Below are positions 1-64,000 of a DNA stretch of 64,000 nucleotides, piece by piece (position 1 is the stretch's first letter; each line of letters starts with the position of its first letter). A program made the position numbers and the translations under genes. The notes beneath the pieces were generated by a model that was not told the origin of the DNA, searched no databases, and saw only the letters and a program-made list of their open reading frames with translations. The stretch is from Bifidobacterium eulemuris (lineage in GTDB: Bacteria > Actinomycetota > Actinomycetes > Actinomycetales > Bifidobacteriaceae), in assembly GCF_014898155.1 (NCBI RefSeq), contig NZ_CP062938.1, positions 2,294,001 to 2,358,000 on the forward strand, in the 5' to 3' direction.

Positions 1-1098
1 GCCGTTCGCACGCGTGATCCACTGTTGACATATCGTTTCAAACTGCTGTCCGACGTACGTGTCGAGAGCCGGCCCGAACACCGCCGTTCTGGCCGCCGTC
101 TCGCCGGTGCCGTTTTCTATGCTTGCCATATGAGGCCCGACAAATCGGTGCCAGAATGCGAAGAAGGGGTCGCGGATCCGCCACAGCCCCTTACGGGATC
201 GCGAAGGATCCTCTCCGAAAGGCACCTGTCGTTCGATGAGTCCAAGATCCTCCAAGACTTTGAGATATTTGCTGACCGCGCTGGCGGGGGAGACACCCGC
301 TTGGTCCGCGATGACGTTTTGCCTGGTGGCTCCTGCTCCGATGGCGTTCATCACTGAGTTGTATACCGTTGGGTCTCGTAGCTCCTGTCTAAGGAGCATC
401 AGGGGTTCTTCATACAGCAGTCCGCTGGTATCGAACATGAGTTCGGTGACGTTCTGTTCGAAGCTCAAATCGGGGCGGATCTGCTTGAGATAATACGGAG
501 TGCCGCCAAACGTGGCGTAGTATCGCACTTTATCTTCGGTGGAGGCGAACTCCAGCATATGTGCGGCTTCAAAGGCGTTGAATGGTTTGAGGCGGATCTG
601 CCCGGTTCGCCTGCCATACAGAGGACTTTTGTAGCCCAACACCTCGCTTTCCATGAAGCCTTCGTTGCTGCCGCATAACACCATCATGACGTTGGTGTCG
701 TTGAAACCATGGTCGATGGCAATCTGCAGGGTGGAAGGCAGTGATTGCTCGCTCAGAGCCGCATAGGGGAATTCGTCGAAAACGAGGAGAATCCGTTCTC
801 TTGGCTGTGCTTTGGCTTTTGCGATGACGTAATCGAACGCGTCGCCCCATGTCGAAAACTGCGGAGTGGCAGAGGGCTGATTGAAGAATGCGTTGATGAC
901 GCGAGAGAAGTCCCGTAGATTGTTGGTCGAGGTTTGCTGGCTTGCGGTGAAGTACAGGGTCCGTTTGTTCTTCGAGAATTCGTCCAACAAGGCCGTTTTC
1001 CCCACACGCCGGCGCCCGAGGATCACCATCATTTGGAAGTTGTCACGTTCCCATTGACGTCTCAATGCCCTTAACTCGTGTTCGCGTCCCACAAACAT
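1..1098 (-). CDS. AAA-type ATPase with DUF234-like C-terminus (3' end outside window)
   Basis: An open frame runs from ATG at 1098 to the left edge without a stop, so about 366 residues are visible and the C-terminus is missing. The start follows a GGAGG site. Residues 28-35 read GRRRVGKT (Walker A) and a later ILLVFDEF is Walker B. After a winged-helix-like stretch comes [13 protein letters not shown], typical of the DUF234 tail of the archaeal-type ATPase family (usual length about 460). Proteins of this family are common in bifidobacteria and have no settled function; roles linked to DNA binding or toxin-like activity have been proposed. The promoter region is a long palindrome, which suggests autoregulation. 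The family call is confident, the role unknown. Confidence 0.85.
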
Positions 1099-1100
1099 AT

Positions 1101-1152
1101 TTAGACCTCCGTGCGTATAATACTCATAAGTATTATACGCACGGAGGTCTAA
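1101..1152. promoter_or_regulatory. Perfect 24-bp inverted repeat with embedded promoter and RBS elements
   Basis: The arms 1101-1124 and 1129-1152 are exact reverse complements around a 4-base centre (CATA). Each arm holds a TATAAT box and a GGAGG, so the element reads as a promoter end plus ribosome site in both directions. It lies directly in front of the ATPase start at 1098. It could be an operator overlapping the promoter, or an RNA hairpin that hides the ribosome site of the ATPase messenger. The role is an inference; the symmetry is directly visible. Confidence 0.7.
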
Positions 1153-1240
1153 TGAGGAGCCTGCGATTTTTCCCCAATGCCTGTGCCTCCGCATCTCCGC
1201 ACCGAAATGCCCCTCAAAGAATCAGAGGCAAGCACGAGTC

Positions 1241-1273
1241 GCGAAAAGAAAAAGGCCGGGACTGTCCCCGGCC
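1241..1273 (-). terminator. Rho-independent terminator of the priming transferase gene
   Basis: On the minus strand a GGCCGGG/CCCGGCC stem (1254-1260 with 1267-1273) is followed by a T-rich run (TTTTTCTTTT, complement of 1243-1253). It lies about 60 bases past the stop codon at 1333. Confidence 0.75.
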
Positions 1274-1332
1274 GAAAACCGAAATGAACAAACGAGAGAG
1301 CGTCGAAACGCCAATAGCCGCTCCGCCCGCGA

Positions 1333-2994
1333 TCAGTATGATCCGGTGCCTCTGAGCACCGCCATCACCGTTTTGCACAGCAGGGCGATGTCTCCGGTGA
1401 TGGACCACGTCTGGATATAGGAGACGTCCGCGAATTCGGATTGCTCCTTCGTGAGGTCGCTTCGTCCGGAGACCTGCCATGGTCCGGTGATGCCCGGCTT
1501 GACGAGCAGTCGGGTGGAATAGAGCGTCCCATAGCGGGCGACTTCCTCAGGCAGCGGCGGGCGCGGCCCGACCAGACTCATGTCGCCTTTGAGTACGTTG
1601 AAGAACTGCGGAAATTCGTCCAGCGAGGTTTTGCGAATGAACTTGCCGATCTTGGTGACGCGCGGATCCTCTTTGAGTTTGAAGATGAACCGGTTCTCCA
1701 TGCCGTTCTCCTTGGCGAGCCGCGCCTTGATCTCGTCCGCGTCGGTGCGCATGGAGCGGAACTTGTACATGGTGAACGGTTTGCCGTAGATGCCGACGCG
1801 CTGCTGCGAATAGAACACGGGACCACCGTCTTCCTGCTTCACCTTGAACGCCACCCACAGCATGACCGGCGAGCTGACGATCAGCGCGATGGACGACATC
1901 ACGATGTCGAATATGCGTTTGATGACGCGGGTGGTCTGCGAATACTGCGGCAGCCGGGCGGTGAGGACCGGCATGGTCGGGTCGTTGCGCAGATGCAGCA
2001 GGGATCCGCCGAGGTCCGCGACCGATGTGGTGAACGCCAGTTCGATACCCATGGATTCCACCGCAAGCGAGAGCGTGCGCATGGTTTCCGATTCGCGTGT
2101 CAGCACGTCGGCGATGAGCACAGTCGAAGCTCCGAGTCGTTTCGCCGTCTGCGGCAGATGCGAGTTCATGGCGAGCACGCGTAGTCGCGCCTCCGCCTCG
2201 TCCCGTGGTGTGAAAGGCACCGATACGAGATGCTGCGCCGCCGTGGGGCCTCCGTCATCTACGCTGTCCAGGGCGACTGGGCATACTGCGATGGGCTTGT
2301 ATCCGATGCCGGTGCTTTTGCGTAGGCGTGTGATTGCCGCGTGGATCCCTTCGGGTGAGCCGACGAGGATGGTGGGATAGTTGTATTCGCCTTTTCTGCG
2401 GTTGCGATGCAACGCCATCCGCATGCACCAGCGTTCCACCAGGGTGAACAGTGTGGTCAGTACGGGCACGAGCACGTTCATCGACCGTGGGAAATCGATT
2501 TTGAACAGGTACGCCGCCGTGCACAGGATGATGAAGTAGACGAATCCCGCGCTGATGATCTTACTGTAGAGCGTGTAGCCCTCGCCCATAAGATGCCGCT
2601 CGTAGCAGTGCATCGCGGCGAGGCTCACGAGCCATGAGACGCATGTCAGCACCAGGAACACCACCAGATTGCTGACCGGGTAGTCGTGGTTGTGCAGAAG
2701 ATAGTTGTAGTTCGCCCGATTGAACAGGAACATCATGGCCGATGCGATCAGCGGCATGATCGCATCGAGCACCACAAGCGTGGCGTTGTAGGCATATCGC
2801 CACTGCGGTACGGAATGATCCTTGATACGGGGTTCTTTGCTTTCGCCGGTCGGTTGCGGAATGCCTTCGGCGTCGACCGAAAAATATGAGCCATCGAAGA
2901 ACGTGGCCGGCGCTGATTCGCGCGCATCGGCTGTTCTCCCGGTCTGACTGTGTGACGCCGCACCACGACCCGCCCCGTACTCTGACTGCGTCAT
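1333..2994 (-). CDS. Undecaprenyl-phosphate glycosyl-1-phosphate transferase (EPS priming enzyme)
   Basis: This 553-residue membrane protein should start EPS repeat-unit assembly by moving a sugar-1-phosphate from a nucleotide sugar onto undecaprenyl phosphate. The N-terminal half has about four hydrophobic segments and a nucleotide-binding-like soluble region. A fifth segment (FDIVMSSIALIVSSPVML) precedes the catalytic domain with KFRSM, the block TSLDEFPQFFNVLKGDMSLV followed by GPRP, and KPGITGPWQVSGRS, all hallmarks of the WbaP/CpsE-like bacterial sugar transferases. Its length fits the WbaP/CpsD class. It is the only priming enzyme in the window, so it may serve all three Wzx/Wzy units. 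It stands as a single gene with its own terminator. The sugar (Gal or Glc) cannot be read from sequence. Confidence 0.92.
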   Translation of the reverse strand: MTQSEYGAGRGAASHSQTGRTADARESAPATFFDGSYFSVDAEGIPQPTGESKEPRIKDHSVPQWRYAYNATLVVLDAIMPLIASAMMFLFNRANYNYLLHNHDYPVSNLVVFLVLTCVSWLVSLAAMHCYERHLMGEGYTLYSKIISAGFVYFIILCTAAYLFKIDFPRSMNVLVPVLTTLFTLVERWCMRMALHRNRRKGEYNYPTILVGSPEGIHAAITRLRKSTGIGYKPIAVCPVALDSVDDGGPTAAQHLVSVPFTPRDEAEARLRVLAMNSHLPQTAKRLGASTVLIADVLTRESETMRTLSLAVESMGIELAFTTSVADLGGSLLHLRNDPTMPVLTARLPQYSQTTRVIKRIFDIVMSSIALIVSSPVMLWVAFKVKQEDGGPVFYSQQRVGIYGKPFTMYKFRSMRTDADEIKARLAKENGMENRFIFKLKEDPRVTKIGKFIRKTSLDEFPQFFNVLKGDMSLVGPRPPLPEEVARYGTLYSTRLLVKPGITGPWQVSGRSDLTKEQSEFADVSYIQTWSITGDIALLCKTVMAVLRGTGSY

Positions 2995-3553
2995 CGGTTG
3001 TTAAGCATTCCTTCGTTTCGTCTGATTCCCTATATTCAAGATACAGAGTATACCCCCTTTATCGCGAAAGAGGTGTGTCGAATGCGAGAATAGTCGAGGG
3101 GAGCGATTTTCGTGCAGTAATTGGGCTTCTGCCAGTATGCGCAGATATGAAAGGGGGTTATGGATGTTTATGACAGAAAGGGGGCTTTATTTGAGTCTGC
3201 CTTGGCAAGTCTATAGAGCACGCTTCCGCCCGTATTCCCGCGAAGAATGAGGATGGGCTTTGTGGGAAAGGAGTGGTGCCCAAGGCGCGGAGGATATAAC
3301 GAGTTTCGTTTGGCGTTTTAGTGACGTGATACTTCTTAATACCTGATAACGCCGTGGAAGAGGAAATATAAATCTATAGAGGAAAGATGAAATACGGAAA
3401 GTGGTTTTTATTTCCCTACGAAGTCGTATTTCTTTCCTCTCATATCTTTTATTGTTCTGGGGTTCGCCCATCGACTCGATGATGTGAGAGGGGAATGATG
3501 GTCTGATTGGTGGATCGGGCCACCATCCGATTGCCGCTTGAGTAGTGGCAAAT
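2995..3553. promoter_or_regulatory. Non-coding region with possible promoter and three G5 motifs
   Basis: No convincing gene is seen. On the minus strand a TATACT box (complement of 3048-3053) could be the -10 of the priming transferase, but no good -35 is visible. The octamer AAAGGGGG occurs three times: 3150-3157 and 3177-3184 on the plus strand, and inverted at 3053-3060 overlapping the TATACT box. That arrangement suggests regulator binding sites. This is weak evidence. Confidence 0.35.
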
Positions 3554-3588
3554 GGTGGTGGGCCATGCGAAGCGCGTGGCCCACCACC
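3554..3588 (-). terminator. Strong hairpin after the small gene at 3600-4034
   Basis: The 12-bp arms GGTGGTGGGCCA (3554-3565) and TGGCCCACCACC (3577-3588) are perfect complements around a short loop. They sit 12 bases past the stop of the minus-strand gene. The following T-run is poor, so termination is inferred from stem strength and position. Confidence 0.6.
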
Positions 3589-3599
3589 GTTGGGGATGA

Positions 3600-4034
3600 T
3601 TATTCGCTGACTTTGCGGCGTCCGCGGCGCTTGGTGACGCTGGTTTCGGCGTCGGCGACGTTGAAGACGATGGCCTTGCTGTCGGGCATGTTCACGCCGT
3701 TGATCACGCGCTGGTCGATCTCGTCGTCGCTGGGGTTGCTCAGCGTGAAGAACTTCGTGACCGCTTCGAGCACGGCAGGCGTTTTGATGCTCACGGAGCC
3801 GGCCTGCTTGCCGTCGCCCTTGCTGAATTTGATGGCGTTGGCGTCTTTGGCGGTGCATGCCTGGACGGCGATCTGCTGTTCCTTCTCGTTGACCAGCACG
3901 CGAACGTACGTGGGGTATCCGAGCTCGACGGCAGTGGCCTTGTTGAAACGGATCACGGAATCCGTGACGGTCATCGTCGATTTGCCGGTGGGAACAACGA
4001 GTTCCACGGCCTTAAATCCCTGCAATGCTTTCAT
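3600..4034 (-). CDS. Conserved hypothetical protein, 144 aa
   Basis: The gene has a good ribosome site (GGAGGT, 6 bases before ATG at 4034) and its own terminator-like hairpin, so it is probably real. The protein is soluble, mixed alpha/beta, lacks a signal peptide or membrane segment, and ends in a basic patch (TKRRGRRK). I do not recognise a family. The sequence has evenly spaced hydrophobic beta-like strands (VELVVPTG, TYVRVLVNE, IAVQACT) and could be a small phage- or nucleic-acid-associated protein, but no function is assigned. It stands alone between the EPS priming gene and the accessory patch. Confidence 0.7.
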   Translation of the reverse strand: MKALQGFKAVELVVPTGKSTMTVTDSVIRFNKATAVELGYPTYVRVLVNEKEQQIAVQACTAKDANAIKFSKGDGKQAGSVSIKTPAVLEAVTKFFTLSNPSDDEIDQRVINGVNMPDSKAIVFNVADAETSVTKRRGRRKVSE

Positions 4035-4423
4035 GTAAATACCTCCATATTATCGGCGTCTACAACATGATAGCCCATAACAATAACTCTGATTAAATCC
4101 GCAGGTATATTTCAGCTAATTCGAACTATTAATATCTGGATAAAGTAGTGGTTATTCTCCTGTCTGAAACCCGATCTCAAAGTCGTCTGGTTGATGCTGT
4201 ATCTGTCCGGTTATCTGACACAGAATATGAAAACCCGAGTCGTATCATCATCGGTCACACGGAACGTATGTTCCGTTGAATCCAGCCGCCTAGGAGCAGT
4301 TGGGACAAGGCTGGATTCGAATACACGGAAAGGTATGATAAGCCCCTCGGTCCCAGAGTCCGATGGGGAGCTGCAATTGGGCGATCTATTTACTCTCACT
4401 CTCACTAGTAATTCGCTACAGAC
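4035..4423. other. Non-coding stretch with two small inverted repeats
   Basis: No gene is supported here. ACGGAAC/GTTCCGT (4259-4265 with 4270-4276) and GAATCCAGCC/GGCTGGATTC (4278-4287 with 4309-4318) form adjacent hairpins. The small open frame across them has no ribosome site and runs into the guanine deaminase fragment that follows. Confidence 0.5.
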
Positions 4424-4536
4424 TGTCAATCTTGACTTGTCCAGCGGCATCATGTCGGTGCGCCGCAATTTGGATGCGGGATTGAAGGTGTGTGGCGAGT
4501 GATGTGGTCGACAGTCATGAGCCGGACGATAATCGG
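4424..4536 (+). pseudogene. Internal fragment of a second guanine deaminase gene
   Basis: These bases match 5871-5986 of the intact guanine deaminase gene closely (for example CAATCTTGACTTGTCCAGCG is identical). The fragment has point changes and a 2-base loss in a GTGTGTG run, so it cannot be translated as the enzyme. No start or upstream part of the gene is present. It pairs with the 3' fragment at 9924-10081 as remains of one older copy. Confidence 0.85.
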
Positions 4537-4585
4537 TGAAGGTTACTATATTAGAAGCAAGCCAACCCCGCTGGGGAATGGAAGT

Positions 4586-4624
4586 GAGAGCCGGACGCCC
4601 TGAGTATCTTAGGGGCCGGCTCTC
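4586..4624. terminator. Hairpin between the decayed fragment and the permease remnant
   Basis: The arms GAGAGCCGG (4586-4594) and CCGGCTCTC (4616-4624) pair, with further pairing of GCCC and GGGC inside. There is no clear T-run on either side, so a terminator role is only possible. Confidence 0.4.
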
Positions 4625-4703
4625 GCGCTACCTGCGATTATGAGGTTAAGTGACAAATCGCGGTTTTCATTGTTTGGCGACTGAAATCGTATCCGAGACG
4701 AGC

Positions 4704-4758
4704 CATGTTCCCTCCCGAAGGCCCAAGCCAGAAAGTGCGCGGGAAACCGGGCGTTATC
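4704..4758 (+). repeat. About 55-bp dispersed repeat, copy 1
   Basis: This stretch is roughly 80 percent identical to 22848-22904; both run from CATGTTCCC to GGGCGTTATC. Similarity stops abruptly after GGGCGTTATC in both places. Here the repeat abuts the broken end of a permease gene, there it precedes an IS21-like element, so it may mark a recombination or old insertion junction. Confidence 0.6.
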
Positions 4759-5014
4759 CGTCGGATCCATGGGTATTTCGTCTGATGTTTTGCAGATGTT
4801 CCCCGACTGGGTGCAGTATTTCCTGTCCTCCGGCACCGCCGTGGGCGCGCTGACCGCGGTTGTGCTGAATCTGTTGCTTCCCAAGCCCAAGCAGCAGGAA
4901 GAGACCGAGGAATCGGATATGGTTGCTTCTGTTGGTGCGAAGACGTTTTCGCCGGCGTCATCGGGCGTCGCATCTATGCCCGTGGCCGGCGTCGTCGCTA
5001 AGGAGGCCCTGTGA
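4759..5014 (+). pseudogene. C-terminal remnant of an NCS2-type nucleobase permease
   Basis: About 85 codons remain. The segment FPDWVQYFLSSGTAVGALTA followed by VVLNLLLPK is typical of the last membrane helix and tail of xanthine/uracil permeases (NCS2 family, normally about 430-480 residues). Everything upstream is missing and replaced by the 55-bp repeat. The stop TGA (5012-5014) overlaps the ATG of the guanine deaminase, so the two genes were once coupled: uptake of a purine base and then its deamination. The short piece may still be translated from ATG 4769 but cannot transport. Confidence 0.75.
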
Positions 5015-6300
5015 TGTTCGCTTACAAAGGCGATGTTCTGCACACGCCCACTCCGGATCGCTTCGAAGTGTTCGAAGACGGATACGTGGTGGTCGATGAC
5101 GAGGGCACGGTCATCGATGTCGTCAGCTCCCTGCCGAAAGCGTATGCCGATGCCGATCTCACAATCGTGGACCGCAGCGGCTGCCTGATCATTCCCGGTT
5201 TCAACGACCTGCACGTCCACGCACCCCAATACCCGCTTGCCGGTCTTGGCTTTGACTATGAGCTGCTTGACTGGCTGGAGAAATACACGTTCCCCGCCGA
5301 GTCCAAGTATGCGGACCTGGCTATGGCCGACCATTGGTATCGCAGGTTCATCACCGCGATGTGGAGTGCGGGCACGTTGCGATTCAGCGCTTTCGCCACG
5401 CTCCATAACGAATCCACGCTGCGCCTTATGGAACTGTGCCAGCAGTCCGGATTGAAACCCGTGGTCGGTAAGGTGAACATGGACCGTAACGCGCCCGACT
5501 ACCTTGTCGAAAGCACGCAGGCGAGTCTCGCCGGCACTGAGGAGTTGATCAGAAAGTCACGCGAGACCACGCCGGACGTGGGCTTCATCGTCACGCCGCG
5601 TTTCGTCCCCTCCACTACGGAGGCGCTGATGGAAGGGCTGGGGGAGCTTGTGGAGCGGTATCGTCTGCCGGTGCAGTCCCATTTGGATGAGAGCCGCGAC
5701 GAGATCGCGTGGGTGCGTGAGCTCCATCCGGATGTGCCGTCATATGCCGAGGTGTACGAACGGTATGGTCTGATGCCGCGGAACCGCACGATTATGGCGC
5801 ATTGCGTGTGGTTGACCGATCGTGAGCGTGACGTGCTTCGGGAGCGTGAGGTGTGGCTTACGCATTGCGCGCAGTCCAATCTTGACTTGTCCAGCGGGAT
5901 CATGCCGGTGCGCCGCAACCTGGACGCGGGGTTGAAGGTGTGTGTGGCGAGCGATGTGGCCGGCAGTCATGAGCCGGATATGAATCGGCATATCGTCATG
6001 TCGGTCGAAGCGTCCAAAGCGAAGACGTTCGAGGCCGGTTGTGAGCGGGACAGACCGTTGCGTTTGTCTGAAGCGTTCCATATGGCCACCAAGGTGCCGG
6101 GCTCGTTCTTCGGCAAGGTCGGATCGTTTGAGCCGGGGTATGAGTTCGACGCGTTGGTGGTGCGCGAGGATGAGAGCCCGTTGGACCTCTCGCCCCAGGA
6201 GCGTTTGGAACGTTTCATCTACACCGGTGACGATCGCGACATCAAGGAGCGCTACGTCAGTGGCCGCCTGATTCCCCAACCGTTTGAAGATGAGAGGTAG
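5014..6300 (+). CDS. guaD: Guanine deaminase (amidohydrolase superfamily)
   Basis: It hydrolyses guanine to xanthine and ammonia in purine salvage, in the cytoplasm, with one zinc ion. The 428-residue length fits the family. PGFNDLHVHAPQYP holds the HxH metal pair and the family's PQ motif. DWLEKYTFPAE, QSHLDES, AHCVW and the late ASDVAGSH carry the remaining metal and base-binding residues, so the enzyme looks intact. ATG 5014 is 9 bases after AGGAGG and overlaps the permease stop. GTG 5011 is an alternative start. Two decayed pieces of a paralogous gene lie at 4424 and 9924. Confidence 0.93.
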   Translation: MFAYKGDVLHTPTPDRFEVFEDGYVVVDDEGTVIDVVSSLPKAYADADLTIVDRSGCLIIPGFNDLHVHAPQYPLAGLGFDYELLDWLEKYTFPAESKYADLAMADHWYRRFITAMWSAGTLRFSAFATLHNESTLRLMELCQQSGLKPVVGKVNMDRNAPDYLVESTQASLAGTEELIRKSRETTPDVGFIVTPRFVPSTTEALMEGLGELVERYRLPVQSHLDESRDEIAWVRELHPDVPSYAEVYERYGLMPRNRTIMAHCVWLTDRERDVLREREVWLTHCAQSNLDLSSGIMPVRRNLDAGLKVCVASDVAGSHEPDMNRHIVMSVEASKAKTFEAGCERDRPLRLSEAFHMATKVPGSFFGKVGSFEPGYEFDALVVREDESPLDLSPQERLERFIYTGDDRDIKERYVSGRLIPQPFEDER

Positions 6301-6340
6301 GGAGCTGCAGGTGATCTTCAAATGTATGCCCCCAGGTTTT

Positions 6341-6394
6341 TAGATTGCTTTAGATTACATTAGATTTATTTAGATTATGATAGATTAGTTTAGA
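6341..6394 (+). repeat. Five-fold helically phased 10-bp repeat TAGATTNNNN
   Basis: TAGATT starts at 6341, 6351, 6361, 6371 and 6381, exactly every ten bases, with a partial TAGA at 6391. It ends about 27 bases before the GTG of the ATPase gene. A 10-bp period puts every copy on the same face of the helix, which fits DNA curvature, an UP-like element, or a row of regulator sites. Confidence 0.85.
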
Positions 6395-6421
6395 AAGCCT
6401 TGATGTGATGGAGGTGGGGTA

Positions 6422-7612
6422 GTGGTTGCTCTCGATGCTCTGAATCCTTTCATGCCTGGAGCTGGTATGCGCCCTCCCGAACTGGTGGGGCGTGATGCCG
6501 ACATTGAAAGCATCGGTCGAATAATCGCCCGCACGAAACTGAAGTTGATGAACCAAGGGGTTATTTTCAGTGGACTTCGGGGCATGGGGAAAACGGTGCT
6601 GTTGCTTTCTCTGCAGGATCTCGCCGCGAGACAGGGAATGGTCACAGCTCGAATGGAAGCGACTGGGAACGCGGAAACCGATTACGACGAGCTTTTTAAC
6701 GAAATCGCTCTTGCCGCGGTCAACGTGAGATCGATGGCGCTGCGCGAGAAGCTGTCGGAGGTGATGTCGAGGATTGATTCGGTAGAGTTCAGCTTCCTCG
6801 GTATCGGTGCCAACGTGAGGCTCTCGGATGAAGAGAGGATTCGTACGAATCCCTTCCGGTTGGAGGCCATCGTCAGGAGACTCTCGGAAGAACTGGCCAA
6901 GGAGAACTCGGGACTGTTCCTATTTATCGACGAACTGCAGGAGATGGCTAGCAAGCCCCTTGGTGCCCTCGTTGCGTTACAGCATAAAATGGGGCAGGAC
7001 GGGCTTCCTTTCTACATCATCGGTGCTGGCCTTCCCAACTTGCCGGGAACATTGACGAAGTCTCGCTCATACGCGGAACGGCTGTTCTCCTACAAGCGTA
7101 TCGGGCAGCTGTCGGATGAGGACACGGCGGATGGCTTCCAAAAACCCGCGCAGAGGATGGGTCGCCCGTTCGATGACGAGGCAATCAGCAGACTCGTCGA
7201 GATTTCACATGGCTACCCGTATTTCATTCAGGCGTATGGAAGGGCCGCATGGGATGCGTCCGTTTCTAATCCCACAGGTTTGCAAGCTGTGCTTGAGGGC
7301 GAGCCAATCGCCAGGGCGGAACTTGATGAAGGGCTCTATACATCGAGATGGCAACGAGCTAAGGAGTCTGGTAGGAGATATCTGGCTGCGATGGCGAGAA
7401 TCAGTGAGGATGATCCGTGTGATTCGGCGCGGGTGGCCGAAGCGATGGGCAAGAAACCCAAAGAGGTATCCATGGTGCGTGAATCGTTGATACAACTTGG
7501 GCTGATATATCAGCCGGAACATGGGAAAGTCGCATATACCATTCCTGGTATGGGTGAATACATCCTCCGTGCGGTCCCAGCAACTCAACAGACCTATGAC
7601 GGTCGCTGGTGA
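6422..7612 (+). CDS. AAA+ ATP-binding protein (ORC/Cdc6-like fold)
   Basis: The 396-residue protein has Walker A GLRGMGKT at residues 51-58, Walker B LFLFIDELQE, and a sensor-like IIGAGLPNLP. Its C-terminal third looks like a winged helix (RVAEAMGKKPKEVSMVRESL, then YTIPGMGEYI). This fits the AAA_16/ORC-like P-loop proteins found as single genes in actinobacterial accessory regions. Their function is not settled; DNA-binding ATPase is the safest call. GTG 6422 is chosen because GGAGGTGGGG sits just upstream. The phased TAGATT repeat lies in its promoter region. There is no operon partner; the next gene is about 450 bases away. Confidence 0.8.
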   Translation: MVALDALNPFMPGAGMRPPELVGRDADIESIGRIIARTKLKLMNQGVIFSGLRGMGKTVLLLSLQDLAARQGMVTARMEATGNAETDYDELFNEIALAAVNVRSMALREKLSEVMSRIDSVEFSFLGIGANVRLSDEERIRTNPFRLEAIVRRLSEELAKENSGLFLFIDELQEMASKPLGALVALQHKMGQDGLPFYIIGAGLPNLPGTLTKSRSYAERLFSYKRIGQLSDEDTADGFQKPAQRMGRPFDDEAISRLVEISHGYPYFIQAYGRAAWDASVSNPTGLQAVLEGEPIARAELDEGLYTSRWQRAKESGRRYLAAMARISEDDPCDSARVAEAMGKKPKEVSMVRESLIQLGLIYQPEHGKVAYTIPGMGEYILRAVPATQQTYDGRW

Positions 7613-8066
7613 GTTTGTTGATAGGCTGAGCCATATTGCAAACAATCTGTATGTGTTCGGTATTTCAAACATAATCGCATATGTTCGATTATTCTAACAC
7701 TTGTTCCATGGTTCGGGTTGACTCAGTGCTCTAGGTGCATCTTTCGCTGCGAAGGACATGCGCTTGTTGCTGTTGATGCCTATACTCTTTGCCTAGTTCA
7801 TATCTTTTCATATCTTTGTTTATCTTTTCATATCTTTGTTTATGTTTTTCTATCTTTTCATATCTCTGGCTGCGAAGATCGCTACGCCGGCGGCAGTCTG
7901 ATCCTCAACCATTTGAAGATGGGAGATAGGAGGTGGACGTTCTTCTTGGAGATTCTTCCTGTGCTGCCAGTCCTTATCCTGGGATTCTCGAACAACGGCA
8001 ACGTCCAGTGGCTAACGGTTGGTTCAAGGTATACGATATGGCAAAAGGCTTCGACGGGGAGGGCTT
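7613..8066 (+). other. Spacer upstream of the TAC-like module
   Basis: The only strong structure is the TATCTTT repeat at 7801-7870. A second frame opens at GTG 7933 behind GGGAGATAGGAGG and overlaps the toxin candidate in another phase. It lacks recognisable features and I do not call it. It could instead be the original N-terminus of the toxin, displaced by a frameshift near 8060. Confidence 0.4.
7801..7870 (+). repeat. 10-bp phased TATCTTT repeat (seven units)
   Basis: Seven consecutive decamers each begin with TAT. The first four form two exact copies of a 20-mer made of TATCTTTTCA and TATCTTTGTT. The tract is extremely T-rich on this strand. It lies about 200 bases before the toxin candidate and could be curved promoter DNA. 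Confidence 0.8.
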
Positions 8067-8606
8067 ATGCAAGAGGTACAGTGCAGGTGCGCTAGAGGTG
8101 TGCCTGTTCATTATGACTGGTTTGGTGAAGACATTTCTCGCGAGGAAGGCGAGACGCTTCCGCGCGCGATCGCACGTTGGTTCGCTGAGAAAGCCGCGAA
8201 CGAGGAGCTTCGCTGGGGGAATCTTTCGTCAACACGTTTTGAAAAATGCAAGTATCAGACTGAGGCCTATGTGGAAGAGGCGATTGAACGAGTGTCGGCG
8301 GGTAAAGCGCGTCCTGGTACGGAAGTCGTGGCGGTCGCTCGCGCACGGCAACAGGGGTGTCCGCTTTTTGAACTTCGTTGGCATCGTGATGTGCGGCAGT
8401 TGAATGGGGTGAAGAAAGAGCAGATTCGCCAATACGAGTCGGAGCCAGAAGAATTATCCGACTGTGTGTTCGGGCTTCATATGCATTTGAAAGACGTGCG
8501 AAGCGGCGATGATGCGGCGATTAATGCCGCTCAGAATGAGCATATTGATCGTGCGATTGCTATACATCAGCGACGGAGTCTTGACGGATGGGCTCGCCAG
8601 ACTTGA
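8067..8606 (+). CDS. Candidate toxin of a toxin-antitoxin-chaperone module (HigB/RelE-like)
   Basis: ATG 8067 follows a GGGGAGGG site and gives 179 residues. The segment PLFELRWHRDVRQ, followed by CVFGLHMHLKDVR and a C-terminal helix with regularly spaced Ala and Arg, resembles the core strands and final helix of HigB/RelE (Gp49-like) mRNA interferases, which usually carry xELR and a LHxFxKK stretch. The N-terminal 100 residues are extra compared with those about 110-130 residue toxins. It is followed after 48 bases by an Xre-type antitoxin and then a SecB-like gene, the order seen in the M. tuberculosis HigB-HigA-Rv1957 system. The toxin assignment rests largely on that context. The start could be longer (ATG-less extension to 8019) or frameshifted. 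Confidence 0.5.
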   Translation: MQEVQCRCARGVPVHYDWFGEDISREEGETLPRAIARWFAEKAANEELRWGNLSSTRFEKCKYQTEAYVEEAIERVSAGKARPGTEVVAVARARQQGCPLFELRWHRDVRQLNGVKKEQIRQYESEPEELSDCVFGLHMHLKDVRSGDDAAINAAQNEHIDRAIAIHQRRSLDGWARQT

Positions 8607-8608
8607 TT

Positions 8609-8629
8609 TATATAACTATTAGTTATATA
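8609..8629. promoter_or_regulatory. Operator-like palindrome between toxin and antitoxin genes
   Basis: TATATAACT (8609-8617) and AGTTATATA (8621-8629) are perfect complements around ATT. It lies just past the toxin stop and about 25 bases before the antitoxin start. The Xre antitoxin may bind here to control its own expression; an internal promoter is possible in this AT-rich gap. Confidence 0.55.
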
Positions 8630-8654
8630 TTGTCTAGACTGTTTCTAAAGGTGG

Positions 8655-9206
8655 GTGATTGACGTGGTCGACAGCAGCCTATATGACTATCGAGAGCTTG
8701 CCTATGACTTGTATAAAGCAGGCAATGATCTTTTGGAAGAACTCGTCGCCATGAGGAAACGTCGTGGCATGACGCAAGCGCAGCTTGCGGAGGAAATGAA
8801 CGTTTCGCAGGCATATGTTTCACAGATTGAGAACGGGAAAACCAAACTTGTTTCACTGCTTACCGATTATGCTTTGGAAGTCGGGGCGCGTCTTGAATAC
8901 AAGATTGAACCTGCTGAGAACAAGCCGGAGGGGCTTCGTCAGTACTCTCGCAAAGAATTCGTCATTCCGGGCACCGCTGTAATTGAGTCAGACACCTGGT
9001 CCATGGGGCCGGCCTGGGGGACTGTGCGCTGGGAGACGAAAGCGCCGGGATCCATAGTGGGAATTCTCTCATCTGGTGATGGGGATAACAGCGGTGTCTC
9101 TATGGCTGTTGTCACAGGCGTTGGGGATGCGGATGGCGAGAAACTTGATGACGGTGATTTCTCCATTGATTCTTGTCATCCTGCGCAAGAAACGGCTGGT
9201 CAATGA
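8655..9206 (+). CDS. Xre-family HTH antitoxin with long C-terminal extension
   Basis: Residues about 31-75 form a Cro/CI-type helix-turn-helix (MTQAQLAEEMNVSQAYVSQI then ENGKTKL). The remaining roughly 100 residues are not part of the HTH and are rich in Gly, Asp and Ser near the end. In TAC systems the HigA antitoxin carries a C-terminal chaperone-addiction segment that keeps it unstable until a SecB-like chaperone binds; this tail could have that role, which is inference. GTG 8655 follows AAAGG closely, and GTG 8664 is an alternative start. Its stop overlaps the SecB-like start as ATGA, so the two are translationally coupled. Confidence 0.8.
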   Translation: MIDVVDSSLYDYRELAYDLYKAGNDLLEELVAMRKRRGMTQAQLAEEMNVSQAYVSQIENGKTKLVSLLTDYALEVGARLEYKIEPAENKPEGLRQYSRKEFVIPGTAVIESDTWSMGPAWGTVRWETKAPGSIVGILSSGDGDNSGVSMAVVTGVGDADGEKLDDGDFSIDSCHPAQETAGQ

Positions 9207-9610
9207 TGCAAGTGCAACGAATCGTCCTTATGCGAGAAACCAGTGATAGAGATATTGCGGTAGAACTATCTGATAAAACGTTATCTCCGCGTATCTCTAT
9301 TGCTTTTGAGCTTGATGCCGTTGCCGACAAGCCGTGGCCTTTTGAATTCGTGATGACCTCGGAAGTGCAGACGTCGTCTCAGACGGATTCGTCGAATGAC
9401 GATTTGGTTCCTTTTTTCACATCAGAACATAGATATGCTGTTGCATTTGACCGGAATGATGCAGCTGAAATCAATGCGTCGGAAGCGGCTGTGGTGATAT
9501 GGCCATACATCAGGCATGATTTGCTTGAGAGGTTACGGAAGCATGAAATTCCGCCGCTGCAGATTCCTTTACGATTTGTCTCCAGTGATTCGGAACTTGA
9601 ATCAGCATGA
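9203..9610 (+). CDS. SecB-like chaperone of a TAC module
   Basis: This is a 135-residue acidic protein starting at ATG 9203 (ATGA overlap with the antitoxin stop; ATG 9206 is adjacent). The C-terminal half reads AAVVIWPYIRHDLLERLRKH followed by EIPPLQIPLRFV. This mirrors the SecB signature in which FPYxRE is followed by a helix and then PPLxLxPVNF. The N-terminal part has the alternating strand pattern of SecB. General SecB export chaperones are rare in Gram-positive actinobacteria, and SecB-like proteins there are known from TAC systems (Rv1957). With a preceding Xre gene, a TAC chaperone is the best reading. A divergent unrelated protein remains possible. Confidence 0.6.
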   Translation: MMQVQRIVLMRETSDRDIAVELSDKTLSPRISIAFELDAVADKPWPFEFVMTSEVQTSSQTDSSNDDLVPFFTSEHRYAVAFDRNDAAEINASEAAVVIWPYIRHDLLERLRKHEIPPLQIPLRFVSSDSELESA

Positions 9611-9923
9611 TTGGCGTCTCCGCCAAGGCAGCATGGACCTGCGCTCGCAGAGGCCCGTGTACGTATTGAAAAACCCATAGCCCCTTATCGGGCACAACCT
9701 ACGTTACCTCACGCAGATGGTCCGCATGCCACTACCTCGGCATGAACATGTTCGCTTCAGATCGTTGTACGTAAACCATTCGGGCGCTATCTGCCACTTT
9801 CTTCTGTTCCATGATGCTTCCTTGCAGTACAATAAACCCCGCCAGTCCCGGAGGACGGCGGGGAGCTACAAGCGCCTAGCTTACTCACCTCCATGTTTTA
9901 CTGTCAATTTGAGTGGCTTTGTG
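9611..9923. other. Spacer with one hairpin
   Basis: No gene is seen. The hairpin CCCCGCC-A-GTCC / GGAC-GGCGGGG (9837-9848 with 9853-9863) could stop transcription from the SecB-like gene, although it has no T-run on the plus strand. Confidence 0.4.
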
Positions 9924-10081
9924 TTGGGCTCGACGCGCTGGTGGTGTAGGAAGATGAGAACCCGTTGGCTCTCTTTCCAGAAGCGCTTGGAACGCTTCCT
10001 CTGCACTGGTGATGATCACGACGGCAGGAGCGTTGCATCATCGGCCGCTTGATCTCTCAACTGTTTAAGGACGAGCGATAG
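9924..10081 (+). pseudogene. 3' fragment of a second guanine deaminase gene
   Basis: This stretch aligns with 6143-6300, the last 50 codons of the intact guanine deaminase, including the stop codon position. It carries an in-frame TAG (within GTGTAGGAA, where the intact gene has GTGCGCGAG) and many changes. Together with 4424-4536 it brackets the accessory patch. Confidence 0.85.
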
Positions 10082-10085
10082 GGGA

Positions 10086-10139
10086 GTGGGTGTTTTCTTG
10101 GAGACTGAGTTCTTTGTCAGTCTCCAAGAAAACACCCAC
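10086..10139. terminator. Perfect 21-bp inverted repeat at the end of EPS unit A
   Basis: The arms 10086-10106 and 10119-10139 are exact complements around a 12-base loop. It lies between the decayed deaminase fragment (plus) and the stop of the last EPS unit A gene (minus, 10149). The T and A runs lie inside the arms rather than outside, so it is not a textbook intrinsic terminator. Confidence 0.6.
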
Positions 10140-10148
10140 AGCCTCTGA

Positions 10149-11099
10149 TTAACGCAACGATTCCAGCCTGCGCAAGCCATAACGAAGCGCGCGAAGTCTG
10201 AAGGCGGGGTTCTTGGCATGCAACAGGCAACTCTTCCATGTGCTGTCGCAGGCGGTTTTCATGGTCATGAATTCTTCGGTGAATTCGTTGCGTACGGTTG
10301 CGTCGGCGGCCAGATACTTCTGCATCATACCTGTATATGAAATGAATTCGAATACGTTAAGAGGATGCGCAAAGCTTTCGTCTTTGGTCCATTCGCGTAC
10401 ATATTGAACCTGCTTGAGTATTTCGAGATCTCTTTCCCTAAAGCCTTGCCCATGTTGGGTCAATGAATCTCGCCGAATGCGGTAATAGTAGATCGGTTTG
10501 TCGGTGAAGGCCACGCCTCGTTCCGCGTTGTATAAAGCGCGATAGCTGAATACGCCGTCTTCTCCATATGACATGTCTTCTGGGTTCCAAACGTCTTCGA
10601 GCACTTCCCTGCGAAATAATTTGCCCCATGGATACCCGTACAACGTGTGGAGATTCAGGTGTTCTGTCACCGCTTGGTTATGCGAGTATCGCCCTTTGAA
10701 GAAGCGAAAACGTTTTTGCCGGATATCCCCATCGCGATCGGTCCAATACCCGCAATATGCAATATCAGTTTGTGAATCCGTGAGGAGATTCAGGCTGTCT
10801 TGCAATGCGCAAGGCGCTAAGTAGTCGTCGCTGTCCGCCAGCATAAGATAATCGCCTTGGGCTTCTTGTAGCCCACGGTTGCGCGCTTTGGCCACACCCA
10901 TGTTGGTGGATTGTTCTAAGACGCGAATTCTTTGATCTTCTCGGGCATAGTGCTGGCAAATCTCTACGGATGCGTCAGTGGGTTTATCTGTAACTAGAAG
11001 TAATTCAAAATCAGAATATGTCTGGTTGGTTATACTCGATATGAACTGATCAAGATAAGGAGCGACATTATAGACAGGCGCAACAATGGAAATCGTCAT
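10149..11099 (-). CDS. GT2 family glycosyltransferase (EPS unit A, last gene)
   Basis: The 316-residue protein has a GT-A fold: SIVAPVYNVAPYLDQFISSI at the N-terminus, the DxD-like LADSDDYL, and GEDGVFSYRALY (the ED motif of the acceptor side). A basic C-terminal helix region follows. It should transfer one sugar to the lipid-linked EPS repeat unit on the cytoplasmic face. It starts 2 bases after the stop of the small upstream gene, so it is the last member of the unit A operon. The donor and acceptor sugars cannot be told. Confidence 0.88.
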   Translation of the reverse strand: MTISIVAPVYNVAPYLDQFISSITNQTYSDFELLLVTDKPTDASVEICQHYAREDQRIRVLEQSTNMGVAKARNRGLQEAQGDYLMLADSDDYLAPCALQDSLNLLTDSQTDIAYCGYWTDRDGDIRQKRFRFFKGRYSHNQAVTEHLNLHTLYGYPWGKLFRREVLEDVWNPEDMSYGEDGVFSYRALYNAERGVAFTDKPIYYYRIRRDSLTQHGQGFRERDLEILKQVQYVREWTKDESFAHPLNVFEFISYTGMMQKYLAADATVRNEFTEEFMTMKTACDSTWKSCLLHAKNPAFRLRALRYGLRRLESLR

Positions 11100-11101
11100 T
11101 A

Positions 11102-11338
11102 TTACCTTAGTTCGTATGATTTGATTACAGTTGAATACTTTCTAAGAAGATATTTATTGACCAGTTTGTCGTGTTGGTATTCGCAGAATAAAGAAAATGC
11201 TGTCGGGCGGCGATGCGACAAAAAAACCAATGTATTGAATATAGGTATTCTAATTCCCCATTTCTTTACTCGAGAAATTTTAAAGTTATTCTTTAGTGCA
11301 GAAAAAAATTTGCGACAATAGTATATGAACCTATTCAA
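11102..11338 (-). CDS. Small basic protein of EPS unit A, unknown
   Basis: A 78-codon frame with a TTG start at 11338 fits exactly between its neighbours: it overlaps the preceding stop by 8 bases and ends 2 bases before the next ATG. AAGGAG-like sequence precedes it. The protein is very basic, with one weakly hydrophobic stretch (IPIFNTLVFL). I recognise no family. It could be the remnant of a longer glycosyltransferase or a real small EPS protein. Confidence 0.45.
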   Translation of the reverse strand: MNRFIYYCRKFFSALKNNFKISRVKKWGIRIPIFNTLVFLSHRRPTAFSLFCEYQHDKLVNKYLLRKYSTVIKSYELR

Positions 11339-12059
11339 TTCCTTGCTCCTTTAAAAGATGGCCATATAGTGTAAGATTTCCATGGATGGCTTCTGGAAAA
11401 TCCTGCTTATAAGTCAATTTAAAACATCCGTCATTTTTCTCGAGCTTTTCTCGAGTGTCTGAGCTAAAAATTGTTCCCAGTCTTCGTTCGAAATAATCTA
11501 CAGGGAGCGTCATCCTGGGACATTTATTAAATGCCTCGTGAATGGATTTGTTGGTGTTGTATCCTAGATACATGATGTTATCGGTGATCAGATATGCAAT
11601 CAGATCATCCTCATGCATCCAGTAATCAATCCAAAAATCAGTCAGTAATCCAAAGAGCGGGAAGTTGCGCTGCCCTCCGATGAATGACATAAGCCACCGA
11701 TTGGTTATACGTTTTGAATCTGGTGCTTCTCTCGCGAAAGTGAATAGCTCTTTCTCAAACCAATCTTGTTGCAAAGGTTTGTTGAAGTACATGGATGCGT
11801 CACTCCATATGCCACCATGGTTACGAAGTAGCGAAAACCTCAGAAGGTCAGAATAATGCGCTGCGGGGATAATGCCTTTGCGGTATTTATCGACAATCTT
11901 CCCGGGCCAATCGATATAGTCGTCCAAGTTTTTGTCAGTTATGGAAATAACCTGTGCCGAACACGCATCTGCTGCGTGCAGCAGACTTGAATGGCACATT
12001 CTTATTATTTTTGGAGCTTTGTCAAAGCCTTGCCACCAGGCTGTATAAACGCTGTTCAT
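11331..12059 (-). CDS. Capsular polysaccharide synthesis glycosyltransferase (Caps_synth/GT32-like)
   Basis: The 242-residue protein begins with AWWQGFDKAPKIIRMC and carries HYSDLLRFSLLRNHGGIWSD followed by AS. Both blocks are typical of the Caps_synth family, a branch of GT32-like enzymes whose DxD-like site sits after the GG(I/L)W motif. It lacks the N-terminal about 70 residues found in its two relatives in this window (33399-34415 and 50086-51027). ATG 12059 shares a base with the flippase stop (TAATG). It probably adds a side or terminal sugar to the unit A repeat. Confidence 0.85.
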   Translation of the reverse strand: MNSVYTAWWQGFDKAPKIIRMCHSSLLHAADACSAQVISITDKNLDDYIDWPGKIVDKYRKGIIPAAHYSDLLRFSLLRNHGGIWSDASMYFNKPLQQDWFEKELFTFAREAPDSKRITNRWLMSFIGGQRNFPLFGLLTDFWIDYWMHEDDLIAYLITDNIMYLGYNTNKSIHEAFNKCPRMTLPVDYFERRLGTIFSSDTREKLEKNDGCFKLTYKQDFPEAIHGNLTLYGHLLKEQGIE

Positions 12060-13507
12060 TATCGACTCCTCATTGTTTTTAGCGTGCCGGCAACCACCCG
12101 TAATAGTAGATACCGTTTGGTGACGGCTTCATAAATTGCTGCGGTAGAAACGAACGTCAAAATTCCTATACAAATTTCCGCCAGTACTTGAAATCCGGCA
12201 TCGATTGAAAATACGGAAGCAAATAATCTGACATCCAACAACATAAACGCGCCGCAACATAGGTATGGCAATGTTCCCAACAGCGGGCTGATGACTGGTA
12301 CTTCACCACGAATAAAAAGCGTCTGAGCGATGCTCATCACGGCCTCGGCGCAGATGGTGGAGGTGACCGCGCCCAAGGCTCCGAATCTTGGCACTAAGAG
12401 AATGCAGAATATCGATAGAGAACCGACGCCGATTAGGAAAGCCGCCATGTACTGGTTATCCTTTCCAGTGGGCAGTAGGTACTGGTTGCGGATTACTTCG
12501 CCCACGGTCCAGAATGGAATACTGATGGCGAAGCCGGTCATCAATGGCGCACAGAAAGCGAAGTCTTGCCCCCAGAACCATGGCGCGAATTCCGGCGCGA
12601 CGGCAGAGATGCCGAACGCGACGGCGTAGGACATAGCCATACACGCTGTGAATGATTCGATAAATTTGCTCCGCACTTGCTGGTGCTTGCCTTCTGCATG
12701 CATTCTGGCGATATTGGGGCACATCACGGTCCCAAGTGAGGCAATGATGGTCTTAGGCGTTGTCGCTTTGGACGATAATTCCATATATCCGACATCAGAT
12801 TTGCTGAACAACGAGCCGACCATGAGTTTGCCGATATTGTTGTAAACGCCTTCCGCCACCACGGGTACCATCAATTTAAACATGCCTCGATAATGCCTCA
12901 GACAGTTAGAAACCGATGGCTTGACAAAGGAAACATAGTGTCGTCCATACCATAAAGCAATAGATCGCGCAGTTAGGCTGGAAAAACACATGATGACGAT
13001 ATATAACAACAAGTCCGACGGCTGTTGGACAAGTATCACGATCAATATGAAAGTAACGATTTTTACCGTTGTGTCGCGGGCTACTAGTGGCCGCATATTC
13101 TCCATGCCGACGAAGAGAAAAGCGTTATCAATCATGTTGCCCACAATCGATAGCCCTTGTATCATGAAAATCCACGGATGGTTTCCCCATAGTAAAGGCG
13201 CAATCATATAATATGCCGTTATCACAATGGCGGCGTTCACCACATGTGTAGCGAAGATGTCCGAGAATGTCTGATTTAACAAATCTTGACTGGTTTTCGC
13301 CTTGGCGATCTCACGCATCCCATACCGATACAAACCCAGCTCGGCGACCATAACGAACAGGGAGACAATGGCATAGCTGTACGAATATGCGCCTAGGCCT
13401 TCCGCACCTAGCCGTCGAGACAGCAACGGCGATGTTATGAGAGGCAGCAGCAGCTCTAGAAGCTTATATGCTGATGCATAAAGAAAATTTTTCTTAATAC
13501 TTGCCAA
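12059..13507 (-). CDS. wzx: Wzx-type oligosaccharide flippase (unit A)
   Basis: This 482-residue, almost fully hydrophobic protein has 12-14 predicted membrane segments. The N-terminus SAYKLLELLLPLITSPLLSR followed by RLGAEGLGAYSYS is the standard start of polysaccharide-biosynthesis flippases of the MATE/MVF superfamily. It should move the finished undecaprenyl-linked repeat across the membrane. It overlaps the polymerase gene by 14 bases, which implies coupled expression. One of three Wzx proteins in the locus. Confidence 0.92.
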   Translation of the reverse strand: MASIKKNFLYASAYKLLELLLPLITSPLLSRRLGAEGLGAYSYSYAIVSLFVMVAELGLYRYGMREIAKAKTSQDLLNQTFSDIFATHVVNAAIVITAYYMIAPLLWGNHPWIFMIQGLSIVGNMIDNAFLFVGMENMRPLVARDTTVKIVTFILIVILVQQPSDLLLYIVIMCFSSLTARSIALWYGRHYVSFVKPSVSNCLRHYRGMFKLMVPVVAEGVYNNIGKLMVGSLFSKSDVGYMELSSKATTPKTIIASLGTVMCPNIARMHAEGKHQQVRSKFIESFTACMAMSYAVAFGISAVAPEFAPWFWGQDFAFCAPLMTGFAISIPFWTVGEVIRNQYLLPTGKDNQYMAAFLIGVGSLSIFCILLVPRFGALGAVTSTICAEAVMSIAQTLFIRGEVPVISPLLGTLPYLCCGAFMLLDVRLFASVFSIDAGFQVLAEICIGILTFVSTAAIYEAVTKRYLLLRVVAGTLKTMRSR

Positions 13508-14789
13508 TATTCCTGGCTCCTGCAGTAAGGGTAGGGCTGTAATCTCGTTGTCTTAGAGCTTGCTCGGAGGGGTATGAAGAAAGCAGCAAACAGTTCATCC
13601 ACATCCATAGAGGCGCAATATCCAAATCCGGCACTGCGATGAACATGCATGCGAAAGCGCACAATACGGCAATTCGAAGAGCGAAATTAATTATTCCTAT
13701 TTTTGCTATACTTCTTCGCATTAATAATGGAAGACATACTGCAGTTATTAGTAAAACAATAGCTGTCATACCAATGATTCCTTGCTCTGACAATACTGTC
13801 AAATAAAAAGAGCTGGCACGTGATTTTTTATATCCAACTCCAAAAAAAGGAGATGATTCAAACATGCGTAGCGCAGCCGCATTCCACCCATTTCTCGCAG
13901 CAGCAGATCCAGAACTGCTTTTATTGAAGATCACTTCATTAAGGGACTCAGTGAAGAAACTGAACATGAGAAGCGCAGTTACGAGACCAATAGCGATTAG
14001 ATAAGCTTTGCGCTTTATTCCAGGAGCCGCGATTACGAATAGAACTCCACCGATTGCTAAAGCTCCATAAGCTGTCGATGAGAAAGTCAGAAGAATTTCT
14101 ATCAAAATAACTGAAATTAACAGTTTTTTATATCGGAAAGACTTTTGAATACAGAGGAGGAAATAGAATGCGCCGACGATGAAACAGGCGTAATACGAGG
14201 GCTCCTGATATGTTGACAGAATTCTGAAGTAGCCTGTCCGATAGTAATAGGTCACCTCGCCGTGGTCATTATAAAACAACTCATTAACTAGAGTCAGATG
14301 GGGGAGAAGCCCTGACGTGATTGCTAACTGCAATACTCCGACCGCAAGAAGGAATACTGTGATATAGAGAATCATCTTGAAAACAAATTGGTTGTCCACA
14401 AGACTGGACACTGAGCTCATGGCCCACGCGCATGCTATATAGACGCAAAGCTGCACGATACGCAGTTTGTAGGATAACGGTTGGGCTGCTACGGAAGCTT
14501 CGTTGGCGTACAGGGAAAGAAAAACAGCAAGCAGTACCACTATGGTGCCGATACGGACAGTTCTCATTGCACGTCTTGGATACCACCTGCCAAGCCGCAG
14601 GATGAGAACTCGTATCACGAACAGAGCTGAGGTGATGATCTGCGGGCCGATACCGGTTCCAGCGAATGTAATGACGTTATTGCACTGAAAAACCGATCCC
14701 AGTATCGTCATAACTATCAGGGGACGTATGTCTTTCAAGCAGAAAGCAAAGATGACAATCGCAAGCCATATCATGCCGAATATTGTCAT
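13494..14789 (-). CDS. wzy: Wzy-type EPS polymerase (unit A)
   Basis: The 431-residue protein has about ten membrane segments and a large loop. GYFRILSTYQEPSYYACFIV and, later, a loop with AAARNGWNAAALRMFESSPF followed by FGVGYKKS fit the O-antigen ligase/polymerase family, where such loop arginines and the GxGxxS-like motif recur. It should join repeat units on the outer face of the membrane. It follows the GT4 gene by 4 bases and overlaps wzx. Confidence 0.85.
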   Translation of the reverse strand: MTIFGMIWLAIVIFAFCLKDIRPLIVMTILGSVFQCNNVITFAGTGIGPQIITSALFVIRVLILRLGRWYPRRAMRTVRIGTIVVLLAVFLSLYANEASVAAQPLSYKLRIVQLCVYIACAWAMSSVSSLVDNQFVFKMILYITVFLLAVGVLQLAITSGLLPHLTLVNELFYNDHGEVTYYYRTGYFRILSTYQEPSYYACFIVGAFYFLLCIQKSFRYKKLLISVILIEILLTFSSTAYGALAIGGVLFVIAAPGIKRKAYLIAIGLVTALLMFSFFTESLNEVIFNKSSSGSAAARNGWNAAALRMFESSPFFGVGYKKSRASSFYLTVLSEQGIIGMTAIVLLITAVCLPLLMRRSIAKIGIINFALRIAVLCAFACMFIAVPDLDIAPLWMWMNCLLLSSYPSEQALRQRDYSPTLTAGARNIGKY

Positions 14790-14793
14790 CGTC

Positions 14794-15906
14794 TTATAAC
14801 TCCTGCCTGTTGTTGCCGTTTTCGGTCAACCGGTAAGCTTCTTCAAGGATTCGTTTGGTTTTCGAGATGTCGTATTCGCTGAAAGCATGTGTTTGAATAC
14901 GTCTCTTTGTTTGCATCTTCAAAAGCTTGTCCACCTTGTCCGCCCATTCCAATGCGGAATGCGCCGGATCTTCGAATTGGCAATTCTCGGAGCACTTCAC
15001 AGCCTCAGGAGCTTTCGAAGAAATCAACGCAGGCAAACCAGTAGCCTGAGCCTCAATAATGACAGTGCCGAAACCTTCCCATGACGAAGGAAACACGAAG
15101 CAGTCCATAGCTTGCAGCCAACGCGGTATATCGTTGCGTATTCCAAGGAAGAAAACGCAACCGCTTAGCCCGAGGCGCTCCGCCTTGGCCTGGACGGCAG
15201 CGCGTTTCTCTCCAATGCCAATGAAGACAAGCGCGGCATCACGATTATGCTGATTGCGATAGGTCTGAAACACATCCAACACGAACGTCTGATTCTTCTG
15301 ATTGTTGAAGTTGCCGATATGTCCCATCAACATAGTGTGATCTTGAATGCCCAACTGACTGCGGCATTCCACTCGGGTTGCCTGATCAAATCGGTACAGG
15401 CTGAGATTCAAAGCATTCGGCAGCACAGTGAAACCATCTTGACCAAACAGCCATTCCCCGGCCTGCTGAGAGCAGGCGAAAGCTTTAGTGTATGACGCTC
15501 GGAACACCGGGCCCAGGACCTTATGCAACCGCATGTGTCCACTGAGCGAATTATGACAATGGGCAATGCGCGTGGAAATCCGACACATTGCACCGCATAA
15601 GAGCTCCAATGCCATCGTGGCGCTGTTGCCATGAACATGAAGCACGTCATAGGCATTGCGGCGCATCAGCAGCCGAAGCTTGAACAGGTATGATGTAGTC
15701 GCTGCTTTACGGTCCGGGAATTCAATCAGATTGCAACCGATATCTCGAAATTGCTGCAACATATTCTCGTCGCGAACCCCGGTTACAACGATGTCGACAC
15801 TGGTTTGAGGGAAATCGCTGATGACTTCCCGCAAATAACTCAACATATGCGTGGTGATACCACCGACACCCATACCGGCAGTGTTGATAATGAGAATTCG
15901 AGTCAT
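14794..15906 (-). CDS. GT4 family glycosyltransferase (unit A)
   Basis: The 370-residue GT-B enzyme starts at ATG 15906, overlapping the previous stop as ATGA; a longer frame to 15945 is not needed. The N-terminus RILIINTAGMGVGGITTHML has the Gly-rich loop, and the C-terminal domain has FVFPSSWEGFGTVIIEAQAT followed by GLP, the EX7E retaining-enzyme motif. It should add a sugar from a nucleotide donor with retention. The histidine in HVHGNSATM fits the acceptor side of the GT4 fold. Confidence 0.9.
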   Translation of the reverse strand: MTRILIINTAGMGVGGITTHMLSYLREVISDFPQTSVDIVVTGVRDENMLQQFRDIGCNLIEFPDRKAATTSYLFKLRLLMRRNAYDVLHVHGNSATMALELLCGAMCRISTRIAHCHNSLSGHMRLHKVLGPVFRASYTKAFACSQQAGEWLFGQDGFTVLPNALNLSLYRFDQATRVECRSQLGIQDHTMLMGHIGNFNNQKNQTFVLDVFQTYRNQHNRDAALVFIGIGEKRAAVQAKAERLGLSGCVFFLGIRNDIPRWLQAMDCFVFPSSWEGFGTVIIEAQATGLPALISSKAPEAVKCSENCQFEDPAHSALEWADKVDKLLKMQTKRRIQTHAFSEYDISKTKRILEEAYRLTENGNNRQEL

Positions 15907-16850
15907 TCCGCCACCCCACGAAGCTCCAGTTCCGGAGCGGACCACACCTCAACTGGAGCCTTCAACCCGTCAAGAGTTCCTTTGACGATGGAGTGTAGAA
16001 CACGTCTTTTATGTTGCGCTCTCAATATGCTCGGTAATGAATAATTAATGATGAAGCCCAGATAACCTCTGCAGTTAAAACTGTTGTATCCGACCTGCCC
16101 ATAGTGTCGTAGTTTGCGATTCGCGTAGATGATGTTGCGGTGCACGTAGTAAACGCGGAGTGAGTTTACCTGCTTGCTGTATGAGAACTTTGCGAGATTC
16201 TTTATATGAGTGATTTTGGATAGTTCCAGCCAAAAACGCTGCTGTGATATTGGTTTCGGAGTGATTGTTCCAAATTCCTGATCAAGCACCCAACGATTCA
16301 ACCGAAGGATTTTGAATCCTGAAGTAGTCATACGTTTACAGAATTCGTTATCGACAAGATCGATGAACATCCATTCGTCAAATTGTCCAATCATCTTCCA
16401 GGCTTTGATTGAAGTGCAGCTTGCTGAAGTGATGGCCTTAGAAACGTATTCTCTGTCTGGTGATTGAACGGGTTGGCTATTGTATATCCGCCGTTTATCA
16501 ATGACCTGAGGACATATAATCCCTATGTTCTCTTGAGAGGAGTTGATTTCATCAGAAAAAGCCTCGACCAGACCTTTGGGCACTACAGAATCTTGATCGA
16601 GTGTGACGACCCAATCAAATCCATCTTGATCGGCACGGTGCATAATGGCATTCAATGCGTGGGCTATACCAAGATTACGATGATTTGATATCACCACCAC
16701 GTCACTTGGCATATCAAGTGGGGTAGGGACAGTGGAATTGTCATAGATGTACAACGTTTCGACTTGCTCTGCAATATGACGTAATCCCATCTGTACCCGT
16801 GCTATTTCTTGTGGATTGAAAAGCACAACTCCTGCAGCAATTCTTATCAT
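15903..16850 (-). CDS. GT2 family glycosyltransferase, rhamnosyltransferase-like (unit A)
   Basis: The 315-residue protein resembles RfbF/WbbL-type rhamnosyltransferases: IAAGVVLFNPQ start, YIYDNST, NLGIAHALNA, and WVVTLDQDSVVPKG with the DQDS form of the DxD site, then FIDLVDNEFCKR. These features differ from the ordinary DDGS type of GT2. It ends 3 bases into the next gene. A dTDP-rhamnose donor is likely from family behaviour, but no rml genes are in the window. Confidence 0.85.
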   Translation of the reverse strand: MIRIAAGVVLFNPQEIARVQMGLRHIAEQVETLYIYDNSTVPTPLDMPSDVVVISNHRNLGIAHALNAIMHRADQDGFDWVVTLDQDSVVPKGLVEAFSDEINSSQENIGIICPQVIDKRRIYNSQPVQSPDREYVSKAITSASCTSIKAWKMIGQFDEWMFIDLVDNEFCKRMTTSGFKILRLNRWVLDQEFGTITPKPISQQRFWLELSKITHIKNLAKFSYSKQVNSLRVYYVHRNIIYANRKLRHYGQVGYNSFNCRGYLGFIINYSLPSILRAQHKRRVLHSIVKGTLDGLKAPVEVWSAPELELRGVAE

Positions 16851-16856
16851 TGAGAA

Positions 16857-17870
16857 TCACCTAGCTCCATCATTTCCTTGCGTTGACACTTCTGCATTGT
16901 GCTTTCGGCGACGTCTTAACATGAGGTAAGGGATTATCTTTGGATAAATGAACATGATGATGGCACGTATTTTATTTTGTGTCGATACTGGTACGCTCAG
17001 AGAGTGGAGTGCGTATTTTCTGGTAACAGATAATGTCTTTTCATACATATCTCGATATTTGCATTCGGAATGCGATAATATAATCAAATCATATGCATCC
17101 GTATGTGTTCTCCAATAGGTATATAAAAATGCTCTCATTATCTTTTTGTTTTCTAGAGACAAATTCTCTCGAATTACATTGATTGCATGAAGCCCGTTCT
17201 CCCATTTTTGAGCATCAAACTTTGTTGTAACGCTATTAGGATTGTCTTTTCTGTAGTAATAGACAGTATGGCTTCCGACTGCGATTTTTTCGGCTTTTTG
17301 CATAACCAGACAGTTGAAATTAAAACCTTCGCCGATAATTAAATCCTCAAAGAAACGTATTTTGTTCGCATCGAGAAAATCTTTGCGGAAAATCTTGGAA
17401 TAGACACCTATGGGAAAGCGATAGCAGAGCATCGCTATAGTTGCCTGTTCTGGTGTATACAATAAGTTTTTGCCCGTTGCCTGATTTCCTTTTTTCCATG
17501 GGGTTATCACATCAAGTGTCACTGCAGTCGGTGCGTTGAAAGTTTGAGCCAAGCCAAGAAGGTATTCAACATAATCAGAAGCCACGTAATCGTCGCCATC
17601 AATGAAGCAAATCCATTGACCGAGAGCTGCTTCAATGCCGGTATTACGTGCTGCACTTACTCCATGGTTTCCTTTATGAATCACCCGTACTCTTGCATCT
17701 TGTTCTGCTAGCTCATCGCATTTCTGTCCGGAACCATCTGAAGAACCGTCATCCACAAGAATGATTTCGATATTGCCGTATGTTTGGGCACAGGCCGAAG
17801 TTACACAGTGTTCAATATAATTGACAACATTGAACACTGGAATGATTATTGAAACTTTATCGTACTTCAT
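16857..17870 (-). CDS. GT2 family glycosyltransferase (unit A)
   Basis: The enzyme has about 337 residues from ATG 17870; GTG 17888, which overlaps the acetyltransferase stop, is an alternative start. VSIIIPVFNVVNYIEHCVTS, VDDGSSDGSG, CFIDGDDYV and the later IGEGFNFNCL are the GT2 nucleotide-binding, DxD and acceptor motifs. The gene is visibly more AT-rich than the pyruvyltransferase and Alg13/14-like genes upstream, suggesting a separate origin. Confidence 0.87.
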   Translation of the reverse strand: MKYDKVSIIIPVFNVVNYIEHCVTSACAQTYGNIEIILVDDGSSDGSGQKCDELAEQDARVRVIHKGNHGVSAARNTGIEAALGQWICFIDGDDYVASDYVEYLLGLAQTFNAPTAVTLDVITPWKKGNQATGKNLLYTPEQATIAMLCYRFPIGVYSKIFRKDFLDANKIRFFEDLIIGEGFNFNCLVMQKAEKIAVGSHTVYYYRKDNPNSVTTKFDAQKWENGLHAINVIRENLSLENKKIMRAFLYTYWRTHTDAYDLIILSHSECKYRDMYEKTLSVTRKYALHSLSVPVSTQNKIRAIIMFIYPKIIPYLMLRRRRKHNAEVSTQGNDGAR

Positions 17871-17884
17871 GTTTTTCCCAACGT

Positions 17885-18376
17885 TCACAAGGAGCGTATC
17901 TTTTTAGCGGGCACCCCCCCCCATAGCTCATTTTCGGGTATGTTAGAAGCGACAACAGCGCCTGCGGCGATGATTGATCCGCTACCTATAGTGACTCCAG
18001 GGAGTAAAATACTTCTTGTTCCGACCCAACATCCGTCACCGATTACGATATCCTTATTAAAGACTTTTCCTGCACGGCAGTTCGGTGTGCCTATTTCGTG
18101 GGTGCTTCCACAAAACACTACTTCGGGAGCTATCTTGCTGTTTTGCCCTATGATAACTTTGCAGGGAAAACGTACACTTGAATATAAGGCGCAATTATTC
18201 CCCAAGAAACTACCAGTTTCCATCTGCAGGTCAGACACATAAAAACGGATTCCAGAACGTATTAATGCTGTGCTATCAATGTCATATCCACTTTTGTTAA
18301 GAAGAATGACTCTTAGCCATGAGGGCATATGAGCCGCTTGAAGCATACGTAAGACTCGTTTAAAGAATCTAATCAT
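17885..18376 (-). CDS. Hexapeptide-repeat O-acetyltransferase (unit A), with a G9 tract
   Basis: The 163-residue protein is built of left-handed beta-helix hexapeptides (for example GDGCWVGTRS, VTIGSGSIIAAGAVV) and ends in ELWGGVPAKKIRSL, the standard tail of the WcaF/NodL/maltose acetyltransferase group. It should acetylate a sugar of the repeat unit with acetyl-CoA. The WGGV codons form a run of nine G on the coding strand (17914-17922). Gain or loss of one G would change the last 14 residues, so the gene may be prone to slipped-strand switching. It is in frame here. Confidence 0.88.
   Translation of the reverse strand: MIRFFKRVLRMLQAAHMPSWLRVILLNKSGYDIDSTALIRSGIRFYVSDLQMETGSFLGNNCALYSSVRFPCKVIIGQNSKIAPEVVFCGSTHEIGTPNCRAGKVFNKDIVIGDGCWVGTRSILLPGVTIGSGSIIAAGAVVASNIPENELWGGVPAKKIRSL
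17914..17922 (-). repeat. Homopolymeric G9 tract inside the acetyltransferase
   Basis: Nine consecutive C on the plus strand (G on the coding strand). It is the longest G/C homopolymer noticed in a coding region of this window and lies at codons for W-G-G-V near the 3' end. Confidence 0.9.
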
Positions 18377-18388
18377 TTCGAGTTCTTT

Positions 18389-19522
18389 CTAAACCGTGTG
18401 TAAAGCAATTTCTTTTGAGAGGTATCTGAAAGTATGTTGGCGTTGCTCGGCGATGATGGCATCTGTTGCGTCGAAGTCGATGTGCTGTTCCAGCAGCTGC
18501 TTGACATTGGCGATGTCGTAGGTTGCGCGTGAGGACAGGTTGAGACGCCTTAGCAAATCGGTCAGCTTTTCTTCGTTTCCGTAGCCGGTTCCCACGCTTT
18601 TGCGTACCAAGGTCGCGAATGGGCGATGCGTGATGACGGAGAAGATCGTGCCATGGAACGTGTCGGTGATGACGGCTTCGGCGTTCTTGAAATACGCCAG
18701 CACTTCGAATGGCGAGCAGTCGATGAAACGGTCGGCGCAAGGCTGCGCCCCGCCGATCGCGTAGACTTTCAGACCGCGTTGTTTCGCGTATTCCGCGATC
18801 CATCGTCCTTCCGCCTCGGTGATGCGGTTGGAGTAGGCATAGAGAATCAGATACTTCTCGTCGGTGCGCAGATTCGGGATGCGGTCGCACTTGCCCATGT
18901 AATCGTAGGCCAGTACCGGGTCGAGATGATATTCAGGCGTCGAGCCGGTCAACGCATTGACGATTGCTCCGGAATTGGCGTCCCGTACGGACACGGCATC
19001 GATTGCGCGCAGATAGTTGGCGATCTCTTCCGTTTTACCGTACTGGTCCAGCTTCTCCAATGTGGTGTTGCCGAAGGACGCGGCGTAAGTGATGACACGC
19101 TTCGCTTGGCTGTCTGCGCCGAATAGTTCTGGCGAGAATCCGACGTTCGTGTTCTTCTGGATGCAGTTGAACACCTCGTCGCTGCCGATGACCAGACAGT
19201 CGAGTTGCGGATTGTAATTCGGTCGTTCGGTCACTCCCAACAGCGGCATGTAGCGTTGCGCGAAGTTCTTCTTGTGCCGAATGAACGCAAGCCTCTGAGA
19301 CAGCGGCGCCTTGCCGCCTAAAGCAGCCAATCCCTTCTTCGCTGTACGTGCTAGACGTCCGTCGCTTTCCGAAGCGTCTCGAATCACTGGCGGGCAGACG
19401 TGGTAATCCACGAACTGCACGTCGTGACCGAGTTCCTCCAGCATCGTCCGCAACGCGTACGCCTGCAGGAACGAACCGTAATTCGCGATCCTCTGCATCG
19501 ACATGATTCCTACATTCGCCAC
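18389..19522 (-). CDS. Polysaccharide pyruvyl transferase family protein (unit A)
   Basis: The 377-residue protein begins ANVGIMSMQRIANYGSFLQA, contains CLVIGSDEVFN, VITYAASFG, SVRDANSG, and DTFHGTIFSVITHRPFA; this is the pyruvyl-transferase family (CsaB/WcaK-like). It should attach pyruvate from phosphoenolpyruvate as a ketal, giving the EPS a negative charge. The gene is GC-rich like the two that precede it. It starts 3 bases after the Alg13-like stop. Confidence 0.9.
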   Translation of the reverse strand: MANVGIMSMQRIANYGSFLQAYALRTMLEELGHDVQFVDYHVCPPVIRDASESDGRLARTAKKGLAALGGKAPLSQRLAFIRHKKNFAQRYMPLLGVTERPNYNPQLDCLVIGSDEVFNCIQKNTNVGFSPELFGADSQAKRVITYAASFGNTTLEKLDQYGKTEEIANYLRAIDAVSVRDANSGAIVNALTGSTPEYHLDPVLAYDYMGKCDRIPNLRTDEKYLILYAYSNRITEAEGRWIAEYAKQRGLKVYAIGGAQPCADRFIDCSPFEVLAYFKNAEAVITDTFHGTIFSVITHRPFATLVRKSVGTGYGNEEKLTDLLRRLNLSSRATYDIANVKQLLEQHIDFDATDAIIAEQRQHTFRYLSKEIALHTV

Positions 19523-19525
19523 AGG

Positions 19526-20041
19526 CTAGGCCTCCTTTGCGGGGAGCAGGTCGGTGACCAGGGACTCGAAATGCTGGCAGAATTCGTCGTTGTGGGAGAG
19601 CCCCTCGGTTGACATGTCAGCCACCAGATGGCCGTAATTTTGGATGGCGTCGGCGAGTTCGTTCTTGTCATTAGCGATGATGATGTTGTCGAATCGTTGG
19701 GCGACGTCATGTGTGAAATCGACCTGGTGGTCGTTGACGTGCTCGCCGTATTCCACCCGACGGGGCGCGACGATCGGGATTTTGCCGATTCGCAACGGCG
19801 CGAGGAAACTGGACGGACCCCCGTGGGTGATGACGATCCTCGCATCACGAACGCGCTGCTGCATCTCCTGATACGGCAGCAGCTTCGCCCACTCGCAATG
19901 CCGGGGCGTGTAGGTGCTGAATCCGGTCTGGATGAACACCTGCTCGTCCGACGCGATGACGCCATCGCCCTTCAACTCGTCCACGGCCCGGACCAGACGG
20001 TCGAAGGGCTGCTCATGAGTGCCAACGGTTACGAATATCAT
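19526..20041 (-). CDS. Alg13-like glycosyltransferase subunit (EpsF/Cps14G type, unit A)
   Basis: At 171 residues it is the size of the catalytic half of the split Alg13/Alg14 (PssE/PssD) enzymes. MIFVTVGTHEQPFDRLVRAV is the standard start, and VITHGGPSSFLAP plus PRRVEYGEHVNDHQ form the nucleotide-sugar site of the GT28 C-terminal fold. In streptococcal capsule loci such pairs add the second sugar to the primed lipid. It lies 15 bases after its Alg14-like partner. Confidence 0.92.
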   Translation of the reverse strand: MIFVTVGTHEQPFDRLVRAVDELKGDGVIASDEQVFIQTGFSTYTPRHCEWAKLLPYQEMQQRVRDARIVITHGGPSSFLAPLRIGKIPIVAPRRVEYGEHVNDHQVDFTHDVAQRFDNIIIANDKNELADAIQNYGHLVADMSTEGLSHNDEFCQHFESLVTDLLPAKEA

Positions 20042-20056
20042 CTGCTCGCCCCGCCT

Positions 20057-20506
20057 TTAGAAGATGCTTCCCAGACAAACCGCCTTGGGATACACGCGCC
20101 GCATCTCATCCCACTGCACCACGAAACGATCCGTGACAGGAGTGACCATCCGCCCGGTCATCGTGGGTTTGTCGATGCGGTCGAACACCTCGATGTAGAC
20201 GGTCTTCGCGCCGAAGAGCTTGCCCAGCCAGAAGAACGGGACGGCGACCGCCGCGCCGGACGAAACGATGAGATCCGGCTTTTCTTTACGAAGCACCCGC
20301 CAGGCGACCCCGATATTGCGGACCAGGTTCCTCAGATTGCGGTTCGTCGGATAATGGCACGGATAGACCCGCTCGTCCCGCAGCAGGCTGCGCGCGTCCT
20401 CCTTGTCGAAGGTGACCCAGAAACGATCCTTGTCACGCCAGAACGGTTGAAGCATGTAAAGATGCGCCAGATGCCCGCCGCTGGACCCCACCAGACACAC
20501 CTTCAC
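20057..20506 (-). CDS. Alg14-like glycosyltransferase subunit (EpsE/Cps14F type, unit A, first gene)
   Basis: This 149-residue protein starts KVCLVGSSGGHLAHLYML and ends VTDRFVVQWDEMRRVYPKAV, both typical of Alg14/PssD. A hydrophobic segment (AAVAVPFFWLGKLFGAKTVY) would tether the Alg13-like partner to the membrane. It is the first gene of unit A, preceded 36 bases upstream by the shared ATAACGGCCGTTAT palindrome. A second, AT-rich homologue opens unit C at 37925. Confidence 0.92.
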   Translation of the reverse strand: MKVCLVGSSGGHLAHLYMLQPFWRDKDRFWVTFDKEDARSLLRDERVYPCHYPTNRNLRNLVRNIGVAWRVLRKEKPDLIVSSGAAVAVPFFWLGKLFGAKTVYIEVFDRIDKPTMTGRMVTPVTDRFVVQWDEMRRVYPKAVCLGSIF

Positions 20507-20542
20507 CGAACGACCCCGCGCAAGAAACCCACAACGACACTT

Positions 20543-20564
20543 CCGACATAACGGCCGTTATCGG
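20543..20564 (-). promoter_or_regulatory. Shared EPS palindrome, site A
   Basis: The core ATAACGGCCGTTAT (20548-20561) is a perfect palindrome. The 22 bases here are the exact reverse complement of 37846-37867, so relative to the first gene of each unit the element has the same orientation. It probably is an operator or part of a promoter common to the EPS units. Confidence 0.75.
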
Positions 20565-20790
20565 GAGAGTTTTATGGGTACCGCGTCAGGGGCTCAAAAG
20601 TGCGCTTAGTGCGATATCGAACGAGAAGAATGAGCGATTTTAGAGAGAGGACTTTGTGAGACCCGCTTTGCGAGATTCACACCCCCCTAGTAGGGGTTAA
20701 TTAGGGGGATTTTACGGCGAGTTCTCGTCACAATCCCCCCGTAAAATTCCTCTTAGTGCAATGTTGGGAAAGCTGTTACGAGAGGGAATC
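20565..20790 (+). promoter_or_regulatory. Leader of the Wzz-kinase gene with mutually exclusive hairpins
   Basis: The stretch GGGGGATTTTACGG (20704-20717) can pair in two ways with 20732-20747. GGGGGATT can pair with AATCCCCC, or ATTTTACGG with CCGTAAAAT; the two stems share bases and exclude each other. A third stem CCCCCTA/TAGGGGG (20692-20698 with 20702-20708) competes too. This may be an attenuator-like leader. No clear T-run follows. Confidence 0.4.
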
Positions 20791-22359
20791 ATGGCTGCAT
20801 GGCATGTATCGCAGACGAATACTGAAGGGGGTGGCAGCCCCTCGATGACGATTGCGCAGCAGATGATGACGGGGAACGTCATGAACCAGCCTCTGAAGAT
20901 GGACGATCAGACCGAAGAGGGGCTGACGCTGCTGGATCTCGCGCGCATGCTGCGCAAGCATATCGCCACGGCCATCGTCGTGTTCGTTATCGTGGTGGTG
21001 GGCGTGTGCGCGTACACGTTCCTCGCCCCCAAGCAATACACCGCCGAAGCGCAGATGTTCGCCACATATTCGGCCGACACCGGCGACGACAGCATCACCA
21101 CAGTGAACACCGCAGGCTCCTACATCAGTGGGCAGATCGAAAGCTATCCCACGTTGGCCACCACCGAAGCGGTGCTCGAACCCGCTTTGGATGAACTCGG
21201 CGACGATGATCTTACCGCTGCAGGGCTGACGTCCATGATCACCGTGACCAATCCGTCCAACACCTACCTGCTCAACGTCTCCGCCGTCAGTGGTGACCCG
21301 CAGCTGGCCGCCAATGCTGCCAATGCCGTGGCCAACGCGCTCTCCGAAGTGGTCGCCACTTCGCTGTACGACACGGAAGGCACCGTGTCTCCGGTCAAAC
21401 TTTCCGTAGTGCAAACCGCCACCACGCCCGCCGAACCCAGCTCGCCGCGCGTGGCCCTTTACCTCTCAGTCGGGCTGATGGCAGGCCTAATACTCGGTGT
21501 ATGCGCGGCCATAGTGCGCGACATGCTGTCGCGCCATATCCGGGATGTGGAGGATCTTCACTCGGTCGTCGACGACGCCATGATCATGGGCGTCGTGCCG
21601 CGCGACGAAGCGCTCGCCCAAGCGGCACCGATTGTGGTCGCTGACTCCGGATCGGCTTTGGCCGAGGAATTCCGACGCCTGCGCACCGGTCTCTCGTTCG
21701 TCACCGCGTCGGAAGACCAGCGAAGCCATCTCATCGTGGTCTCATCGGTTTCGCCGCATGAAGGCAAGACCACCATCTCCTGCAATCTGGCCGCCGTATT
21801 GGCCGAAAATGGCGACAACGTGCTGCTTATCGACGCCGACCTGCGCCACCCATCGGTCGCGAAACACCTCGACCTGGAAGGCGGTGTGGGATTGGCGCAC
21901 GTGCTCTCCAAACAAGCGAGCCTCGAAGATGTGACGCAGACCTATTGGAAGTCGAACCTCTCCATCATCCCCGCAGGTCCCCGCCTGCAGAACGCCAGCG
22001 TGCTGCTCAACGGCAAAACCATGCGTATGGTCATCGAACAGGCCATGGAACAATACGACTATGTGATCATCGACACCTCGCCGATGGGCGTGGCCAACGA
22101 CGCCACCGTATTCGGCGCGCACGGCAACGGCGTGCTGCTGGTCACCGGCCGTGGAATCACCCTCAAACGCGGACTGCGCGCCGCAGCCGAGCAATTGCGC
22201 AACGTGAACGTGCCGCTGCTCGGCTTCGTGTTCAACCTCGCCGACGGCGGCGGATACAACGGCTATTACGGCGACCACAATTACGCCGCATACTACGGAG
22301 AAGAGAAAAGCTCGCACCGTTCATCGCAACGCCGCGCCAAAAGAAGCCGGAAAGCTTAG
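20791..22359 (+). CDS. Wzz/BY-kinase fusion (polysaccharide co-polymerase and tyrosine autokinase)
   Basis: The protein has about 522 residues from ATG 20791 (preceded by GAGAGGG); ATG 20761 lacks a ribosome site. The N-terminal half is a Wzz domain between two membrane segments (IVVFVIVVVGVCAYTFLAP and VALYLSVGLMAGLILGVCAA). The C-terminal half is a bacterial tyrosine kinase with Walker A SPHEGKTT, Walker A' VLLIDADLRHPS and Walker B YVIIDTSPMG. The last 35 residues carry five clustered tyrosines (YNGYYGDHNYAAYYG region), the usual autophosphorylation cluster. It controls EPS chain length and export. It is the only such protein here and is transcribed away from unit A. No partner phosphatase gene is seen. 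Confidence 0.93.
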   Translation: MAAWHVSQTNTEGGGSPSMTIAQQMMTGNVMNQPLKMDDQTEEGLTLLDLARMLRKHIATAIVVFVIVVVGVCAYTFLAPKQYTAEAQMFATYSADTGDDSITTVNTAGSYISGQIESYPTLATTEAVLEPALDELGDDDLTAAGLTSMITVTNPSNTYLLNVSAVSGDPQLAANAANAVANALSEVVATSLYDTEGTVSPVKLSVVQTATTPAEPSSPRVALYLSVGLMAGLILGVCAAIVRDMLSRHIRDVEDLHSVVDDAMIMGVVPRDEALAQAAPIVVADSGSALAEEFRRLRTGLSFVTASEDQRSHLIVVSSVSPHEGKTTISCNLAAVLAENGDNVLLIDADLRHPSVAKHLDLEGGVGLAHVLSKQASLEDVTQTYWKSNLSIIPAGPRLQNASVLLNGKTMRMVIEQAMEQYDYVIIDTSPMGVANDATVFGAHGNGVLLVTGRGITLKRGLRAAAEQLRNVNVPLLGFVFNLADGGGYNGYYGDHNYAAYYGEEKSSHRSSQRRAKRSRKA

Positions 22360-22468
22360 AAGGATAGCGAAGGTCGAGTCTCTACTGCGAAGGTGAAAAA
22401 CCGAAAAAGAGATTCGACGGTCAATCCGCAATTTATGCAGGCACCACAACAGGATCCACAATCGGACG
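22360..22468. other. Spacer after the Wzz-kinase gene
   Basis: Nothing recognisable is seen between the kinase stop and the decayed Abi-like fragment. Confidence 0.5.
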
Positions 22469-22706
22469 ATGACCACTCGCTCGAGCATGCTTCGAGCGGA
22501 CTCCACATACGACGGGCCGAAGGTATTCCCCACGGCGGTCGTGCTCAAACGCATGTGTGAAAGAATGCGGCCGGAGAGATGGAATGTGCTGCCGCAGACC
22601 CTCGTCGCTCTAATTGACACGTATCCGACAGTGGATCTCAAACCGATGAGATTCCCGACAACTGGAAAGAGGCAGTCCAATTAGATGGATGCTTTCTGTT
22701 CAAAGA
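22469..22706 (+). pseudogene. Frameshifted C-terminal remnant of an Abi_2 (AbiD/F)-like gene
   Basis: The frame gives WNVLPQTLVALIDTYPTVDL then a Phe-Pro; shifting by one base at about 22655 continues as DNWKEAV. The pattern W..L..LI..YP.VDL...FPDNW is the usual end of Abi_2-family proteins (abortive-infection related, normally about 300 residues). No start or N-terminal part is present, so this is a small relic of a defence gene. The family call rests on a short motif. Confidence 0.45.
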
Positions 22707-22847
22707 TGCGCGATAGTCAACTAGATAACTTCGCTTACGGTCGACAATGCCCACACGTCTCCCCATATCACAATGCGAGTTCATGCCTAGTTTTGCCGCC
22801 GAAAACATCCGCGGCCCTCATCAAACGTCATTGCTCCGTTACAGGAA

Positions 22848-22904
22848 CATGTTCCCCTTTCCAAGCCCGAATCAGAAAGTGTGCAGGAAAAACCGGGCGT
22901 TATC
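22848..22904 (+). repeat. About 55-bp dispersed repeat, copy 2
   Basis: It matches 4704-4758 at roughly 80 percent, from CATGTTCCC to GGGCGTTATC. It lies about 55 bases before the left end of the IS21-like element and after the Abi-like relic. Confidence 0.6.
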
Positions 22905-23065
22905 ATTTCTTGAAGCCACCGCCTGTGACAAGGCTTAGGGCTGTGGACGACACACGTAGATGAGTATTTGTAGTGTTTGAGGCCGCTGGTTATTGTGTTT
23001 GGAGGCCGGGGTTATGGCGGGGTGGGGCCGGTGGCGGACTGGTTGGGCGCCACCGGCCTGTTCGG

Positions 23066-23818
23066 TTAGTTGTCGAGCATGGTTTGCCCGTGTCGTTGTC
23101 TCATGTTGTATTCGCCGGTGTCGATCCATATCGTGTTGTGCACGATGCGGTCGAGGATGGCGTCGGCGATGGTGTCTCCTCCGAGTTGGCGGTGCCATTC
23201 CTTGGTCGCCAATTGGGTGGCGAACGCGGTGCTGGCGGTGTCGTAGCGCAGTTCCATGAGTTCGAGGAGGAAGCGTTTGAATGGTTCGTCGGGTTTGTCG
23301 ACGAGTCATTCGTCTATCGCGAGCAGGTTGTAGGTGGCGTATTTGCGCACGAGCTTGGGCACGCCGCCCGGCTTGCCGGCGGCCACCGTCACCTGCTCGG
23401 CCAGGTCGGGCAAGCGGATGTAGATGGCGCGGTACCGCGCCCGGCAGGCGGATTTCGCCAGCGCGCACAACAGGTGCGATTTGCCCGAGCCGGTGGCTCC
23501 CTGGAACACGGTGTTGAGCCGTTGCTCCAGATGGTTTCCGGTGTCGAGGCCGGCGAGCACGCTCCTGTCGAGCCCGCGTTTCTCCACGAGGTCGATGCTC
23601 CGCAGGTCGGCCTGGGGGTAGCGCAGCCCGGCGCGTTTGACCAGGCGTTGGATCTTGGCGTCCACGTGGACGGAGTGGGCGTTGTCGACCGCGAGTCTGA
23701 CCGTCTCCGCATGGCTCAGGGGCACGATGGTTCGCTCGTCCAGGCGTTCGAACGCGTCGAGCAGGTCCTGGGCGCTCATCTCGCGCAGCTTGCGCTTGGT
23801 CTCGGTGTCGATGATCAT
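23066..23818 (-). pseudogene. istB: istB ATPase interrupted by an in-frame TGA
   Basis: Read through, the frame gives 250 residues, the normal IstB size. GATGSGKSHLLCALA is Walker A and YNLLAIDE is Walker B. At codon 171 (23306-23308) a TGA replaces the tryptophan usually found after the Walker B in IstB, and the frame then continues to the expected ELRYDTASTAFATQLATKEW, DTIADAILDRIVHN and stop at 23066. A single G to A change explains it. ATG 23818 follows GGAAGG closely after istA. The truncated 170-residue product would lack half the AAA+ domain. Confidence 0.88.
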
Positions 23819-23825
23819 CTGCCCG

Positions 23826-25394
23826 TCACCTTCCCATGCTCGCGTAGTAGCCGCCGCGCACCCAGCCACCGGCGCCGGGACCATCGCCGATGCCGCCGCC
23901 ATCGTCGTCGGGGATTTCGTCGGTCCGGTCCTGCCAGGATTCGAGGATCGGCCGGATATGCGAATAGCGTGGCGAGGCGGCCGACCGCAACGCCAACGCG
24001 CACGCGTTCTCCAGGCGTTGCGCGGAATAGCGTTTCGAAAGCCTCAGCACCGCCAGCGCGGGATCCACGCCCTGCTCGTCGAGTCGTTCCGCGGCGAACA
24101 GCCTGCCGATCACGGCGGCGCAGCCGGGGCCTATTCGCCGGGCCCATTGCTCGCAGCGTTTCCTGTCCCACGGCTTCCATGTGGCTTTATCGGGAAGGTC
24201 GGCCTCGTTCGTCGAATACCTGTTGGCGACGGTGGCGGGCAGGAGCCTGTGCGTGCAGAGCCTGGTGTTTTTGCGCCAGACCTCGAGCGTGCTCGCCCCG
24301 ATCCGCAAATCCACGGCGGAGCCGACGTACGCGTGCGGGACGGAATACCAGTTGCGCGCCCACGCGACGTGGCCGTTGGCCTGGACCCTCCTGCCGTAGA
24401 CCCAGTCCGCCACCTCGTACGGCAACGGGGGCAGCGCGATGAGCAGTGGCCCCTCCTCGCTTTCGAACACGGAAAGCCTGGATCCGTCGCGCTTCTGGAA
24501 CGGGCGGGAATTGTATTCCATGAGCCATGCGCGTATCGCCGCGCGCAGCTCGTCGAGCGAGCCGAATTCACGGTCGCGCATCGCTCCGGCCAACGCCATC
24601 GTGGCATGCCACACGGTGTTCTCCACCGAGGGCTTGTCCTTCGGCCTCCTCACCCGTCCGGGCAGCACGGCCGCCGAATAGTGCTCGGCCAGTCCCCGGT
24701 ACGCGTCGTTCAACACGACCTCGCCCTCACGCGGATGCTTGACCACGCCGGTCTTGAGGTTGTCGCACACCAGGCGCGGCGTGGAACCGCCGAACCACTC
24801 GAACATCGCCACATGACAGCGCAGCCACGAGTTCTGCCCCATATCCAGGGCGGGCTCCACGAACGCGTACCGACTGAACGGCAACACGGCCACGAACAGG
24901 TACACCCTCGACGAATCCCCGGTGACCGGATCGACGATCCGCATGGTCTTGCCCGCCCAGTCGACCTCGATCGTCCGGCCGGCCTTATGCTCCACGCGCG
25001 AGGCCGCGCCGAGTCCCGCCACATACGCCGCGTACAGCTTGCAGAACCTGTCGTACCCCATGTAGGGCTTCCCGGCCTGCCGGCATCCGTCCATGTACTC
25101 GCCGTGCAGGATCCTCAACGTCACGCCCACACGCGCCAGCTCACGATGCACCCTCGCCCAGTCCGGCCGTTCGTACACGCTCTCACGATCACCACGCCCC
25201 GGGAACAACAGGGCGTACACCTCGTCATCGGTCTTGCCCGCGACGTCAGCCCAGCCGACACCGGCCGACGTCGCGGCATCGAGCGTCTCGGCGACGCTTC
25301 GGCGCGCGACCCCCTGGGATCTCGCGATCGCGCGGCCCGACAGACCCCGCTCGCTCAGGCGCAGGATCGTCTTCGCCTTGATTTTCCGTACCAT
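23826..25394 (-). CDS. istA: IS21-family transposase IstA
   Basis: The 522-residue protein has an N-terminal helix-turn-helix (LSERGLSGRAIARSQGVARR), a DDE/RNase H domain (TIEVDWAGKTM, LVCDNLKTGVVKH, and DKPSVENTVWH carrying the Asp, Asp and Glu) and a beta-barrel C-terminal region (ANGHVAWARNWYSVPHAYVG). ATG 25394 follows AGGAGG. It cuts and joins the element ends together with IstB. It looks intact. A long plus-strand frame covering the same bases is its shadow. Confidence 0.95.
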   Translation of the reverse strand: MVRKIKAKTILRLSERGLSGRAIARSQGVARRSVAETLDAATSAGVGWADVAGKTDDEVYALLFPGRGDRESVYERPDWARVHRELARVGVTLRILHGEYMDGCRQAGKPYMGYDRFCKLYAAYVAGLGAASRVEHKAGRTIEVDWAGKTMRIVDPVTGDSSRVYLFVAVLPFSRYAFVEPALDMGQNSWLRCHVAMFEWFGGSTPRLVCDNLKTGVVKHPREGEVVLNDAYRGLAEHYSAAVLPGRVRRPKDKPSVENTVWHATMALAGAMRDREFGSLDELRAAIRAWLMEYNSRPFQKRDGSRLSVFESEEGPLLIALPPLPYEVADWVYGRRVQANGHVAWARNWYSVPHAYVGSAVDLRIGASTLEVWRKNTRLCTHRLLPATVANRYSTNEADLPDKATWKPWDRKRCEQWARRIGPGCAAVIGRLFAAERLDEQGVDPALAVLRLSKRYSAQRLENACALALRSAASPRYSHIRPILESWQDRTDEIPDDDGGGIGDGPGAGGWVRGGYYASMGR

Positions 25395-25594
25395 TGAAGG
25401 TACCTCCTTTCACCACACGTCCCTCGCATGGTGAAAGGAGCCTAACCAACCATGTCTCCGACCGCAATAACCCCGGCCTCGAAACAAAATAACCCACAAA
25501 ACCCACAACGGCCCCCAACCGCAATAACCACGGACCTCAACAAATCAAATAATCAGTACACTCATGGCCATTCAAAGCCCCTGACTATAAAACT

Positions 25595-26767
25595 TCAAAG
25601 TTCGAAATTTAGTGGCGGAAGTTTCGCAGTTTGTTCCCACAAGTCGTATTTATGGGTTTTCAACGCCAACTCCACATAATGTTCTATGAGTGTTGGTGAT
25701 TCAAGCTTCATTGTTTTGAAAGGCTCTTCAGCAAGCAAATCACAACATAGACAAAAGAACGCTCGTTTCTGCTCATCGGACAAACAATAGATGCGCTCGT
25801 AGGCCATGGTGCCAAACTGACGAATTAGCATCCTGTAAAGCTGCATGTCTGCAGCTAAGCCGAGTTCATCACGAAGTCGAAGCATTTCCACAATTACCCA
25901 ATAGGTATCGACCCCTTTAGGATTATTACCTAGAGAGCGCATGATTGAACCATCGCGAGTGCGGTATAAATAGACGGCACCTGTATCCTCAATTTGATTT
26001 CGTTGAAAAAACGGTATACAGCAGTACCCGATGACACTGTCTTCGAATAGATACCCTTCTGGGAAACGCAGGTGTTCCCAGACTGAACGGTCATATAGAC
26101 GCCCCCACGCAAACCCTTCTTGAACTAAAGAGCGAGAGCCCCCCTTGATGTTGGCTTTTTCGTCGACTGGTTCCCAAACTCCCGTAACGATTTTTGCTTC
26201 TGTTTTTTTCTGTGTATGCAGCAGGTGCTTCAGATAGTCATCGTTTTTGATTAAATCATCGGAATCAACAAATAATATGAATCGTCCACAGGCATGCGGA
26301 ATACCGGTGTTACGAGCGGAGGCTAATCCACCATTTTCTTTATGAATTATTTTGATATGGCTGTCACGCCTAGCGCAAGCTTCCAGTTTGAGTAAAGTGT
26401 CATCAGTTGAACCGTCATCCACAGCTATGATCTCATATGAACAATCGCTTTGCTTCAAGGATTCTAGACAGTCTTCCACATACTCCGAGACGTTATAGCA
26501 AGGTACGATTATCGATACGTCCAATGATGCCGGATATTTGAAGGAATCTAAGGCGAGAGAAGTTGGTCGCGGTCGAGGTGAAGCTGCTTCAACGATTTCT
26601 CGGCAATTCGGGATCTCCTCTTTTTTACAATATACAGCGCGATTGAGAATCCATCGATAAAACACTTTCTTTCCAGGCAATGCGTTCCATGCAAATTTGA
26701 TTGTTTTCCGCGCAAGCATTTTCACTTTTGCCTCCATTTCAGATAGGTATGATAACCAGCCGTCCAA
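25595..26767 (-). CDS. GT2 family glycosyltransferase (unit B, last gene)
   Basis: The 390-residue protein has about 85 basic and hydrophobic residues ahead of the GT-A domain. The domain shows VSIIVPCYNVSEYVEDCLES, VDDGSTDDT, LFVDSDDLIKND and, later, LFEDSVIGYCC, the GT2 motif set. It is the last gene of unit B and stops 40 bases from the IS21-like element. Low GC suggests foreign origin. The sugar specificity is unknown. Confidence 0.87.
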   Translation of the reverse strand: MDGWLSYLSEMEAKVKMLARKTIKFAWNALPGKKVFYRWILNRAVYCKKEEIPNCREIVEAASPRPRPTSLALDSFKYPASLDVSIIVPCYNVSEYVEDCLESLKQSDCSYEIIAVDDGSTDDTLLKLEACARRDSHIKIIHKENGGLASARNTGIPHACGRFILFVDSDDLIKNDDYLKHLLHTQKKTEAKIVTGVWEPVDEKANIKGGSRSLVQEGFAWGRLYDRSVWEHLRFPEGYLFEDSVIGYCCIPFFQRNQIEDTGAVYLYRTRDGSIMRSLGNNPKGVDTYWVIVEMLRLRDELGLAADMQLYRMLIRQFGTMAYERIYCLSDEQKRAFFCLCCDLLAEEPFKTMKLESPTLIEHYVELALKTHKYDLWEQTAKLPPLNFEL

Positions 26768-26806
26768 TGCTCCAAGAGAATAGCGAGTGGAATCTGATTG
26801 TGGCTT

Positions 26807-27967
26807 TTATTCACGATCGATGCCGACATTGCGAGCCCATCGCCTGACTAGGGAATCCCAGTCGCATTGGTCAAGTTCCGCAATAGCGTTTTCGCACATT
26901 TCCCTTAGCTTGCGGCTTGGCAATACCATGGATTCCTCAATAGCGTTAAGAACGCTTTGCGACGAATATGAACACCACCATCCAGATCGCAATTCTTTCC
27001 CAAACATTGTTTCCAACTCTCTGTTTGGTGTTATGATCATTGGTGTTCCCAAACTCATAGCTTCCATAATCGAAGATGCCCCGACCCATCTATCAGAAAC
27101 GGCAATCAGCGCTCTTGCATTTCTTATCATTGAGTAATAACGTTCAGCTTGCTCAGAGTTGCTCTTATTGAGATATCCATGGAACACAACATGAGAATCA
27201 TGGTCAGCACAAACTTCCTCTGTCATACCTATGACATCCAGACATACAGGACTATCAGCATGCTTGACGTTATATTGTTTGATTGCTTTTATAATGATAC
27301 ACAATCCAGGTAAATACGTCTGATTCCCCACAAACAGGAATCTGTTACTGTGTTCGCGATTTACGTTAGCAGGAATGTTTTTGTCAATGTTGACTGATTT
27401 TCCAGAATAATACACCTGCACGTTAGGGCATTCTTGTTCGATAAATCGAGCTGCGTAAGGGAAAATTGAAGTCACATGATCCGCTTTGGCGATTATGTGC
27501 TCCTGTCGCCGGATTTTTCTCTTTTCAAAATATGTTGGTTGACGTTTTTGATGCTCTTCAATCTCGTATTTAATCGTCCAATCACATAGCAGACAGCTGA
27601 TATCATCAGGGCGTTTGGGCGGAAGATTACTGAAATCGAATGACAACAGAATTGCGGGCTCCGATTTCAACAGGATGACAGATTTACGCAATATAGCATT
27701 GATATAATGCTGATAAATAGAAGTTCTATTGAATGTGCATAGTGAACCCAAAAACGGAGTAATGATTTTGTTATAAATTTTGCCAAACAGCCAAATGGCT
27801 GAGTTAGGATGTTCTATTTGAATATCGCAGATTGAAATTTCAATATTAGGGTAATTTCGCTTAAACGCATTAATAAACATGTAAGGTACATTAGACCAGG
27901 TGAGCGGATCCTGAGCGTTGCCGCTTGCAAATACGAGAAGTTGTTTGTAAGAATCTGAGGTGGTCAT
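26807..27967 (-). CDS. GT4 family glycosyltransferase (unit B)
   Basis: The 386-residue enzyme has a GT-B layout. The C-terminal domain shows FLFVGNQTYLPG, VVFHGYL, and AVSDRWVGASSIMEAMSLGT followed by PMIIT, the EX7E-like region. The N-terminal domain is divergent and lacks the usual Gly-rich loop, so the acceptor is likely unusual. It lies 12 bases after the flippase and 39 before the next gene of unit B. Confidence 0.75.
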   Translation of the reverse strand: MTTSDSYKQLLVFASGNAQDPLTWSNVPYMFINAFKRNYPNIEISICDIQIEHPNSAIWLFGKIYNKIITPFLGSLCTFNRTSIYQHYINAILRKSVILLKSEPAILLSFDFSNLPPKRPDDISCLLCDWTIKYEIEEHQKRQPTYFEKRKIRRQEHIIAKADHVTSIFPYAARFIEQECPNVQVYYSGKSVNIDKNIPANVNREHSNRFLFVGNQTYLPGLCIIIKAIKQYNVKHADSPVCLDVIGMTEEVCADHDSHVVFHGYLNKSNSEQAERYYSMIRNARALIAVSDRWVGASSIMEAMSLGTPMIITPNRELETMFGKELRSGWWCSYSSQSVLNAIEESMVLPSRKLREMCENAIAELDQCDWDSLVRRWARNVGIDRE

Positions 27968-27979
27968 ATTAAAACTTTT

Positions 27980-29506
27980 TCATCGTTTCATGTTTTTATT
28001 TGAAAGATTGTTCAAACGGCGAGATTTATTAATTTGAGTAATCAATTGTTGCAAATATATCTGCGTGAATGGCTCCTTGAAAATGAACAAAGAAACACAG
28101 TAGCTAAAAAAGAACACAGGGGCAGTGATCAATAATTGAAGGAAAGAAGACAAGCCCTCAAACCCTGTATGCAATACCAGCAAAACAACAAAAGCAATGA
28201 CTCCGGAGAACACGATTCGAAATGGCTTGATATCTTGTATGAGTATGTTGATTTCATGCCGTAGAACAACAACCTGGACTATAAGTACCGAGAATTCAGC
28301 AATTAAGGTTGCCCACGCGGCGCCTGAAGCACCCAACCTAGGGATAAATATTAAATTAACGAAAAAGTCTGCACCTGCACCAATGATAGTTGATATAGCG
28401 ACATATTTCTCGCGATTAGTAGGTACTAGCACCTGAAGGCCGAGCACATTGGTAATACCGATAATGATTACAGTGAACGATAGTATCCTCATAGGCACAA
28501 TGGCTGGCGCATATCCCTTTCCTGCAAGAAAATCGATAGTAGCATCAGACATTACAAAAAAATAGATTGTCAACGGCGTAGTAATCAACAGCACAAGGTT
28601 GAGCGACTTCCTCACCATTCGATGGAAATCGTTAATCCTACCATTGGCGACATAGTCTGACATACGGGGCAGCATGACATTCCCAATGGCAGAAACAGCA
28701 CTAGTAAGAATGACTTTCATTTTTGTTCCCGCCGCAAAGAATCCAACTGCGGCAGTGGTCGACATAAAGCCCAGCATCACAGAGTCAAGACTTGTGTAGA
28801 TGGTGATTGACACCGACAAGAGGAAGAAAACAAGTATTGGCTTGACGTGTTGTCGAAAATTATACTCCCCCATCGGCTTAAACGACAAAAAACGCCGAGC
28901 ATATAACAGATTCAGAATATTTGATCCATAATTACCTACTACGTTTATTGCTCCTAGAATCACATAATTTTCTGGAGAATGAATAAAAATAAACATTAAG
29001 ATAATGGATAAGAATTTAAATCCAAGGTTCCTGAATGTGATATATGAGTATTGCTCAAGAGCCTGAAACAACCAGTCCATACCGCATGCGTTAAGTAAAA
29101 TTGATATAGAGGAAATAAGAATAAGTACACGATACTCAATTAAGCGTGGAACTATTAACACCATAACAATGAGCGCGATATACGACACAATCACTGTAGA
29201 AATATTGATAATCAATAATTCTTGTACTGTACGTTCTTGTACTGTACGATTGAGCTTCTTCGTATCGTGACGACATTCAGCACATTTTTTTATTCCATAG
29301 GTGGGAATACCTAACTGCGCAAAAATTAAAAAATAATTGACAATTGATTCAGCAAAAGTGACAGCGCCATTACCGGATGCTCCCAAAACACGAGATATAT
29401 ATGGGAATGTTATTAGCGGAAAAATAAATGCAGACGTTCTCAATATTGCATTCATCAGCAAATTAAGTTTAATACTTTGAATCTTTGGTACATTTTCCTC
29501 AACCAT
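27980..29506 (-). CDS. wzx: Wzx-type oligosaccharide flippase (unit B)
   Basis: The 508-residue protein has 12-14 membrane segments. The start LNLLMNAILRTSAFIFPLIT then FPYISRVLGASGNGAVTFAE is that of the RfbX/Wzx family. It should flip the unit B repeat. It is AT-rich and not close in sequence to the unit A or unit C flippases, so it probably handles a different repeat. Confidence 0.92.
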   Translation of the reverse strand: MVEENVPKIQSIKLNLLMNAILRTSAFIFPLITFPYISRVLGASGNGAVTFAESIVNYFLIFAQLGIPTYGIKKCAECRHDTKKLNRTVQERTVQELLIINISTVIVSYIALIVMVLIVPRLIEYRVLILISSISILLNACGMDWLFQALEQYSYITFRNLGFKFLSIILMFIFIHSPENYVILGAINVVGNYGSNILNLLYARRFLSFKPMGEYNFRQHVKPILVFFLLSVSITIYTSLDSVMLGFMSTTAAVGFFAAGTKMKVILTSAVSAIGNVMLPRMSDYVANGRINDFHRMVRKSLNLVLLITTPLTIYFFVMSDATIDFLAGKGYAPAIVPMRILSFTVIIIGITNVLGLQVLVPTNREKYVAISTIIGAGADFFVNLIFIPRLGASGAAWATLIAEFSVLIVQVVVLRHEINILIQDIKPFRIVFSGVIAFVVLLVLHTGFEGLSSFLQLLITAPVFFFSYCVSLFIFKEPFTQIYLQQLITQINKSRRLNNLSNKNMKR

Positions 29507-29507
29507 T

Positions 29508-30392
29508 TTAATATTTTACTCCAGGCAAATAATGTGAGTTTTTCCCCATACGATTCACTACAGCATCAAATAGTGCCGAACAATATAACTTTACGGCTGA
29601 TACATTTCCTTTTGCTATTTGACAAAAAATCTCTTTGACAGTGAAATAAATTGCTTTGCGGAATTTACTCCATTGCTTGTGTTTTTTATATGCATGAATA
29701 CAATTACGAGTGCCATAGTAGTTTTTCCATGAGATTACATTTATCTCTTCCTTGTCAGACCGGCGGTTAATTTTGTGATTTAACACTGCGTCAGTTCGCA
29801 CCACTATGGGTGTGATCTGCTTAAATCTCATGGAATACTCTGTATCATCAAACCAGATAAAATAATCTTCTTGTGGATAGCCAATTTTGCTCACGAGCAA
29901 ACGACTTATCATAAGTCCACAGAATGATGCCAAATCGCAGTTGAAAGATGGGAGGGAATATTCTGAAATTGATACCGGAGAATCGTTACGACGTCGATGC
30001 ATAGTAATGATTTCATCATCTGTACGAACTACGCAAGCATATGCATGTATTTGTTTATCAAAACTCGGCACAAGCTGAGACATGCAATCATAATCAAGAA
30101 TTGCATCATCATCAATCAGCATGAACCAATCAGCATCAGTTTCTTCGATAGCGGCTTGGAGTCCACGTTTGAAGCCTCCCGCGCCACCAATATTTTCCTT
30201 CATATGATGGATATGGATGTCGCAAACAGTTTTCGAAAATTCATCGAGAAACTCTCGTGTACCGTCAGTGCTACAGTTGTCAATTACAACAATCGAGCTA
30301 GGTCTGGTTATCTGCTCAATTGAATGTTCCAAACATTCCCTGAGCAAAGAAAGACGATTAAAAGTGACGATGACAATGCAATAGTTAAACAT
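29508..30392 (-). CDS. GT2 family glycosyltransferase, GlfT/rhamnosyltransferase-like (unit B)
   Basis: ATG 30392 is chosen because AAGGAG lies 8 bases upstream; it gives 294 residues and an 8-base overlap with the polymerase gene. MFNYCIVIVTFNRLSLLREC, IDNCSTDGT, NIGGAGGFKRGL and WFMLIDDDAI are typical of galactofuranosyl- and rhamnosyltransferase-like GT2 enzymes. FIWFDDTEYSMRF carries the later acidic pair. It likely adds a furanose or deoxysugar to the unit B repeat. Confidence 0.85.
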   Translation of the reverse strand: MFNYCIVIVTFNRLSLLRECLEHSIEQITRPSSIVVIDNCSTDGTREFLDEFSKTVCDIHIHHMKENIGGAGGFKRGLQAAIEETDADWFMLIDDDAILDYDCMSQLVPSFDKQIHAYACVVRTDDEIITMHRRRNDSPVSISEYSLPSFNCDLASFCGLMISRLLVSKIGYPQEDYFIWFDDTEYSMRFKQITPIVVRTDAVLNHKINRRSDKEEINVISWKNYYGTRNCIHAYKKHKQWSKFRKAIYFTVKEIFCQIAKGNVSAVKLYCSALFDAVVNRMGKNSHYLPGVKY

Positions 30393-31629
30393 GCTGCACT
30401 CCTTTGTTGATGGGATCAGCAGCAGAAAAAGCAACGAAAAAAGCCATCACAACTTGCCAAGAACTTGAAGTCCACCACCAAGTTATATTTGAAGATAAAA
30501 CAAGATTAAATATAAGAAAAGCAAGACAATATACTCTATTTGTCTCATTTGATCGTCTAATACATTGACGCAACATAAACAAGAAAACACATATGATAAG
30601 CATCAATCCAACATGGCCATATACATATGTGAACGCTGAAATACCATTATCAACCAGCAAAAATCCACGATCCATGCCAGATCTCACATACGCAGGATAA
30701 TAGATTGAACTTGGGTATCCACACCCAAACAACCAACTTACAGTGGAGCTGTTAAGTTGATTAGCATAGAGCGCTTTCCCTTCATCTCGAATTGAACTTG
30801 TATCTTCGGCAGTAATTGGATTAAAATTCGCTAAAAGAGTTTGTCCATAATTGGTAGAAAGAAACAAACAAGCAACCAGAATAAAAAGAATCAACAAAAG
30901 AAACTTATAGTCAGCTCTACATTTTGCAATACAAAAGATAAAGATATATACAGCAATCAGCGAAATAAGTTCCAATCTGCTTTTAGAAACAAGAATGCAG
31001 AGAGCAATTGTTAATGTAGATGGAAGCAAATACCGAAGAATACCTGTGTTGCATAGTTTCCAAAAGGCAAAAATACCAGCTAAATCACAAAAGCAGTTTT
31101 TAATATACAACCTCACTGATCCGTAACGCTCATTTGACATTACTTGAAAAAGTTGTACACCTGAAAAAGCTTGAAGAAAATATAAAAAAGAAACGATTGT
31201 GCCGATAATGATAATCCCATCAATAATTTTTTTCACATCGATCATTTGATTTGCGATGGGACGTTTGAGCAACAATGCGCAAATCAAACAAATCACAAAT
31301 CCTCTCTGAGGTAATATGCCACGCAGGAAGGGCTGCCCTGTTAATTGAAAAGATCTAAATGCTGCAAAAAAACACATAGCAATCAGTAAAAGAATCAATA
31401 TGTTTAAATAATTGACATATATTTTTACTTTGCAGTTTCGGAAATAAAGATATGTCGAAAAAAATAACAGACCAACCTGCCCAATAAAACTCGCATTTAC
31501 AATACTGGCTATATTAAAAGTGTCGTCATTCACCAATCCAAATAAACTGTCCGAAAAGGATAGCGCCAATAAAAAAACTAATGCGTTTACCGATGGATTG
31601 CTTTTCTCTGATAAAAATATTTTAGACAT
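30385..31629 (-). CDS. wzy: Wzy-type EPS polymerase (unit B)
   Basis: The 414-residue membrane protein has about eleven hydrophobic segments. GQPFLRGILPQRGFVICLIC and a large outer loop with EDTSSIRDEGKALYANQL and LFGCGYPSSIYYP fit the O-antigen polymerase family by topology. It should join unit B repeats outside the membrane. AT-rich. Confidence 0.8.
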   Translation of the reverse strand: MSKIFLSEKSNPSVNALVFLLALSFSDSLFGLVNDDTFNIASIVNASFIGQVGLLFFSTYLYFRNCKVKIYVNYLNILILLLIAMCFFAAFRSFQLTGQPFLRGILPQRGFVICLICALLLKRPIANQMIDVKKIIDGIIIIGTIVSFLYFLQAFSGVQLFQVMSNERYGSVRLYIKNCFCDLAGIFAFWKLCNTGILRYLLPSTLTIALCILVSKSRLELISLIAVYIFIFCIAKCRADYKFLLLILFILVACLFLSTNYGQTLLANFNPITAEDTSSIRDEGKALYANQLNSSTVSWLFGCGYPSSIYYPAYVRSGMDRGFLLVDNGISAFTYVYGHVGLMLIICVFLFMLRQCIRRSNETNRVYCLAFLIFNLVLSSNITWWWTSSSWQVVMAFFVAFSAADPINKGVQHV

Positions 31630-31657
31630 ATTAACTAGTGCTTTATTAAAATTGGTT

Positions 31658-32551
31658 CTACCGGTTTTTTAAAAAAGAGAAAAAAAGAACAGCCTTATTA
31701 ATTCCTTCACTTATATAGAGAAAAGGAAGGAGAAGCTTTGAATAATATGTATTAATCAAATATTTCCGAGAGAGAAAAAAAGGTTTCGTCGCATTTAGTT
31801 TGCTACTTAATGATTGCTTCTCTTCCACGCTGGAATGATTATGATAGTAACTCACCTCATTGTTAACCAGCCCATAATAACCCGCTTTTTGCGCACGCAG
31901 AGCAAGAATATTTTCTTCGTTGTAAAGAAAGGTGCCTTCATCAAAAAAGTTGATTTCACTCAGAAGCTTATATTTTGCCAGAAAAAAACATCCAGTCACA
32001 CATTCGACCTTATAGACATCATCAGAAATACGTAAACAATGAGACTGGTGCTGCGCATCAGTCCATTTTGTTAATAAACTTGTATTTCTTACCACTCCGA
32101 TTGAATCTGGTATGTTCCAAAAAGCTGGCATAGAAGTTTTGGGGTCGGCAGAATTAATGGGTCGTCCCCCAACGTAGATACATTCCTCGTCAGACCAAAG
32201 CAATGCAACCAAGTCATCAATCACTCCGACATTTGGAATGAATACGTCTGGATTCATGATTCCTATAGTTCTTATTCCATATTTTCCTTTCGCAAAATGA
32301 ATCCCAAAATTGTTTCCAGTTGCATAACCGTCATTCGAACTTGACTGAATCACATCAACTTGTTCACTTTCTGAAAAATGATTCAACAAATTGATATAGG
32401 AGTCGTCAGGAGACATATTGTCAACAACGATAATATGATAATCTTTGCCAAAAGATAGGAGCTGTGAAACACATTTTTTCGTATCTTTCTCGGAGCAGTA
32501 GTTTAGGATGACAAAAGCGAGAGAATCATATCCAGAAGTTTTCTGAGGCAT
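31658..32551 (-). CDS. GT2 family glycosyltransferase (unit B)
   Basis: The 297-residue protein has LAFVILNYCSEKDTKKCVSQ, VVDNMSPDDSY, NDGYATGNNFGI and IMNPDVFIPN, the rhamnosyltransferase-like GT2 pattern in which NPD replaces the usual DxD. It overlaps the preceding gene by 26 bases. Two hydrophobic stretches at the C-terminus could hold it at the membrane. Confidence 0.83.
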   Translation of the reverse strand: MPQKTSGYDSLAFVILNYCSEKDTKKCVSQLLSFGKDYHIIVVDNMSPDDSYINLLNHFSESEQVDVIQSSSNDGYATGNNFGIHFAKGKYGIRTIGIMNPDVFIPNVGVIDDLVALLWSDEECIYVGGRPINSADPKTSMPAFWNIPDSIGVVRNTSLLTKWTDAQHQSHCLRISDDVYKVECVTGCFFLAKYKLLSEINFFDEGTFLYNEENILALRAQKAGYYGLVNNEVSYYHNHSSVEEKQSLSSKLNATKPFFLSRKYLINTYYSKLLLPFLYISEGINKAVLFFSFLKNR

Positions 32552-33356
32552 TTCCCCGTTCCCTTCTTAAAATTCCTTTTACTTTTTCTTTAATATGCTG
32601 AAAACCTTTTGTCATGCCATTGACTTGTAATTCAGCAATCATTGACGAAACAATATTTGCAATTTTCCATCCCAAAAAAGGAGTTATTTTTTTAAAAATA
32701 TTTGATTTCTTTTTTTCCACAGCAGTACACCATGAAGATGAGTAATGGTGAATAGCAATTGTATCTTTTTTAAGATGATATCCGAAAAAACCAAAGAAAG
32801 GATTAAAAACTTGTGAGTCAAAGATAATCCAATCTCCAATTTTCTGTTTTTTGTTTTTAGGGACAAGTCCATGCTTTGACAACACAAAAGTAAAAATCGT
32901 GTTTACAGTATGCACTGCAAGAAAATTAGAGCTGTCTACAAAATCCAGTTTTTGATACACATCCATTGTTTCTTTTATCAATGCGTCATATGGGTTAGCC
33001 GCGAGTACCAATCCAGAATTCACTGTATTTGAGAAAAATTCAAAAGAGCTGAATGGCACATCATTCTCCACAGCAGCCAAAGGCTGTATCAACTCTGATC
33101 CCACATCTAGATATATTCCTCCGTACTGATGCAGTATGGCAAAACGTGCATAATCAGATACAAACGCCCATTTTTGCGACTGATATGCTTTCTTTGAAAA
33201 TACACAATCTTCGTAATTGAAATTACTTTCGTCCCATCGCTGAATTTTATATTCAGGTGCATATTTTTCCCAGCTAGCAATACTCTTAAGGGCTGTTTTG
33301 CTGAGTTCTTTACCTCCGAACCAGCAGTAATGTATAGTCTTGTTCTCAAGTTTCAA
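32526..33356 (-). CDS. GT32-family glycosyltransferase (unit B)
   Basis: The 276-residue protein starts KTIHYCWFGGKELS and has AFVSDYARFAILHQYGGIYL followed by DVGSEL. This is the Gly_transf_sug (DXD) family, with Asp-Val-Gly in place of a strict DxD. A further AIHHYSSSW near residue 215 matches the family's C-terminal His motif. It should transfer a hexose or HexNAc with retention of configuration. Confidence 0.87.
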   Translation of the reverse strand: MKLENKTIHYCWFGGKELSKTALKSIASWEKYAPEYKIQRWDESNFNYEDCVFSKKAYQSQKWAFVSDYARFAILHQYGGIYLDVGSELIQPLAAVENDVPFSSFEFFSNTVNSGLVLAANPYDALIKETMDVYQKLDFVDSSNFLAVHTVNTIFTFVLSKHGLVPKNKKQKIGDWIIFDSQVFNPFFGFFGYHLKKDTIAIHHYSSSWCTAVEKKKSNIFKKITPFLGWKIANIVSSMIAELQVNGMTKGFQHIKEKVKGILRRERGNASENFWI

Positions 33357-33398
33357 TCTTGACTCCTCTATCGATAGACAGTCGATTGGTACGCTCTA

Positions 33399-34415
33399 TT
33401 ACGGATAGTATTCTTGTAGAATCTTTCCATAATATGTTTGCTTTCCCTTTTTTTCTATAGGAAATGATTGCTTCCATGTCAACTTGAACAATCCTGTATT
33501 TTCGGAAAGTTCAGTCCATTTCTTTCCTTCGTATGGCTCTCCGAGCAATTTGCATAAATCATCGCATCGAGGGTTATTTGGTTCTACCTCAGCAAAAGCA
33601 TCAGCAATACGCTTATTATGTTTTTGCATGAGCGCAATGAGATAATCCGTTAGCAAATAGTCAACCAAGTAATCATTTTGAGACCAGTAATGTAAATAAA
33701 AATCTCGAAGTGTGCGAAAAATCCATCGATTATCTATATTGCAACCCAGTGAGTAGTTGGCATAATACCCTTGCGCTACAGAGCAATGCAAATAGTCCGG
33801 GCGTTTGATTGTAAAAAGCGGCATCGAGAACAATGCATCTTCAATTTTTTCTGTGCATAGAAATGTTGCGTCTAACCAAAGTCCTCCATACTGTGCAAGC
33901 AGACTCATTCGTAATAAATCAGAATAGTGCGTCAGAGACATAATCCCCTTGCGTTTTTTTTCATTTACCCAGTTTGGGAACTGCACATACTGGCTCAGAT
34001 TTTTTTCAGTTATAACTGTTACTTTATGCTTGCCAGCATTGCGCTGAATTGATTCCACACAACATTTCACAATGTCAGGAGCGTTCTCAATGCCTTGCCA
34101 CCAGCACGACCAGACTCTTCCCTCCAAATTTGGATTACGTAATGATAACGAAGCATCATAGTCATAATTACGATAAAAAACCCCATATTTCTTTTCGAGA
34201 TAATCAAGCATTATCTCATGTTTGCGAATCAAGCGCTTGCGCTTGGAAGAGGTCTCTACCACACCATTGTGCGCCATAATTTGAATATCCATCTTGGCAC
34301 GGAGGGTTTCTAGTGCTTCATACCAAGAGGTTTCTGTGGCAACTTCTTGTGTTGCATAAAGTTCTTCGCATAACCGATGGGCTAGACGACTAACCCTATT
34401 GTGATTCTTCGTCAT
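33399..34415 (-). CDS. Capsular polysaccharide synthesis glycosyltransferase (Caps_synth, unit B)
   Basis: The 338-residue full-length Caps_synth protein has WSCWWQGIENAPDIVKCCVE, LTHYSDLLRMSLLAQYGGLW then LDATF, and a C-terminal LFKLTWKQSF. The N-terminal 110 residues are helical and basic, a region missing from the unit A homologue. It starts 4 bases after the GT4 stop. It is probably a side-branch transferase. Confidence 0.87.
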   Translation of the reverse strand: MTKNHNRVSRLAHRLCEELYATQEVATETSWYEALETLRAKMDIQIMAHNGVVETSSKRKRLIRKHEIMLDYLEKKYGVFYRNYDYDASLSLRNPNLEGRVWSCWWQGIENAPDIVKCCVESIQRNAGKHKVTVITEKNLSQYVQFPNWVNEKKRKGIMSLTHYSDLLRMSLLAQYGGLWLDATFLCTEKIEDALFSMPLFTIKRPDYLHCSVAQGYYANYSLGCNIDNRWIFRTLRDFYLHYWSQNDYLVDYLLTDYLIALMQKHNKRIADAFAEVEPNNPRCDDLCKLLGEPYEGKKWTELSENTGLFKLTWKQSFPIEKKGKQTYYGKILQEYYP

Positions 34416-34419
34416 TCCT

Positions 34420-35781
34420 TCATTCGCTTTCTCTCACTAAAACGCTTTGGTACCTTTTTTCTAACGAACTGACGTACCCGTCTTGCTTGCACCGCCGATT
34501 TATATACGCTGCACTTCGTTGTTGCATCTGGGCATAATTGTCTTTCTTGATATTCACAGCCGAGAGAAGAGCATTTGCAAGGCTTACTATATTTTGAGGC
34601 AGGAAACCCAAACCGTTTTCTCCTTCTTTAATGAGTTCGGTGAGGCCCCCGATGTTTGCGCCGATTACTGGTGTTTGAGCTGCCAACGATTCAAGGCCGG
34701 AATAAGGCATATTCTCGCGCCATTCGGAACAAAGTACGGAGAATCGGGCGTTGCCGACCTCTCGTTGGAGGTCCTTGCCGGTTTTGTAACCCAGGAGTTT
34801 GATACGAGATTGGGCTTCGGCTCCAGCGGAGTTGATCATCCGTTCGACGGCTTGGCGTTCAGGGCCGTCGCCGACGATGTGCAGATTCCAGTTGGAAGGG
34901 AGCACGGGATGAGATCCTTCGACTTCGCTTTGCTCCGCTCGGGGTGACGAAGACGCGGAGCGCAATCCTGCGGCTTTGAGGAAGGCCTGCACGAGCGTAA
35001 GGATGCCTTTTTCCTTGCTTAAACGACCGAAGAACAGGAAGTAGGGGTGTTGTCCGGCAGCCTCGTCCTCAAATTTGTGAGTATTGACCACCTTCTGAGC
35101 CATTTCCATCTGACTGGTGGTCAGGAAGTTCTGCATGGCAACAACGCGACCGGCATACCCGCCTTCCTCGAGTTTGCGTTTCATGAACTCGGAGGGAGCG
35201 ATGATCAAATCGATCTTGTCGTAACTCTTATGCCATTTAAGGAATTCGGCCTCCATCATGGCCAGAGCGCTTTTCGCCTTGGAGCCTTTGACGCAGGTAT
35301 TATCCAATGCGTGCTTGAACCGACGATTCAGGCACAGGTCGCACACTTTGCCATGCCCGTTCACCATCGTGTAGGCGGGGCAGAGCAGGATGTAATCGTG
35401 CGCGGTGTAGACCACAGGCACGTGGTGTCGTTTCAGATATGGGGCATCCAGAATCGACAAAGTCAGCTGACGGTGTACGTTGTTCAGATGAATCACGTCC
35501 GGTTTGAATTCTTCCAACAGTGCTTCAAACTTCCGTTTGGCCTCAAAGGAATAAATAAGTGTCGCGGCTTCCTTAGCCTGTCGGAACGCAGAAATCTTGC
35601 CCACGTAATCTTTTTCAGAAACAAAGTACTTGCTCCAATAGCTATCCTCATTGTTCGGATGCTGCATGGAGAAGAACGCGACTTCATGACCAAGCGCCCG
35701 CAATCCTTCGGCCAAATCGAAGAAATAGGTCTCGGCTCCACCTTTACGGTAAAAGTATTTGTTGACCAACAGGATTTTCAT
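34420..35781 (-). CDS. GT4 family glycosyltransferase with an in-frame repeat insertion (unit B)
   Basis: This 453-residue GT-B enzyme has KILLVNKYFYRKGGAETYFF at the start, YFLFFGRLSKEKG for the donor domain, and CSEWRENMPYSGLESLAAQT then PVIGA with the EX7E region. Between AFLKAAGL and NWNLHIVGDG it carries about 20 extra residues (from RSASSSPRAEQSEVEGSHP) encoded by a dispersed-repeat sequence at 34911-34949. The insertion lies in a loop between strands and keeps the frame, so the enzyme may still work. ATG 35781 shares a base with the preceding stop. Confidence 0.9.
   Translation of the reverse strand: MKILLVNKYFYRKGGAETYFFDLAEGLRALGHEVAFFSMQHPNNEDSYWSKYFVSEKDYVGKISAFRQAKEAATLIYSFEAKRKFEALLEEFKPDVIHLNNVHRQLTLSILDAPYLKRHHVPVVYTAHDYILLCPAYTMVNGHGKVCDLCLNRRFKHALDNTCVKGSKAKSALAMMEAEFLKWHKSYDKIDLIIAPSEFMKRKLEEGGYAGRVVAMQNFLTTSQMEMAQKVVNTHKFEDEAAGQHPYFLFFGRLSKEKGILTLVQAFLKAAGLRSASSSPRAEQSEVEGSHPVLPSNWNLHIVGDGPERQAVERMINSAGAEAQSRIKLLGYKTGKDLQREVGNARFSVLCSEWRENMPYSGLESLAAQTPVIGANIGGLTELIKEGENGLGFLPQNIVSLANALLSAVNIKKDNYAQMQQRSAAYINRRCKQDGYVSSLEKRYQSVLVRESE
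34911..34949 (-). repeat. REP-like element inside a coding region
   Basis: The bases around GATCCTTCGACTTCGCTTTG and CTCCGCTCGGGGTGAC match the pattern of a dispersed bacterial repeat that normally sits between genes (ATCCTTCGACTTCGCT...CTCAGGATGA). Here it is inside the GT4 gene, with no frame loss. Recognition is by recalled pattern. Confidence 0.6.
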
Positions 35782-36395
35782 CAGACACTCATCCCGTTAG
35801 AGAGAAAATCTACCGTTACCGAAAAATCCTCATCTGGTTCCAGATTAGGAACGAGATTGTGGCAATACATATCGGTTGCGTTGTCCCGGTGGATGATTCG
35901 CGCTGGATTGCCAATAACCACACTATGGTCTGGGACATCAAAATTGACATAGGCGTTAGGCGATATAAGAACGTCGTTGCCGACGCGCACGTTACCGACA
36001 ATCACCGCGTTGGAACCAATCCATACGCGATTACCTATCTGAGGGGCTCCAACACGTTTCCCTCTATTCTCCTGACCTATGACAGCACCCGGGTTAATGT
36101 TGACATTGCTGCCGAGCCTAGCCTTGCCATTGACGAGCACAACGCCACGATGTCCAAGATATAAACCAGCGCCAATAGTGGCATCAAATCCTATCTGTAT
36201 TCCTGTTTTCTTTGAAAACTGGAATAGACGCCAACGACGCCAGTAATACAACACTCCTCGAGATGCTTTCGCCTTCCTGAATAACTCCATATAACGAAAA
36301 CCTTGCTCGGCATAACGTGTCTTTGCATGAGCCACAAAAGAAACATCTGTTGAATAACGGTGAAAATCAGCAGAAACCAGCTCACACATATTCAT
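35781..36395 (-). CDS. Hexapeptide-repeat acetyltransferase (serine acetyltransferase-like, unit B)
   Basis: ATG 36395 follows GGAG and overlaps the GT4 stop by 14 bases; it gives 204 residues. The central part is a left-handed beta-helix: GFDATIGAGLYLGHRGVVLV, NINPGAVIGQENRG, IGNRVWIGSNAVIVGNVRVG, as in CysE-type and EPS O-acetyltransferases. In EPS loci such proteins acetylate sugars rather than serine. The C-terminal 40 residues are acidic and outside the helix. Confidence 0.87.
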   Translation of the reverse strand: MNMCELVSADFHRYSTDVSFVAHAKTRYAEQGFRYMELFRKAKASRGVLYYWRRWRLFQFSKKTGIQIGFDATIGAGLYLGHRGVVLVNGKARLGSNVNINPGAVIGQENRGKRVGAPQIGNRVWIGSNAVIVGNVRVGNDVLISPNAYVNFDVPDHSVVIGNPARIIHRDNATDMYCHNLVPNLEPDEDFSVTVDFLSNGMSV

Positions 36396-37572
36396 ATGCT
36401 CTCCATCCGCTCTCGCAAACCTGCAGGAAAGGCGCATTCGTTTTCCCTTCGTAGAGATCAAGGGTTTGACCAGTGACCTTATCCCATTCATATTTGTCGG
36501 TGATGTAGTCTGAGGCTTCGTTCTTGAGCTCGTTTATGCGGGTAGAATCCGCAAGCAGGACACCCAACCGGTCTCGCAAGTCATCGACATCGCTGTGATG
36601 GAACGTAACCGCATGGTCACCCACTACTTCGGCGCATTCGGGGATGTCCGAGGTGAGGCATGCGTTGCCGTAGCTCATGGCCTCCAGCAGACTCATCGGC
36701 ATGCCTTCGAGATCGCTGGGCAATACATAGAGGTACGCATTGCTGTACAGCTCTTCCAAGGTTCGACCTTCGACGAAGCCGGTGAGAATAATACGCGGGT
36801 CTTCTGCAACGGCGGCTTTGATCTGCTCGTAGTAGTCAGCAGAGTCCGAAGACCCTCCGGCGATGACCAGCTTCTTGTCGGTGTCGAGTCGTTTGAAGGC
36901 CTCGATCAGATAGTGCACGCCTTTTTCCGGAACGATGCGGCCTAGGAACAGCACGTAGTCGTCTTTGCCCAAGTCATAGCGTTCGGAGATCTCCTTAGCC
37001 GGCACCGGCTGATGACGCTCGATTCCGTTAGGAATGAACCGCACATCACGACCATACGTATCCTTGAAATACCGCTGCACGTTGCGGCTCAGCACGATGA
37101 TCTCGTTCGCGTACTTCGCGGCGATCCGCTCTCCCAACTTCAGGTACGCGGATGCGAACCTGCCCCACTTGGCGCGTTGCCAGTCAAGACCATGAATTGT
37201 GGCCACGGTGCGGATGCCCGCCCAATGAGCCAATCGCAACGGCACGCAAGGACCTTCGGCGTGATAGTGAATCACGTCAGGGCGGGCTTTGATCGCTTTC
37301 AGGGTGGCAAAGAACGATGAGGTCAGCGCGGCCAGCCCCCTGACATCAATGGTGGTGACAGGTATGACCTTCACTCCTTTATATACATAAGGCGTGTCAT
37401 CCCGATTGGCTGAATTGTCGTATTGGGCGCCGGCAACATTGTGCCCCCTACGGTTGTATACGACTACTTGTTCGCCTCGCGCGGCCATGCGAGTAGACAA
37501 CTCCTCCGCCACGACTTCGATGCCGCCTTCGCGGGAAGGGATGCGCTTGTGACCAATAAACGCAATCTTCAT
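36382..37572 (-). CDS. GT4 family glycosyltransferase, rhamnosyltransferase-like (unit B, first gene)
   Basis: The 396-residue enzyme opens KIAFIGHKRIPSREGGIEVV, the start of the Cps23FT/DUF1972-type EPS transferases that often add the second sugar, usually rhamnose. VLFLGRIVPEKGVHYLIEAF and PSDLEGMPMSLLEAMSYGNA are the GT4 donor and EX7E motifs. It is the first gene of unit B; site B of the shared palindrome is about 40 bases upstream. It takes the position that Alg14/Alg13-like pairs hold in units A and C. Confidence 0.9.
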   Translation of the reverse strand: MKIAFIGHKRIPSREGGIEVVAEELSTRMAARGEQVVVYNRRGHNVAGAQYDNSANRDDTPYVYKGVKVIPVTTIDVRGLAALTSSFFATLKAIKARPDVIHYHAEGPCVPLRLAHWAGIRTVATIHGLDWQRAKWGRFASAYLKLGERIAAKYANEIIVLSRNVQRYFKDTYGRDVRFIPNGIERHQPVPAKEISERYDLGKDDYVLFLGRIVPEKGVHYLIEAFKRLDTDKKLVIAGGSSDSADYYEQIKAAVAEDPRIILTGFVEGRTLEELYSNAYLYVLPSDLEGMPMSLLEAMSYGNACLTSDIPECAEVVGDHAVTFHHSDVDDLRDRLGVLLADSTRINELKNEASDYITDKYEWDKVTGQTLDLYEGKTNAPFLQVCESGWRAYEYV

Positions 37573-37611
37573 CAGCGTTCCATAGAAGACATGCCGAACG
37601 GTATTACGAAT

Positions 37612-37630
37612 ACATAGCGGCCGTTATCGG
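37612..37630 (-). promoter_or_regulatory. Shared EPS palindrome, site B
   Basis: ATAGCGGCCGTTAT (37614-37627) differs from the perfect core by one base. Read toward unit B it has the same flanks (CCGATAACGGCCG, then TATGT) as sites A and C. Confidence 0.7.
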
Positions 37631-37845
37631 ACGAGGGGAATCACCTGGGATGTGATGAAACACCAGGAATAACGCCAATTCGTTAAATTGGCTGCGGTTG
37701 CCGTGCGGCATGTGAAGACTTTTGAATCATCGACGAGGGTATGTCGACAACGTACCCCCCTAATGACTATAGTTACCTGTAGTTTATTGGAAAGACTGGG
37801 ATTGCATGGCCAAGGAAGGGTGAGTTGTGGACAGCTTGATATTGA

Positions 37846-37867
37846 CCGATAACGGCCGTTATGTCGG
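37846..37867 (+). promoter_or_regulatory. Shared EPS palindrome, site C
   Basis: The core ATAACGGCCGTTAT (37849-37862) has flanks CCG and GTCGG. TTGTGG at 37826 lies 17 bases before GATAAC, so the element may overlap a -10 box. It lies 57 bases before the first unit C gene. Confidence 0.75.
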
Positions 37868-37924
37868 ATTTTTTTCTCCTCTGCCTATTTCTCGTTTCTT
37901 ATACGTAAACGGATGGAGCGCCAG

Positions 37925-38380
37925 ATGAAGATATGTTTTGTTTCCTCATCTGGGGGACATTGGGAAGAATTATGCTGTTTAAGTGGGATTGCAAAGAAAA
38001 ATGATGCCTTCTTTGTCACTGAGACATGTGAACAAGCAATAGATAGCCAAACTCGTAGAATTTACACCGTTCCACAGATTAATCGGCATGAGAAAGGGTT
38101 CATTAAACATTTCTTTCAACTAGTTGCAACTGCATATAAAATGCTCACGCAAGAGTGTCCAGATGTTATCATTTCGACAGGTGCCTTGGTTGCGTTTCCA
38201 TTCTGTCTCATTGGAAAGCTATGCGGATGCAAAATTATTTACATTGAATCTTTTGCGCGCGTGAAAGATAAATCACTGACAGGGAAACTTGTGTACCCAT
38301 TTGCTGATCTTTTCCTAGTGCAATGGCGTGAACTTCTTCCTATATATCCCAAATCTGTATACGTTGGACCGATTTTCTAG
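37925..38380 (+). CDS. Alg14-like glycosyltransferase subunit (unit C, first gene)
   Basis: ATG 37925 is 7 bases after GGAG; ATG 37913 is less likely. The 151-residue product opens KICFVSSSGGHWEELCCLSG and ends LFLVQWRELLPIYPKSVYVG, the Alg14/PssD pattern. PFCLIGKLCGCKIIYIESFA includes the membrane-proximal part. It is a divergent, AT-rich homologue of the unit A protein at 20057-20506. It would recruit the catalytic partner encoded 9 bases downstream. Confidence 0.92.
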   Translation: MKICFVSSSGGHWEELCCLSGIAKKNDAFFVTETCEQAIDSQTRRIYTVPQINRHEKGFIKHFFQLVATAYKMLTQECPDVIISTGALVAFPFCLIGKLCGCKIIYIESFARVKDKSLTGKLVYPFADLFLVQWRELLPIYPKSVYVGPIF

Positions 38381-38389
38381 GGAGTATGG

Positions 38390-38884
38390 GTGATTTTCGT
38401 TTCTGTTGGAACTCAAAAATTCCAGTTCAACCGTCTCATTCAGTCCATTGATGACTTTGTCCGTGATGGAAAAATACAGGACGAGGTTGTTATGCAGACA
38501 GGATATAGCAGTTATCTCCCTCGATTAATAGAATCCCACAAATTTTTTTCTCCAGAAAAGTTCGATACGTATATCGACGACTGTGATGTTCTTGTCACGC
38601 ATGGCGGTGTTGGGACTATCGTCAAAGGACTTAAAGCCAACAAACCAGTTGTCGTCGTTCCTCGTTTAGAACAATTCCGAGAGCATGTCGACAATCATCA
38701 AATTGAAATCGCTGATGCCTTTGCCGCAAAGAATTACATACTGAAGTGCATAGATGTCAATAGTCTGCCGTCGTTGCTCTACGTAGCTGAAACACATTCC
38801 TTCGAACGATATGTTTCTCAACAGGGCAAAGCTATTGATGTAATTGAAAAATTCTTAACATCCTCTAATCAGAAGGAACGATAG
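38390..38884 (+). CDS. Alg13-like glycosyltransferase subunit (unit C)
   Basis: The 164-residue product starts from GTG 38390 (GGAG 5 bases upstream). IFVSVGTQKFQFNRLIQSID, LVTHGGVGTIVKGLKANKPV and VPRLEQFREHVDNHQ are the Alg13/PssE signatures. With the preceding protein it should form the two-part enzyme that adds the second sugar to the primed lipid, often beta-1,4-galactose in homologous capsule loci; the sugar here is not known. Confidence 0.92.
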   Translation: MIFVSVGTQKFQFNRLIQSIDDFVRDGKIQDEVVMQTGYSSYLPRLIESHKFFSPEKFDTYIDDCDVLVTHGGVGTIVKGLKANKPVVVVPRLEQFREHVDNHQIEIADAFAAKNYILKCIDVNSLPSLLYVAETHSFERYVSQQGKAIDVIEKFLTSSNQKER

Positions 38885-38886
38885 TC

Positions 38887-39972
38887 ATGCGGGTTCTTAT
38901 GGTAGGGGTCGATGAGAATACTGTCGGTGGCATGCTGACTGTTGTGCAGAATTATCAAAAGGCGTCAGACTTTTGTGACTCGACTCATCTGGAATATATT
39001 GCCACTGCAACGAGAGCTGGCGCATGGGGGAAAATCAAGAAGATGCTGCTCGGTTTCGCGCGCATTGCCTTCACCATCCGCAAGCACGATATCGATATCG
39101 TACACGTGCATATGTCAGAGCGAGGCAGTGTGTTCCGTGAAGGGTTCGTTGTACTTCTTGCCAACACTCTTGGTTCAAAAACTATTATTCACATGCACGG
39201 TGCGGAAATCGAGACATGGTACAAAAACCAGTGGCCTTTAGTACGAAAACTGATCCGCTATATCTTCTGTTCCGCCGATCGTATGCTAATTCTCGGCACA
39301 AAATGGAGACCCTTCATCAGCGAGGTTATGCAAGGACAAACGCAGAAGATAAAGGTCCTTCGCAATGCCGTACATGTCGAGTCATCGAATATGGCATGTG
39401 CATCCGCAACGGACATACTGTTCTATGGTGCACTAATCAAACGAAAAGGTGTGGACGACTTGTTACAAGCATTCGCCGCCATCAAAGATGAGATTCCAAC
39501 TATGAATCTTCGTTTATACGGAGACGACCAGGATTATCGTCCGATTGAGAAAATCTCTGAATTCGGCTTGGAAGGACGTGCCTCATATGGAGGATGGGTC
39601 ACTCCGGACAATCGTGAACAAGTGTTTGCCAATACACTAGTGAACGTATTGCCTTCATACAATGAGGGTTTGCCCATGACAATCCTTGAAAGTATGGGCT
39701 ATGGGATTCCCAATATCTCCACTAACATCGCGGCGATTCCCGAAGCTGTGGACGATGGCGTAAATGGTTTCCTTGTCCGACCAGGTGATGTAGAAGCTTT
39801 GAAACAAAGGTTGCTTAAGCTATGCACGGACAAAGAACTTTGGCAACAATTCAGCAACAATGCTCATACGAAGGCCTATGATTTTTTTTCTTTGGATTCG
39901 CATATTAAACGTCTGCTGTCCATCTATGACGAGTTGCTTGCTGATCATTCCCATGACGAAAAGGGCTTCTAA
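38887..39972 (+). CDS. GT4 family glycosyltransferase (unit C)
   Basis: The 361-residue GT-B enzyme has VDENTVGGMLTVVQNY at the start, HVHMSERGSVFREG in the acceptor domain, DILFYGALIKRKGVDDLLQA for the donor side, and LPSYNEGLPMTILESMGYGI with the EX7E pair. It begins 2 bases after the Alg13-like stop. Its GC content is intermediate between the native genes and the AT-rich genes that follow. Confidence 0.91.
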   Translation: MRVLMVGVDENTVGGMLTVVQNYQKASDFCDSTHLEYIATATRAGAWGKIKKMLLGFARIAFTIRKHDIDIVHVHMSERGSVFREGFVVLLANTLGSKTIIHMHGAEIETWYKNQWPLVRKLIRYIFCSADRMLILGTKWRPFISEVMQGQTQKIKVLRNAVHVESSNMACASATDILFYGALIKRKGVDDLLQAFAAIKDEIPTMNLRLYGDDQDYRPIEKISEFGLEGRASYGGWVTPDNREQVFANTLVNVLPSYNEGLPMTILESMGYGIPNISTNIAAIPEAVDDGVNGFLVRPGDVEALKQRLLKLCTDKELWQQFSNNAHTKAYDFFSLDSHIKRLLSIYDELLADHSHDEKGF

Positions 39973-40084
39973 TGAACTATCCCTTAACAGCGCATACACC
40001 GCATATGGCACTCAGTCCTCTCATGTGTTCGTCCTTTGATTCTTGCCCATATCTTGTCGAAGAAACCTGTCCAAAGGCGACGTT

Positions 40085-41101
40085 ATGACAAAGCCTCTTG
40101 TATCTTTGATTATTCCTGCTTTTAATGCAGCGAAATATTTACGTTCATGCATCACGAGTCTTACTGCACAAACTTACGATAATATCGAAATTATCATTGT
40201 TGATGACGGCTCGAGCGATAATACGTTGGCCTTATCTTATGAAATGGCTTCAATTGATCATCGCATACATGTTATTCATCAAGAAAATGCAGGTGTCTCA
40301 ATTGCTAGAAATATCGGTATAGATCATGCCTCTGGTAAATATCTACAGTTCGTTGATGCAGATGACGAACTCATCGGCGATGCTTTAGAATTAGAAATTC
40401 AAGCATTGCAAAAAAAACCAGCTGATGTTCTTCACTTCGATTTTCAGCCATTTAACAGTTATGGTCCGCTACCTAGAACAAAAGAAGTCCTTGCATCGTT
40501 TCCTATAGATGATTTCTCTGGTTCCGAACGCGCCATGGAACATGTTCATCGAGGGGCTATCGGCAATTACGTATGGGCATTTCTTCTTAAGACATCAATC
40601 TTGAAGGAGAAAGGTCTGCGATTCAGGCCAAACCTCATATTCGGAGAAGATGCATTATTTGTCAATGAATTGCTTGCATCAATTGATTCTGTCGCATATC
40701 TCAACCGGCAGATATATCGATATCGGGAGGAGGATGGGGTTTCCTCAATGAGAAAACTCCAGTTTTCTCTTGATGATGAATATGTTGTCCAGCAACTTGA
40801 TGTTTTATACGAATCTCTACCAAAGATTCCAACTTATTCAATTTATCGAACCAAATTACTTATCGATGCCTATTGTGTGTTGCCAGATAAAAAAACAGAT
40901 CCCAATACTAAAAAAACTGCCCGAAGGCTATCTAAGCAATTACGCCAAGCCACGAAATATAATCTTTTTCAACAATTGCCTCAAAAATATGCTTTGAAAC
41001 TGTTTCTTATTGACATAGGTTTATATGATTTAGGTATCTTTTTTTCTCGTAGCACTCGCCTAATGAAATGCTGTAATAAAGATGAATTCAACAACAAATA
41101 A
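40085..41101 (+). CDS. GT2 family glycosyltransferase (unit C)
   Basis: The 338-residue product starts at ATG 40085 (AAGG upstream); a longer frame to 40043 has no support. VSLIIPAFNAAKYLRSCITS, VDDGSSDNT, YLQFVDADDELIGD and IFGEDALFVNELL are standard GT2 motifs. The last 20 bases overlap the polymerase gene. A 112-base gap precedes it, the only sizeable gap in the first half of unit C. Confidence 0.88.
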   Translation: MTKPLVSLIIPAFNAAKYLRSCITSLTAQTYDNIEIIIVDDGSSDNTLALSYEMASIDHRIHVIHQENAGVSIARNIGIDHASGKYLQFVDADDELIGDALELEIQALQKKPADVLHFDFQPFNSYGPLPRTKEVLASFPIDDFSGSERAMEHVHRGAIGNYVWAFLLKTSILKEKGLRFRPNLIFGEDALFVNELLASIDSVAYLNRQIYRYREEDGVSSMRKLQFSLDDEYVVQQLDVLYESLPKIPTYSIYRTKLLIDAYCVLPDKKTDPNTKKTARRLSKQLRQATKYNLFQQLPQKYALKLFLIDIGLYDLGIFFSRSTRLMKCCNKDEFNNK

Positions 41102-42353
41102 GTTTTTTCCCAAAAAAGTCGCGAAACGAGGCTTTCTAGTCGAGTTTGACATAACACGACAGTTAACTTGTTTCTTCTTCTGTGCCACATACATACTGCT
41201 AAGCATGACAGATGGTCTTCTGATAGCGCAAGGAGTTAGTTCGGACAATTTATTGGTGAGAATGAAATATTTCACCATGTTGACCACTATTGGATTCTCG
41301 ATAATACATATGTTCTTTTATCGACATCACAATTATTTCTGGAAAGAGACGAAGCAGATTATTCTGCTCATAATAGGAATCACGTTTGTTTCATGCCTTC
41401 AAATTCTTCAGACAGGACAGTTTACCTCCCTCACTGTTGATAATCTTCTCAAGATTTTATTACCAGCCATAATGGCTTATGGGGTGTTGAATACGCTTTC
41501 TTTTAAAGAGCTTCAAAATTGCATGGTAATAATATTCATTTCTTCAGTGATTGGCTATCTATGCGAACTTGGCTTCAAACATGTTTCAATCGATATGATT
41601 GTCAACGCTGATTATGCAAATTCTTCATCGCCATTTGAGTCTAGTTACTTTGCTGGAATGTCGATTACTTTATGTTTTTTCTATTGTTATTACAGAAAGA
41701 ACCGTCTTCTGACAATATTAAGTGTCCTCTATGTTATAGCTACTTTTAAACGATTGGCAATCATTTTCGCAATTCTTTTTTTCATTTTACCCTTTTTTCT
41801 GAATCTGGATAAAAAGCTTCCAACTTGGAATCGTCAAGTATTGAAACTATTTTTCTTACTTGTCACCTATATATACTACTGGCTGTTACTTCCTCAAACG
41901 GAAGAAATCTTTTTTAATATTTTTCATGACACTCAACAGCATTTCACCATGGGACGCAATGTTTTTTTGGATACGCTAATCAATTCTGATTATAGAGCAT
42001 TTGGATATGGCTCAACCGATATCGTACTCGGTTTCAGTTTAGAGATGGACTTAATACAAATTGCTCTTGAAATGGGTCCGATAATCTTATTTCTTTTTAT
42101 AAACAGTTTTTGGAACTTAACAGCAGATAACATCTATATCACATTTATTATCCTATTTGAATTTGCTAATTTTTTAACCTCTCATTCTTTAAACAGTAAT
42201 TACAAATGGGGCTTAACATTCATTGTTATTGGAATGATTGTTTATATGTCGAAAGAGCGAGATAACTTCTTTGAAAAATCTGCAGGCAAACAAAATATCT
42301 ACACTCATAGCCACTTGTATAGCAGCCTAAATGCTTTACATAAAAAAGGATGA
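41082..42353 (+). CDS. wzy: Wzy-type EPS polymerase (unit C)
   Basis: The 423-residue protein has about ten membrane segments. Its outer loop has HDTQQHFTMGRNVFLDTLIN followed by SDYRAFGYGSTD, matching the polymerase pattern of a loop with R and GxGS-like residues. It is strongly AT-rich, has no close similarity to the other two polymerases, and should join unit C repeats. Confidence 0.82.
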   Translation: MNSTTNKFFPKKVAKRGFLVEFDITRQLTCFFFCATYILLSMTDGLLIAQGVSSDNLLVRMKYFTMLTTIGFSIIHMFFYRHHNYFWKETKQIILLIIGITFVSCLQILQTGQFTSLTVDNLLKILLPAIMAYGVLNTLSFKELQNCMVIIFISSVIGYLCELGFKHVSIDMIVNADYANSSSPFESSYFAGMSITLCFFYCYYRKNRLLTILSVLYVIATFKRLAIIFAILFFILPFFLNLDKKLPTWNRQVLKLFFLLVTYIYYWLLLPQTEEIFFNIFHDTQQHFTMGRNVFLDTLINSDYRAFGYGSTDIVLGFSLEMDLIQIALEMGPIILFLFINSFWNLTADNIYITFIILFEFANFLTSHSLNSNYKWGLTFIVIGMIVYMSKERDNFFEKSAGKQNIYTHSHLYSSLNALHKKG

Positions 42354-42356
42354 GAT

Positions 42357-43235
42357 ATGAAACATGCTTTTTTGATTATGGCTCACAACAACTGGAATCA
42401 ACTAAAGACGCTTATATCTCTTCTTGATGACGAACGTTGTTCTATTTTCTTACATGTGGATAATGGATCGAAAAGTTTTAATCAACAAATGTTTGAAGGA
42501 TTGACCGAACATGCGTCTTTGAGGTTTCTTCCTCGCATGAACATCTCGTGGGGTGGAGATAGACAGATTTTTTGCGAGATGCTTTTACTAAAAGAATCTC
42601 GCAAGAGCAATTGTGATTATTATCATCTATTGTCTGGCATGGATTTACCATTGCATAAGATAGATTATATTGATCGTTTCTTTGAAGAGCATAACGGAAA
42701 AGAATTTGTTCATTTTACGGAGATAGGTGATTCTATAAGCACTAGTACACGTGATAGAATCGCGATCTGGCACCCTTTCCAAAATCAACTCGGAAGGCAC
42801 TGCAGTTATGTCGATTTCGCTCTAAGTAATATTCAAAAGAGTATACACGTCGATAGGCTTCAGTCATGCACAAAAACACTTGGTAAAGGCGCGCAGTGGT
42901 TCAGTATTACTCGAAATTTTGTAGACTATGTAATCACAAATTGGTCATACTATCAAAAAATGTTTACCAATTCATATTGTGCAGATGAAATGTTCTTACA
43001 GACTATGCTTCTGAATTCTCCGCTCCGAAAAAATATTTTTCGTCCAGAACCAGACGATGACTATGCATCAATTATGCGTATTATCGATTGGGAGAGAGGA
43101 AATCCTTATGTCTTCAGAGCTTGTGACTTAGAGACATTACGCAATTCTGCTATGCTTTTTGCGAGAAAATTTGATGAAAGAATTGACAACAACGTAATTA
43201 TGAAAATCGCAAAAGAAATCAGATCGTCTAATTAG
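42357..43235 (+). CDS. GT14 (core-2/I-branching-like) glycosyltransferase (unit C)
   Basis: The 292-residue protein starts KHAFLIMAHNNWNQLKTLIS and contains IFLHVDNGSKSF, FLPRMNISWGGDRQI, YYHLLSGMDLPLHK, GKGAQWFSITRNFVDYVI and YCADEMFLQTML. This is the Branch family of inverting beta-1,6-N-acetylglucosaminyl- or xylosyltransferases, whose catalytic Glu lies in the CADE(M)F motif. It probably makes a branch in the repeat. It follows the polymerase by 3 bases with AAGGA as ribosome site. Confidence 0.88.
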   Translation: MKHAFLIMAHNNWNQLKTLISLLDDERCSIFLHVDNGSKSFNQQMFEGLTEHASLRFLPRMNISWGGDRQIFCEMLLLKESRKSNCDYYHLLSGMDLPLHKIDYIDRFFEEHNGKEFVHFTEIGDSISTSTRDRIAIWHPFQNQLGRHCSYVDFALSNIQKSIHVDRLQSCTKTLGKGAQWFSITRNFVDYVITNWSYYQKMFTNSYCADEMFLQTMLLNSPLRKNIFRPEPDDDYASIMRIIDWERGNPYVFRACDLETLRNSAMLFARKFDERIDNNVIMKIAKEIRSSN

Positions 43236-43299
43236 ATTTTCAAATTGAGATGTTGTGCACATTTCAATATATCTTACTGAAAGGCTTACGGTAATCATC

Positions 43300-44388
43300 G
43301 TGCACGAGAAAATTGCAATACTAACTATCAACGATATCGACAACTATGGTAACAGACTACAGAACTATGCTCTTGTGCAGTTACTGGGTGGGAAGGATAC
43401 ATGCACAACGATTCATTTAGATATATACCGATATAGTATCTTTAAATACTATATTCGTCCTTTTTCTACAGTCCTCAGGATGATTAAGGCGAGTATTTCA
43501 CAAAATCATAAACTCTATTGGAAACGCATCAGCAAGGCAAAGCAGTTTACAACCAGATATGCTTCTAACAACATCTTTTCTTTGACTGCTTATAAAGGTC
43601 TAAAGGTTCGAGGCAATAATCAACTGAAGACGGTAGTTATAGGCTCTGATCAGGTATGGAATTATGAATGGCTTTCCAAAGAAGACTTATCCCTTCGTCT
43701 AGGATCTTTTGCTTCTTCTGATGTGCCTACCATCAGTTATGCCGCCAGTATAGGTGTATCTAGGATTGACGGTAGCGTGGGTCCTGTATTTCGGGAATAT
43801 CTCCCTCGCTTAAAAGCGATTTCAGTTCGCGAGGATCGCGCTCGAGAATTGATTAAAGAAGTTGCAGACTTGAATGCGGCTGTTGTGCTAGATCCTACAC
43901 TCATGATTACCTCAAAAGAGTGGCTTAAGATTACAGAAAACTTTGTCTCAGGTGATGACCGATACGTGCTCACCTACTTTATAGGGAAACCAAGTGCGGC
44001 GCAGGAGCGCACTATTCAGGAATACGCGACTGCTCATAACTGCAGGGTGCGCCGCATGCTTGATTTGCGTGATCCGGAGACATATGTGTCAGGCCCGCAG
44101 GATTTTGTTGAGCTCTTCTCCAAGTCGGAGTATGTGTTCACTGATTCCTATCACGCTTGCTGTTTCTCGATTCTGTTCCATAAGCAATTTACTGTATTCA
44201 ATCGAGATGGCATGAAGGGTAGTATGAACTCGCGCATGGAGACCTTGTTTCGTCTATTCGATCTCAACGCTGTCGTGATGGACGACGGTCTCGCCCCCGT
44301 GATCGACTACGACAAGGTCGACCGGCTGCTCGAACGTCACCGTGCTGAGTCGCAAGCCTGGCTCGATAAAGCTATGGAAATTGAATGA
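43300..44388 (+). CDS. Polysaccharide pyruvyl transferase family protein (unit C), compositionally mosaic
   Basis: The 362-residue product starts at GTG 43300 (HEKIAILTINDIDNYGNRLQ); GTG 43255 is an alternative. VVIGSDQVWNYEW, TISYAASIG, SVREDRAREL and FTDSYHACCFSILFHKQ are the pyruvyltransferase motifs. It should add a pyruvate ketal to a unit C sugar. The 5' two thirds are AT-rich like the genes before it, but the last about 400 bases use GC-rich codons (GACGACGGTCTCGCCCCCG region), as if a native 3' end had been joined by recombination. Confidence 0.88.
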   Translation: MHEKIAILTINDIDNYGNRLQNYALVQLLGGKDTCTTIHLDIYRYSIFKYYIRPFSTVLRMIKASISQNHKLYWKRISKAKQFTTRYASNNIFSLTAYKGLKVRGNNQLKTVVIGSDQVWNYEWLSKEDLSLRLGSFASSDVPTISYAASIGVSRIDGSVGPVFREYLPRLKAISVREDRARELIKEVADLNAAVVLDPTLMITSKEWLKITENFVSGDDRYVLTYFIGKPSAAQERTIQEYATAHNCRVRRMLDLRDPETYVSGPQDFVELFSKSEYVFTDSYHACCFSILFHKQFTVFNRDGMKGSMNSRMETLFRLFDLNAVVMDDGLAPVIDYDKVDRLLERHRAESQAWLDKAMEIE

Positions 44389-44595
44389 TGGCGACTGACA
44401 ATATCGGGCTAGCCGTTGTCTCAGTAGAAAGGCCTAATCCATGAAGAAACCTTCTCCGGTCTGACGCATGTGTCTTTACAATCTATCGGCCATATCTTGG
44501 CATATTCCGATGCTGTGTCGCAAAACCTGTCAGATTTGAATATGTTTTGCTAATTAATTCAAACTATTATGAGCTTTTCTGGAAGACAATCATTC

Positions 44596-46134
44596 ATGAA
44601 ACAAAAAAACCGTACGCAATATGCCTTGAAAAATTTTTTCTGGGCAACAATCGGCAATTTGTCGAACTCGTTGATTAGTTTTATATCCAGAACAGTTTTT
44701 ATCTATACGCTTGGCGCGTCATATCTTGGCATCAATGGACTGTTCACCAATATTCTTGGGATGTTGTCACTCACAGAGCTGGGAGTCGGCGCAGCGATTA
44801 GTTTCAGCTTGTACAAGCCGTTGGCAGAGAGTGACATAAGAAAGATTCAAGCATTAATCAACTTCTACCGTATTGCTTATAGAATCATCGCGTTGATCGT
44901 TGCCGTCCTCGGTGTTTCACTGATACCATTTCTTGGATACGTAGTGAATGGAGTTGACGAAATTGAAAATATCGAACTGATTTACTGTATCTTTCTCTTT
45001 GATTCCATAACTTCCTATCTCATTAGTTATAAAACCACGATACTAAATGCTGATCAGAGAAACTATCTAGTCACGAACATTAATCTCGTAATAAAACTAT
45101 CAATCACAATCATACAAATCATCTATTTATTGATTTATCGAAATTTTATCGGCTATCTAATCATCAATGCTGTTCTACAGTTGGTGGGAAAGCTATATTT
45201 GAACTGGTTCACAAATCGACAATATCCATATCTTCGCAAAAAAAATAGTTCGAAACTATCAAAAGAAGAACGTTCAATCATTTTCACCAAGATCAAAGCA
45301 TTAATATTTCATAAAATTGGAGGAGTATCTGTCTATCAAACATCAAATATTATCACTTCCATATTTATAAGCACAAAAGTTGTAGGATTAGTCTCAAATT
45401 TCACGATGATAATCAATCTCGTGAACACATTCATTGCATCGTTTTTCAACAGCGCTACTGCAGGCTTTGGCAATCTAATAGCGACGGAATCAAGAGAAAA
45501 ACAAATGGAAATCACAAAGAGATATGATTTCCTCTGTTTTTGCTTCTTCGGCTGGAGCTCTATTTGTCTATTCGTCCTAATGAAACCATTCATAATCATA
45601 TGGTTAGGGCCCAACATGCTGATCGATGATGCCACAATCGCTTTGCTGTGTCTCAACTATTATTTTACAGGCATGCGTGTAGGCCTCACCAACGTGAAAG
45701 ATGCCGCTGGAATATTTGAACCGGACAAGTGGGTCCCCGTATGCCAAGCGATACTGAACATAACCATAGGGGTTATAGCGGCATATTTCTTGGGCTTGCC
45801 CGGAGTGTATTTAGGCATAGTTGTCAGCGGTCTGGTGGCAAGCATATCAAGACCCTACATCGTATACAAATACATGTTCCACCGGAGCTGTATGCCATAT
45901 TTGGCCGAGTATGGATGTCATCTAGTGGAGGTGGTCCTTTGCGCAGCCATCCTTTCAATCGTTTCACACAACATCCCATTTGGTAACGCATACATTCAGT
46001 TCGGAACGATGCTTCCGATTACCACGCTTCTGCCCATTGCGCTGTTGTACATGAGATATAGAAAAACTGAAGAGATGCGATATTGCATACAGATGACATC
46101 AAACATCATCAAAAGATTAAGGAGACAGAAATGA
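44596..46134 (+). CDS. wzx: Wzx-type oligosaccharide flippase (unit C)
   Basis: The 512-residue product starts at ATG 44596; ATG 44569 in frame is an alternative and neither has a strong ribosome site. The protein has about 12-14 membrane segments and the flippase start ALKNFFWATIGNLSNSLISF then ISRTVFIYTLGASYLGINGL, which is the Gram-positive Cps/EpsU type. It ends by an ATGA overlap with the next transferase. A 207-base gap precedes it. Confidence 0.9.
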   Translation: MKQKNRTQYALKNFFWATIGNLSNSLISFISRTVFIYTLGASYLGINGLFTNILGMLSLTELGVGAAISFSLYKPLAESDIRKIQALINFYRIAYRIIALIVAVLGVSLIPFLGYVVNGVDEIENIELIYCIFLFDSITSYLISYKTTILNADQRNYLVTNINLVIKLSITIIQIIYLLIYRNFIGYLIINAVLQLVGKLYLNWFTNRQYPYLRKKNSSKLSKEERSIIFTKIKALIFHKIGGVSVYQTSNIITSIFISTKVVGLVSNFTMIINLVNTFIASFFNSATAGFGNLIATESREKQMEITKRYDFLCFCFFGWSSICLFVLMKPFIIIWLGPNMLIDDATIALLCLNYYFTGMRVGLTNVKDAAGIFEPDKWVPVCQAILNITIGVIAAYFLGLPGVYLGIVVSGLVASISRPYIVYKYMFHRSCMPYLAEYGCHLVEVVLCAAILSIVSHNIPFGNAYIQFGTMLPITTLLPIALLYMRYRKTEEMRYCIQMTSNIIKRLRRQK

Positions 46135-47075
46135 CCAAAGCAATATCTCTCATAGTCCCTTGCTACAACGGAGAAGAATATATTTCAAGGTTTCTTGATT
46201 CGCTTTTGGCTCAGACCTATCCCGATATCAAACTTATTTTCGTCAATGACGGATCCACAGACGGAACTAAAGAGATATTGGACTCGTATCAACCATTATT
46301 CAAAAAAAGGGGATACCAAATTCTCTATCTTTCCCAGCCCAATAAAGGTCAAGCTGCCGCTATCAATCTGGGACTGCAAAAGCTCACCACACCTTATGTC
46401 ATGTGGATGGATGCGGACGATATTCTCATGCCGGATGCGGTAGCTGAGAAAATCAACTTTCTGGAGAGACACCCGGATTGCGGCTTCGCAGTCTGCCAAG
46501 GCTTGATTGTTAACGACAAAGATCCCACAACCACCTGCTCCACCCAACAACGTGTTGAGCCGTCCACATCCGACGATCCTTTCTTTTCGGATTTAATATA
46601 TGAAAGGAACTGCGTCTTCACCCCCGCAGCCTATATCGCCAGGACTGATATATTACACAAAGCCATTCCCACCATGCACATATACGAATATCGTGAAGGG
46701 CAGAATTGGCAGCTCTTGCTTCCTATCAGCTTTATATCAAAATGCGGATATATTCAAAAGCCACTATACAAATACGTTGTACGTGAGAACAGCCATTCAC
46801 ACATGCCTCGAACTTACGATGATCTCATTTCCAGGCAAGAAGGACTCTTCACGGCGCTGGAACAGACGATCACCTCCATCCCACAAATGGACGACAAAGA
46901 CAAAAGCGCATGGATAAAAATGGCTCGCTTAAAATGTATGCGCACTAAATGCAATTATGCATTAAGAAATTTTCAGCCCGTCGATTTTCTTATTTACGGT
47001 ATTAAAACTTTCGTATTAGAGATAAGTCGTCCTCCTGAGCAACAACTACCCAATCATGCGTGCGACATCTATTAA
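46131..47075 (+). CDS. GT2 family glycosyltransferase (unit C)
   Basis: The 314-residue product starts at ATG 46131 with AAGGAG upstream and an ATGA overlap with the flippase stop. ISLIVPCYNGEEYISRFLDS, VNDGSTDGT, NKGQAAAINLGL and YVMWMDADDILMPD form a complete GT2 site. The domain is of the common EPS type. The acceptor is not known. Confidence 0.89.
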   Translation: MTKAISLIVPCYNGEEYISRFLDSLLAQTYPDIKLIFVNDGSTDGTKEILDSYQPLFKKRGYQILYLSQPNKGQAAAINLGLQKLTTPYVMWMDADDILMPDAVAEKINFLERHPDCGFAVCQGLIVNDKDPTTTCSTQQRVEPSTSDDPFFSDLIYERNCVFTPAAYIARTDILHKAIPTMHIYEYREGQNWQLLLPISFISKCGYIQKPLYKYVVRENSHSHMPRTYDDLISRQEGLFTALEQTITSIPQMDDKDKSAWIKMARLKCMRTKCNYALRNFQPVDFLIYGIKTFVLEISRPPEQQLPNHACDIY

Positions 47076-47204
47076 TTACACAACTGCATATGTTCAGATA
47101 TCGCCAACAGCTTCCAGCACATATTCATTAAAGAATGGGAATTCCTTCCCCGCTCCGACACTACCAGAATCCCCACACCAATCGAATGACAAGGAAAGGA
47201 AACG

Positions 47205-48959
47205 ATGATGACGACATCCGCCGGATACACAGATGAAGTGAACGTGCAGATCCTCGTGGCGCTCATGAAGCACCACGGAGTGCGAAGGGTCGTGGCGAGC
47301 CCAGGAGCAACGAACATCACGTTCGTCGCCTGCCTGCAGCGCGATCCGTATTTCACGGTCTTCTCTTCCGTGGACGAACGCTCCGCGGCCTACATGGCAT
47401 GCGGCATGGCCGCGGAAACGGGCGAGCCCGTCGCGTTGACCTGCACCGGCGCGACCGCGTCGCGCAACTACATGCCGGGACTGACCGAAGCGTACTATCG
47501 CAAGCTGCCCGTGCTGGCCGTGACCAGCTCCCAGCACCTCGGCCGCGCGGGCAATATGTCCCCGCAGATGCTCGACCGCACCAACGAGCCGAACGACGTC
47601 TGCAGGGCCAGCGTGCAATGCCCGTCCGTGCACAGCAACGACGACCGCTGGCTGTGCGAGGCCAACCTGAACCGCGCCTTGCTTGAGCTCACCCGCAACG
47701 GCGGCGGGCCCGTGCACGTCAACCTCGTGACCACCTACAGCGACAACTTCGACGTCGCCCAACTGCCCGCGGTCCACTACGTCGACCGCGTCGAACGGGG
47801 CGACGACCTTCCGTCATTGAAAGGCAAGCGCATAGCCGTGTACGTGGGGGCCCACACGGTTTGGAGCGAGCGGCTCGCCAAGGCGGTCGACGATTTCTGC
47901 CGCGAATACGGGGCCGTGGTGATCGGCGACCGCACCTCGAACTACACCGGCGAATACTGGGTCGAATCCGTTTTGCTGCTCAATCAGACCAATTACATGC
48001 CCGGCTGCCGGATGGTGGACGTCATGATCCACCTCGGAGAGATCTCCGGAGCGTACGCGAGTCCGAACGCCAGGGAGGTCTGGCGGGTCAGCCCGGACGG
48101 CGAACCACGCGACGCGTTCAACAAACTGCGATACATCTTCGACATGAGGGAAACCGAGTTCTTCGAAGCCTACGCATCGCAAACCGACGGCCCGGCAACC
48201 CCCGCGAACCGTCTGCTCGACGAGTGGCGGTCCGAGGATGCGAAGCTCAGGTCGAAGATCCCCACCCTGCCGTTCTCCAACATCTGGTGCGCGCAACAAA
48301 CCGCGTCGAAGCTGCCGGCCGGATCCGTGTTGCATCTGGCGATCCTGAACTCGCTGCGCAGCTGGAACTTCTTCCCCGTCGATCAATCCATCCGTTGCTA
48401 TTCGAACACCGGCGGATTCGGCATCGACGGCTGCATGTCCTCCCTCATCGGGGCCTCCCTCGCCGCTCCGGACAAACTGTTCTTCGGTGTGATCGGCGAC
48501 CTCGCGTGCTTCTACGACCTGAACTCGCTCGGCAACCACCACATCGGCAGGAACGTGCGCATCATGGTCATCAACAACGGCGTCGGCACCGAGTTCAAAA
48601 ACTACAACCACAAGGCCGCCAGATTCGGCCAGGAGGCCGACGCGTACATGGCCGCGCGGGGCCATTACGGCAACCGCTCCCACGAACTGCTCAAACACTA
48701 CGCGCAGGACCTCGGATTCGAATACTTGAGCGCGAGCAGCAAAAAGGAATACCACGACAACATCGACCGGTTCACCACCGCGGAGCAGACGGACGAACCC
48801 ATGCTCTTCGAGGTGTTCACCGACAGTCAGAACGAGAGCGACGCCCTACGTATCATGTCTACGTTGGAGACCAACGCCGCGGGAGCGGTCAAGGAAGCCG
48901 TCCGCGGCGTGCTCGGCGACAAGGGCGTCAACACCATCAAGAAAATCCTCGGACGATAG
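47205..48959 (+). CDS. Thiamine-diphosphate-dependent enzyme, MenD-like, in an EPS locus
   Basis: The 584-residue protein has the full ThDP architecture. VASPGATN and SSVDERSAAYMACG (with the cofactor-activating Glu) form the PYR domain, TGATASRNYMPGLTEAYYRK follows, and GDLACFYDLNSLGN...VRIMVINN forms the PP domain, which resembles MenD (GDLxxxxDLNxL). There is no menaquinone gene near it. Its partner is an SDR reductase 36 bases downstream, and both sit between EPS transferases. It may make a modified or branched sugar, or a non-sugar substituent, for the unit C repeat, as YerE-type ThDP enzymes do for yersiniose; that is inference. The gene is GC-rich, unlike the AT-rich genes before and after. 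ATG 47205 or 47208 follows AAGGAAA. Confidence 0.8.
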   Translation: MMTTSAGYTDEVNVQILVALMKHHGVRRVVASPGATNITFVACLQRDPYFTVFSSVDERSAAYMACGMAAETGEPVALTCTGATASRNYMPGLTEAYYRKLPVLAVTSSQHLGRAGNMSPQMLDRTNEPNDVCRASVQCPSVHSNDDRWLCEANLNRALLELTRNGGGPVHVNLVTTYSDNFDVAQLPAVHYVDRVERGDDLPSLKGKRIAVYVGAHTVWSERLAKAVDDFCREYGAVVIGDRTSNYTGEYWVESVLLLNQTNYMPGCRMVDVMIHLGEISGAYASPNAREVWRVSPDGEPRDAFNKLRYIFDMRETEFFEAYASQTDGPATPANRLLDEWRSEDAKLRSKIPTLPFSNIWCAQQTASKLPAGSVLHLAILNSLRSWNFFPVDQSIRCYSNTGGFGIDGCMSSLIGASLAAPDKLFFGVIGDLACFYDLNSLGNHHIGRNVRIMVINNGVGTEFKNYNHKAARFGQEADAYMAARGHYGNRSHELLKHYAQDLGFEYLSASSKKEYHDNIDRFTTAEQTDEPMLFEVFTDSQNESDALRIMSTLETNAAGAVKEAVRGVLGDKGVNTIKKILGR

Positions 48960-48995
48960 ACGACGGAGGAAAGAAGAACGGGAAGGAGAATCTCC

Positions 48996-50051
48996 ATGCG
49001 CATACTGATCCTGGGCGGCACCGGAGCGATGGGCGCGCACGTCAGCGAGCTCCTCACACGGATGGGACATCAGGTGACCGTGACCAGCCGCAGGCAACGG
49101 GCCTCGAACGACCCGCGCCTTGAGTACCGGACCGGCAACGCGAAGGACGGATCCTTTCTCGACGGTCTGCTCTCGACGCGCTGGGACGCGATCATCGACT
49201 TCATGATCTGGTCCACGCCCGAGTTCCGGAACCGGGCCGCCTCGTTCCTCAACGCCACCGGACAATACGTGTTCGTGTCCTCCTACCGCGTGTACGCCGA
49301 CTCCCCGGTGATCCGCGAGGAATCCCCACGCCTTCTCGACGTGGTCGACGACCCGGACTACCTGGCGACCGACGAATACGCGCTGGCCAAGGCCCGCTGC
49401 GAGGACATGCTGTTCCAAAGCGGCACGACCAACTGGACCATCGTCCGCCCCGCCGTCACCTACGACGGCGGCGGGCGATTCCAACTCGCCGTCCACGAAT
49501 CCGACGCCTGGCTATGGCGCGCGCGACGCCACATACCGGTGCCCCTGCCCGACGAGATCCTGCAGAAACAAGGCACGATGACCTGGGGCGGCGACGTCGC
49601 CCGCATGATAGCCCTCCTCATCGGCAACGACCAGGCGATGGGCGAGGCGTTCACCGTCTCGACCTCCGAACATCAGACATGGCGCACGGTGGCCGACATC
49701 TACGCGCAAATTGTGCCATTGGTAGTGAAAGACTGCCCGATGGACGAATTCGAACAAGCGCACGGAGCGAAATACCAGATCCGCTACGACAGGATGTACG
49801 ACCGCGTCATCGACAACAACAAAATCCTCACCACCACCGGCCTGACACAAGAACAACTGACCGACACCCGAACCGGACTGCAGGCGCAACTACGCGCCTA
49901 CCTGAACGGACACGAGAACGAGCCACACCTCGAAAGCCCCGGCCGACAAGGCCGACTCGACCGACTCATCGGAGGCACCCCCTCACTGAAACATATCACC
50001 AAAACAGGAGCCAAACCCACTCTGAAATACTTGATTAGGCGATTCCTCTAA
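48996..50051 (+). CDS. NAD(P)-dependent SDR-type epimerase/reductase
   Basis: The 351-residue protein starts RILILGGTGAMGAHVSELLT with the Rossmann Gly motif, has VFVSSYRVYAD (Ser and Tyr region), YALAKARCEDML, and IVRPAVTYDG of extended SDR enzymes acting on nucleotide sugars. The usual YxxxK is represented by DEYALAK. The C-terminal 60 residues are an extra polar tail. It is GC-rich like the ThDP enzyme before it and very likely works in the same pathway, reducing or epimerising that enzyme's product. Confidence 0.82.
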   Translation: MRILILGGTGAMGAHVSELLTRMGHQVTVTSRRQRASNDPRLEYRTGNAKDGSFLDGLLSTRWDAIIDFMIWSTPEFRNRAASFLNATGQYVFVSSYRVYADSPVIREESPRLLDVVDDPDYLATDEYALAKARCEDMLFQSGTTNWTIVRPAVTYDGGGRFQLAVHESDAWLWRARRHIPVPLPDEILQKQGTMTWGGDVARMIALLIGNDQAMGEAFTVSTSEHQTWRTVADIYAQIVPLVVKDCPMDEFEQAHGAKYQIRYDRMYDRVIDNNKILTTTGLTQEQLTDTRTGLQAQLRAYLNGHENEPHLESPGRQGRLDRLIGGTPSLKHITKTGAKPTLKYLIRRFL

Positions 50052-50085
50052 TCAACCTGCGACAAAAGAAAGTTGATAATACTTC

Positions 50086-51027
50086 ATGAAGAAATATGTT
50101 AATTATTTACATCACTTTGGCCTCACCATTACTTTCTTGCGAGTTTTATCTAAAAAAATACCAGCGTGCGGAAAATGGTACTCAAGGAAAGTTGAGGCTT
50201 TTTTAGCGACGCGTATTGCACCGTATGTGCAATACGATAAATCGAATTCAATGGAAGATTCCACGATTTCTTCGGACGCTCCTATATGGATTATGTGGTG
50301 GCAGGGACTGGAAGAAGCTCCTGAGATTGTGAAAAAATGCTATCAATCCGTTCTGGACCATGCAGGAAATCGTCCTGTCCACTTATTGTCAGAAAAGAAT
50401 TTTGCCGATTTCGCTCCAAGGTCTAAAACTTTTTTACGATATGTAGAAACCGGCGAAATTACATTAACACATTTTTCTGATTTTTTACGTTTTGAATTAT
50501 TGTATTTGCATGGCGGCATTTGGCTTGACGCCACTTTATTCATGTCCAACAGTATCGACTCGATGTTAGAGGGAAAACGACTCTTTTCCATACGTCAAGG
50601 AAGTCAAACATTCCGCGGAGGAGTATGGGATTCTCAATGGTCTCTTTTCTGGACGGCATATTGCTGGGGCGGATGTGCAGGCGAACCCTTGTTCAAATGG
50701 ATTATCGATATGTTTGATGAATATCATCATAGAGTGGACATAATGATTGATTATCTCCTTGTTGACCGAGTCATCAACCTCGCGTATACAACCATAACTG
50801 ATGCACACAATGCCATTGAAGGCATCCCTGACAACAACGGAGATACGCTGTATATGCAGTCGATGCTGAACAAGCCCGCAGCTGATTTCCTTCCATCTGA
50901 TTCCACTTCTCTATATAAGTTGTCTTGGAAAGAGAAATACCAGCTAATATCGGACTCCGGCAAACCGACATTATATGCACTCCTAATGAAAGAACCGTCT
51001 AATCTGTATCACTCATCTCAGATCTAG
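50086..51027 (+). CDS. Capsular polysaccharide synthesis glycosyltransferase (Caps_synth, unit C, last gene)
   Basis: The 313-residue product has IWIMWWQGLEEAPEIVKKCY, LTHFSDFLRFELLYLHGGIW then LDATLF, and SLYKLSWKEKY, the complete Caps_synth pattern. It resembles the unit B protein at 33399-34415 in layout. AT-rich composition returns abruptly here after the two GC-rich genes. A long hairpin follows the stop. Confidence 0.88.
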   Translation: MKKYVNYLHHFGLTITFLRVLSKKIPACGKWYSRKVEAFLATRIAPYVQYDKSNSMEDSTISSDAPIWIMWWQGLEEAPEIVKKCYQSVLDHAGNRPVHLLSEKNFADFAPRSKTFLRYVETGEITLTHFSDFLRFELLYLHGGIWLDATLFMSNSIDSMLEGKRLFSIRQGSQTFRGGVWDSQWSLFWTAYCWGGCAGEPLFKWIIDMFDEYHHRVDIMIDYLLVDRVINLAYTTITDAHNAIEGIPDNNGDTLYMQSMLNKPAADFLPSDSTSLYKLSWKEKYQLISDSGKPTLYALLMKEPSNLYHSSQI

Positions 51028-51050
51028 TGAAACTGCCGCATCCTGTCGCA

Positions 51051-51103
51051 GATATAAGGGCCGTGAACGTCATCTCTGAGACGATGTTCACGGCCCTTAT
51101 ATC
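51051..51103 (+). terminator. Long hairpin terminating EPS unit C
   Basis: The outer arms GATATAAGGGCCGTGAAC (51051-51068) and its complement (51086-51103) are perfect; most of the inner bases pair as well, giving a stem near 30 bp. It lies 24 bases after the stop at 51027. Confidence 0.75.
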
Positions 51104-51130
51104 GTACTAATCCCACATGGTCATAAATGC

Positions 51131-51178
51131 CTTCTTGGAGATTAGGCGGGGAATTAGAATTGTTAAGCCTCCAAGAAG
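51131..51178. terminator. Second hairpin in the convergent gap
   Basis: CTTCTTGGAG (51131-51140) pairs with CTCCAAGAAG near 51178. The same CTTGGAG arm sequence is seen in the inverted repeat at 10086-10139. It could stop transcription of the minus-strand wall-anchored protein gene. Confidence 0.5.
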
Positions 51179-51294
51179 GATAACGTCTGGATTCCTGCGC
51201 GCTTTCGATTCGGTCTTGATGAGGAGAGGTGAGCTACAAGTGCGCATCCTTTTGGACACTACCGACACTTGCCAACAATTTATTGTGACTATAA

Positions 51295-52116
51295 CTATGC
51301 GTTACGGGTTTTGCGGAGCGACAGAAGGAGACCGCAGACAACGAGGCTTATGGCCAGAATGGTGATTAGGAGGTATACGATGCCGGTGATGTTGACACCG
51401 GTGGTGGGCATTGGTGTTGATAAGTCTTTGGGAGTGGTGGTGTTTTGTGTGGAAGTGGGGTCTGCGGAGGTTGGGGAATCCTGAGGATTCGTGGGCGTCG
51501 CGGGATTTGATGGAGTTGGATTTGTGGGAGTGGTCGGCTCCGTCGGAACTGCTGGAGCGGTCGGTTCGGCGGGCTCGATTGGATCTGTGGGGACTGTTGG
51601 ATTTGACGGCTCTACAGGGTTTGAAGGCTCAGATGGTTCGATGGGGTCAACGGGTTCGGCTGGTTCAGTTGGCTTGGTCGGTTCGGCTGGTTCAGTCGGT
51701 GGTGGGGGAGCGGGTTGCTCGGCATCGCCTCCGGGTGTGCATGTGGAATCGGGGAGTGCCGCGGTTGTGGTGCCGAGCTCGGCCACCATGGATAGATCAT
51801 CGCCGGCGTGTACGGCGATATGGTAGGTGATTCCGCACTCGGGCGTAATCGGCATGCTGAACGACACCGCAGAATTGACGCCGTCGCCGTAAGGGCCCCA
51901 TATCTCGTCGTTGACCGTGGCCCAGAGATACGGGAAACCGCTTTCCATAAACTCGTCGGGAATCGTGGCGGTGACGGATATCGAGGATTCGTTCACTGAC
52001 ACGGCAAACGTGTCGGTGGGGGAATCGTTCGCCAATGCGGGAACGGTGAATATACAGCATGGGACTGCGGCTATGGCCGCGATTAATGCGTGGGGAAAAT
52101 GCTGACGAATGTTCAT
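51295..52116 (-). CDS. Secreted, proline-rich, sortase-anchored surface protein
   Basis: The 273-residue protein has a signal peptide (HALIAAIAAVPCCIFTVPAL then ANDS), a beta-rich domain of about 100 residues with two cysteines, and a repeat region built on PTEPAEP, PSNP and similar tripeptides (about residues 135-230). It ends in MPTTG, a hydrophobic segment (GIVYLLITILAISLVVCGLL) and RKTRNA. MPTTG is a variant of the LPxTG sortase motif, so the protein is probably linked to the wall. The P-rich stalk would hold the folded domain outside the EPS. Its ligand is unknown. No sortase gene is nearby. Confidence 0.85.
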   Translation of the reverse strand: MNIRQHFPHALIAAIAAVPCCIFTVPALANDSPTDTFAVSVNESSISVTATIPDEFMESGFPYLWATVNDEIWGPYGDGVNSAVSFSMPITPECGITYHIAVHAGDDLSMVAELGTTTAALPDSTCTPGGDAEQPAPPPPTEPAEPTKPTEPAEPVDPIEPSEPSNPVEPSNPTVPTDPIEPAEPTAPAVPTEPTTPTNPTPSNPATPTNPQDSPTSADPTSTQNTTTPKDLSTPMPTTGVNITGIVYLLITILAISLVVCGLLLSLRKTRNA

Positions 52117-52229
52117 AATGTTTCTTTGCTTTCAGGGGACGCTGCGATGGTTCGTGGAGGCGACGTCGTTGTCGAACCACTTCACTCCATGATATCCAGG
52201 AAACCCTCAAGAAGCGAAACGAGCAGGTG
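52117..52229. other. Short spacer between two minus-strand genes
   Basis: No feature beyond the upstream region of the wall-anchored gene is seen. Confidence 0.4.
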
Positions 52230-53639
52230 CTACCGCAGCCTCTCATCATGTGTGACACCCCACACTAGCAGCGGAATGGCGGCGAAGGCATATCCCTCGA
52301 ACTGAACATACAGATACGCGACCAGCAACAGCCAGCACACCGTCTGTTTGCTCCACGCATGATGCCGCGCGATATGCCAAAGCACCAGCGCCACAAGTCC
52401 GCACAGGCCAACCAGACCGAACTCGGTGAGGAAACTCGTGTAACCGCTCATGGTGAACATCGTGTCCGCGGTTTTCGTGGCATACCAATTCGCAGGACCG
52501 GTGGAATTCATACCCCACGCGTTCAGCAATCCCACCGCGCGGCCGGCACCGGCATGCGTGGCCTCGATGATATTGCCCGCGCCATATCCGCAAATCAGCG
52601 TCCACGGATGCTCCGGCAGACCGCACAACGGTCCCAGACTCTGACAGATGCGCGCGAAAAACGAGCCGTCGCCCTCCGCGCCATGATCGAGAATTGAACT
52701 CAAACGCGAATTGGCGAACACTCCAACCACTGCGAACACGGCCGTTCCGGCCAGCGCGAGCAAACCATGCCGCCTGTGCGAAGCGTCACGCCAGCGAACC
52801 TGCGCCACAATCACCACCACCATGGCGACCACCGTGTCCAGAACGATGCGCGTGCCCGCACCCATCAGCATGCTGCCCGCGGCGAACACCACAATCAGAT
52901 CGCGCAGACGCTTCGCCAACACCGCATCACGCGGGCGGGCCAGCCAGAACAACGGCAGCAAAATGCCGAACAAGTGCATGCCGATATAACTCGGTTCAGC
53001 AAACAGGAACTGCGGTCGATTGCCACCCCAGGGCGAATCCGCCGGCAGATAGTCGCGGGCCATCAACTGCGTGAAATAATCCACCACCGTGTCGACTTGC
53101 AGACGCAAAGCCACCCATTGCAACACACCCACGGCAAACGCGAACCAATACGCGGCGAGCACCACGCGCACCATGCGCCGCCACGGCAGACCCTTGCAAT
53201 CGACGGCGATATGAACCGCCGCCAGCGTGGCCACCGCGCCCAACACGCCGGTCAGACTCATCACCACGGCCATACGGTGGAATCCGAACGCCAGCCAACC
53301 CGGGATGGAAAGCGCGGCCAATGCCACCGGCAACATCAGAAATGCGGCATAATGGCGGAACGTTTCGCGCAGATACCGCCAATTACACAAGCAATACGCC
53401 ACGAACAGCCACGGGCTGATCGGAGTCCAAAACGGCTGGTAGAAGCCGACGACCGTGCCGTCGACGGGCAGAAGCGCCAATGCGGCGAAGAACAGGATGT
53501 CGCTTCGCGAGGCGGCGGTAGTGGCGGTGGCGTTGGAATGCTGACGGTCGAGGTCATGGCGCGGCATGATGGCACCGTCGGAGGCGGCGGTGACAGTGCT
53601 GTCAGCAGTAGTGGCGGTGGCGGAAGGTTGCGTGATCAC
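52230..53639 (-). CDS. O-antigen polymerase/ligase-like membrane protein (fourth Wzy-like)
   Basis: GTG 53639 is chosen because AAGGAG lies 4 bases upstream, giving 469 residues; an upstream frame to 53768 has no ribosome site. There are about eleven membrane segments with a large loop containing SPWGGNRPQFLFAEPSYIGM and later NIIEATHAGAGRAVGLLNAW. The FAEPSYIGMHL type motif recurs in O-antigen ligase-family polymerases. Composition is native (GC-rich), unlike the polymerases of units B and C. It is outside the three EPS units and could be the ancestral polymerase or act in another surface glycan. Confidence 0.8.
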   Translation of the reverse strand: MITQPSATATTADSTVTAASDGAIMPRHDLDRQHSNATATTAASRSDILFFAALALLPVDGTVVGFYQPFWTPISPWLFVAYCLCNWRYLRETFRHYAAFLMLPVALAALSIPGWLAFGFHRMAVVMSLTGVLGAVATLAAVHIAVDCKGLPWRRMVRVVLAAYWFAFAVGVLQWVALRLQVDTVVDYFTQLMARDYLPADSPWGGNRPQFLFAEPSYIGMHLFGILLPLFWLARPRDAVLAKRLRDLIVVFAAGSMLMGAGTRIVLDTVVAMVVVIVAQVRWRDASHRRHGLLALAGTAVFAVVGVFANSRLSSILDHGAEGDGSFFARICQSLGPLCGLPEHPWTLICGYGAGNIIEATHAGAGRAVGLLNAWGMNSTGPANWYATKTADTMFTMSGYTSFLTEFGLVGLCGLVALVLWHIARHHAWSKQTVCWLLLVAYLYVQFEGYAFAAIPLLVWGVTHDERLR

Positions 53640-53880
53640 AAAACTCCTTGGCTCCGGATAGGTAGGGGAGACGTGCGTTGCGGCCCGAGCGTTCCTCTTC
53701 CCCCGTGGGCATCGCTTTCGTGGCGGTTGCGGCAGGTGCGCGAGCGCATAACCCTGCCCCCTAAACAATACACCGGCGAATACACTGCGCGAGCACTAAC
53801 GTTCGGGCAACGTATTCGCGGTTTGCCGTGCGGGCGTGAAACCACTGGCGAGAGTGATGTAGAGCGGCCTTGCTCCCGAA
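53640..53880. other. Non-coding region upstream of the polymerase-like gene
   Basis: No gene is supported; the part up to 53768 is in frame with the polymerase-like protein but lacks a usable start. Confidence 0.4.
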
Positions 53881-53962
53881 TGACAAAAATTCCATGTTTG
53901 AAATAGGCGAAAATGACAAAAATTCCATGTCTAGAACATGCTGAAATGACAAAGATTCCAAA
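53881..53962 (-). repeat. Three 33-bp tandem repeats with TGACAAA(A/G)ATTCCA core
   Basis: TGACAAAAATTCCATG occurs at 53881-53896 and 53914-53929, and a variant with AAAGATTCCAAAG at 53947. The spacing is exactly 33 bases, a multiple of three. On the minus strand the frame reads MEFLSF or MESLSF at each repeat start. It may be an intergenic repeat family or a relic of a repeated peptide. Confidence 0.8.
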
Positions 53963-54003
53963 GTTTGGCAGTGGAATCCCGTGGCTGCGTTTTTATTGTT
54001 GGG

Positions 54004-54056
54004 GGTAAACTGTCGTAAAAAGCGTTGGGTTTTTACGAATTTTAAGGTGGTTTACC
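54004..54056. promoter_or_regulatory. Nested inverted repeats upstream of the ATPase/TOPRIM pair
   Basis: GGTAAAC (54004-54010) pairs with GTTTACC (54050-54056), and inside it CGTAAAAA (54014-54021) pairs with TTTTTACG (54030-54037). The region is AT-rich and ends about 45 bases before the ATPase start, so it may be an operator in the promoter. Confidence 0.5.
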
Positions 54057-54099
54057 TTGATTGCGTATAGAATGGGGTGAATACGGCGAAAGGAGCGCC

Positions 54100-55539
54100 A
54101 TGATTCGTCTTCAGTCGATCACGCTGAATGGTTTCAAGAACGTTGGGCATGGCGAAATCGCGTTGTCAGCGTGGAAAAAAGGCGAGCCCGCTCCGGATGC
54201 CGATATTGTGGGCATCTACGGACAGAATGGTTCTGGCAAGACCTCCGTGATTCAAGCGCTCGGCATAGTGAAACGCCTGTGGAGCGGAAAAAGCATTCAG
54301 AAAGCCGCCGTCGACTGCGTGTCAAAGGAAAGCGGCGAGGCGGAAATCGTCGTCGAAGGCGTTCTCTTCAATGACGAAACGCAAGCCGCTGAGACGCAAT
54401 TCATCTATAGGGCGACAATCCGTGAAAGCGACAAAGGGGCGACGCTGTTTGGTGAGGAACTCGCATGCAAAGACCTCTGCCAAAACGATCCCATGCGCAT
54501 CATGCTGTCGTATTCTCTGCATACCGGTGCCTCATGGGGGTATGAACTGAAGCCGAAGCGGTTCTGGAAAGACGCTCTATCGTTGGATGGCAACGCGAAA
54601 ACCGGATTGGCCGTGGCGCAGCGCCTGGCGATCGAGAAGAACACCACGCTGATGTTCTCGGAAGACTTCATATCCCTGATGAATAAGCTCAGCGCCAGCG
54701 CCGAGCTGAAAAAAGCGGCCGCGAACGTCTCCGCGAATATGTCAGGCACCGCTTCGGCGGTCGCATCTCTGACCCGGCTCGTCACGAGCATGAAGCGGTT
54801 CGCCTTGGCTGACCTGGCGGTGGTCGGCGTTTCGCAATACGCGGTCTCTATGCTGAACTATCTGAGCATCGCGACTCACGAGGGGGAGCGGGGCGGACTG
54901 GCGGACGCGTCGTTTACCGTGAACCTGTCCGAACCGGCCACCCTCAACGCGAAGCAGCTTCGCGATCTGCGCAACACGGTCGAGAAAATGACCCCGGTGC
55001 TTTCCGCACTGGTGCCGGGACTCTCATTGGGCATCGTCCAGCTTGGCGGCATGCTGGGCAATGACGGAACACCTGCCGAACGAGTGGAAATCACCTGCAC
55101 CCGCGGCGGAACGACCGTGCCGCTGCGGTGTGAATCCGAAGGCATCAAAAAACTGGTCTCGATTCTCACCCTGCTCATTGACGTGTACTCTAAGCCCGGC
55201 GCCTGCGTCGCCATCGACGAATTGGATTCCGGCGTATTCGAATTCCTCCTGGGGGAGATTCTGCAGGTGCTGCAGAATCACGGCCGAGGGCAGCTGATCT
55301 TCACCGCGCATAACCTGCGCCCTCTGGAGACCTTGAACAAAGGATCGCTGGTGTTCACCACCACCAATCCTGAACGGCGCTATATCAAATTCCGCGGCAG
55401 CCGGGAGAAAAGCAACCTGCGCAGCCAATACCTGCGTGCGATCAACCTCGGCGGGCAAGCGGAAACCGTGTACGAGCCGACCAACATATTCGACATCGAC
55501 GGCGCGTTCTACGACTCCGGCTTCCCCGAAGGCGAGTGA
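54100..55539 (+). CDS. ABC-type AAA ATPase (AAA_15/AAA_21-like) of a candidate defence pair
   Basis: ATG 54100 follows AAGGAG and gives 479 residues. RLQSITLNGFKNVGHGEIAL leads to the P-loop GIYGQNGSGKT. A long helical middle part follows, then CESEGIKKLVSIL (signature-like), CVAIDELDSGVFEFLLGEIL (Walker B and D-loop) and QLIFTAHNLRPLE with the switch His. This is the SMC/RecF-like ATPase of OLD, AbiL, PARIS and related defence modules. It is followed after 5 bases by a TOPRIM-like gene. The ATPase would sense the trigger and control the second protein. Which named system it belongs to is not certain. Confidence 0.8.
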   Translation: MIRLQSITLNGFKNVGHGEIALSAWKKGEPAPDADIVGIYGQNGSGKTSVIQALGIVKRLWSGKSIQKAAVDCVSKESGEAEIVVEGVLFNDETQAAETQFIYRATIRESDKGATLFGEELACKDLCQNDPMRIMLSYSLHTGASWGYELKPKRFWKDALSLDGNAKTGLAVAQRLAIEKNTTLMFSEDFISLMNKLSASAELKKAAANVSANMSGTASAVASLTRLVTSMKRFALADLAVVGVSQYAVSMLNYLSIATHEGERGGLADASFTVNLSEPATLNAKQLRDLRNTVEKMTPVLSALVPGLSLGIVQLGGMLGNDGTPAERVEITCTRGGTTVPLRCESEGIKKLVSILTLLIDVYSKPGACVAIDELDSGVFEFLLGEILQVLQNHGRGQLIFTAHNLRPLETLNKGSLVFTTTNPERRYIKFRGSREKSNLRSQYLRAINLGGQAETVYEPTNIFDIDGAFYDSGFPEGE

Positions 55540-55544
55540 TCCCC

Positions 55545-56249
55545 ATGGCGAACGCGACTCCGGTGACCAAAAAGGTTGTTCTGCTCATCGTGGAAGGGCC
55601 CACGGAGGAAACCGCGCTCGGAAGCGTGTTCCAACGACTGTTCAGCGACAGTCTCGTGAAATTCGACGTTGTGCATGGCGATATGACCGTCTCGCAAACC
55701 TCCAAAGAACCTCGTGACCGGGTGCGCGAGCTGATTCTAGGCGAGTTGAAGCGTGACCGCGGCTACCAGTGGAAAGACATCGCGCAGATCGTGCAGATCT
55801 GCGATACGGATGGCGCCTTCATTCCGGACGACCTCGTGCTTGCGGGCGAGGCGGACGCGATCGAATATCGTGAGGATCGCATACTCACCAGCAAAACGGA
55901 AAGCATACGCCTGCGCAACCGCAGAAAAAGGGAATCATTGCGCAAACTATCGGATATCTCGTGCCTGACGTATCAAAAGCATGAGGTGCCGTACCGGATC
56001 TACTACTTCTCCAGAAATATGGAGCATGCCCTGCATAACAGATCCGACAGCCTCTCCAACTCCGAGAAGTCGAAACTCGCCCAATCGTTCCGCAGGCGGT
56101 TCTCCAACGACCTGCCCCAATTCAAGGCTTTTATGCGAAGCCCGGAAGTGGCGGTGCCCGGCGACTACCAAACTACTTGGAGCGTTCTGCAAGAAGGTGT
56201 CTCCTCGCTGCGACGAGGCTCGAACCTGCACCTGGCCATTCCCGAATAG
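55545..56249 (+). CDS. TOPRIM-like (RloB/AbiLii- or DUF4435-like) effector of a candidate defence pair
   Basis: ATG 55545 gives 234 residues; GTG 55536 overlapping the ATPase stop as GTGA is an alternative. The start KKVVLLIVEGPTEETALGSV has the VEGxxE motif of TOPRIM domains, and QICDTDGAFIP supplies the DxD. The rest is helical and basic. TOPRIM nucleases of this size partner SMC-like ATPases in AbiL and PARIS systems, where activation leads to RNA or DNA cleavage and cell arrest. The architecture supports a role in phage defence; no activity can be proven from sequence. Confidence 0.7.
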   Translation: MANATPVTKKVVLLIVEGPTEETALGSVFQRLFSDSLVKFDVVHGDMTVSQTSKEPRDRVRELILGELKRDRGYQWKDIAQIVQICDTDGAFIPDDLVLAGEADAIEYREDRILTSKTESIRLRNRRKRESLRKLSDISCLTYQKHEVPYRIYYFSRNMEHALHNRSDSLSNSEKSKLAQSFRRRFSNDLPQFKAFMRSPEVAVPGDYQTTWSVLQEGVSSLRRGSNLHLAIPE

Positions 56250-56299
56250 TGTCTTTCGCTGTTCTGCGGAGTCTGGTTTCAGTGGCGCTTCTTTCTGGA
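56250..56299. other. Short spacer after the defence pair
   Basis: Nothing recognisable between the stop codon and the repeat cluster. Confidence 0.4.
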
Positions 56300-56500
56300 C
56301 GCGGATATCTGCGTTAGCGGTAGTGGATTTGAGCGTCTGCAAACATCCATCTGCGTTAGCGGTAGTGGGCTTTGGGCCATACGCCAAGTATCCGGCCTTG
56401 TATTTCAACGCGCATACGCGGGGCAACTCCAAAACCCCACTACCGCTAACGCAGATCGATATCCGCAAGTCCCCAAATCCACTACCGTTAACGCGGATTG
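56300..56500. repeat. Four-copy nested inverted repeat (GCGTTAGCGGTAGTGG family)
   Basis: Direct copies at 56307-56326 and 56349-56368 are followed by inverted copies at 56437-56456 and 56479-56498. The second and third are perfect complements and form the inner stem; the first pairs with the fourth over GCGTTA-CGGTAGTGGATTTG and also with the third through GCGGATAT/ATATCCGC. The whole stretch could fold as a double stem or cruciform. It looks like a dispersed intergenic repeat family. Confidence 0.8.
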
Positions 56501-56639
56501 ATGCCCGGGCGGCTGTGGGTGTTGCCGAAATCACTAATTGTTTGAATTGGGGACTTGGTCGAGGCTGGTGCGCAGCGTATTGACGATTCGGTCGCGATGG
56601 GGTGCTTGATGCGGATGAGCTGCGATGGCTAATGGTTCG

Positions 56640-57105
56640 CCCATGTTGAATGGTGTAGGGGGTGAACAACGGTGTGGTGTGGGGCGACGATGCAGTGTGG
56701 CGCGGCGGTGTGATGGTGCCGTGGTGGACGCGGCGTGGCATGACGATGCGGTGTGGTGCGACGGTGTGATGGTGCCGTGGTGCCGTGGTGCCGTGGTGGA
56801 CGCGGCGTGGCGCGACGATGCGGTGTGGCGCGACGGCGTGATGGTGCCGGGGAGGGCGGTGCGATGCGGGCAATGGTGTGGTGGCGCTGCGGTGGGCGAG
56901 GTGTGGTGTGGGGCGACGATGCAGTGTGGTGCGATGGTGCTGCGGCGGATGAGGTGTGGAGCGACGGATGCGGCGTGGCGCGACGATGCAGATGTGATGG
57001 TGCTGCGGCGGGCGAGGTGTGGCGCGATGGTGTGATGGCGCTGCGACGGGCGAGGTATGGGGCGACGGATACGGCGTGGCGCAACGATGTGTCGCGGCTC
57101 GATGG
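56640..57105 (+). repeat. G/T-rich degenerate minisatellite
   Basis: Imperfect units such as GTGATGGTGCCGTGG, GACGCGGCGTGGCGCGACG and GATGCGGTGTGG repeat over about 460 bases. The plus strand is strongly G- and T-rich and nearly free of stop codons in several frames on both strands, so long but meaningless frames appear. It resembles a minisatellite grown by slippage. Confidence 0.75.
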
Positions 57106-57186
57106 CGTGTGCGGCGTGATGCAAATGGCAGCGAAATATGGTCAGGCGAGAGTTTTTGTGGAACGGCTTCACTGTTACGCAAACCA

Positions 57187-57225
57187 ATCAAACCGATTTG
57201 ACACGCCGATAATCAAATCGGTTTG
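57187..57225 (+). promoter_or_regulatory. Double LacI-type operator
   Basis: TCAAACCGATTTGA (57187-57200) and TCAAATCGGTTTGA (57212-57225) are reverse complements of each other and each is nearly palindromic around CG, the usual centre of LacI-family operators. They lie about 90 bases before the LacI gene, which suggests autoregulation and control of the sugar operon. Confidence 0.7.
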
Positions 57226-57316
57226 ACTGTTTGCGTGAAAGGCCATATGGTTGATACCACCAAGGCTCGAGTGCCTCTCGAGTTTGAAAATCCAAGGAAG
57301 GAGGTAACAAGGAATC

Positions 57317-58330
57317 ATGAGCAGCAAACCGACGATAGCGGACGTGGCCAGAGAAGCGGGCGTGACCAAAGGAACCGTCTCGCATGTTTTCAACGGGCAT
57401 CGCACCATATCGGCGGCAACGGCTAAGAAAGTCACTGACGCGGCCGCAAAGCTCGGATGGATCCCCAACCAGGCCGCCCGTGCGCTGGTGGAGAAGAAAA
57501 CCAACGCCGTCGGCATTGTGCTGGCGAGGGATCCGGAGGTGCTGTATGCGGATGCGTTCTTTCCGGTGTTCCTCTCCGGTCTCGAGCTGGAACTCTCGAA
57601 AAGGGAGATCGCGCTTGTTCTGCAGACGGTCACCGATCGTGAAGCGGAAGAGCGCGCGTACCGTTCGATGTCTCAAGGGCGGGTCGACGGGTTCGTTGTA
57701 CTGGATATGCGATGTGACGACTGGCGCGTCGGCCTTTTGCGAGAACTGCATATGAAGGCGGTTCTTATGGAATCGGGCGACGACTATCAATTCGAGGATT
57801 TCTCGACGGTGTGGGTGGACGACCGGGGCCCTATGCAGGAGGTCGTCGATCATCTGCATGAACTCGGACACACACGTATCGCGCATGTGTCCGGTCCTCT
57901 CGAATATGTCCACTCGCAGCAACGCGCCCAAGGGTACGTTGAGCGGGTCGGAAGCCGTGAACTGCTTTATGAGGGGGATTTCACAGCCAAACAAGGTGTG
58001 GAGCTGACGCGTGAATTGCTGGCTCTTTCTGAACCCCCGACCGCGATCATCTACGCGAATGACGTGATGGCGATCGGAGGACTGTCGTACGCGGGATCGC
58101 AGGGACTGGCCATTCCCGAAGATCTTGCCATCGTTGGTTACGAGGACGATCCGATTTCGGTACATTTGAATCCTCCTATGACCAGCGTGTCCACCAATGC
58201 ATACAATCGAGGCCAATTGGCCGCTCAACGTTTACTCGCCGACATCGATGGTGACATGCCGAAGGCAGTGCAGTCTTTGCCTGAGACCATTCGATGGCGC
58301 GCAAGCACGGAAGGGTCACATTTGGCCTAG
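57317..58330 (+). CDS. LacI-family transcriptional regulator of the mannoside operon
   Basis: This is a 337-residue repressor. Residues about 3-55 form the HTH (IADVAREAGVTKGTVSHVFN, then NGHRTIS) with the hinge helix NQAARALVEK, and the rest is a periplasmic-binding-type sensor (VGIVLARDPEVL, GFVVLDM, AIIYANDVMAIGG, PMTSVSTNAYN). It should bind the TCAAATCGGTTTGA sites at 57187-57225 and release on a mannoside or related sugar. ATG 57317 is preceded by AAGGAGG at 13 bases and a weaker AAGGAA at 5. The transporter operon begins 113 bases downstream. Confidence 0.92.
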   Translation: MSSKPTIADVAREAGVTKGTVSHVFNGHRTISAATAKKVTDAAAKLGWIPNQAARALVEKKTNAVGIVLARDPEVLYADAFFPVFLSGLELELSKREIALVLQTVTDREAEERAYRSMSQGRVDGFVVLDMRCDDWRVGLLRELHMKAVLMESGDDYQFEDFSTVWVDDRGPMQEVVDHLHELGHTRIAHVSGPLEYVHSQQRAQGYVERVGSRELLYEGDFTAKQGVELTRELLALSEPPTAIIYANDVMAIGGLSYAGSQGLAIPEDLAIVGYEDDPISVHLNPPMTSVSTNAYNRGQLAAQRLLADIDGDMPKAVQSLPETIRWRASTEGSHLA

Positions 58331-58443
58331 AGGCCTTCTCGACCCCCTATCATTCCAAAACATATCCTTCGCCAGGCCATGAGGGCCGTGGTGTGGGTAC
58401 CGCTTTGCCTTTTTCCAAACATTGCATTTCAAGGAGGAAAACA

Positions 58444-59733
58444 ATGAACAAACTATTCAAAAAACTGGTGGCGCCTGCGGCTTTGGTCACCGCGGCGGCG
58501 ATGATGCTTTCCGGATGCGGAAGCAGCGCCAACTCTTCCGATGACGCGGCATCCGCGCGAGGTCCCATCACGATCTGGTTGTCCAATAACGCGCAGGAAG
58601 TCGCGTGGGGCGAGGAAATGGTCGAATCATGGAACGCCGAGCATCCTGACGAGCAGGTGACCGCCCAGGAGATTCCGGCGTCGTCCTCGTCCGAAGAAGC
58701 CATCACGGCGGCGATCACCGCAGGCACCAGCCCGTGCCTCATCTACAACATTTCCGCGGCCGCCGTGCCTGGCTGGGTGCGTCAGGGCGGATTGGTGAAC
58801 CTGTCAGAATTCGAAGGCGCGGACGAATACATCGAATCGCGCACGGGCGACAGCGCGGAACTCTACCAGACCGACGGCAGCTATTACCAGATGCCGTGGA
58901 AGGCGAATCCGGTGATGATCCTGTACAACAAGGACATCTTCGAGAAGGCGGGCATCGACCCGGAGAACCCCGGCATGGACACCTACGAGGGATTCCTTGA
59001 GGGAGCGAGGAAGATCGTGCAAAGCGGCGCCTCGCAAAGTGCCATCTGGCCGGTGCCGACCAACGACTTCTACCAGCCGTGGAACGATTTCTATCCGCTG
59101 TATCTCGCCGCGACCGGCGGCACCCCGCTTGTCGAGGACGGCGAGGCGACCTTCGACAACGAGGCCGGGCAGGAGGTCAGCGAACTGTTCAAAACCCTGT
59201 ATGACGAGAACCTCGCTCCGAAGGAGAAGTATACGGACGATCCTATGGTGCAGGGCAACACCGCCATGCAGCTCGCCGGACCTTGGGCCATCGCCTCCTA
59301 CAAGGACAACGTGAACGTCGGCGTCATGCCTGTGCCCACCAAGGATGGCGGTGAGGACGTGACGACGTTCGCCGATTCGAAGAACGTGTCCATGTTCACC
59401 ACATGCTCGGCCCAGGCCACGGCGTGGGATTTCATGCAGTACACCACCAGCAAGGAGGCCGACAAGAAGTTCATTGAAACGACGGGACAGATTCCCATGC
59501 GCGAGGACGATGAAGGCGTGTTCGACGAGTATGCCGCGCAGAATCCCGACTATGAGCCGTTCATCGAACAGGCTCAGCGTATGAGCGATGTGCCGAGCCT
59601 GACGAACTCCACCGAAGTGTGGCAGGAGTTCCGCAAACTGTGGTCCTCCGACATCATCTTCGGCGGCGCGTCCTCCGAGCAGTTCGTCGCCGACGCGGCA
59701 AGCGCGGTGAACGATCTGGTCAAGGAAGGCTGA
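58444..59733 (+). CDS. ABC sugar importer, substrate-binding lipoprotein
   Basis: The 429-residue protein has a lipoprotein signal (KKLVAPAALVTAAAMMLSGC) with Cys in the lipobox. ITIWLSNNAQEVAWGEEMVE opens the family 1 (MalE-like) sugar-binding fold, and AMQLAGPWAIAS and NVSMFTTCSAQATAWDFMQY are typical late motifs. It captures an oligosaccharide outside the membrane for the two permeases. ATG 58444 follows AAGGAGG. No ATPase gene is in the cluster, so a shared MsmK-type ATPase elsewhere must power it. Confidence 0.93.
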   Translation: MNKLFKKLVAPAALVTAAAMMLSGCGSSANSSDDAASARGPITIWLSNNAQEVAWGEEMVESWNAEHPDEQVTAQEIPASSSSEEAITAAITAGTSPCLIYNISAAAVPGWVRQGGLVNLSEFEGADEYIESRTGDSAELYQTDGSYYQMPWKANPVMILYNKDIFEKAGIDPENPGMDTYEGFLEGARKIVQSGASQSAIWPVPTNDFYQPWNDFYPLYLAATGGTPLVEDGEATFDNEAGQEVSELFKTLYDENLAPKEKYTDDPMVQGNTAMQLAGPWAIASYKDNVNVGVMPVPTKDGGEDVTTFADSKNVSMFTTCSAQATAWDFMQYTTSKEADKKFIETTGQIPMREDDEGVFDEYAAQNPDYEPFIEQAQRMSDVPSLTNSTEVWQEFRKLWSSDIIFGGASSEQFVADAASAVNDLVKEG

Positions 59734-59735
59734 CC

Positions 59736-60656
59736 ATGAGCGGGGCCACCCACACGAGCCGCCATCCCCGTACCGGCGGATGGCGGCGGTGGCTCGGCGA
59801 ACAGCCGATTGGCGGATTGTTCGCCCTGCCGTATGTGATCTTCGTCCTGGTGATCTTCGCCTATCCTCTGGGATATGCCATCTATATGGCGTTCCATGAT
59901 TACTTCTTCACCGCTCCCGGCGTGAACGTGGATAAGCCGTTTGTCGGATTTGAGAACTTCATCACCGTGCTGAGCGATCCGGACGTGTTGCAGGCGTTCC
60001 GCAACATTCTGGTGTTCCTGGTGATCAACGTTCCATTGACCGTGGTCCTTTCGATGATTCTGGCCAATGTGCTCAACGCCGGCGTCCGCTGGGCGGCCAT
60101 GTTCCGCATCGCGTTCTACCTTCCCTACATCACCGCAAGCGTGTCCCTGGTCGGCGTATGGCTGCTGCTGTTCTCCCAGAACGGTCTGATCAACTCGATC
60201 CTCGGCTCATGGGCGCCCGACCCGTCGTGGTTGTCCAACACACGGCTCGCGATGCCGCTGATCGCGCTGTACGTCACATGGAAACAGCTCGGATTCTATA
60301 TTCTGCTGTATCTCGCGGCGTTGCAGAACGTGCCCAAGGAACTGCATGAGGCGGCCGAAATGGATGGATGCAACGGCTTGCAACGGTTCTGGCATGTGAC
60401 GGTCCCCAGCGTTCGTTCCACCACCACATTGGTGTTGGTGCTCGCCATCATCACCGGCTCCAACCTTTTCACGGAACCCTACCTACTCACCAACGGCGGA
60501 GGCCCCGATGGATCCAGCACCACTCCGGTGCTGCTGATCTACCAGCTCGGCATCCAGCAGCAGAATCCTGATCTGGCGTCGGCCATCGGCATGCTCCTTG
60601 TCATCCTCGTCGGTCTGATGTCGATGATCGCCAACCAGTTGAATAAGGAGAAGTGA
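59736..60656 (+). CDS. ABC sugar importer, permease (MalF-like)
   Basis: The 306-residue product starts at ATG 59736. There are six membrane segments (for example GLFALPYVIFVLVIFAYPLG and AAMFRIAFYLPYITASVSLV) and the cytoplasmic EAA loop ELHEAAEMDGCNGLQRFWHV, then TVPSVRSTTTLVLVLAI. It pairs with the next gene to form the channel of the importer. The stop lies 1 base from the start of the second permease. Confidence 0.93.
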   Translation: MSGATHTSRHPRTGGWRRWLGEQPIGGLFALPYVIFVLVIFAYPLGYAIYMAFHDYFFTAPGVNVDKPFVGFENFITVLSDPDVLQAFRNILVFLVINVPLTVVLSMILANVLNAGVRWAAMFRIAFYLPYITASVSLVGVWLLLFSQNGLINSILGSWAPDPSWLSNTRLAMPLIALYVTWKQLGFYILLYLAALQNVPKELHEAAEMDGCNGLQRFWHVTVPSVRSTTTLVLVLAIITGSNLFTEPYLLTNGGGPDGSSTTPVLLIYQLGIQQQNPDLASAIGMLLVILVGLMSMIANQLNKEK

Positions 60657-60657
60657 C

Positions 60658-61497
60658 ATGCGACATCCACATCCCGTGCGCGTCGTACTGCGCTACGTCG
60701 TCATCATACTGGCGGCTTTGATGTTCGCGTTCCCGTTCTACTTCATGGTCGTCGGCGCGTTCCAGGACAATCCGACCAACACCCCTGACAAGCTCCTGCC
60801 GACCTCCGGTTGGACCATTGAGAACTTCGTGGAGACGAACAGCCGCATCGATCTGCTGCAATCGCTGTGCAATTCACTGATTTTCGTCGGTGGTGTTCTG
60901 CTGGGCACGGTGGTGTTCGGTCTGCTCGCCGGATATGCGGTGTCCTGCCTCGATTTCCGTGGCAGAGGAGGCGTGTGGGTACTGATGCTGCTGGTGCAGA
61001 TGATTCCGTTCCAGCTGTTGATGATTCCCCTGTATGTGCAGATCACCCGCTCCTACGGATTGGGCGACACCTACATAGGCATGATCCTGCCGTTCCTGAT
61101 CAACACGACGGCGGTGTTCATCTTCGCGCAGTTCTTCAAAGCGCTGCCTCGATCCATTTTCGAAGCCGCGAGAATCGACGGGGCCGGCGAGATCAGAATC
61201 CTTTGGACCATCGCCATTCCGCTGGTTCGTCCCGCGTTGGTGACCGCGATCCTCGTCACGTTCATCGGCCCCTGGAACGAGTTCCTATGGCCGTTCCTTA
61301 TCACCAAAGACACGAGCATGCAGCCGTTGGCCGTATCTCTGGCGAACTTCATCGCCAGCGTCTCGACATCCATGGCCAATCCGAACGGAGCGATCCTCGC
61401 CGGCGCCACGGTGCTGGCGTTCCCCGTGATCGTGCTGTTCTGCGTGTTCCAAAAGTATTTCCAGACCACCAACATCGGTGCGGCAACGAAAGGATAA
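60658..61497 (+). CDS. ABC sugar importer, permease (MalG-like)
   Basis: The 279-residue product starts at ATG 60658 after AAGGAG. It has six membrane segments and the EAA loop SIFEAARIDGAGEIRILWTI, then AIPLVRPALVTAILVTFIGP WNEF, the standard MalG region. With the MalF-like protein it forms the membrane part of the oligosaccharide importer. The operon continues with the GH130 gene 6 bases downstream. Confidence 0.93.
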   Translation: MRHPHPVRVVLRYVVIILAALMFAFPFYFMVVGAFQDNPTNTPDKLLPTSGWTIENFVETNSRIDLLQSLCNSLIFVGGVLLGTVVFGLLAGYAVSCLDFRGRGGVWVLMLLVQMIPFQLLMIPLYVQITRSYGLGDTYIGMILPFLINTTAVFIFAQFFKALPRSIFEAARIDGAGEIRILWTIAIPLVRPALVTAILVTFIGPWNEFLWPFLITKDTSMQPLAVSLANFIASVSTSMANPNGAILAGATVLAFPVIVLFCVFQKYFQTTNIGAATKG

Positions 61498-61503
61498 TCT
61501 GTA

Positions 61504-62511
61504 ATGACCGCTCACCACGCAACCAGCTTCTTCACCGGAGCAGCCTTCCCCCTCGGACCGTTCGTCCCCTACGAGAACAATCCGATCCTGACCCCATTGG
61601 GCGGTTCATGGGAGTCGTCCAACCTGTATAATCCCGCCGCGCTGGTGGTCGACGACGAAGTCGTGCTCATCTACCGGGCCCATGCGGACGATATCGTTTC
61701 GCATCTGGGTATCGCCCGCAGCAAGGACGGCGTCCATTTCGAGCGGCAAAGCGATCCCATCATCTCCCCGGAGCATGAATACGAGCGGTACGGATGCGAG
61801 GATCCGCGCATCTCCGTCATCGATGGCACCTATTACCTGACCTACACCGGTTGGGACCGGCGCGAAGCGCAGCTGTGCCTGGCGACCAGCACGGATCTCG
61901 AGCATTGGACCAAACACGGCCCGCTGTTCAAGGACTTCGACACGTTCAAGCCCACGCCCGACGCGCACGGACACAATTGGTCGAAGGCGGGCGTGATCGT
62001 TCCCCACAAAATGCAGGGAAAGTGGTGGATGTACTTCGGTGAGGGCTGCATCTATTGGGCGACCAGCGACGATCTGATCCACTGGACTCCCGGCACCACC
62101 GATGAGGAACCCATGTACAAGCCCACCGCGGGCACGTTCGACGCGGACCTCGTCGAAATCGGCGCGCCCCCGGTGCTCACGGACAACGGCCTACTGTTGT
62201 TCGTGATGAATGGCGCCACCCGCACCCCGAAGCCGGAGGGTGGTTGGGACGTCGATTACCGTTGCGGACAGTTCGCCATCGATCCCGACCACCCGGACCA
62301 GGTCATCGCCCGCATGCAGACCCCGTGGCTGAAGCCGCAAAGCTTCGAAGACCACCACGGTCTGATCCCGAACGTGACGTTCGTGGAAGGCCTGGTGAAA
62401 TTCCATGGCAAATGGTTCGCCTATTACGGACAATCGGATACGACGCTCGCGGTCGCGATCCATGATCCGGAACGGCAGTGGGGCGACGCGTTCGTCGCCG
62501 CGCTCGACTGA
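61504..62511 (+). CDS. GH130 beta-mannoside phosphorylase/mannosidase
   Basis: The 335-residue protein is a five-bladed beta-propeller of the GH130 family. YENNPILTP and GSWESSNLYNPAALVV start it, RYGCEDPRIS carries the family's catalytic Asp, and YYLTYTGWDRREAQLCLATS and NWSKAGVIVP follow. GH130 enzymes phosphorolyse or hydrolyse beta-1,4 or beta-1,2 mannosides. The subfamily, and thus substrate, cannot be fixed here; N-glycan core Man-GlcNAc or mannan oligosaccharides are likely with the GH2 enzyme next to it. AAAGGATAATCTGTAATG gives the ribosome site. Confidence 0.9.
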   Translation: MTAHHATSFFTGAAFPLGPFVPYENNPILTPLGGSWESSNLYNPAALVVDDEVVLIYRAHADDIVSHLGIARSKDGVHFERQSDPIISPEHEYERYGCEDPRISVIDGTYYLTYTGWDRREAQLCLATSTDLEHWTKHGPLFKDFDTFKPTPDAHGHNWSKAGVIVPHKMQGKWWMYFGEGCIYWATSDDLIHWTPGTTDEEPMYKPTAGTFDADLVEIGAPPVLTDNGLLLFVMNGATRTPKPEGGWDVDYRCGQFAIDPDHPDQVIARMQTPWLKPQSFEDHHGLIPNVTFVEGLVKFHGKWFAYYGQSDTTLAVAIHDPERQWGDAFVAALD

Positions 62512-62525
62512 GACAGCGAGACGAC

Positions 62526-64000
62526 ATGGGATATATGCGAGACAACGTCTTCCGTGGTTTATCGGACGGATGGACGGTACGGGCGCTCACCACACAGGAG
62601 ATTCCGGCCGAGCTGCGCGACACGCTCGGCCGGGGGATCCCGGCTCGGGTCCCCGGCGAGGTGACGGTCGATCTGATGGAGGCCGGTCTTATCGACGACC
62701 CGTTCGACGGCTGCAACGAACAGGTGCTGCAGTGGATCGGCCGATGCGATTGGGAATACCGCTGCACGTTCGATTGGAACGACGACGGGCTCGAACGGCA
62801 CGATTTGGTCGCGTTCGGGTTGGACACCATCGCCTCCGTTCGACTCAACGGCCATCAGGTCGGTATGGCGCGGAACTTCCATCGCACCTACCGGTGGGAT
62901 GTCGGACGCTACTTGCGTGACGGGGAGAATACGCTGACGGTCGAGTTCGCGGCACCCACGACATACACCGAAATGCGCGAACGTGATTACGGCGTGTACC
63001 CGCATGCGTCGTTGCCGGCGTTCAACCAGATTCGCAAGCCAGCTTCCTCATTCGGCTGGGATTGGGGCGTCAACGCCGTCAACGTGGGCATCGTGCAGCC
63101 TATAGGCTTGGAATCCTGGTCCGGCTGCCGACTGGAGCAGGTCGTCACCCAAGCCGACGTCAGGGAAGACGGTACGGGTGTTTTGGATTGCGTCGTGGAC
63201 ACCACGCGTGCCGGCGACCGTTCCGAAGCGCCGGTGATCGCGGAGCTGTACGACGGGGATAATCTGGTCGCCTCATGCGAGCGGACGATTCCCGCGAACC
63301 GCAATACGATCGAGATGCGTTTGACGGTCGAGCAAGCGGCGTTGTGGTGGCCGGTGGGATACGGGGAACCGCATCTCTACACGCTTGAAATCCGGTTGCC
63401 GGAAGAGTCGCGTTCATGTTCGCAATGGCAGGGGAGTGTGGGCTTCCGAACCGTCGCGATCGATGTGGACGCGGACCGATATGGTCGGCCGTTTTCGATT
63501 CATGTCAACGGATGTCCCGTGCATGCGCGGGGATATAACTGGGTTCCCGCGGATGCGCTTATCAGCCGTGCCACGCCTGAACTCATCACCGCACGTATGG
63601 TTGATCTTGTCGAATCCAACAGCAACATGCTGCGCATATGGGGCGGCGGCCTCTATGAGAGCGAGGAGCTTTACGATTTCGCGGACCGCCACGGCGTCAT
63701 GATCTGGCAGGACTTCCCCTTCGCCTGCGCCGCCTATCCGGAGGATCTGGAAACCCAAGCGGAGGTCGACGTCGAAGCCCGTGAGCAGATCGCGCGGCTG
63801 AACACGCATCCCAGTCTGGTCATTTGGAACGGCTCCAATGAAAACTACATGGAGGCGACCGGATGGCTCGGCATCGGACTGCGTGATGACGATCTTCCCG
63901 CTGACGACGCCGGACGCCATGACAAACCGTGGGGCGACCACTATTACGCTCACCAGTTGCCGGAACTGCTCAAGGAGCTTCGGACGACCGCCGCGTATAT
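62526..64000 (+). CDS. GH2 beta-mannosidase (3' end outside window)
   Basis: The frame is open from ATG 62526 (ATG 62535 is an alternative) to the right edge, giving about 490 residues of an expected 800-900. The N-terminal sugar-binding domain has WEYRCTFDWNDDGLERHDLV and FGLDTIASVRLNG. The linker has NQIRKPASSFGWDWG, typical of beta-mannosidases, and the (beta/alpha)8 domain begins with YNWVPADALISR, SNMLRIWGGGLYESEELYDF, WQDFPFACAAYP and HPSLVIWNGSNENYMEA. The Glu after Asn in WNGSNEN is the acid/base. It should remove terminal beta-mannose from imported oligosaccharides in the cytoplasm, as no signal peptide is present. Confidence 0.95.
   Translation, partial: MGYMRDNVFRGLSDGWTVRALTTQEIPAELRDTLGRGIPARVPGEVTVDLMEAGLIDDPFDGCNEQVLQWIGRCDWEYRCTFDWNDDGLERHDLVAFGLDTIASVRLNGHQVGMARNFHRTYRWDVGRYLRDGENTLTVEFAAPTTYTEMRERDYGVYPHASLPAFNQIRKPASSFGWDWGVNAVNVGIVQPIGLESWSGCRLEQVVTQADVREDGTGVLDCVVDTTRAGDRSEAPVIAELYDGDNLVASCERTIPANRNTIEMRLTVEQAALWWPVGYGEPHLYTLEIRLPEESRSCSQWQGSVGFRTVAIDVDADRYGRPFSIHVNGCPVHARGYNWVPADALISRATPELITARMVDLVESNSNMLRIWGGGLYESEELYDFADRHGVMIWQDFPFACAAYPEDLETQAEVDVEAREQIARLNTHPSLVIWNGSNENYMEATGWLGIGLRDDDLPADDAGRHDKPWGDHYYAHQLPELLKELRTTAAY

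Follow-up and report, generated by a model that had tools for sequence, protein, structure and literature searches.

Three linked genes on the forward strand of a 64,000-nucleotide stretch of Bifidobacterium eulemuris DNA (the window; the source genome is a single contig totalling 2,920,839 bases) very probably form a toxin-antitoxin-chaperone (TAC) module, in which the antitoxin would depend by its tail on the chaperone and would exert control from within the operon. T (8067-8606) specifies a HigB/RelE-type toxin of 179 aa, A (8664-9206) an Xre/Cro-type antitoxin of 180 aa counted from GTG 8664 (GTG 8655 is also possible and gives 183 aa), and C (9203-9610) a SecB-like chaperone of 135 aa; A and C overlap in the ATGA at 9203-9206. 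The first-pass annotation had drawn attention to this order of three same-strand genes, to the overlap, to a Cro-type HTH in the second gene and to a WPYIR...PPLQIP stretch in the third, all of which are present, the HTH as a Cro/C1-type domain (Pfam HTH_3, 2.5e-11). T and C gave no significant match in Pfam, NCBIfam, PADLOC or PHROGs; i.e. A alone among the operon genes is recognised by family models.

In the proposed mechanism the N-terminal part of A would bind DNA, and its long aromatic-rich tail would make A unstable unless held by C. By analogy with known TACs, C would hold A by the tail and A would hold T, so that upon loss of C, or its occupation by other clients, A would be degraded and T would act.

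The SecB-like chaperone and the spread of the operon

C owes its assignment to its fold. The first-pass annotation had called the protein SecB-like and had named, as the outcome that would speak against this, a predicted structure of 9203-9610 lacking the SecB sheet and helix; the prediction favors the claim. The AF2 model (pLDDT 79.6, pTM 0.75) has the four-stranded antiparallel sheet and helix of SecB, with matches to SecB in both Foldseek and VIA-align, and the nearest SecB fold is that of Rv1957. Pfam PF02556 does not match C of the window and exceeds its cut-off in none of the 112 genus genomes; C is classed as SecB-like on the strength of its fold and is not counted in PF02556. The match of the C profile to Rv1957 depends on the alignment used (E 0.011 with A4, 0.31 with A18, none with A12 or A14), and hhalign linked the C alignments weakly to five SecB-like proteins from actinobacteria: E 0.032, prob 1.6 for A14; 0.0062, prob 6.1 for A4; and 7.8e-4, prob 24.9 for A18 (to A16), with 0.82 for the control of A14 against toxins. 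A single-protein search of C in 5.8 billion proteins at E<=0.001 returned the window's own protein as sole match.

Among the 112 genus genomes the C profile was found in 9 and the T profile in 8 at E<=0.01, and refined profiles at E<=0.1 raised these numbers to 12 and 11. The refined C profile gave 10 strong loci at E below 1e-8, in 9 of the 112 genomes, together with four weaker places. Seven of the 10 strong C loci were also reached by the separate T profile, and all 10 have an HTH gene directly upstream of C. The four weaker matches (G012, over 27 residues, G006, G028 and a second place in G059; E 7e-4 to 0.085) were taken as chance; G012, the one of the four that was inspected, has no T or A gene alongside in its ORF list. 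This distribution bears on the reading of C as a general or export SecB-type chaperone with no dedicated toxin-antitoxin role, which would be in keeping with the SecB fold and with the ability of overexpressed TAC chaperones to replace E. coli SecB (reported in the portion of PMC5105189 consulted). Such a role is, however, very improbable in view of the few genomes that carry C, the constant HTH neighbor and the lack of PF02556 matches over cut-off in the genus set.

T was found at E<=0.01 in 16 of 189 family genomes, and the genus and family searches combined yielded 19 T loci, every one of which was read as an ORF list. Linked same-direction toxin, antitoxin and SecB-like genes in the order T-A-C occur in 13 of the 19 (the window, G072, G083, G101, two in G034, G004, G093, G110, G562, G550, G533 and G558), as the TAC organisation proposed in the first-pass annotation would have it, and A sits between T and C in the relatives. 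The T genes of G083 and G110 are broken; the C genes of G093, G110, G562, G550, G533 and G558 were recognised in ORF lists or alignments and not by profile search. The order is more than chance because 13 loci share it and because the separate T and C profiles converge at seven loci. In six T loci the T-A pair lacks C (G025, G084, G116, two in G539, and G559), and C is therefore not always needed in the T family. The internal stop reported for the second G539 toxin is the frame's own end in the ORF list, and this gene is not counted as broken. Three loci reached through C carry A and C but no T (G016, G003 and G059), A being broken in the first two.

The chaperone-free loci would suit an ordinary HigBA-type pair with a self-sufficient antitoxin, with the SecB-like protein as a linked helper of little effect on it. 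Against this stand the retention of C at 13 of 19 T loci, the ATGA overlap of A and C in several loci and the persistence of A with C at the three loci that lost T, and the helper reading appears improbable.

Several features of the neighborhood were noted. An AAA_16 ATPase gene (4.1e-12) lies directly upstream of the operon at window positions 6422-7612; on ORF reading, a similar gene adjoins the G093 TAC (L068 3-1145) and an ATPase fragment with a like C-terminus is near the G016 locus (L017 5885-6430). Window positions 4191-4502 and 9930-10055, flanking the region, resemble fragments of the amidohydrolase gene at 5011-6300, and their presence on both sides is a hint of past duplication or insertion. 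Next to the operon, at 10149-14789, are glycosyltransferase and flippase-like ORFs (by our own reading a polysaccharide cluster), and the G034a, G101 and G059 loci are also flanked by glycosyltransferase or tyrosine-kinase-like genes. By similar reading of ORFs an integrase-like gene precedes two of the TACs (G550 and G533), and DUF4411/PIN-like and ImmA/IrrE-like genes (L017 3101-5736) adjoin the A-C pair of G016.

The toxin

T is read as a HigB-type toxin, which would most likely act as a ribosome-dependent mRNA endonuclease. Its AF2 model (pLDDT 90.4) has a RelE/HigB fold, the top rows in VIA-align being HigB/RelE-type, and residues 1-116 of the 6af4 chain align to residues 13-174 of the model. 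The first gene had earlier been read as a toxin of this type with a 100-residue N-terminal extension before the HigB core. The fold is borne out, whereas the extension is ruled out by the 6af4 alignment, in which the HigB fold starts at about residue 13; the surplus residues of T are distributed over lengthened helices, an enlarged loop and the C-terminal end. By motif alignment E102, R104, R121 and K142 of T match the HigB-TAC catalytic residues E66, R68, R77 and K95 (PMC9098466, from an extract of that paper). E102, R121 and K142 are kept in 22 of 22 T sequences, and R or K stands at 104 in 20 of 22.

ParE toxins, which belong to the same superfamily as RelE/HigB, act on DNA gyrase. It is conceivable, but unlikely, that T has the RelE/HigB fold together with another target or no activity, the module then being silent or acting otherwise, e.g. 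on gyrase. Two results lean that way: HigB-TAC Q98 and K99 have no counterpart in T (S145/S146 region, own alignment), and no Foldseek match of T is significant (best E 0.18, one HigB entry at 0.40). The conserved residues at 102, 104, 121 and 142 are nevertheless the pattern of a ribosome-dependent HigB, the assignment adopted here.

T of the window has no Pfam Gp49 or ParE_toxin match; in a related toxin clade Gp49 is found in 2 of 3 (best 6.3e-5) and ParE_toxin, at 0.053, in 1 of 3. T profiles gave chance rows only against PDB sequences and no hhalign link to the toxins of three actinobacterial TACs (L075, L078 and L079). An hhalign match of A8 to A15 (E 9.5e-24) was discarded as a toxin link because the G004 toxin is in both alignments and the match is not independent; matches of A6 to A15 (1.9e-4, prob 47.6) and of A6 to A20 (4.2e-5, prob 69.5) were used in its place. 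Searches of viral contigs yielded neither T nor C, and the T-subfamily alignment found nothing in GTDB contigs, though genome searches do yield such loci. Members of a sister toxin clade (L022 2234-2752, L067 3457-3954, L068 2639-3187 and L093 1745-2224) have in common Cys/His residues at either end, HKC/HCC...C and WGH...C..C, which may form a metal site; these residues were not observed in the window's T.

The antitoxin tail and the gap between toxin and antitoxin

In the chaperone addiction of M. tuberculosis, the chaperone binds a C-terminal segment of HigA1 that includes W108, R110 and Y114; chaperone-independent antitoxins do not have this segment (passages of PMC6377645 and PMC5105189). 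The first-pass annotation had noted a long tail on A, a point the present comparison supports: the tail is of 97 aa (8913-9203, forward strand) and is the candidate chaperone-addiction region. The region following the HTH was compared between 15 chaperone-linked antitoxins (the 13 TACs, G059 and G016) and the six without C; G003 was left out because its frame is broken. Seven measures were tried, and all p values ignore relatedness. With kinship thus ignored, linked tails are richer in W+F+Y (median 4 vs 1, p=0.0064), have a higher peak 11-residue hydropathy (0.94 vs -0.04, p=0.0064) and contain more W (1 vs 0, p=0.043). No significant difference was found in tail length (53 vs 37.5, p=0.16), charged fraction (p=0.31) or mean hydropathy (p=0.15). 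Length as a separator of the two groups had been a guess from three chaperone-free loci and failed with six, as did the notion that chaperone-free tails are without aromatics; the near-identical G539a and G559, which lack C, have 3 tail aromatics each. While the overlapping lengths agree with a self-sufficient antitoxin, the differing aromatic content argues against it.

A Trp stretch is repeated in linked tails of the window clade (our own grouping, from the alignment and not from a tree): TWSMG in the window, EWSNG in G059, TWSDG in G072, SWSDN in G550 and EWEKN in G016; the linked tails of G562 and G533 are without it. On this comparative support the tail of A may be a chaperone-addiction segment, and the aromatic stretch TWSMGPAWGTVRW (8994-9032, forward strand), picked out from the tail alignment, is the top candidate for the chaperone-binding site of A.

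The gap between T and A contains the perfect palindrome TATATAACTATTAGTTATATA (8609-8629), which likely serves as the operator of A. Perfect palindromes with arms of at least 8 are found in 5 of 10 tested T-A gaps (gaps of at least 36 bp), as compared to a mean of 0.08 and a largest value of 2 in 1000 dinucleotide shuffles of these gaps. None with such arms is present in the gaps of G034a, G101, G072 and G562, those of G034a and G101 having no palindrome. Upstream of T, within 150 bp, arms of at least 8 occur in 0 of 16 loci and arms of 7 in three. A motif, ATATWAC-N5-GTWATAT, drawn up after inspecting the window, G025, G562, G059 and G072, is found with at most 2 mismatches in 8 of 19 loci when 120 bp upstream of A are scanned; the matches not inspected beforehand are G533, G539a and G559, the last two being near-identical. 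Eleven of its 13 matches in 171,086 bases fall in stretches upstream of A. G550, of the window clade, is without the motif but has another palindrome; other clades are without the motif, and G083, G084 and G116 have different AT-rich palindromes in the T-A gap. At the A-C pair of G059, which is without a toxin, the motif lies within a longer perfect inverted repeat with 18-base arms (L019 3985-4064).

The palindrome is spanned by a promoter-like TTGATT-17-TATATT (8603-8631, forward strand), found by consensus scan inside the operon and ahead of A. The site is weak on its own because such sites occur in the region at chance frequency (2 vs a mean of 3.0 in shuffles). Judged from the sequence, a promoter located between T and A is probably under repression by A by way of the palindrome, and an operator so placed would allow antitoxin and chaperone to be made without toxin. 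A further proposal, which we advance tentatively and regard as possible though less likely than not, is that of split control: A would repress an internal promoter making only antitoxin and chaperone, so that when the chaperone is titrated (e.g. by a phage protein, as in CmdTAC) and A falls, more A and C would be made first, and not toxin. The module might then sense chaperone load in a thresholded manner and feed back negatively on its own activation, and the relatives that lack the chaperone might represent addiction gained or lost in nature.

Relation to known systems

The literature already describes TACs, HigB toxins and chaperone addiction. What is new are the divergent T and C families, their spread in Bifidobacteriaceae, the occurrence of loci both with and without C, and a likely operator placed between T and A. 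Among the papers retrieved on SecB or tripartite HigB toxin-antitoxin systems in Bifidobacterium, no title or abstract opening gives an account of such a module; TAC or AC chaperones outside PF02556 have been reported (PMC4257090), and the searched part of that text does not name Bifidobacterium. Since family models miss the toxins and chaperones of the Bifidobacteriaceae TACs, the results suggest that TACs are undercounted. The loci with and without chaperone offer a natural series on how an antitoxin gains or loses chaperone dependence, and the operator, if real, would be part of a circuit predicting a rise of antitoxin and chaperone without toxin. Candidate roles of the module are stress response, phage defence as for CmdTAC (PMC11618068, in part) and maintenance of a variable region.

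HigB1-HigA1-Rv1957 of M. tuberculosis has its genes for toxin, Xre antitoxin and SecB-like chaperone in the same order as the window operon. Further likenesses are the HigB fold, a SecB fold for which Rv1957 is nearest, Trp in the antitoxin tail and an AT-rich palindromic operator, a candidate in the window. HigA1 binds ATATAGG(N)6CCTATAT (PMC8669151, in the text available) at promoter P2 upstream of the operon (also excerpts of PMC3968373), whereas the window candidate lies between toxin and antitoxin; moreover, the sequences are too distant for family models, and the T family, unlike that system, has chaperone-free relatives. The actinobacterial HigBA-SecB TACs L075, L078 and L079 share the T-A-C order. 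The L078 and L079 toxins have Gp49 over its cut-off, unlike T of the window, and the PF02556 cut-off is exceeded by L075 and narrowly missed by L078 and L079, C of the window giving no match; the toxins of these three TACs have no hhalign link to T, and their SecB proteins are linked to C weakly, by the A18 match given above. A gene that looks like an ADP-ribosyltransferase (no Pfam match), followed by a short gene and a SecB-like gene, was noted in another actinobacterial genome (L074 558-1881), an arrangement that could be CmdTAC-like. The anti-phage CmdTAC of E. coli likewise combines toxin, antitoxin and SecB-like chaperone, its antitoxin being degraded without the chaperone (per the consulted sections of PMC11618068). 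Its toxin CmdT is an mRNA ADP-ribosyltransferase, in contrast to the HigB/RelE fold of T. The toxin and antitoxin of mqsRA belong to families other than those of the window operon. mqsRA is nonetheless a toxin-first pair in which promoters drive the antitoxin alone; these promoters are constitutive (both points from a portion of PMC6918082), whereas the putative promoter of the window is overlapped by the candidate operator.
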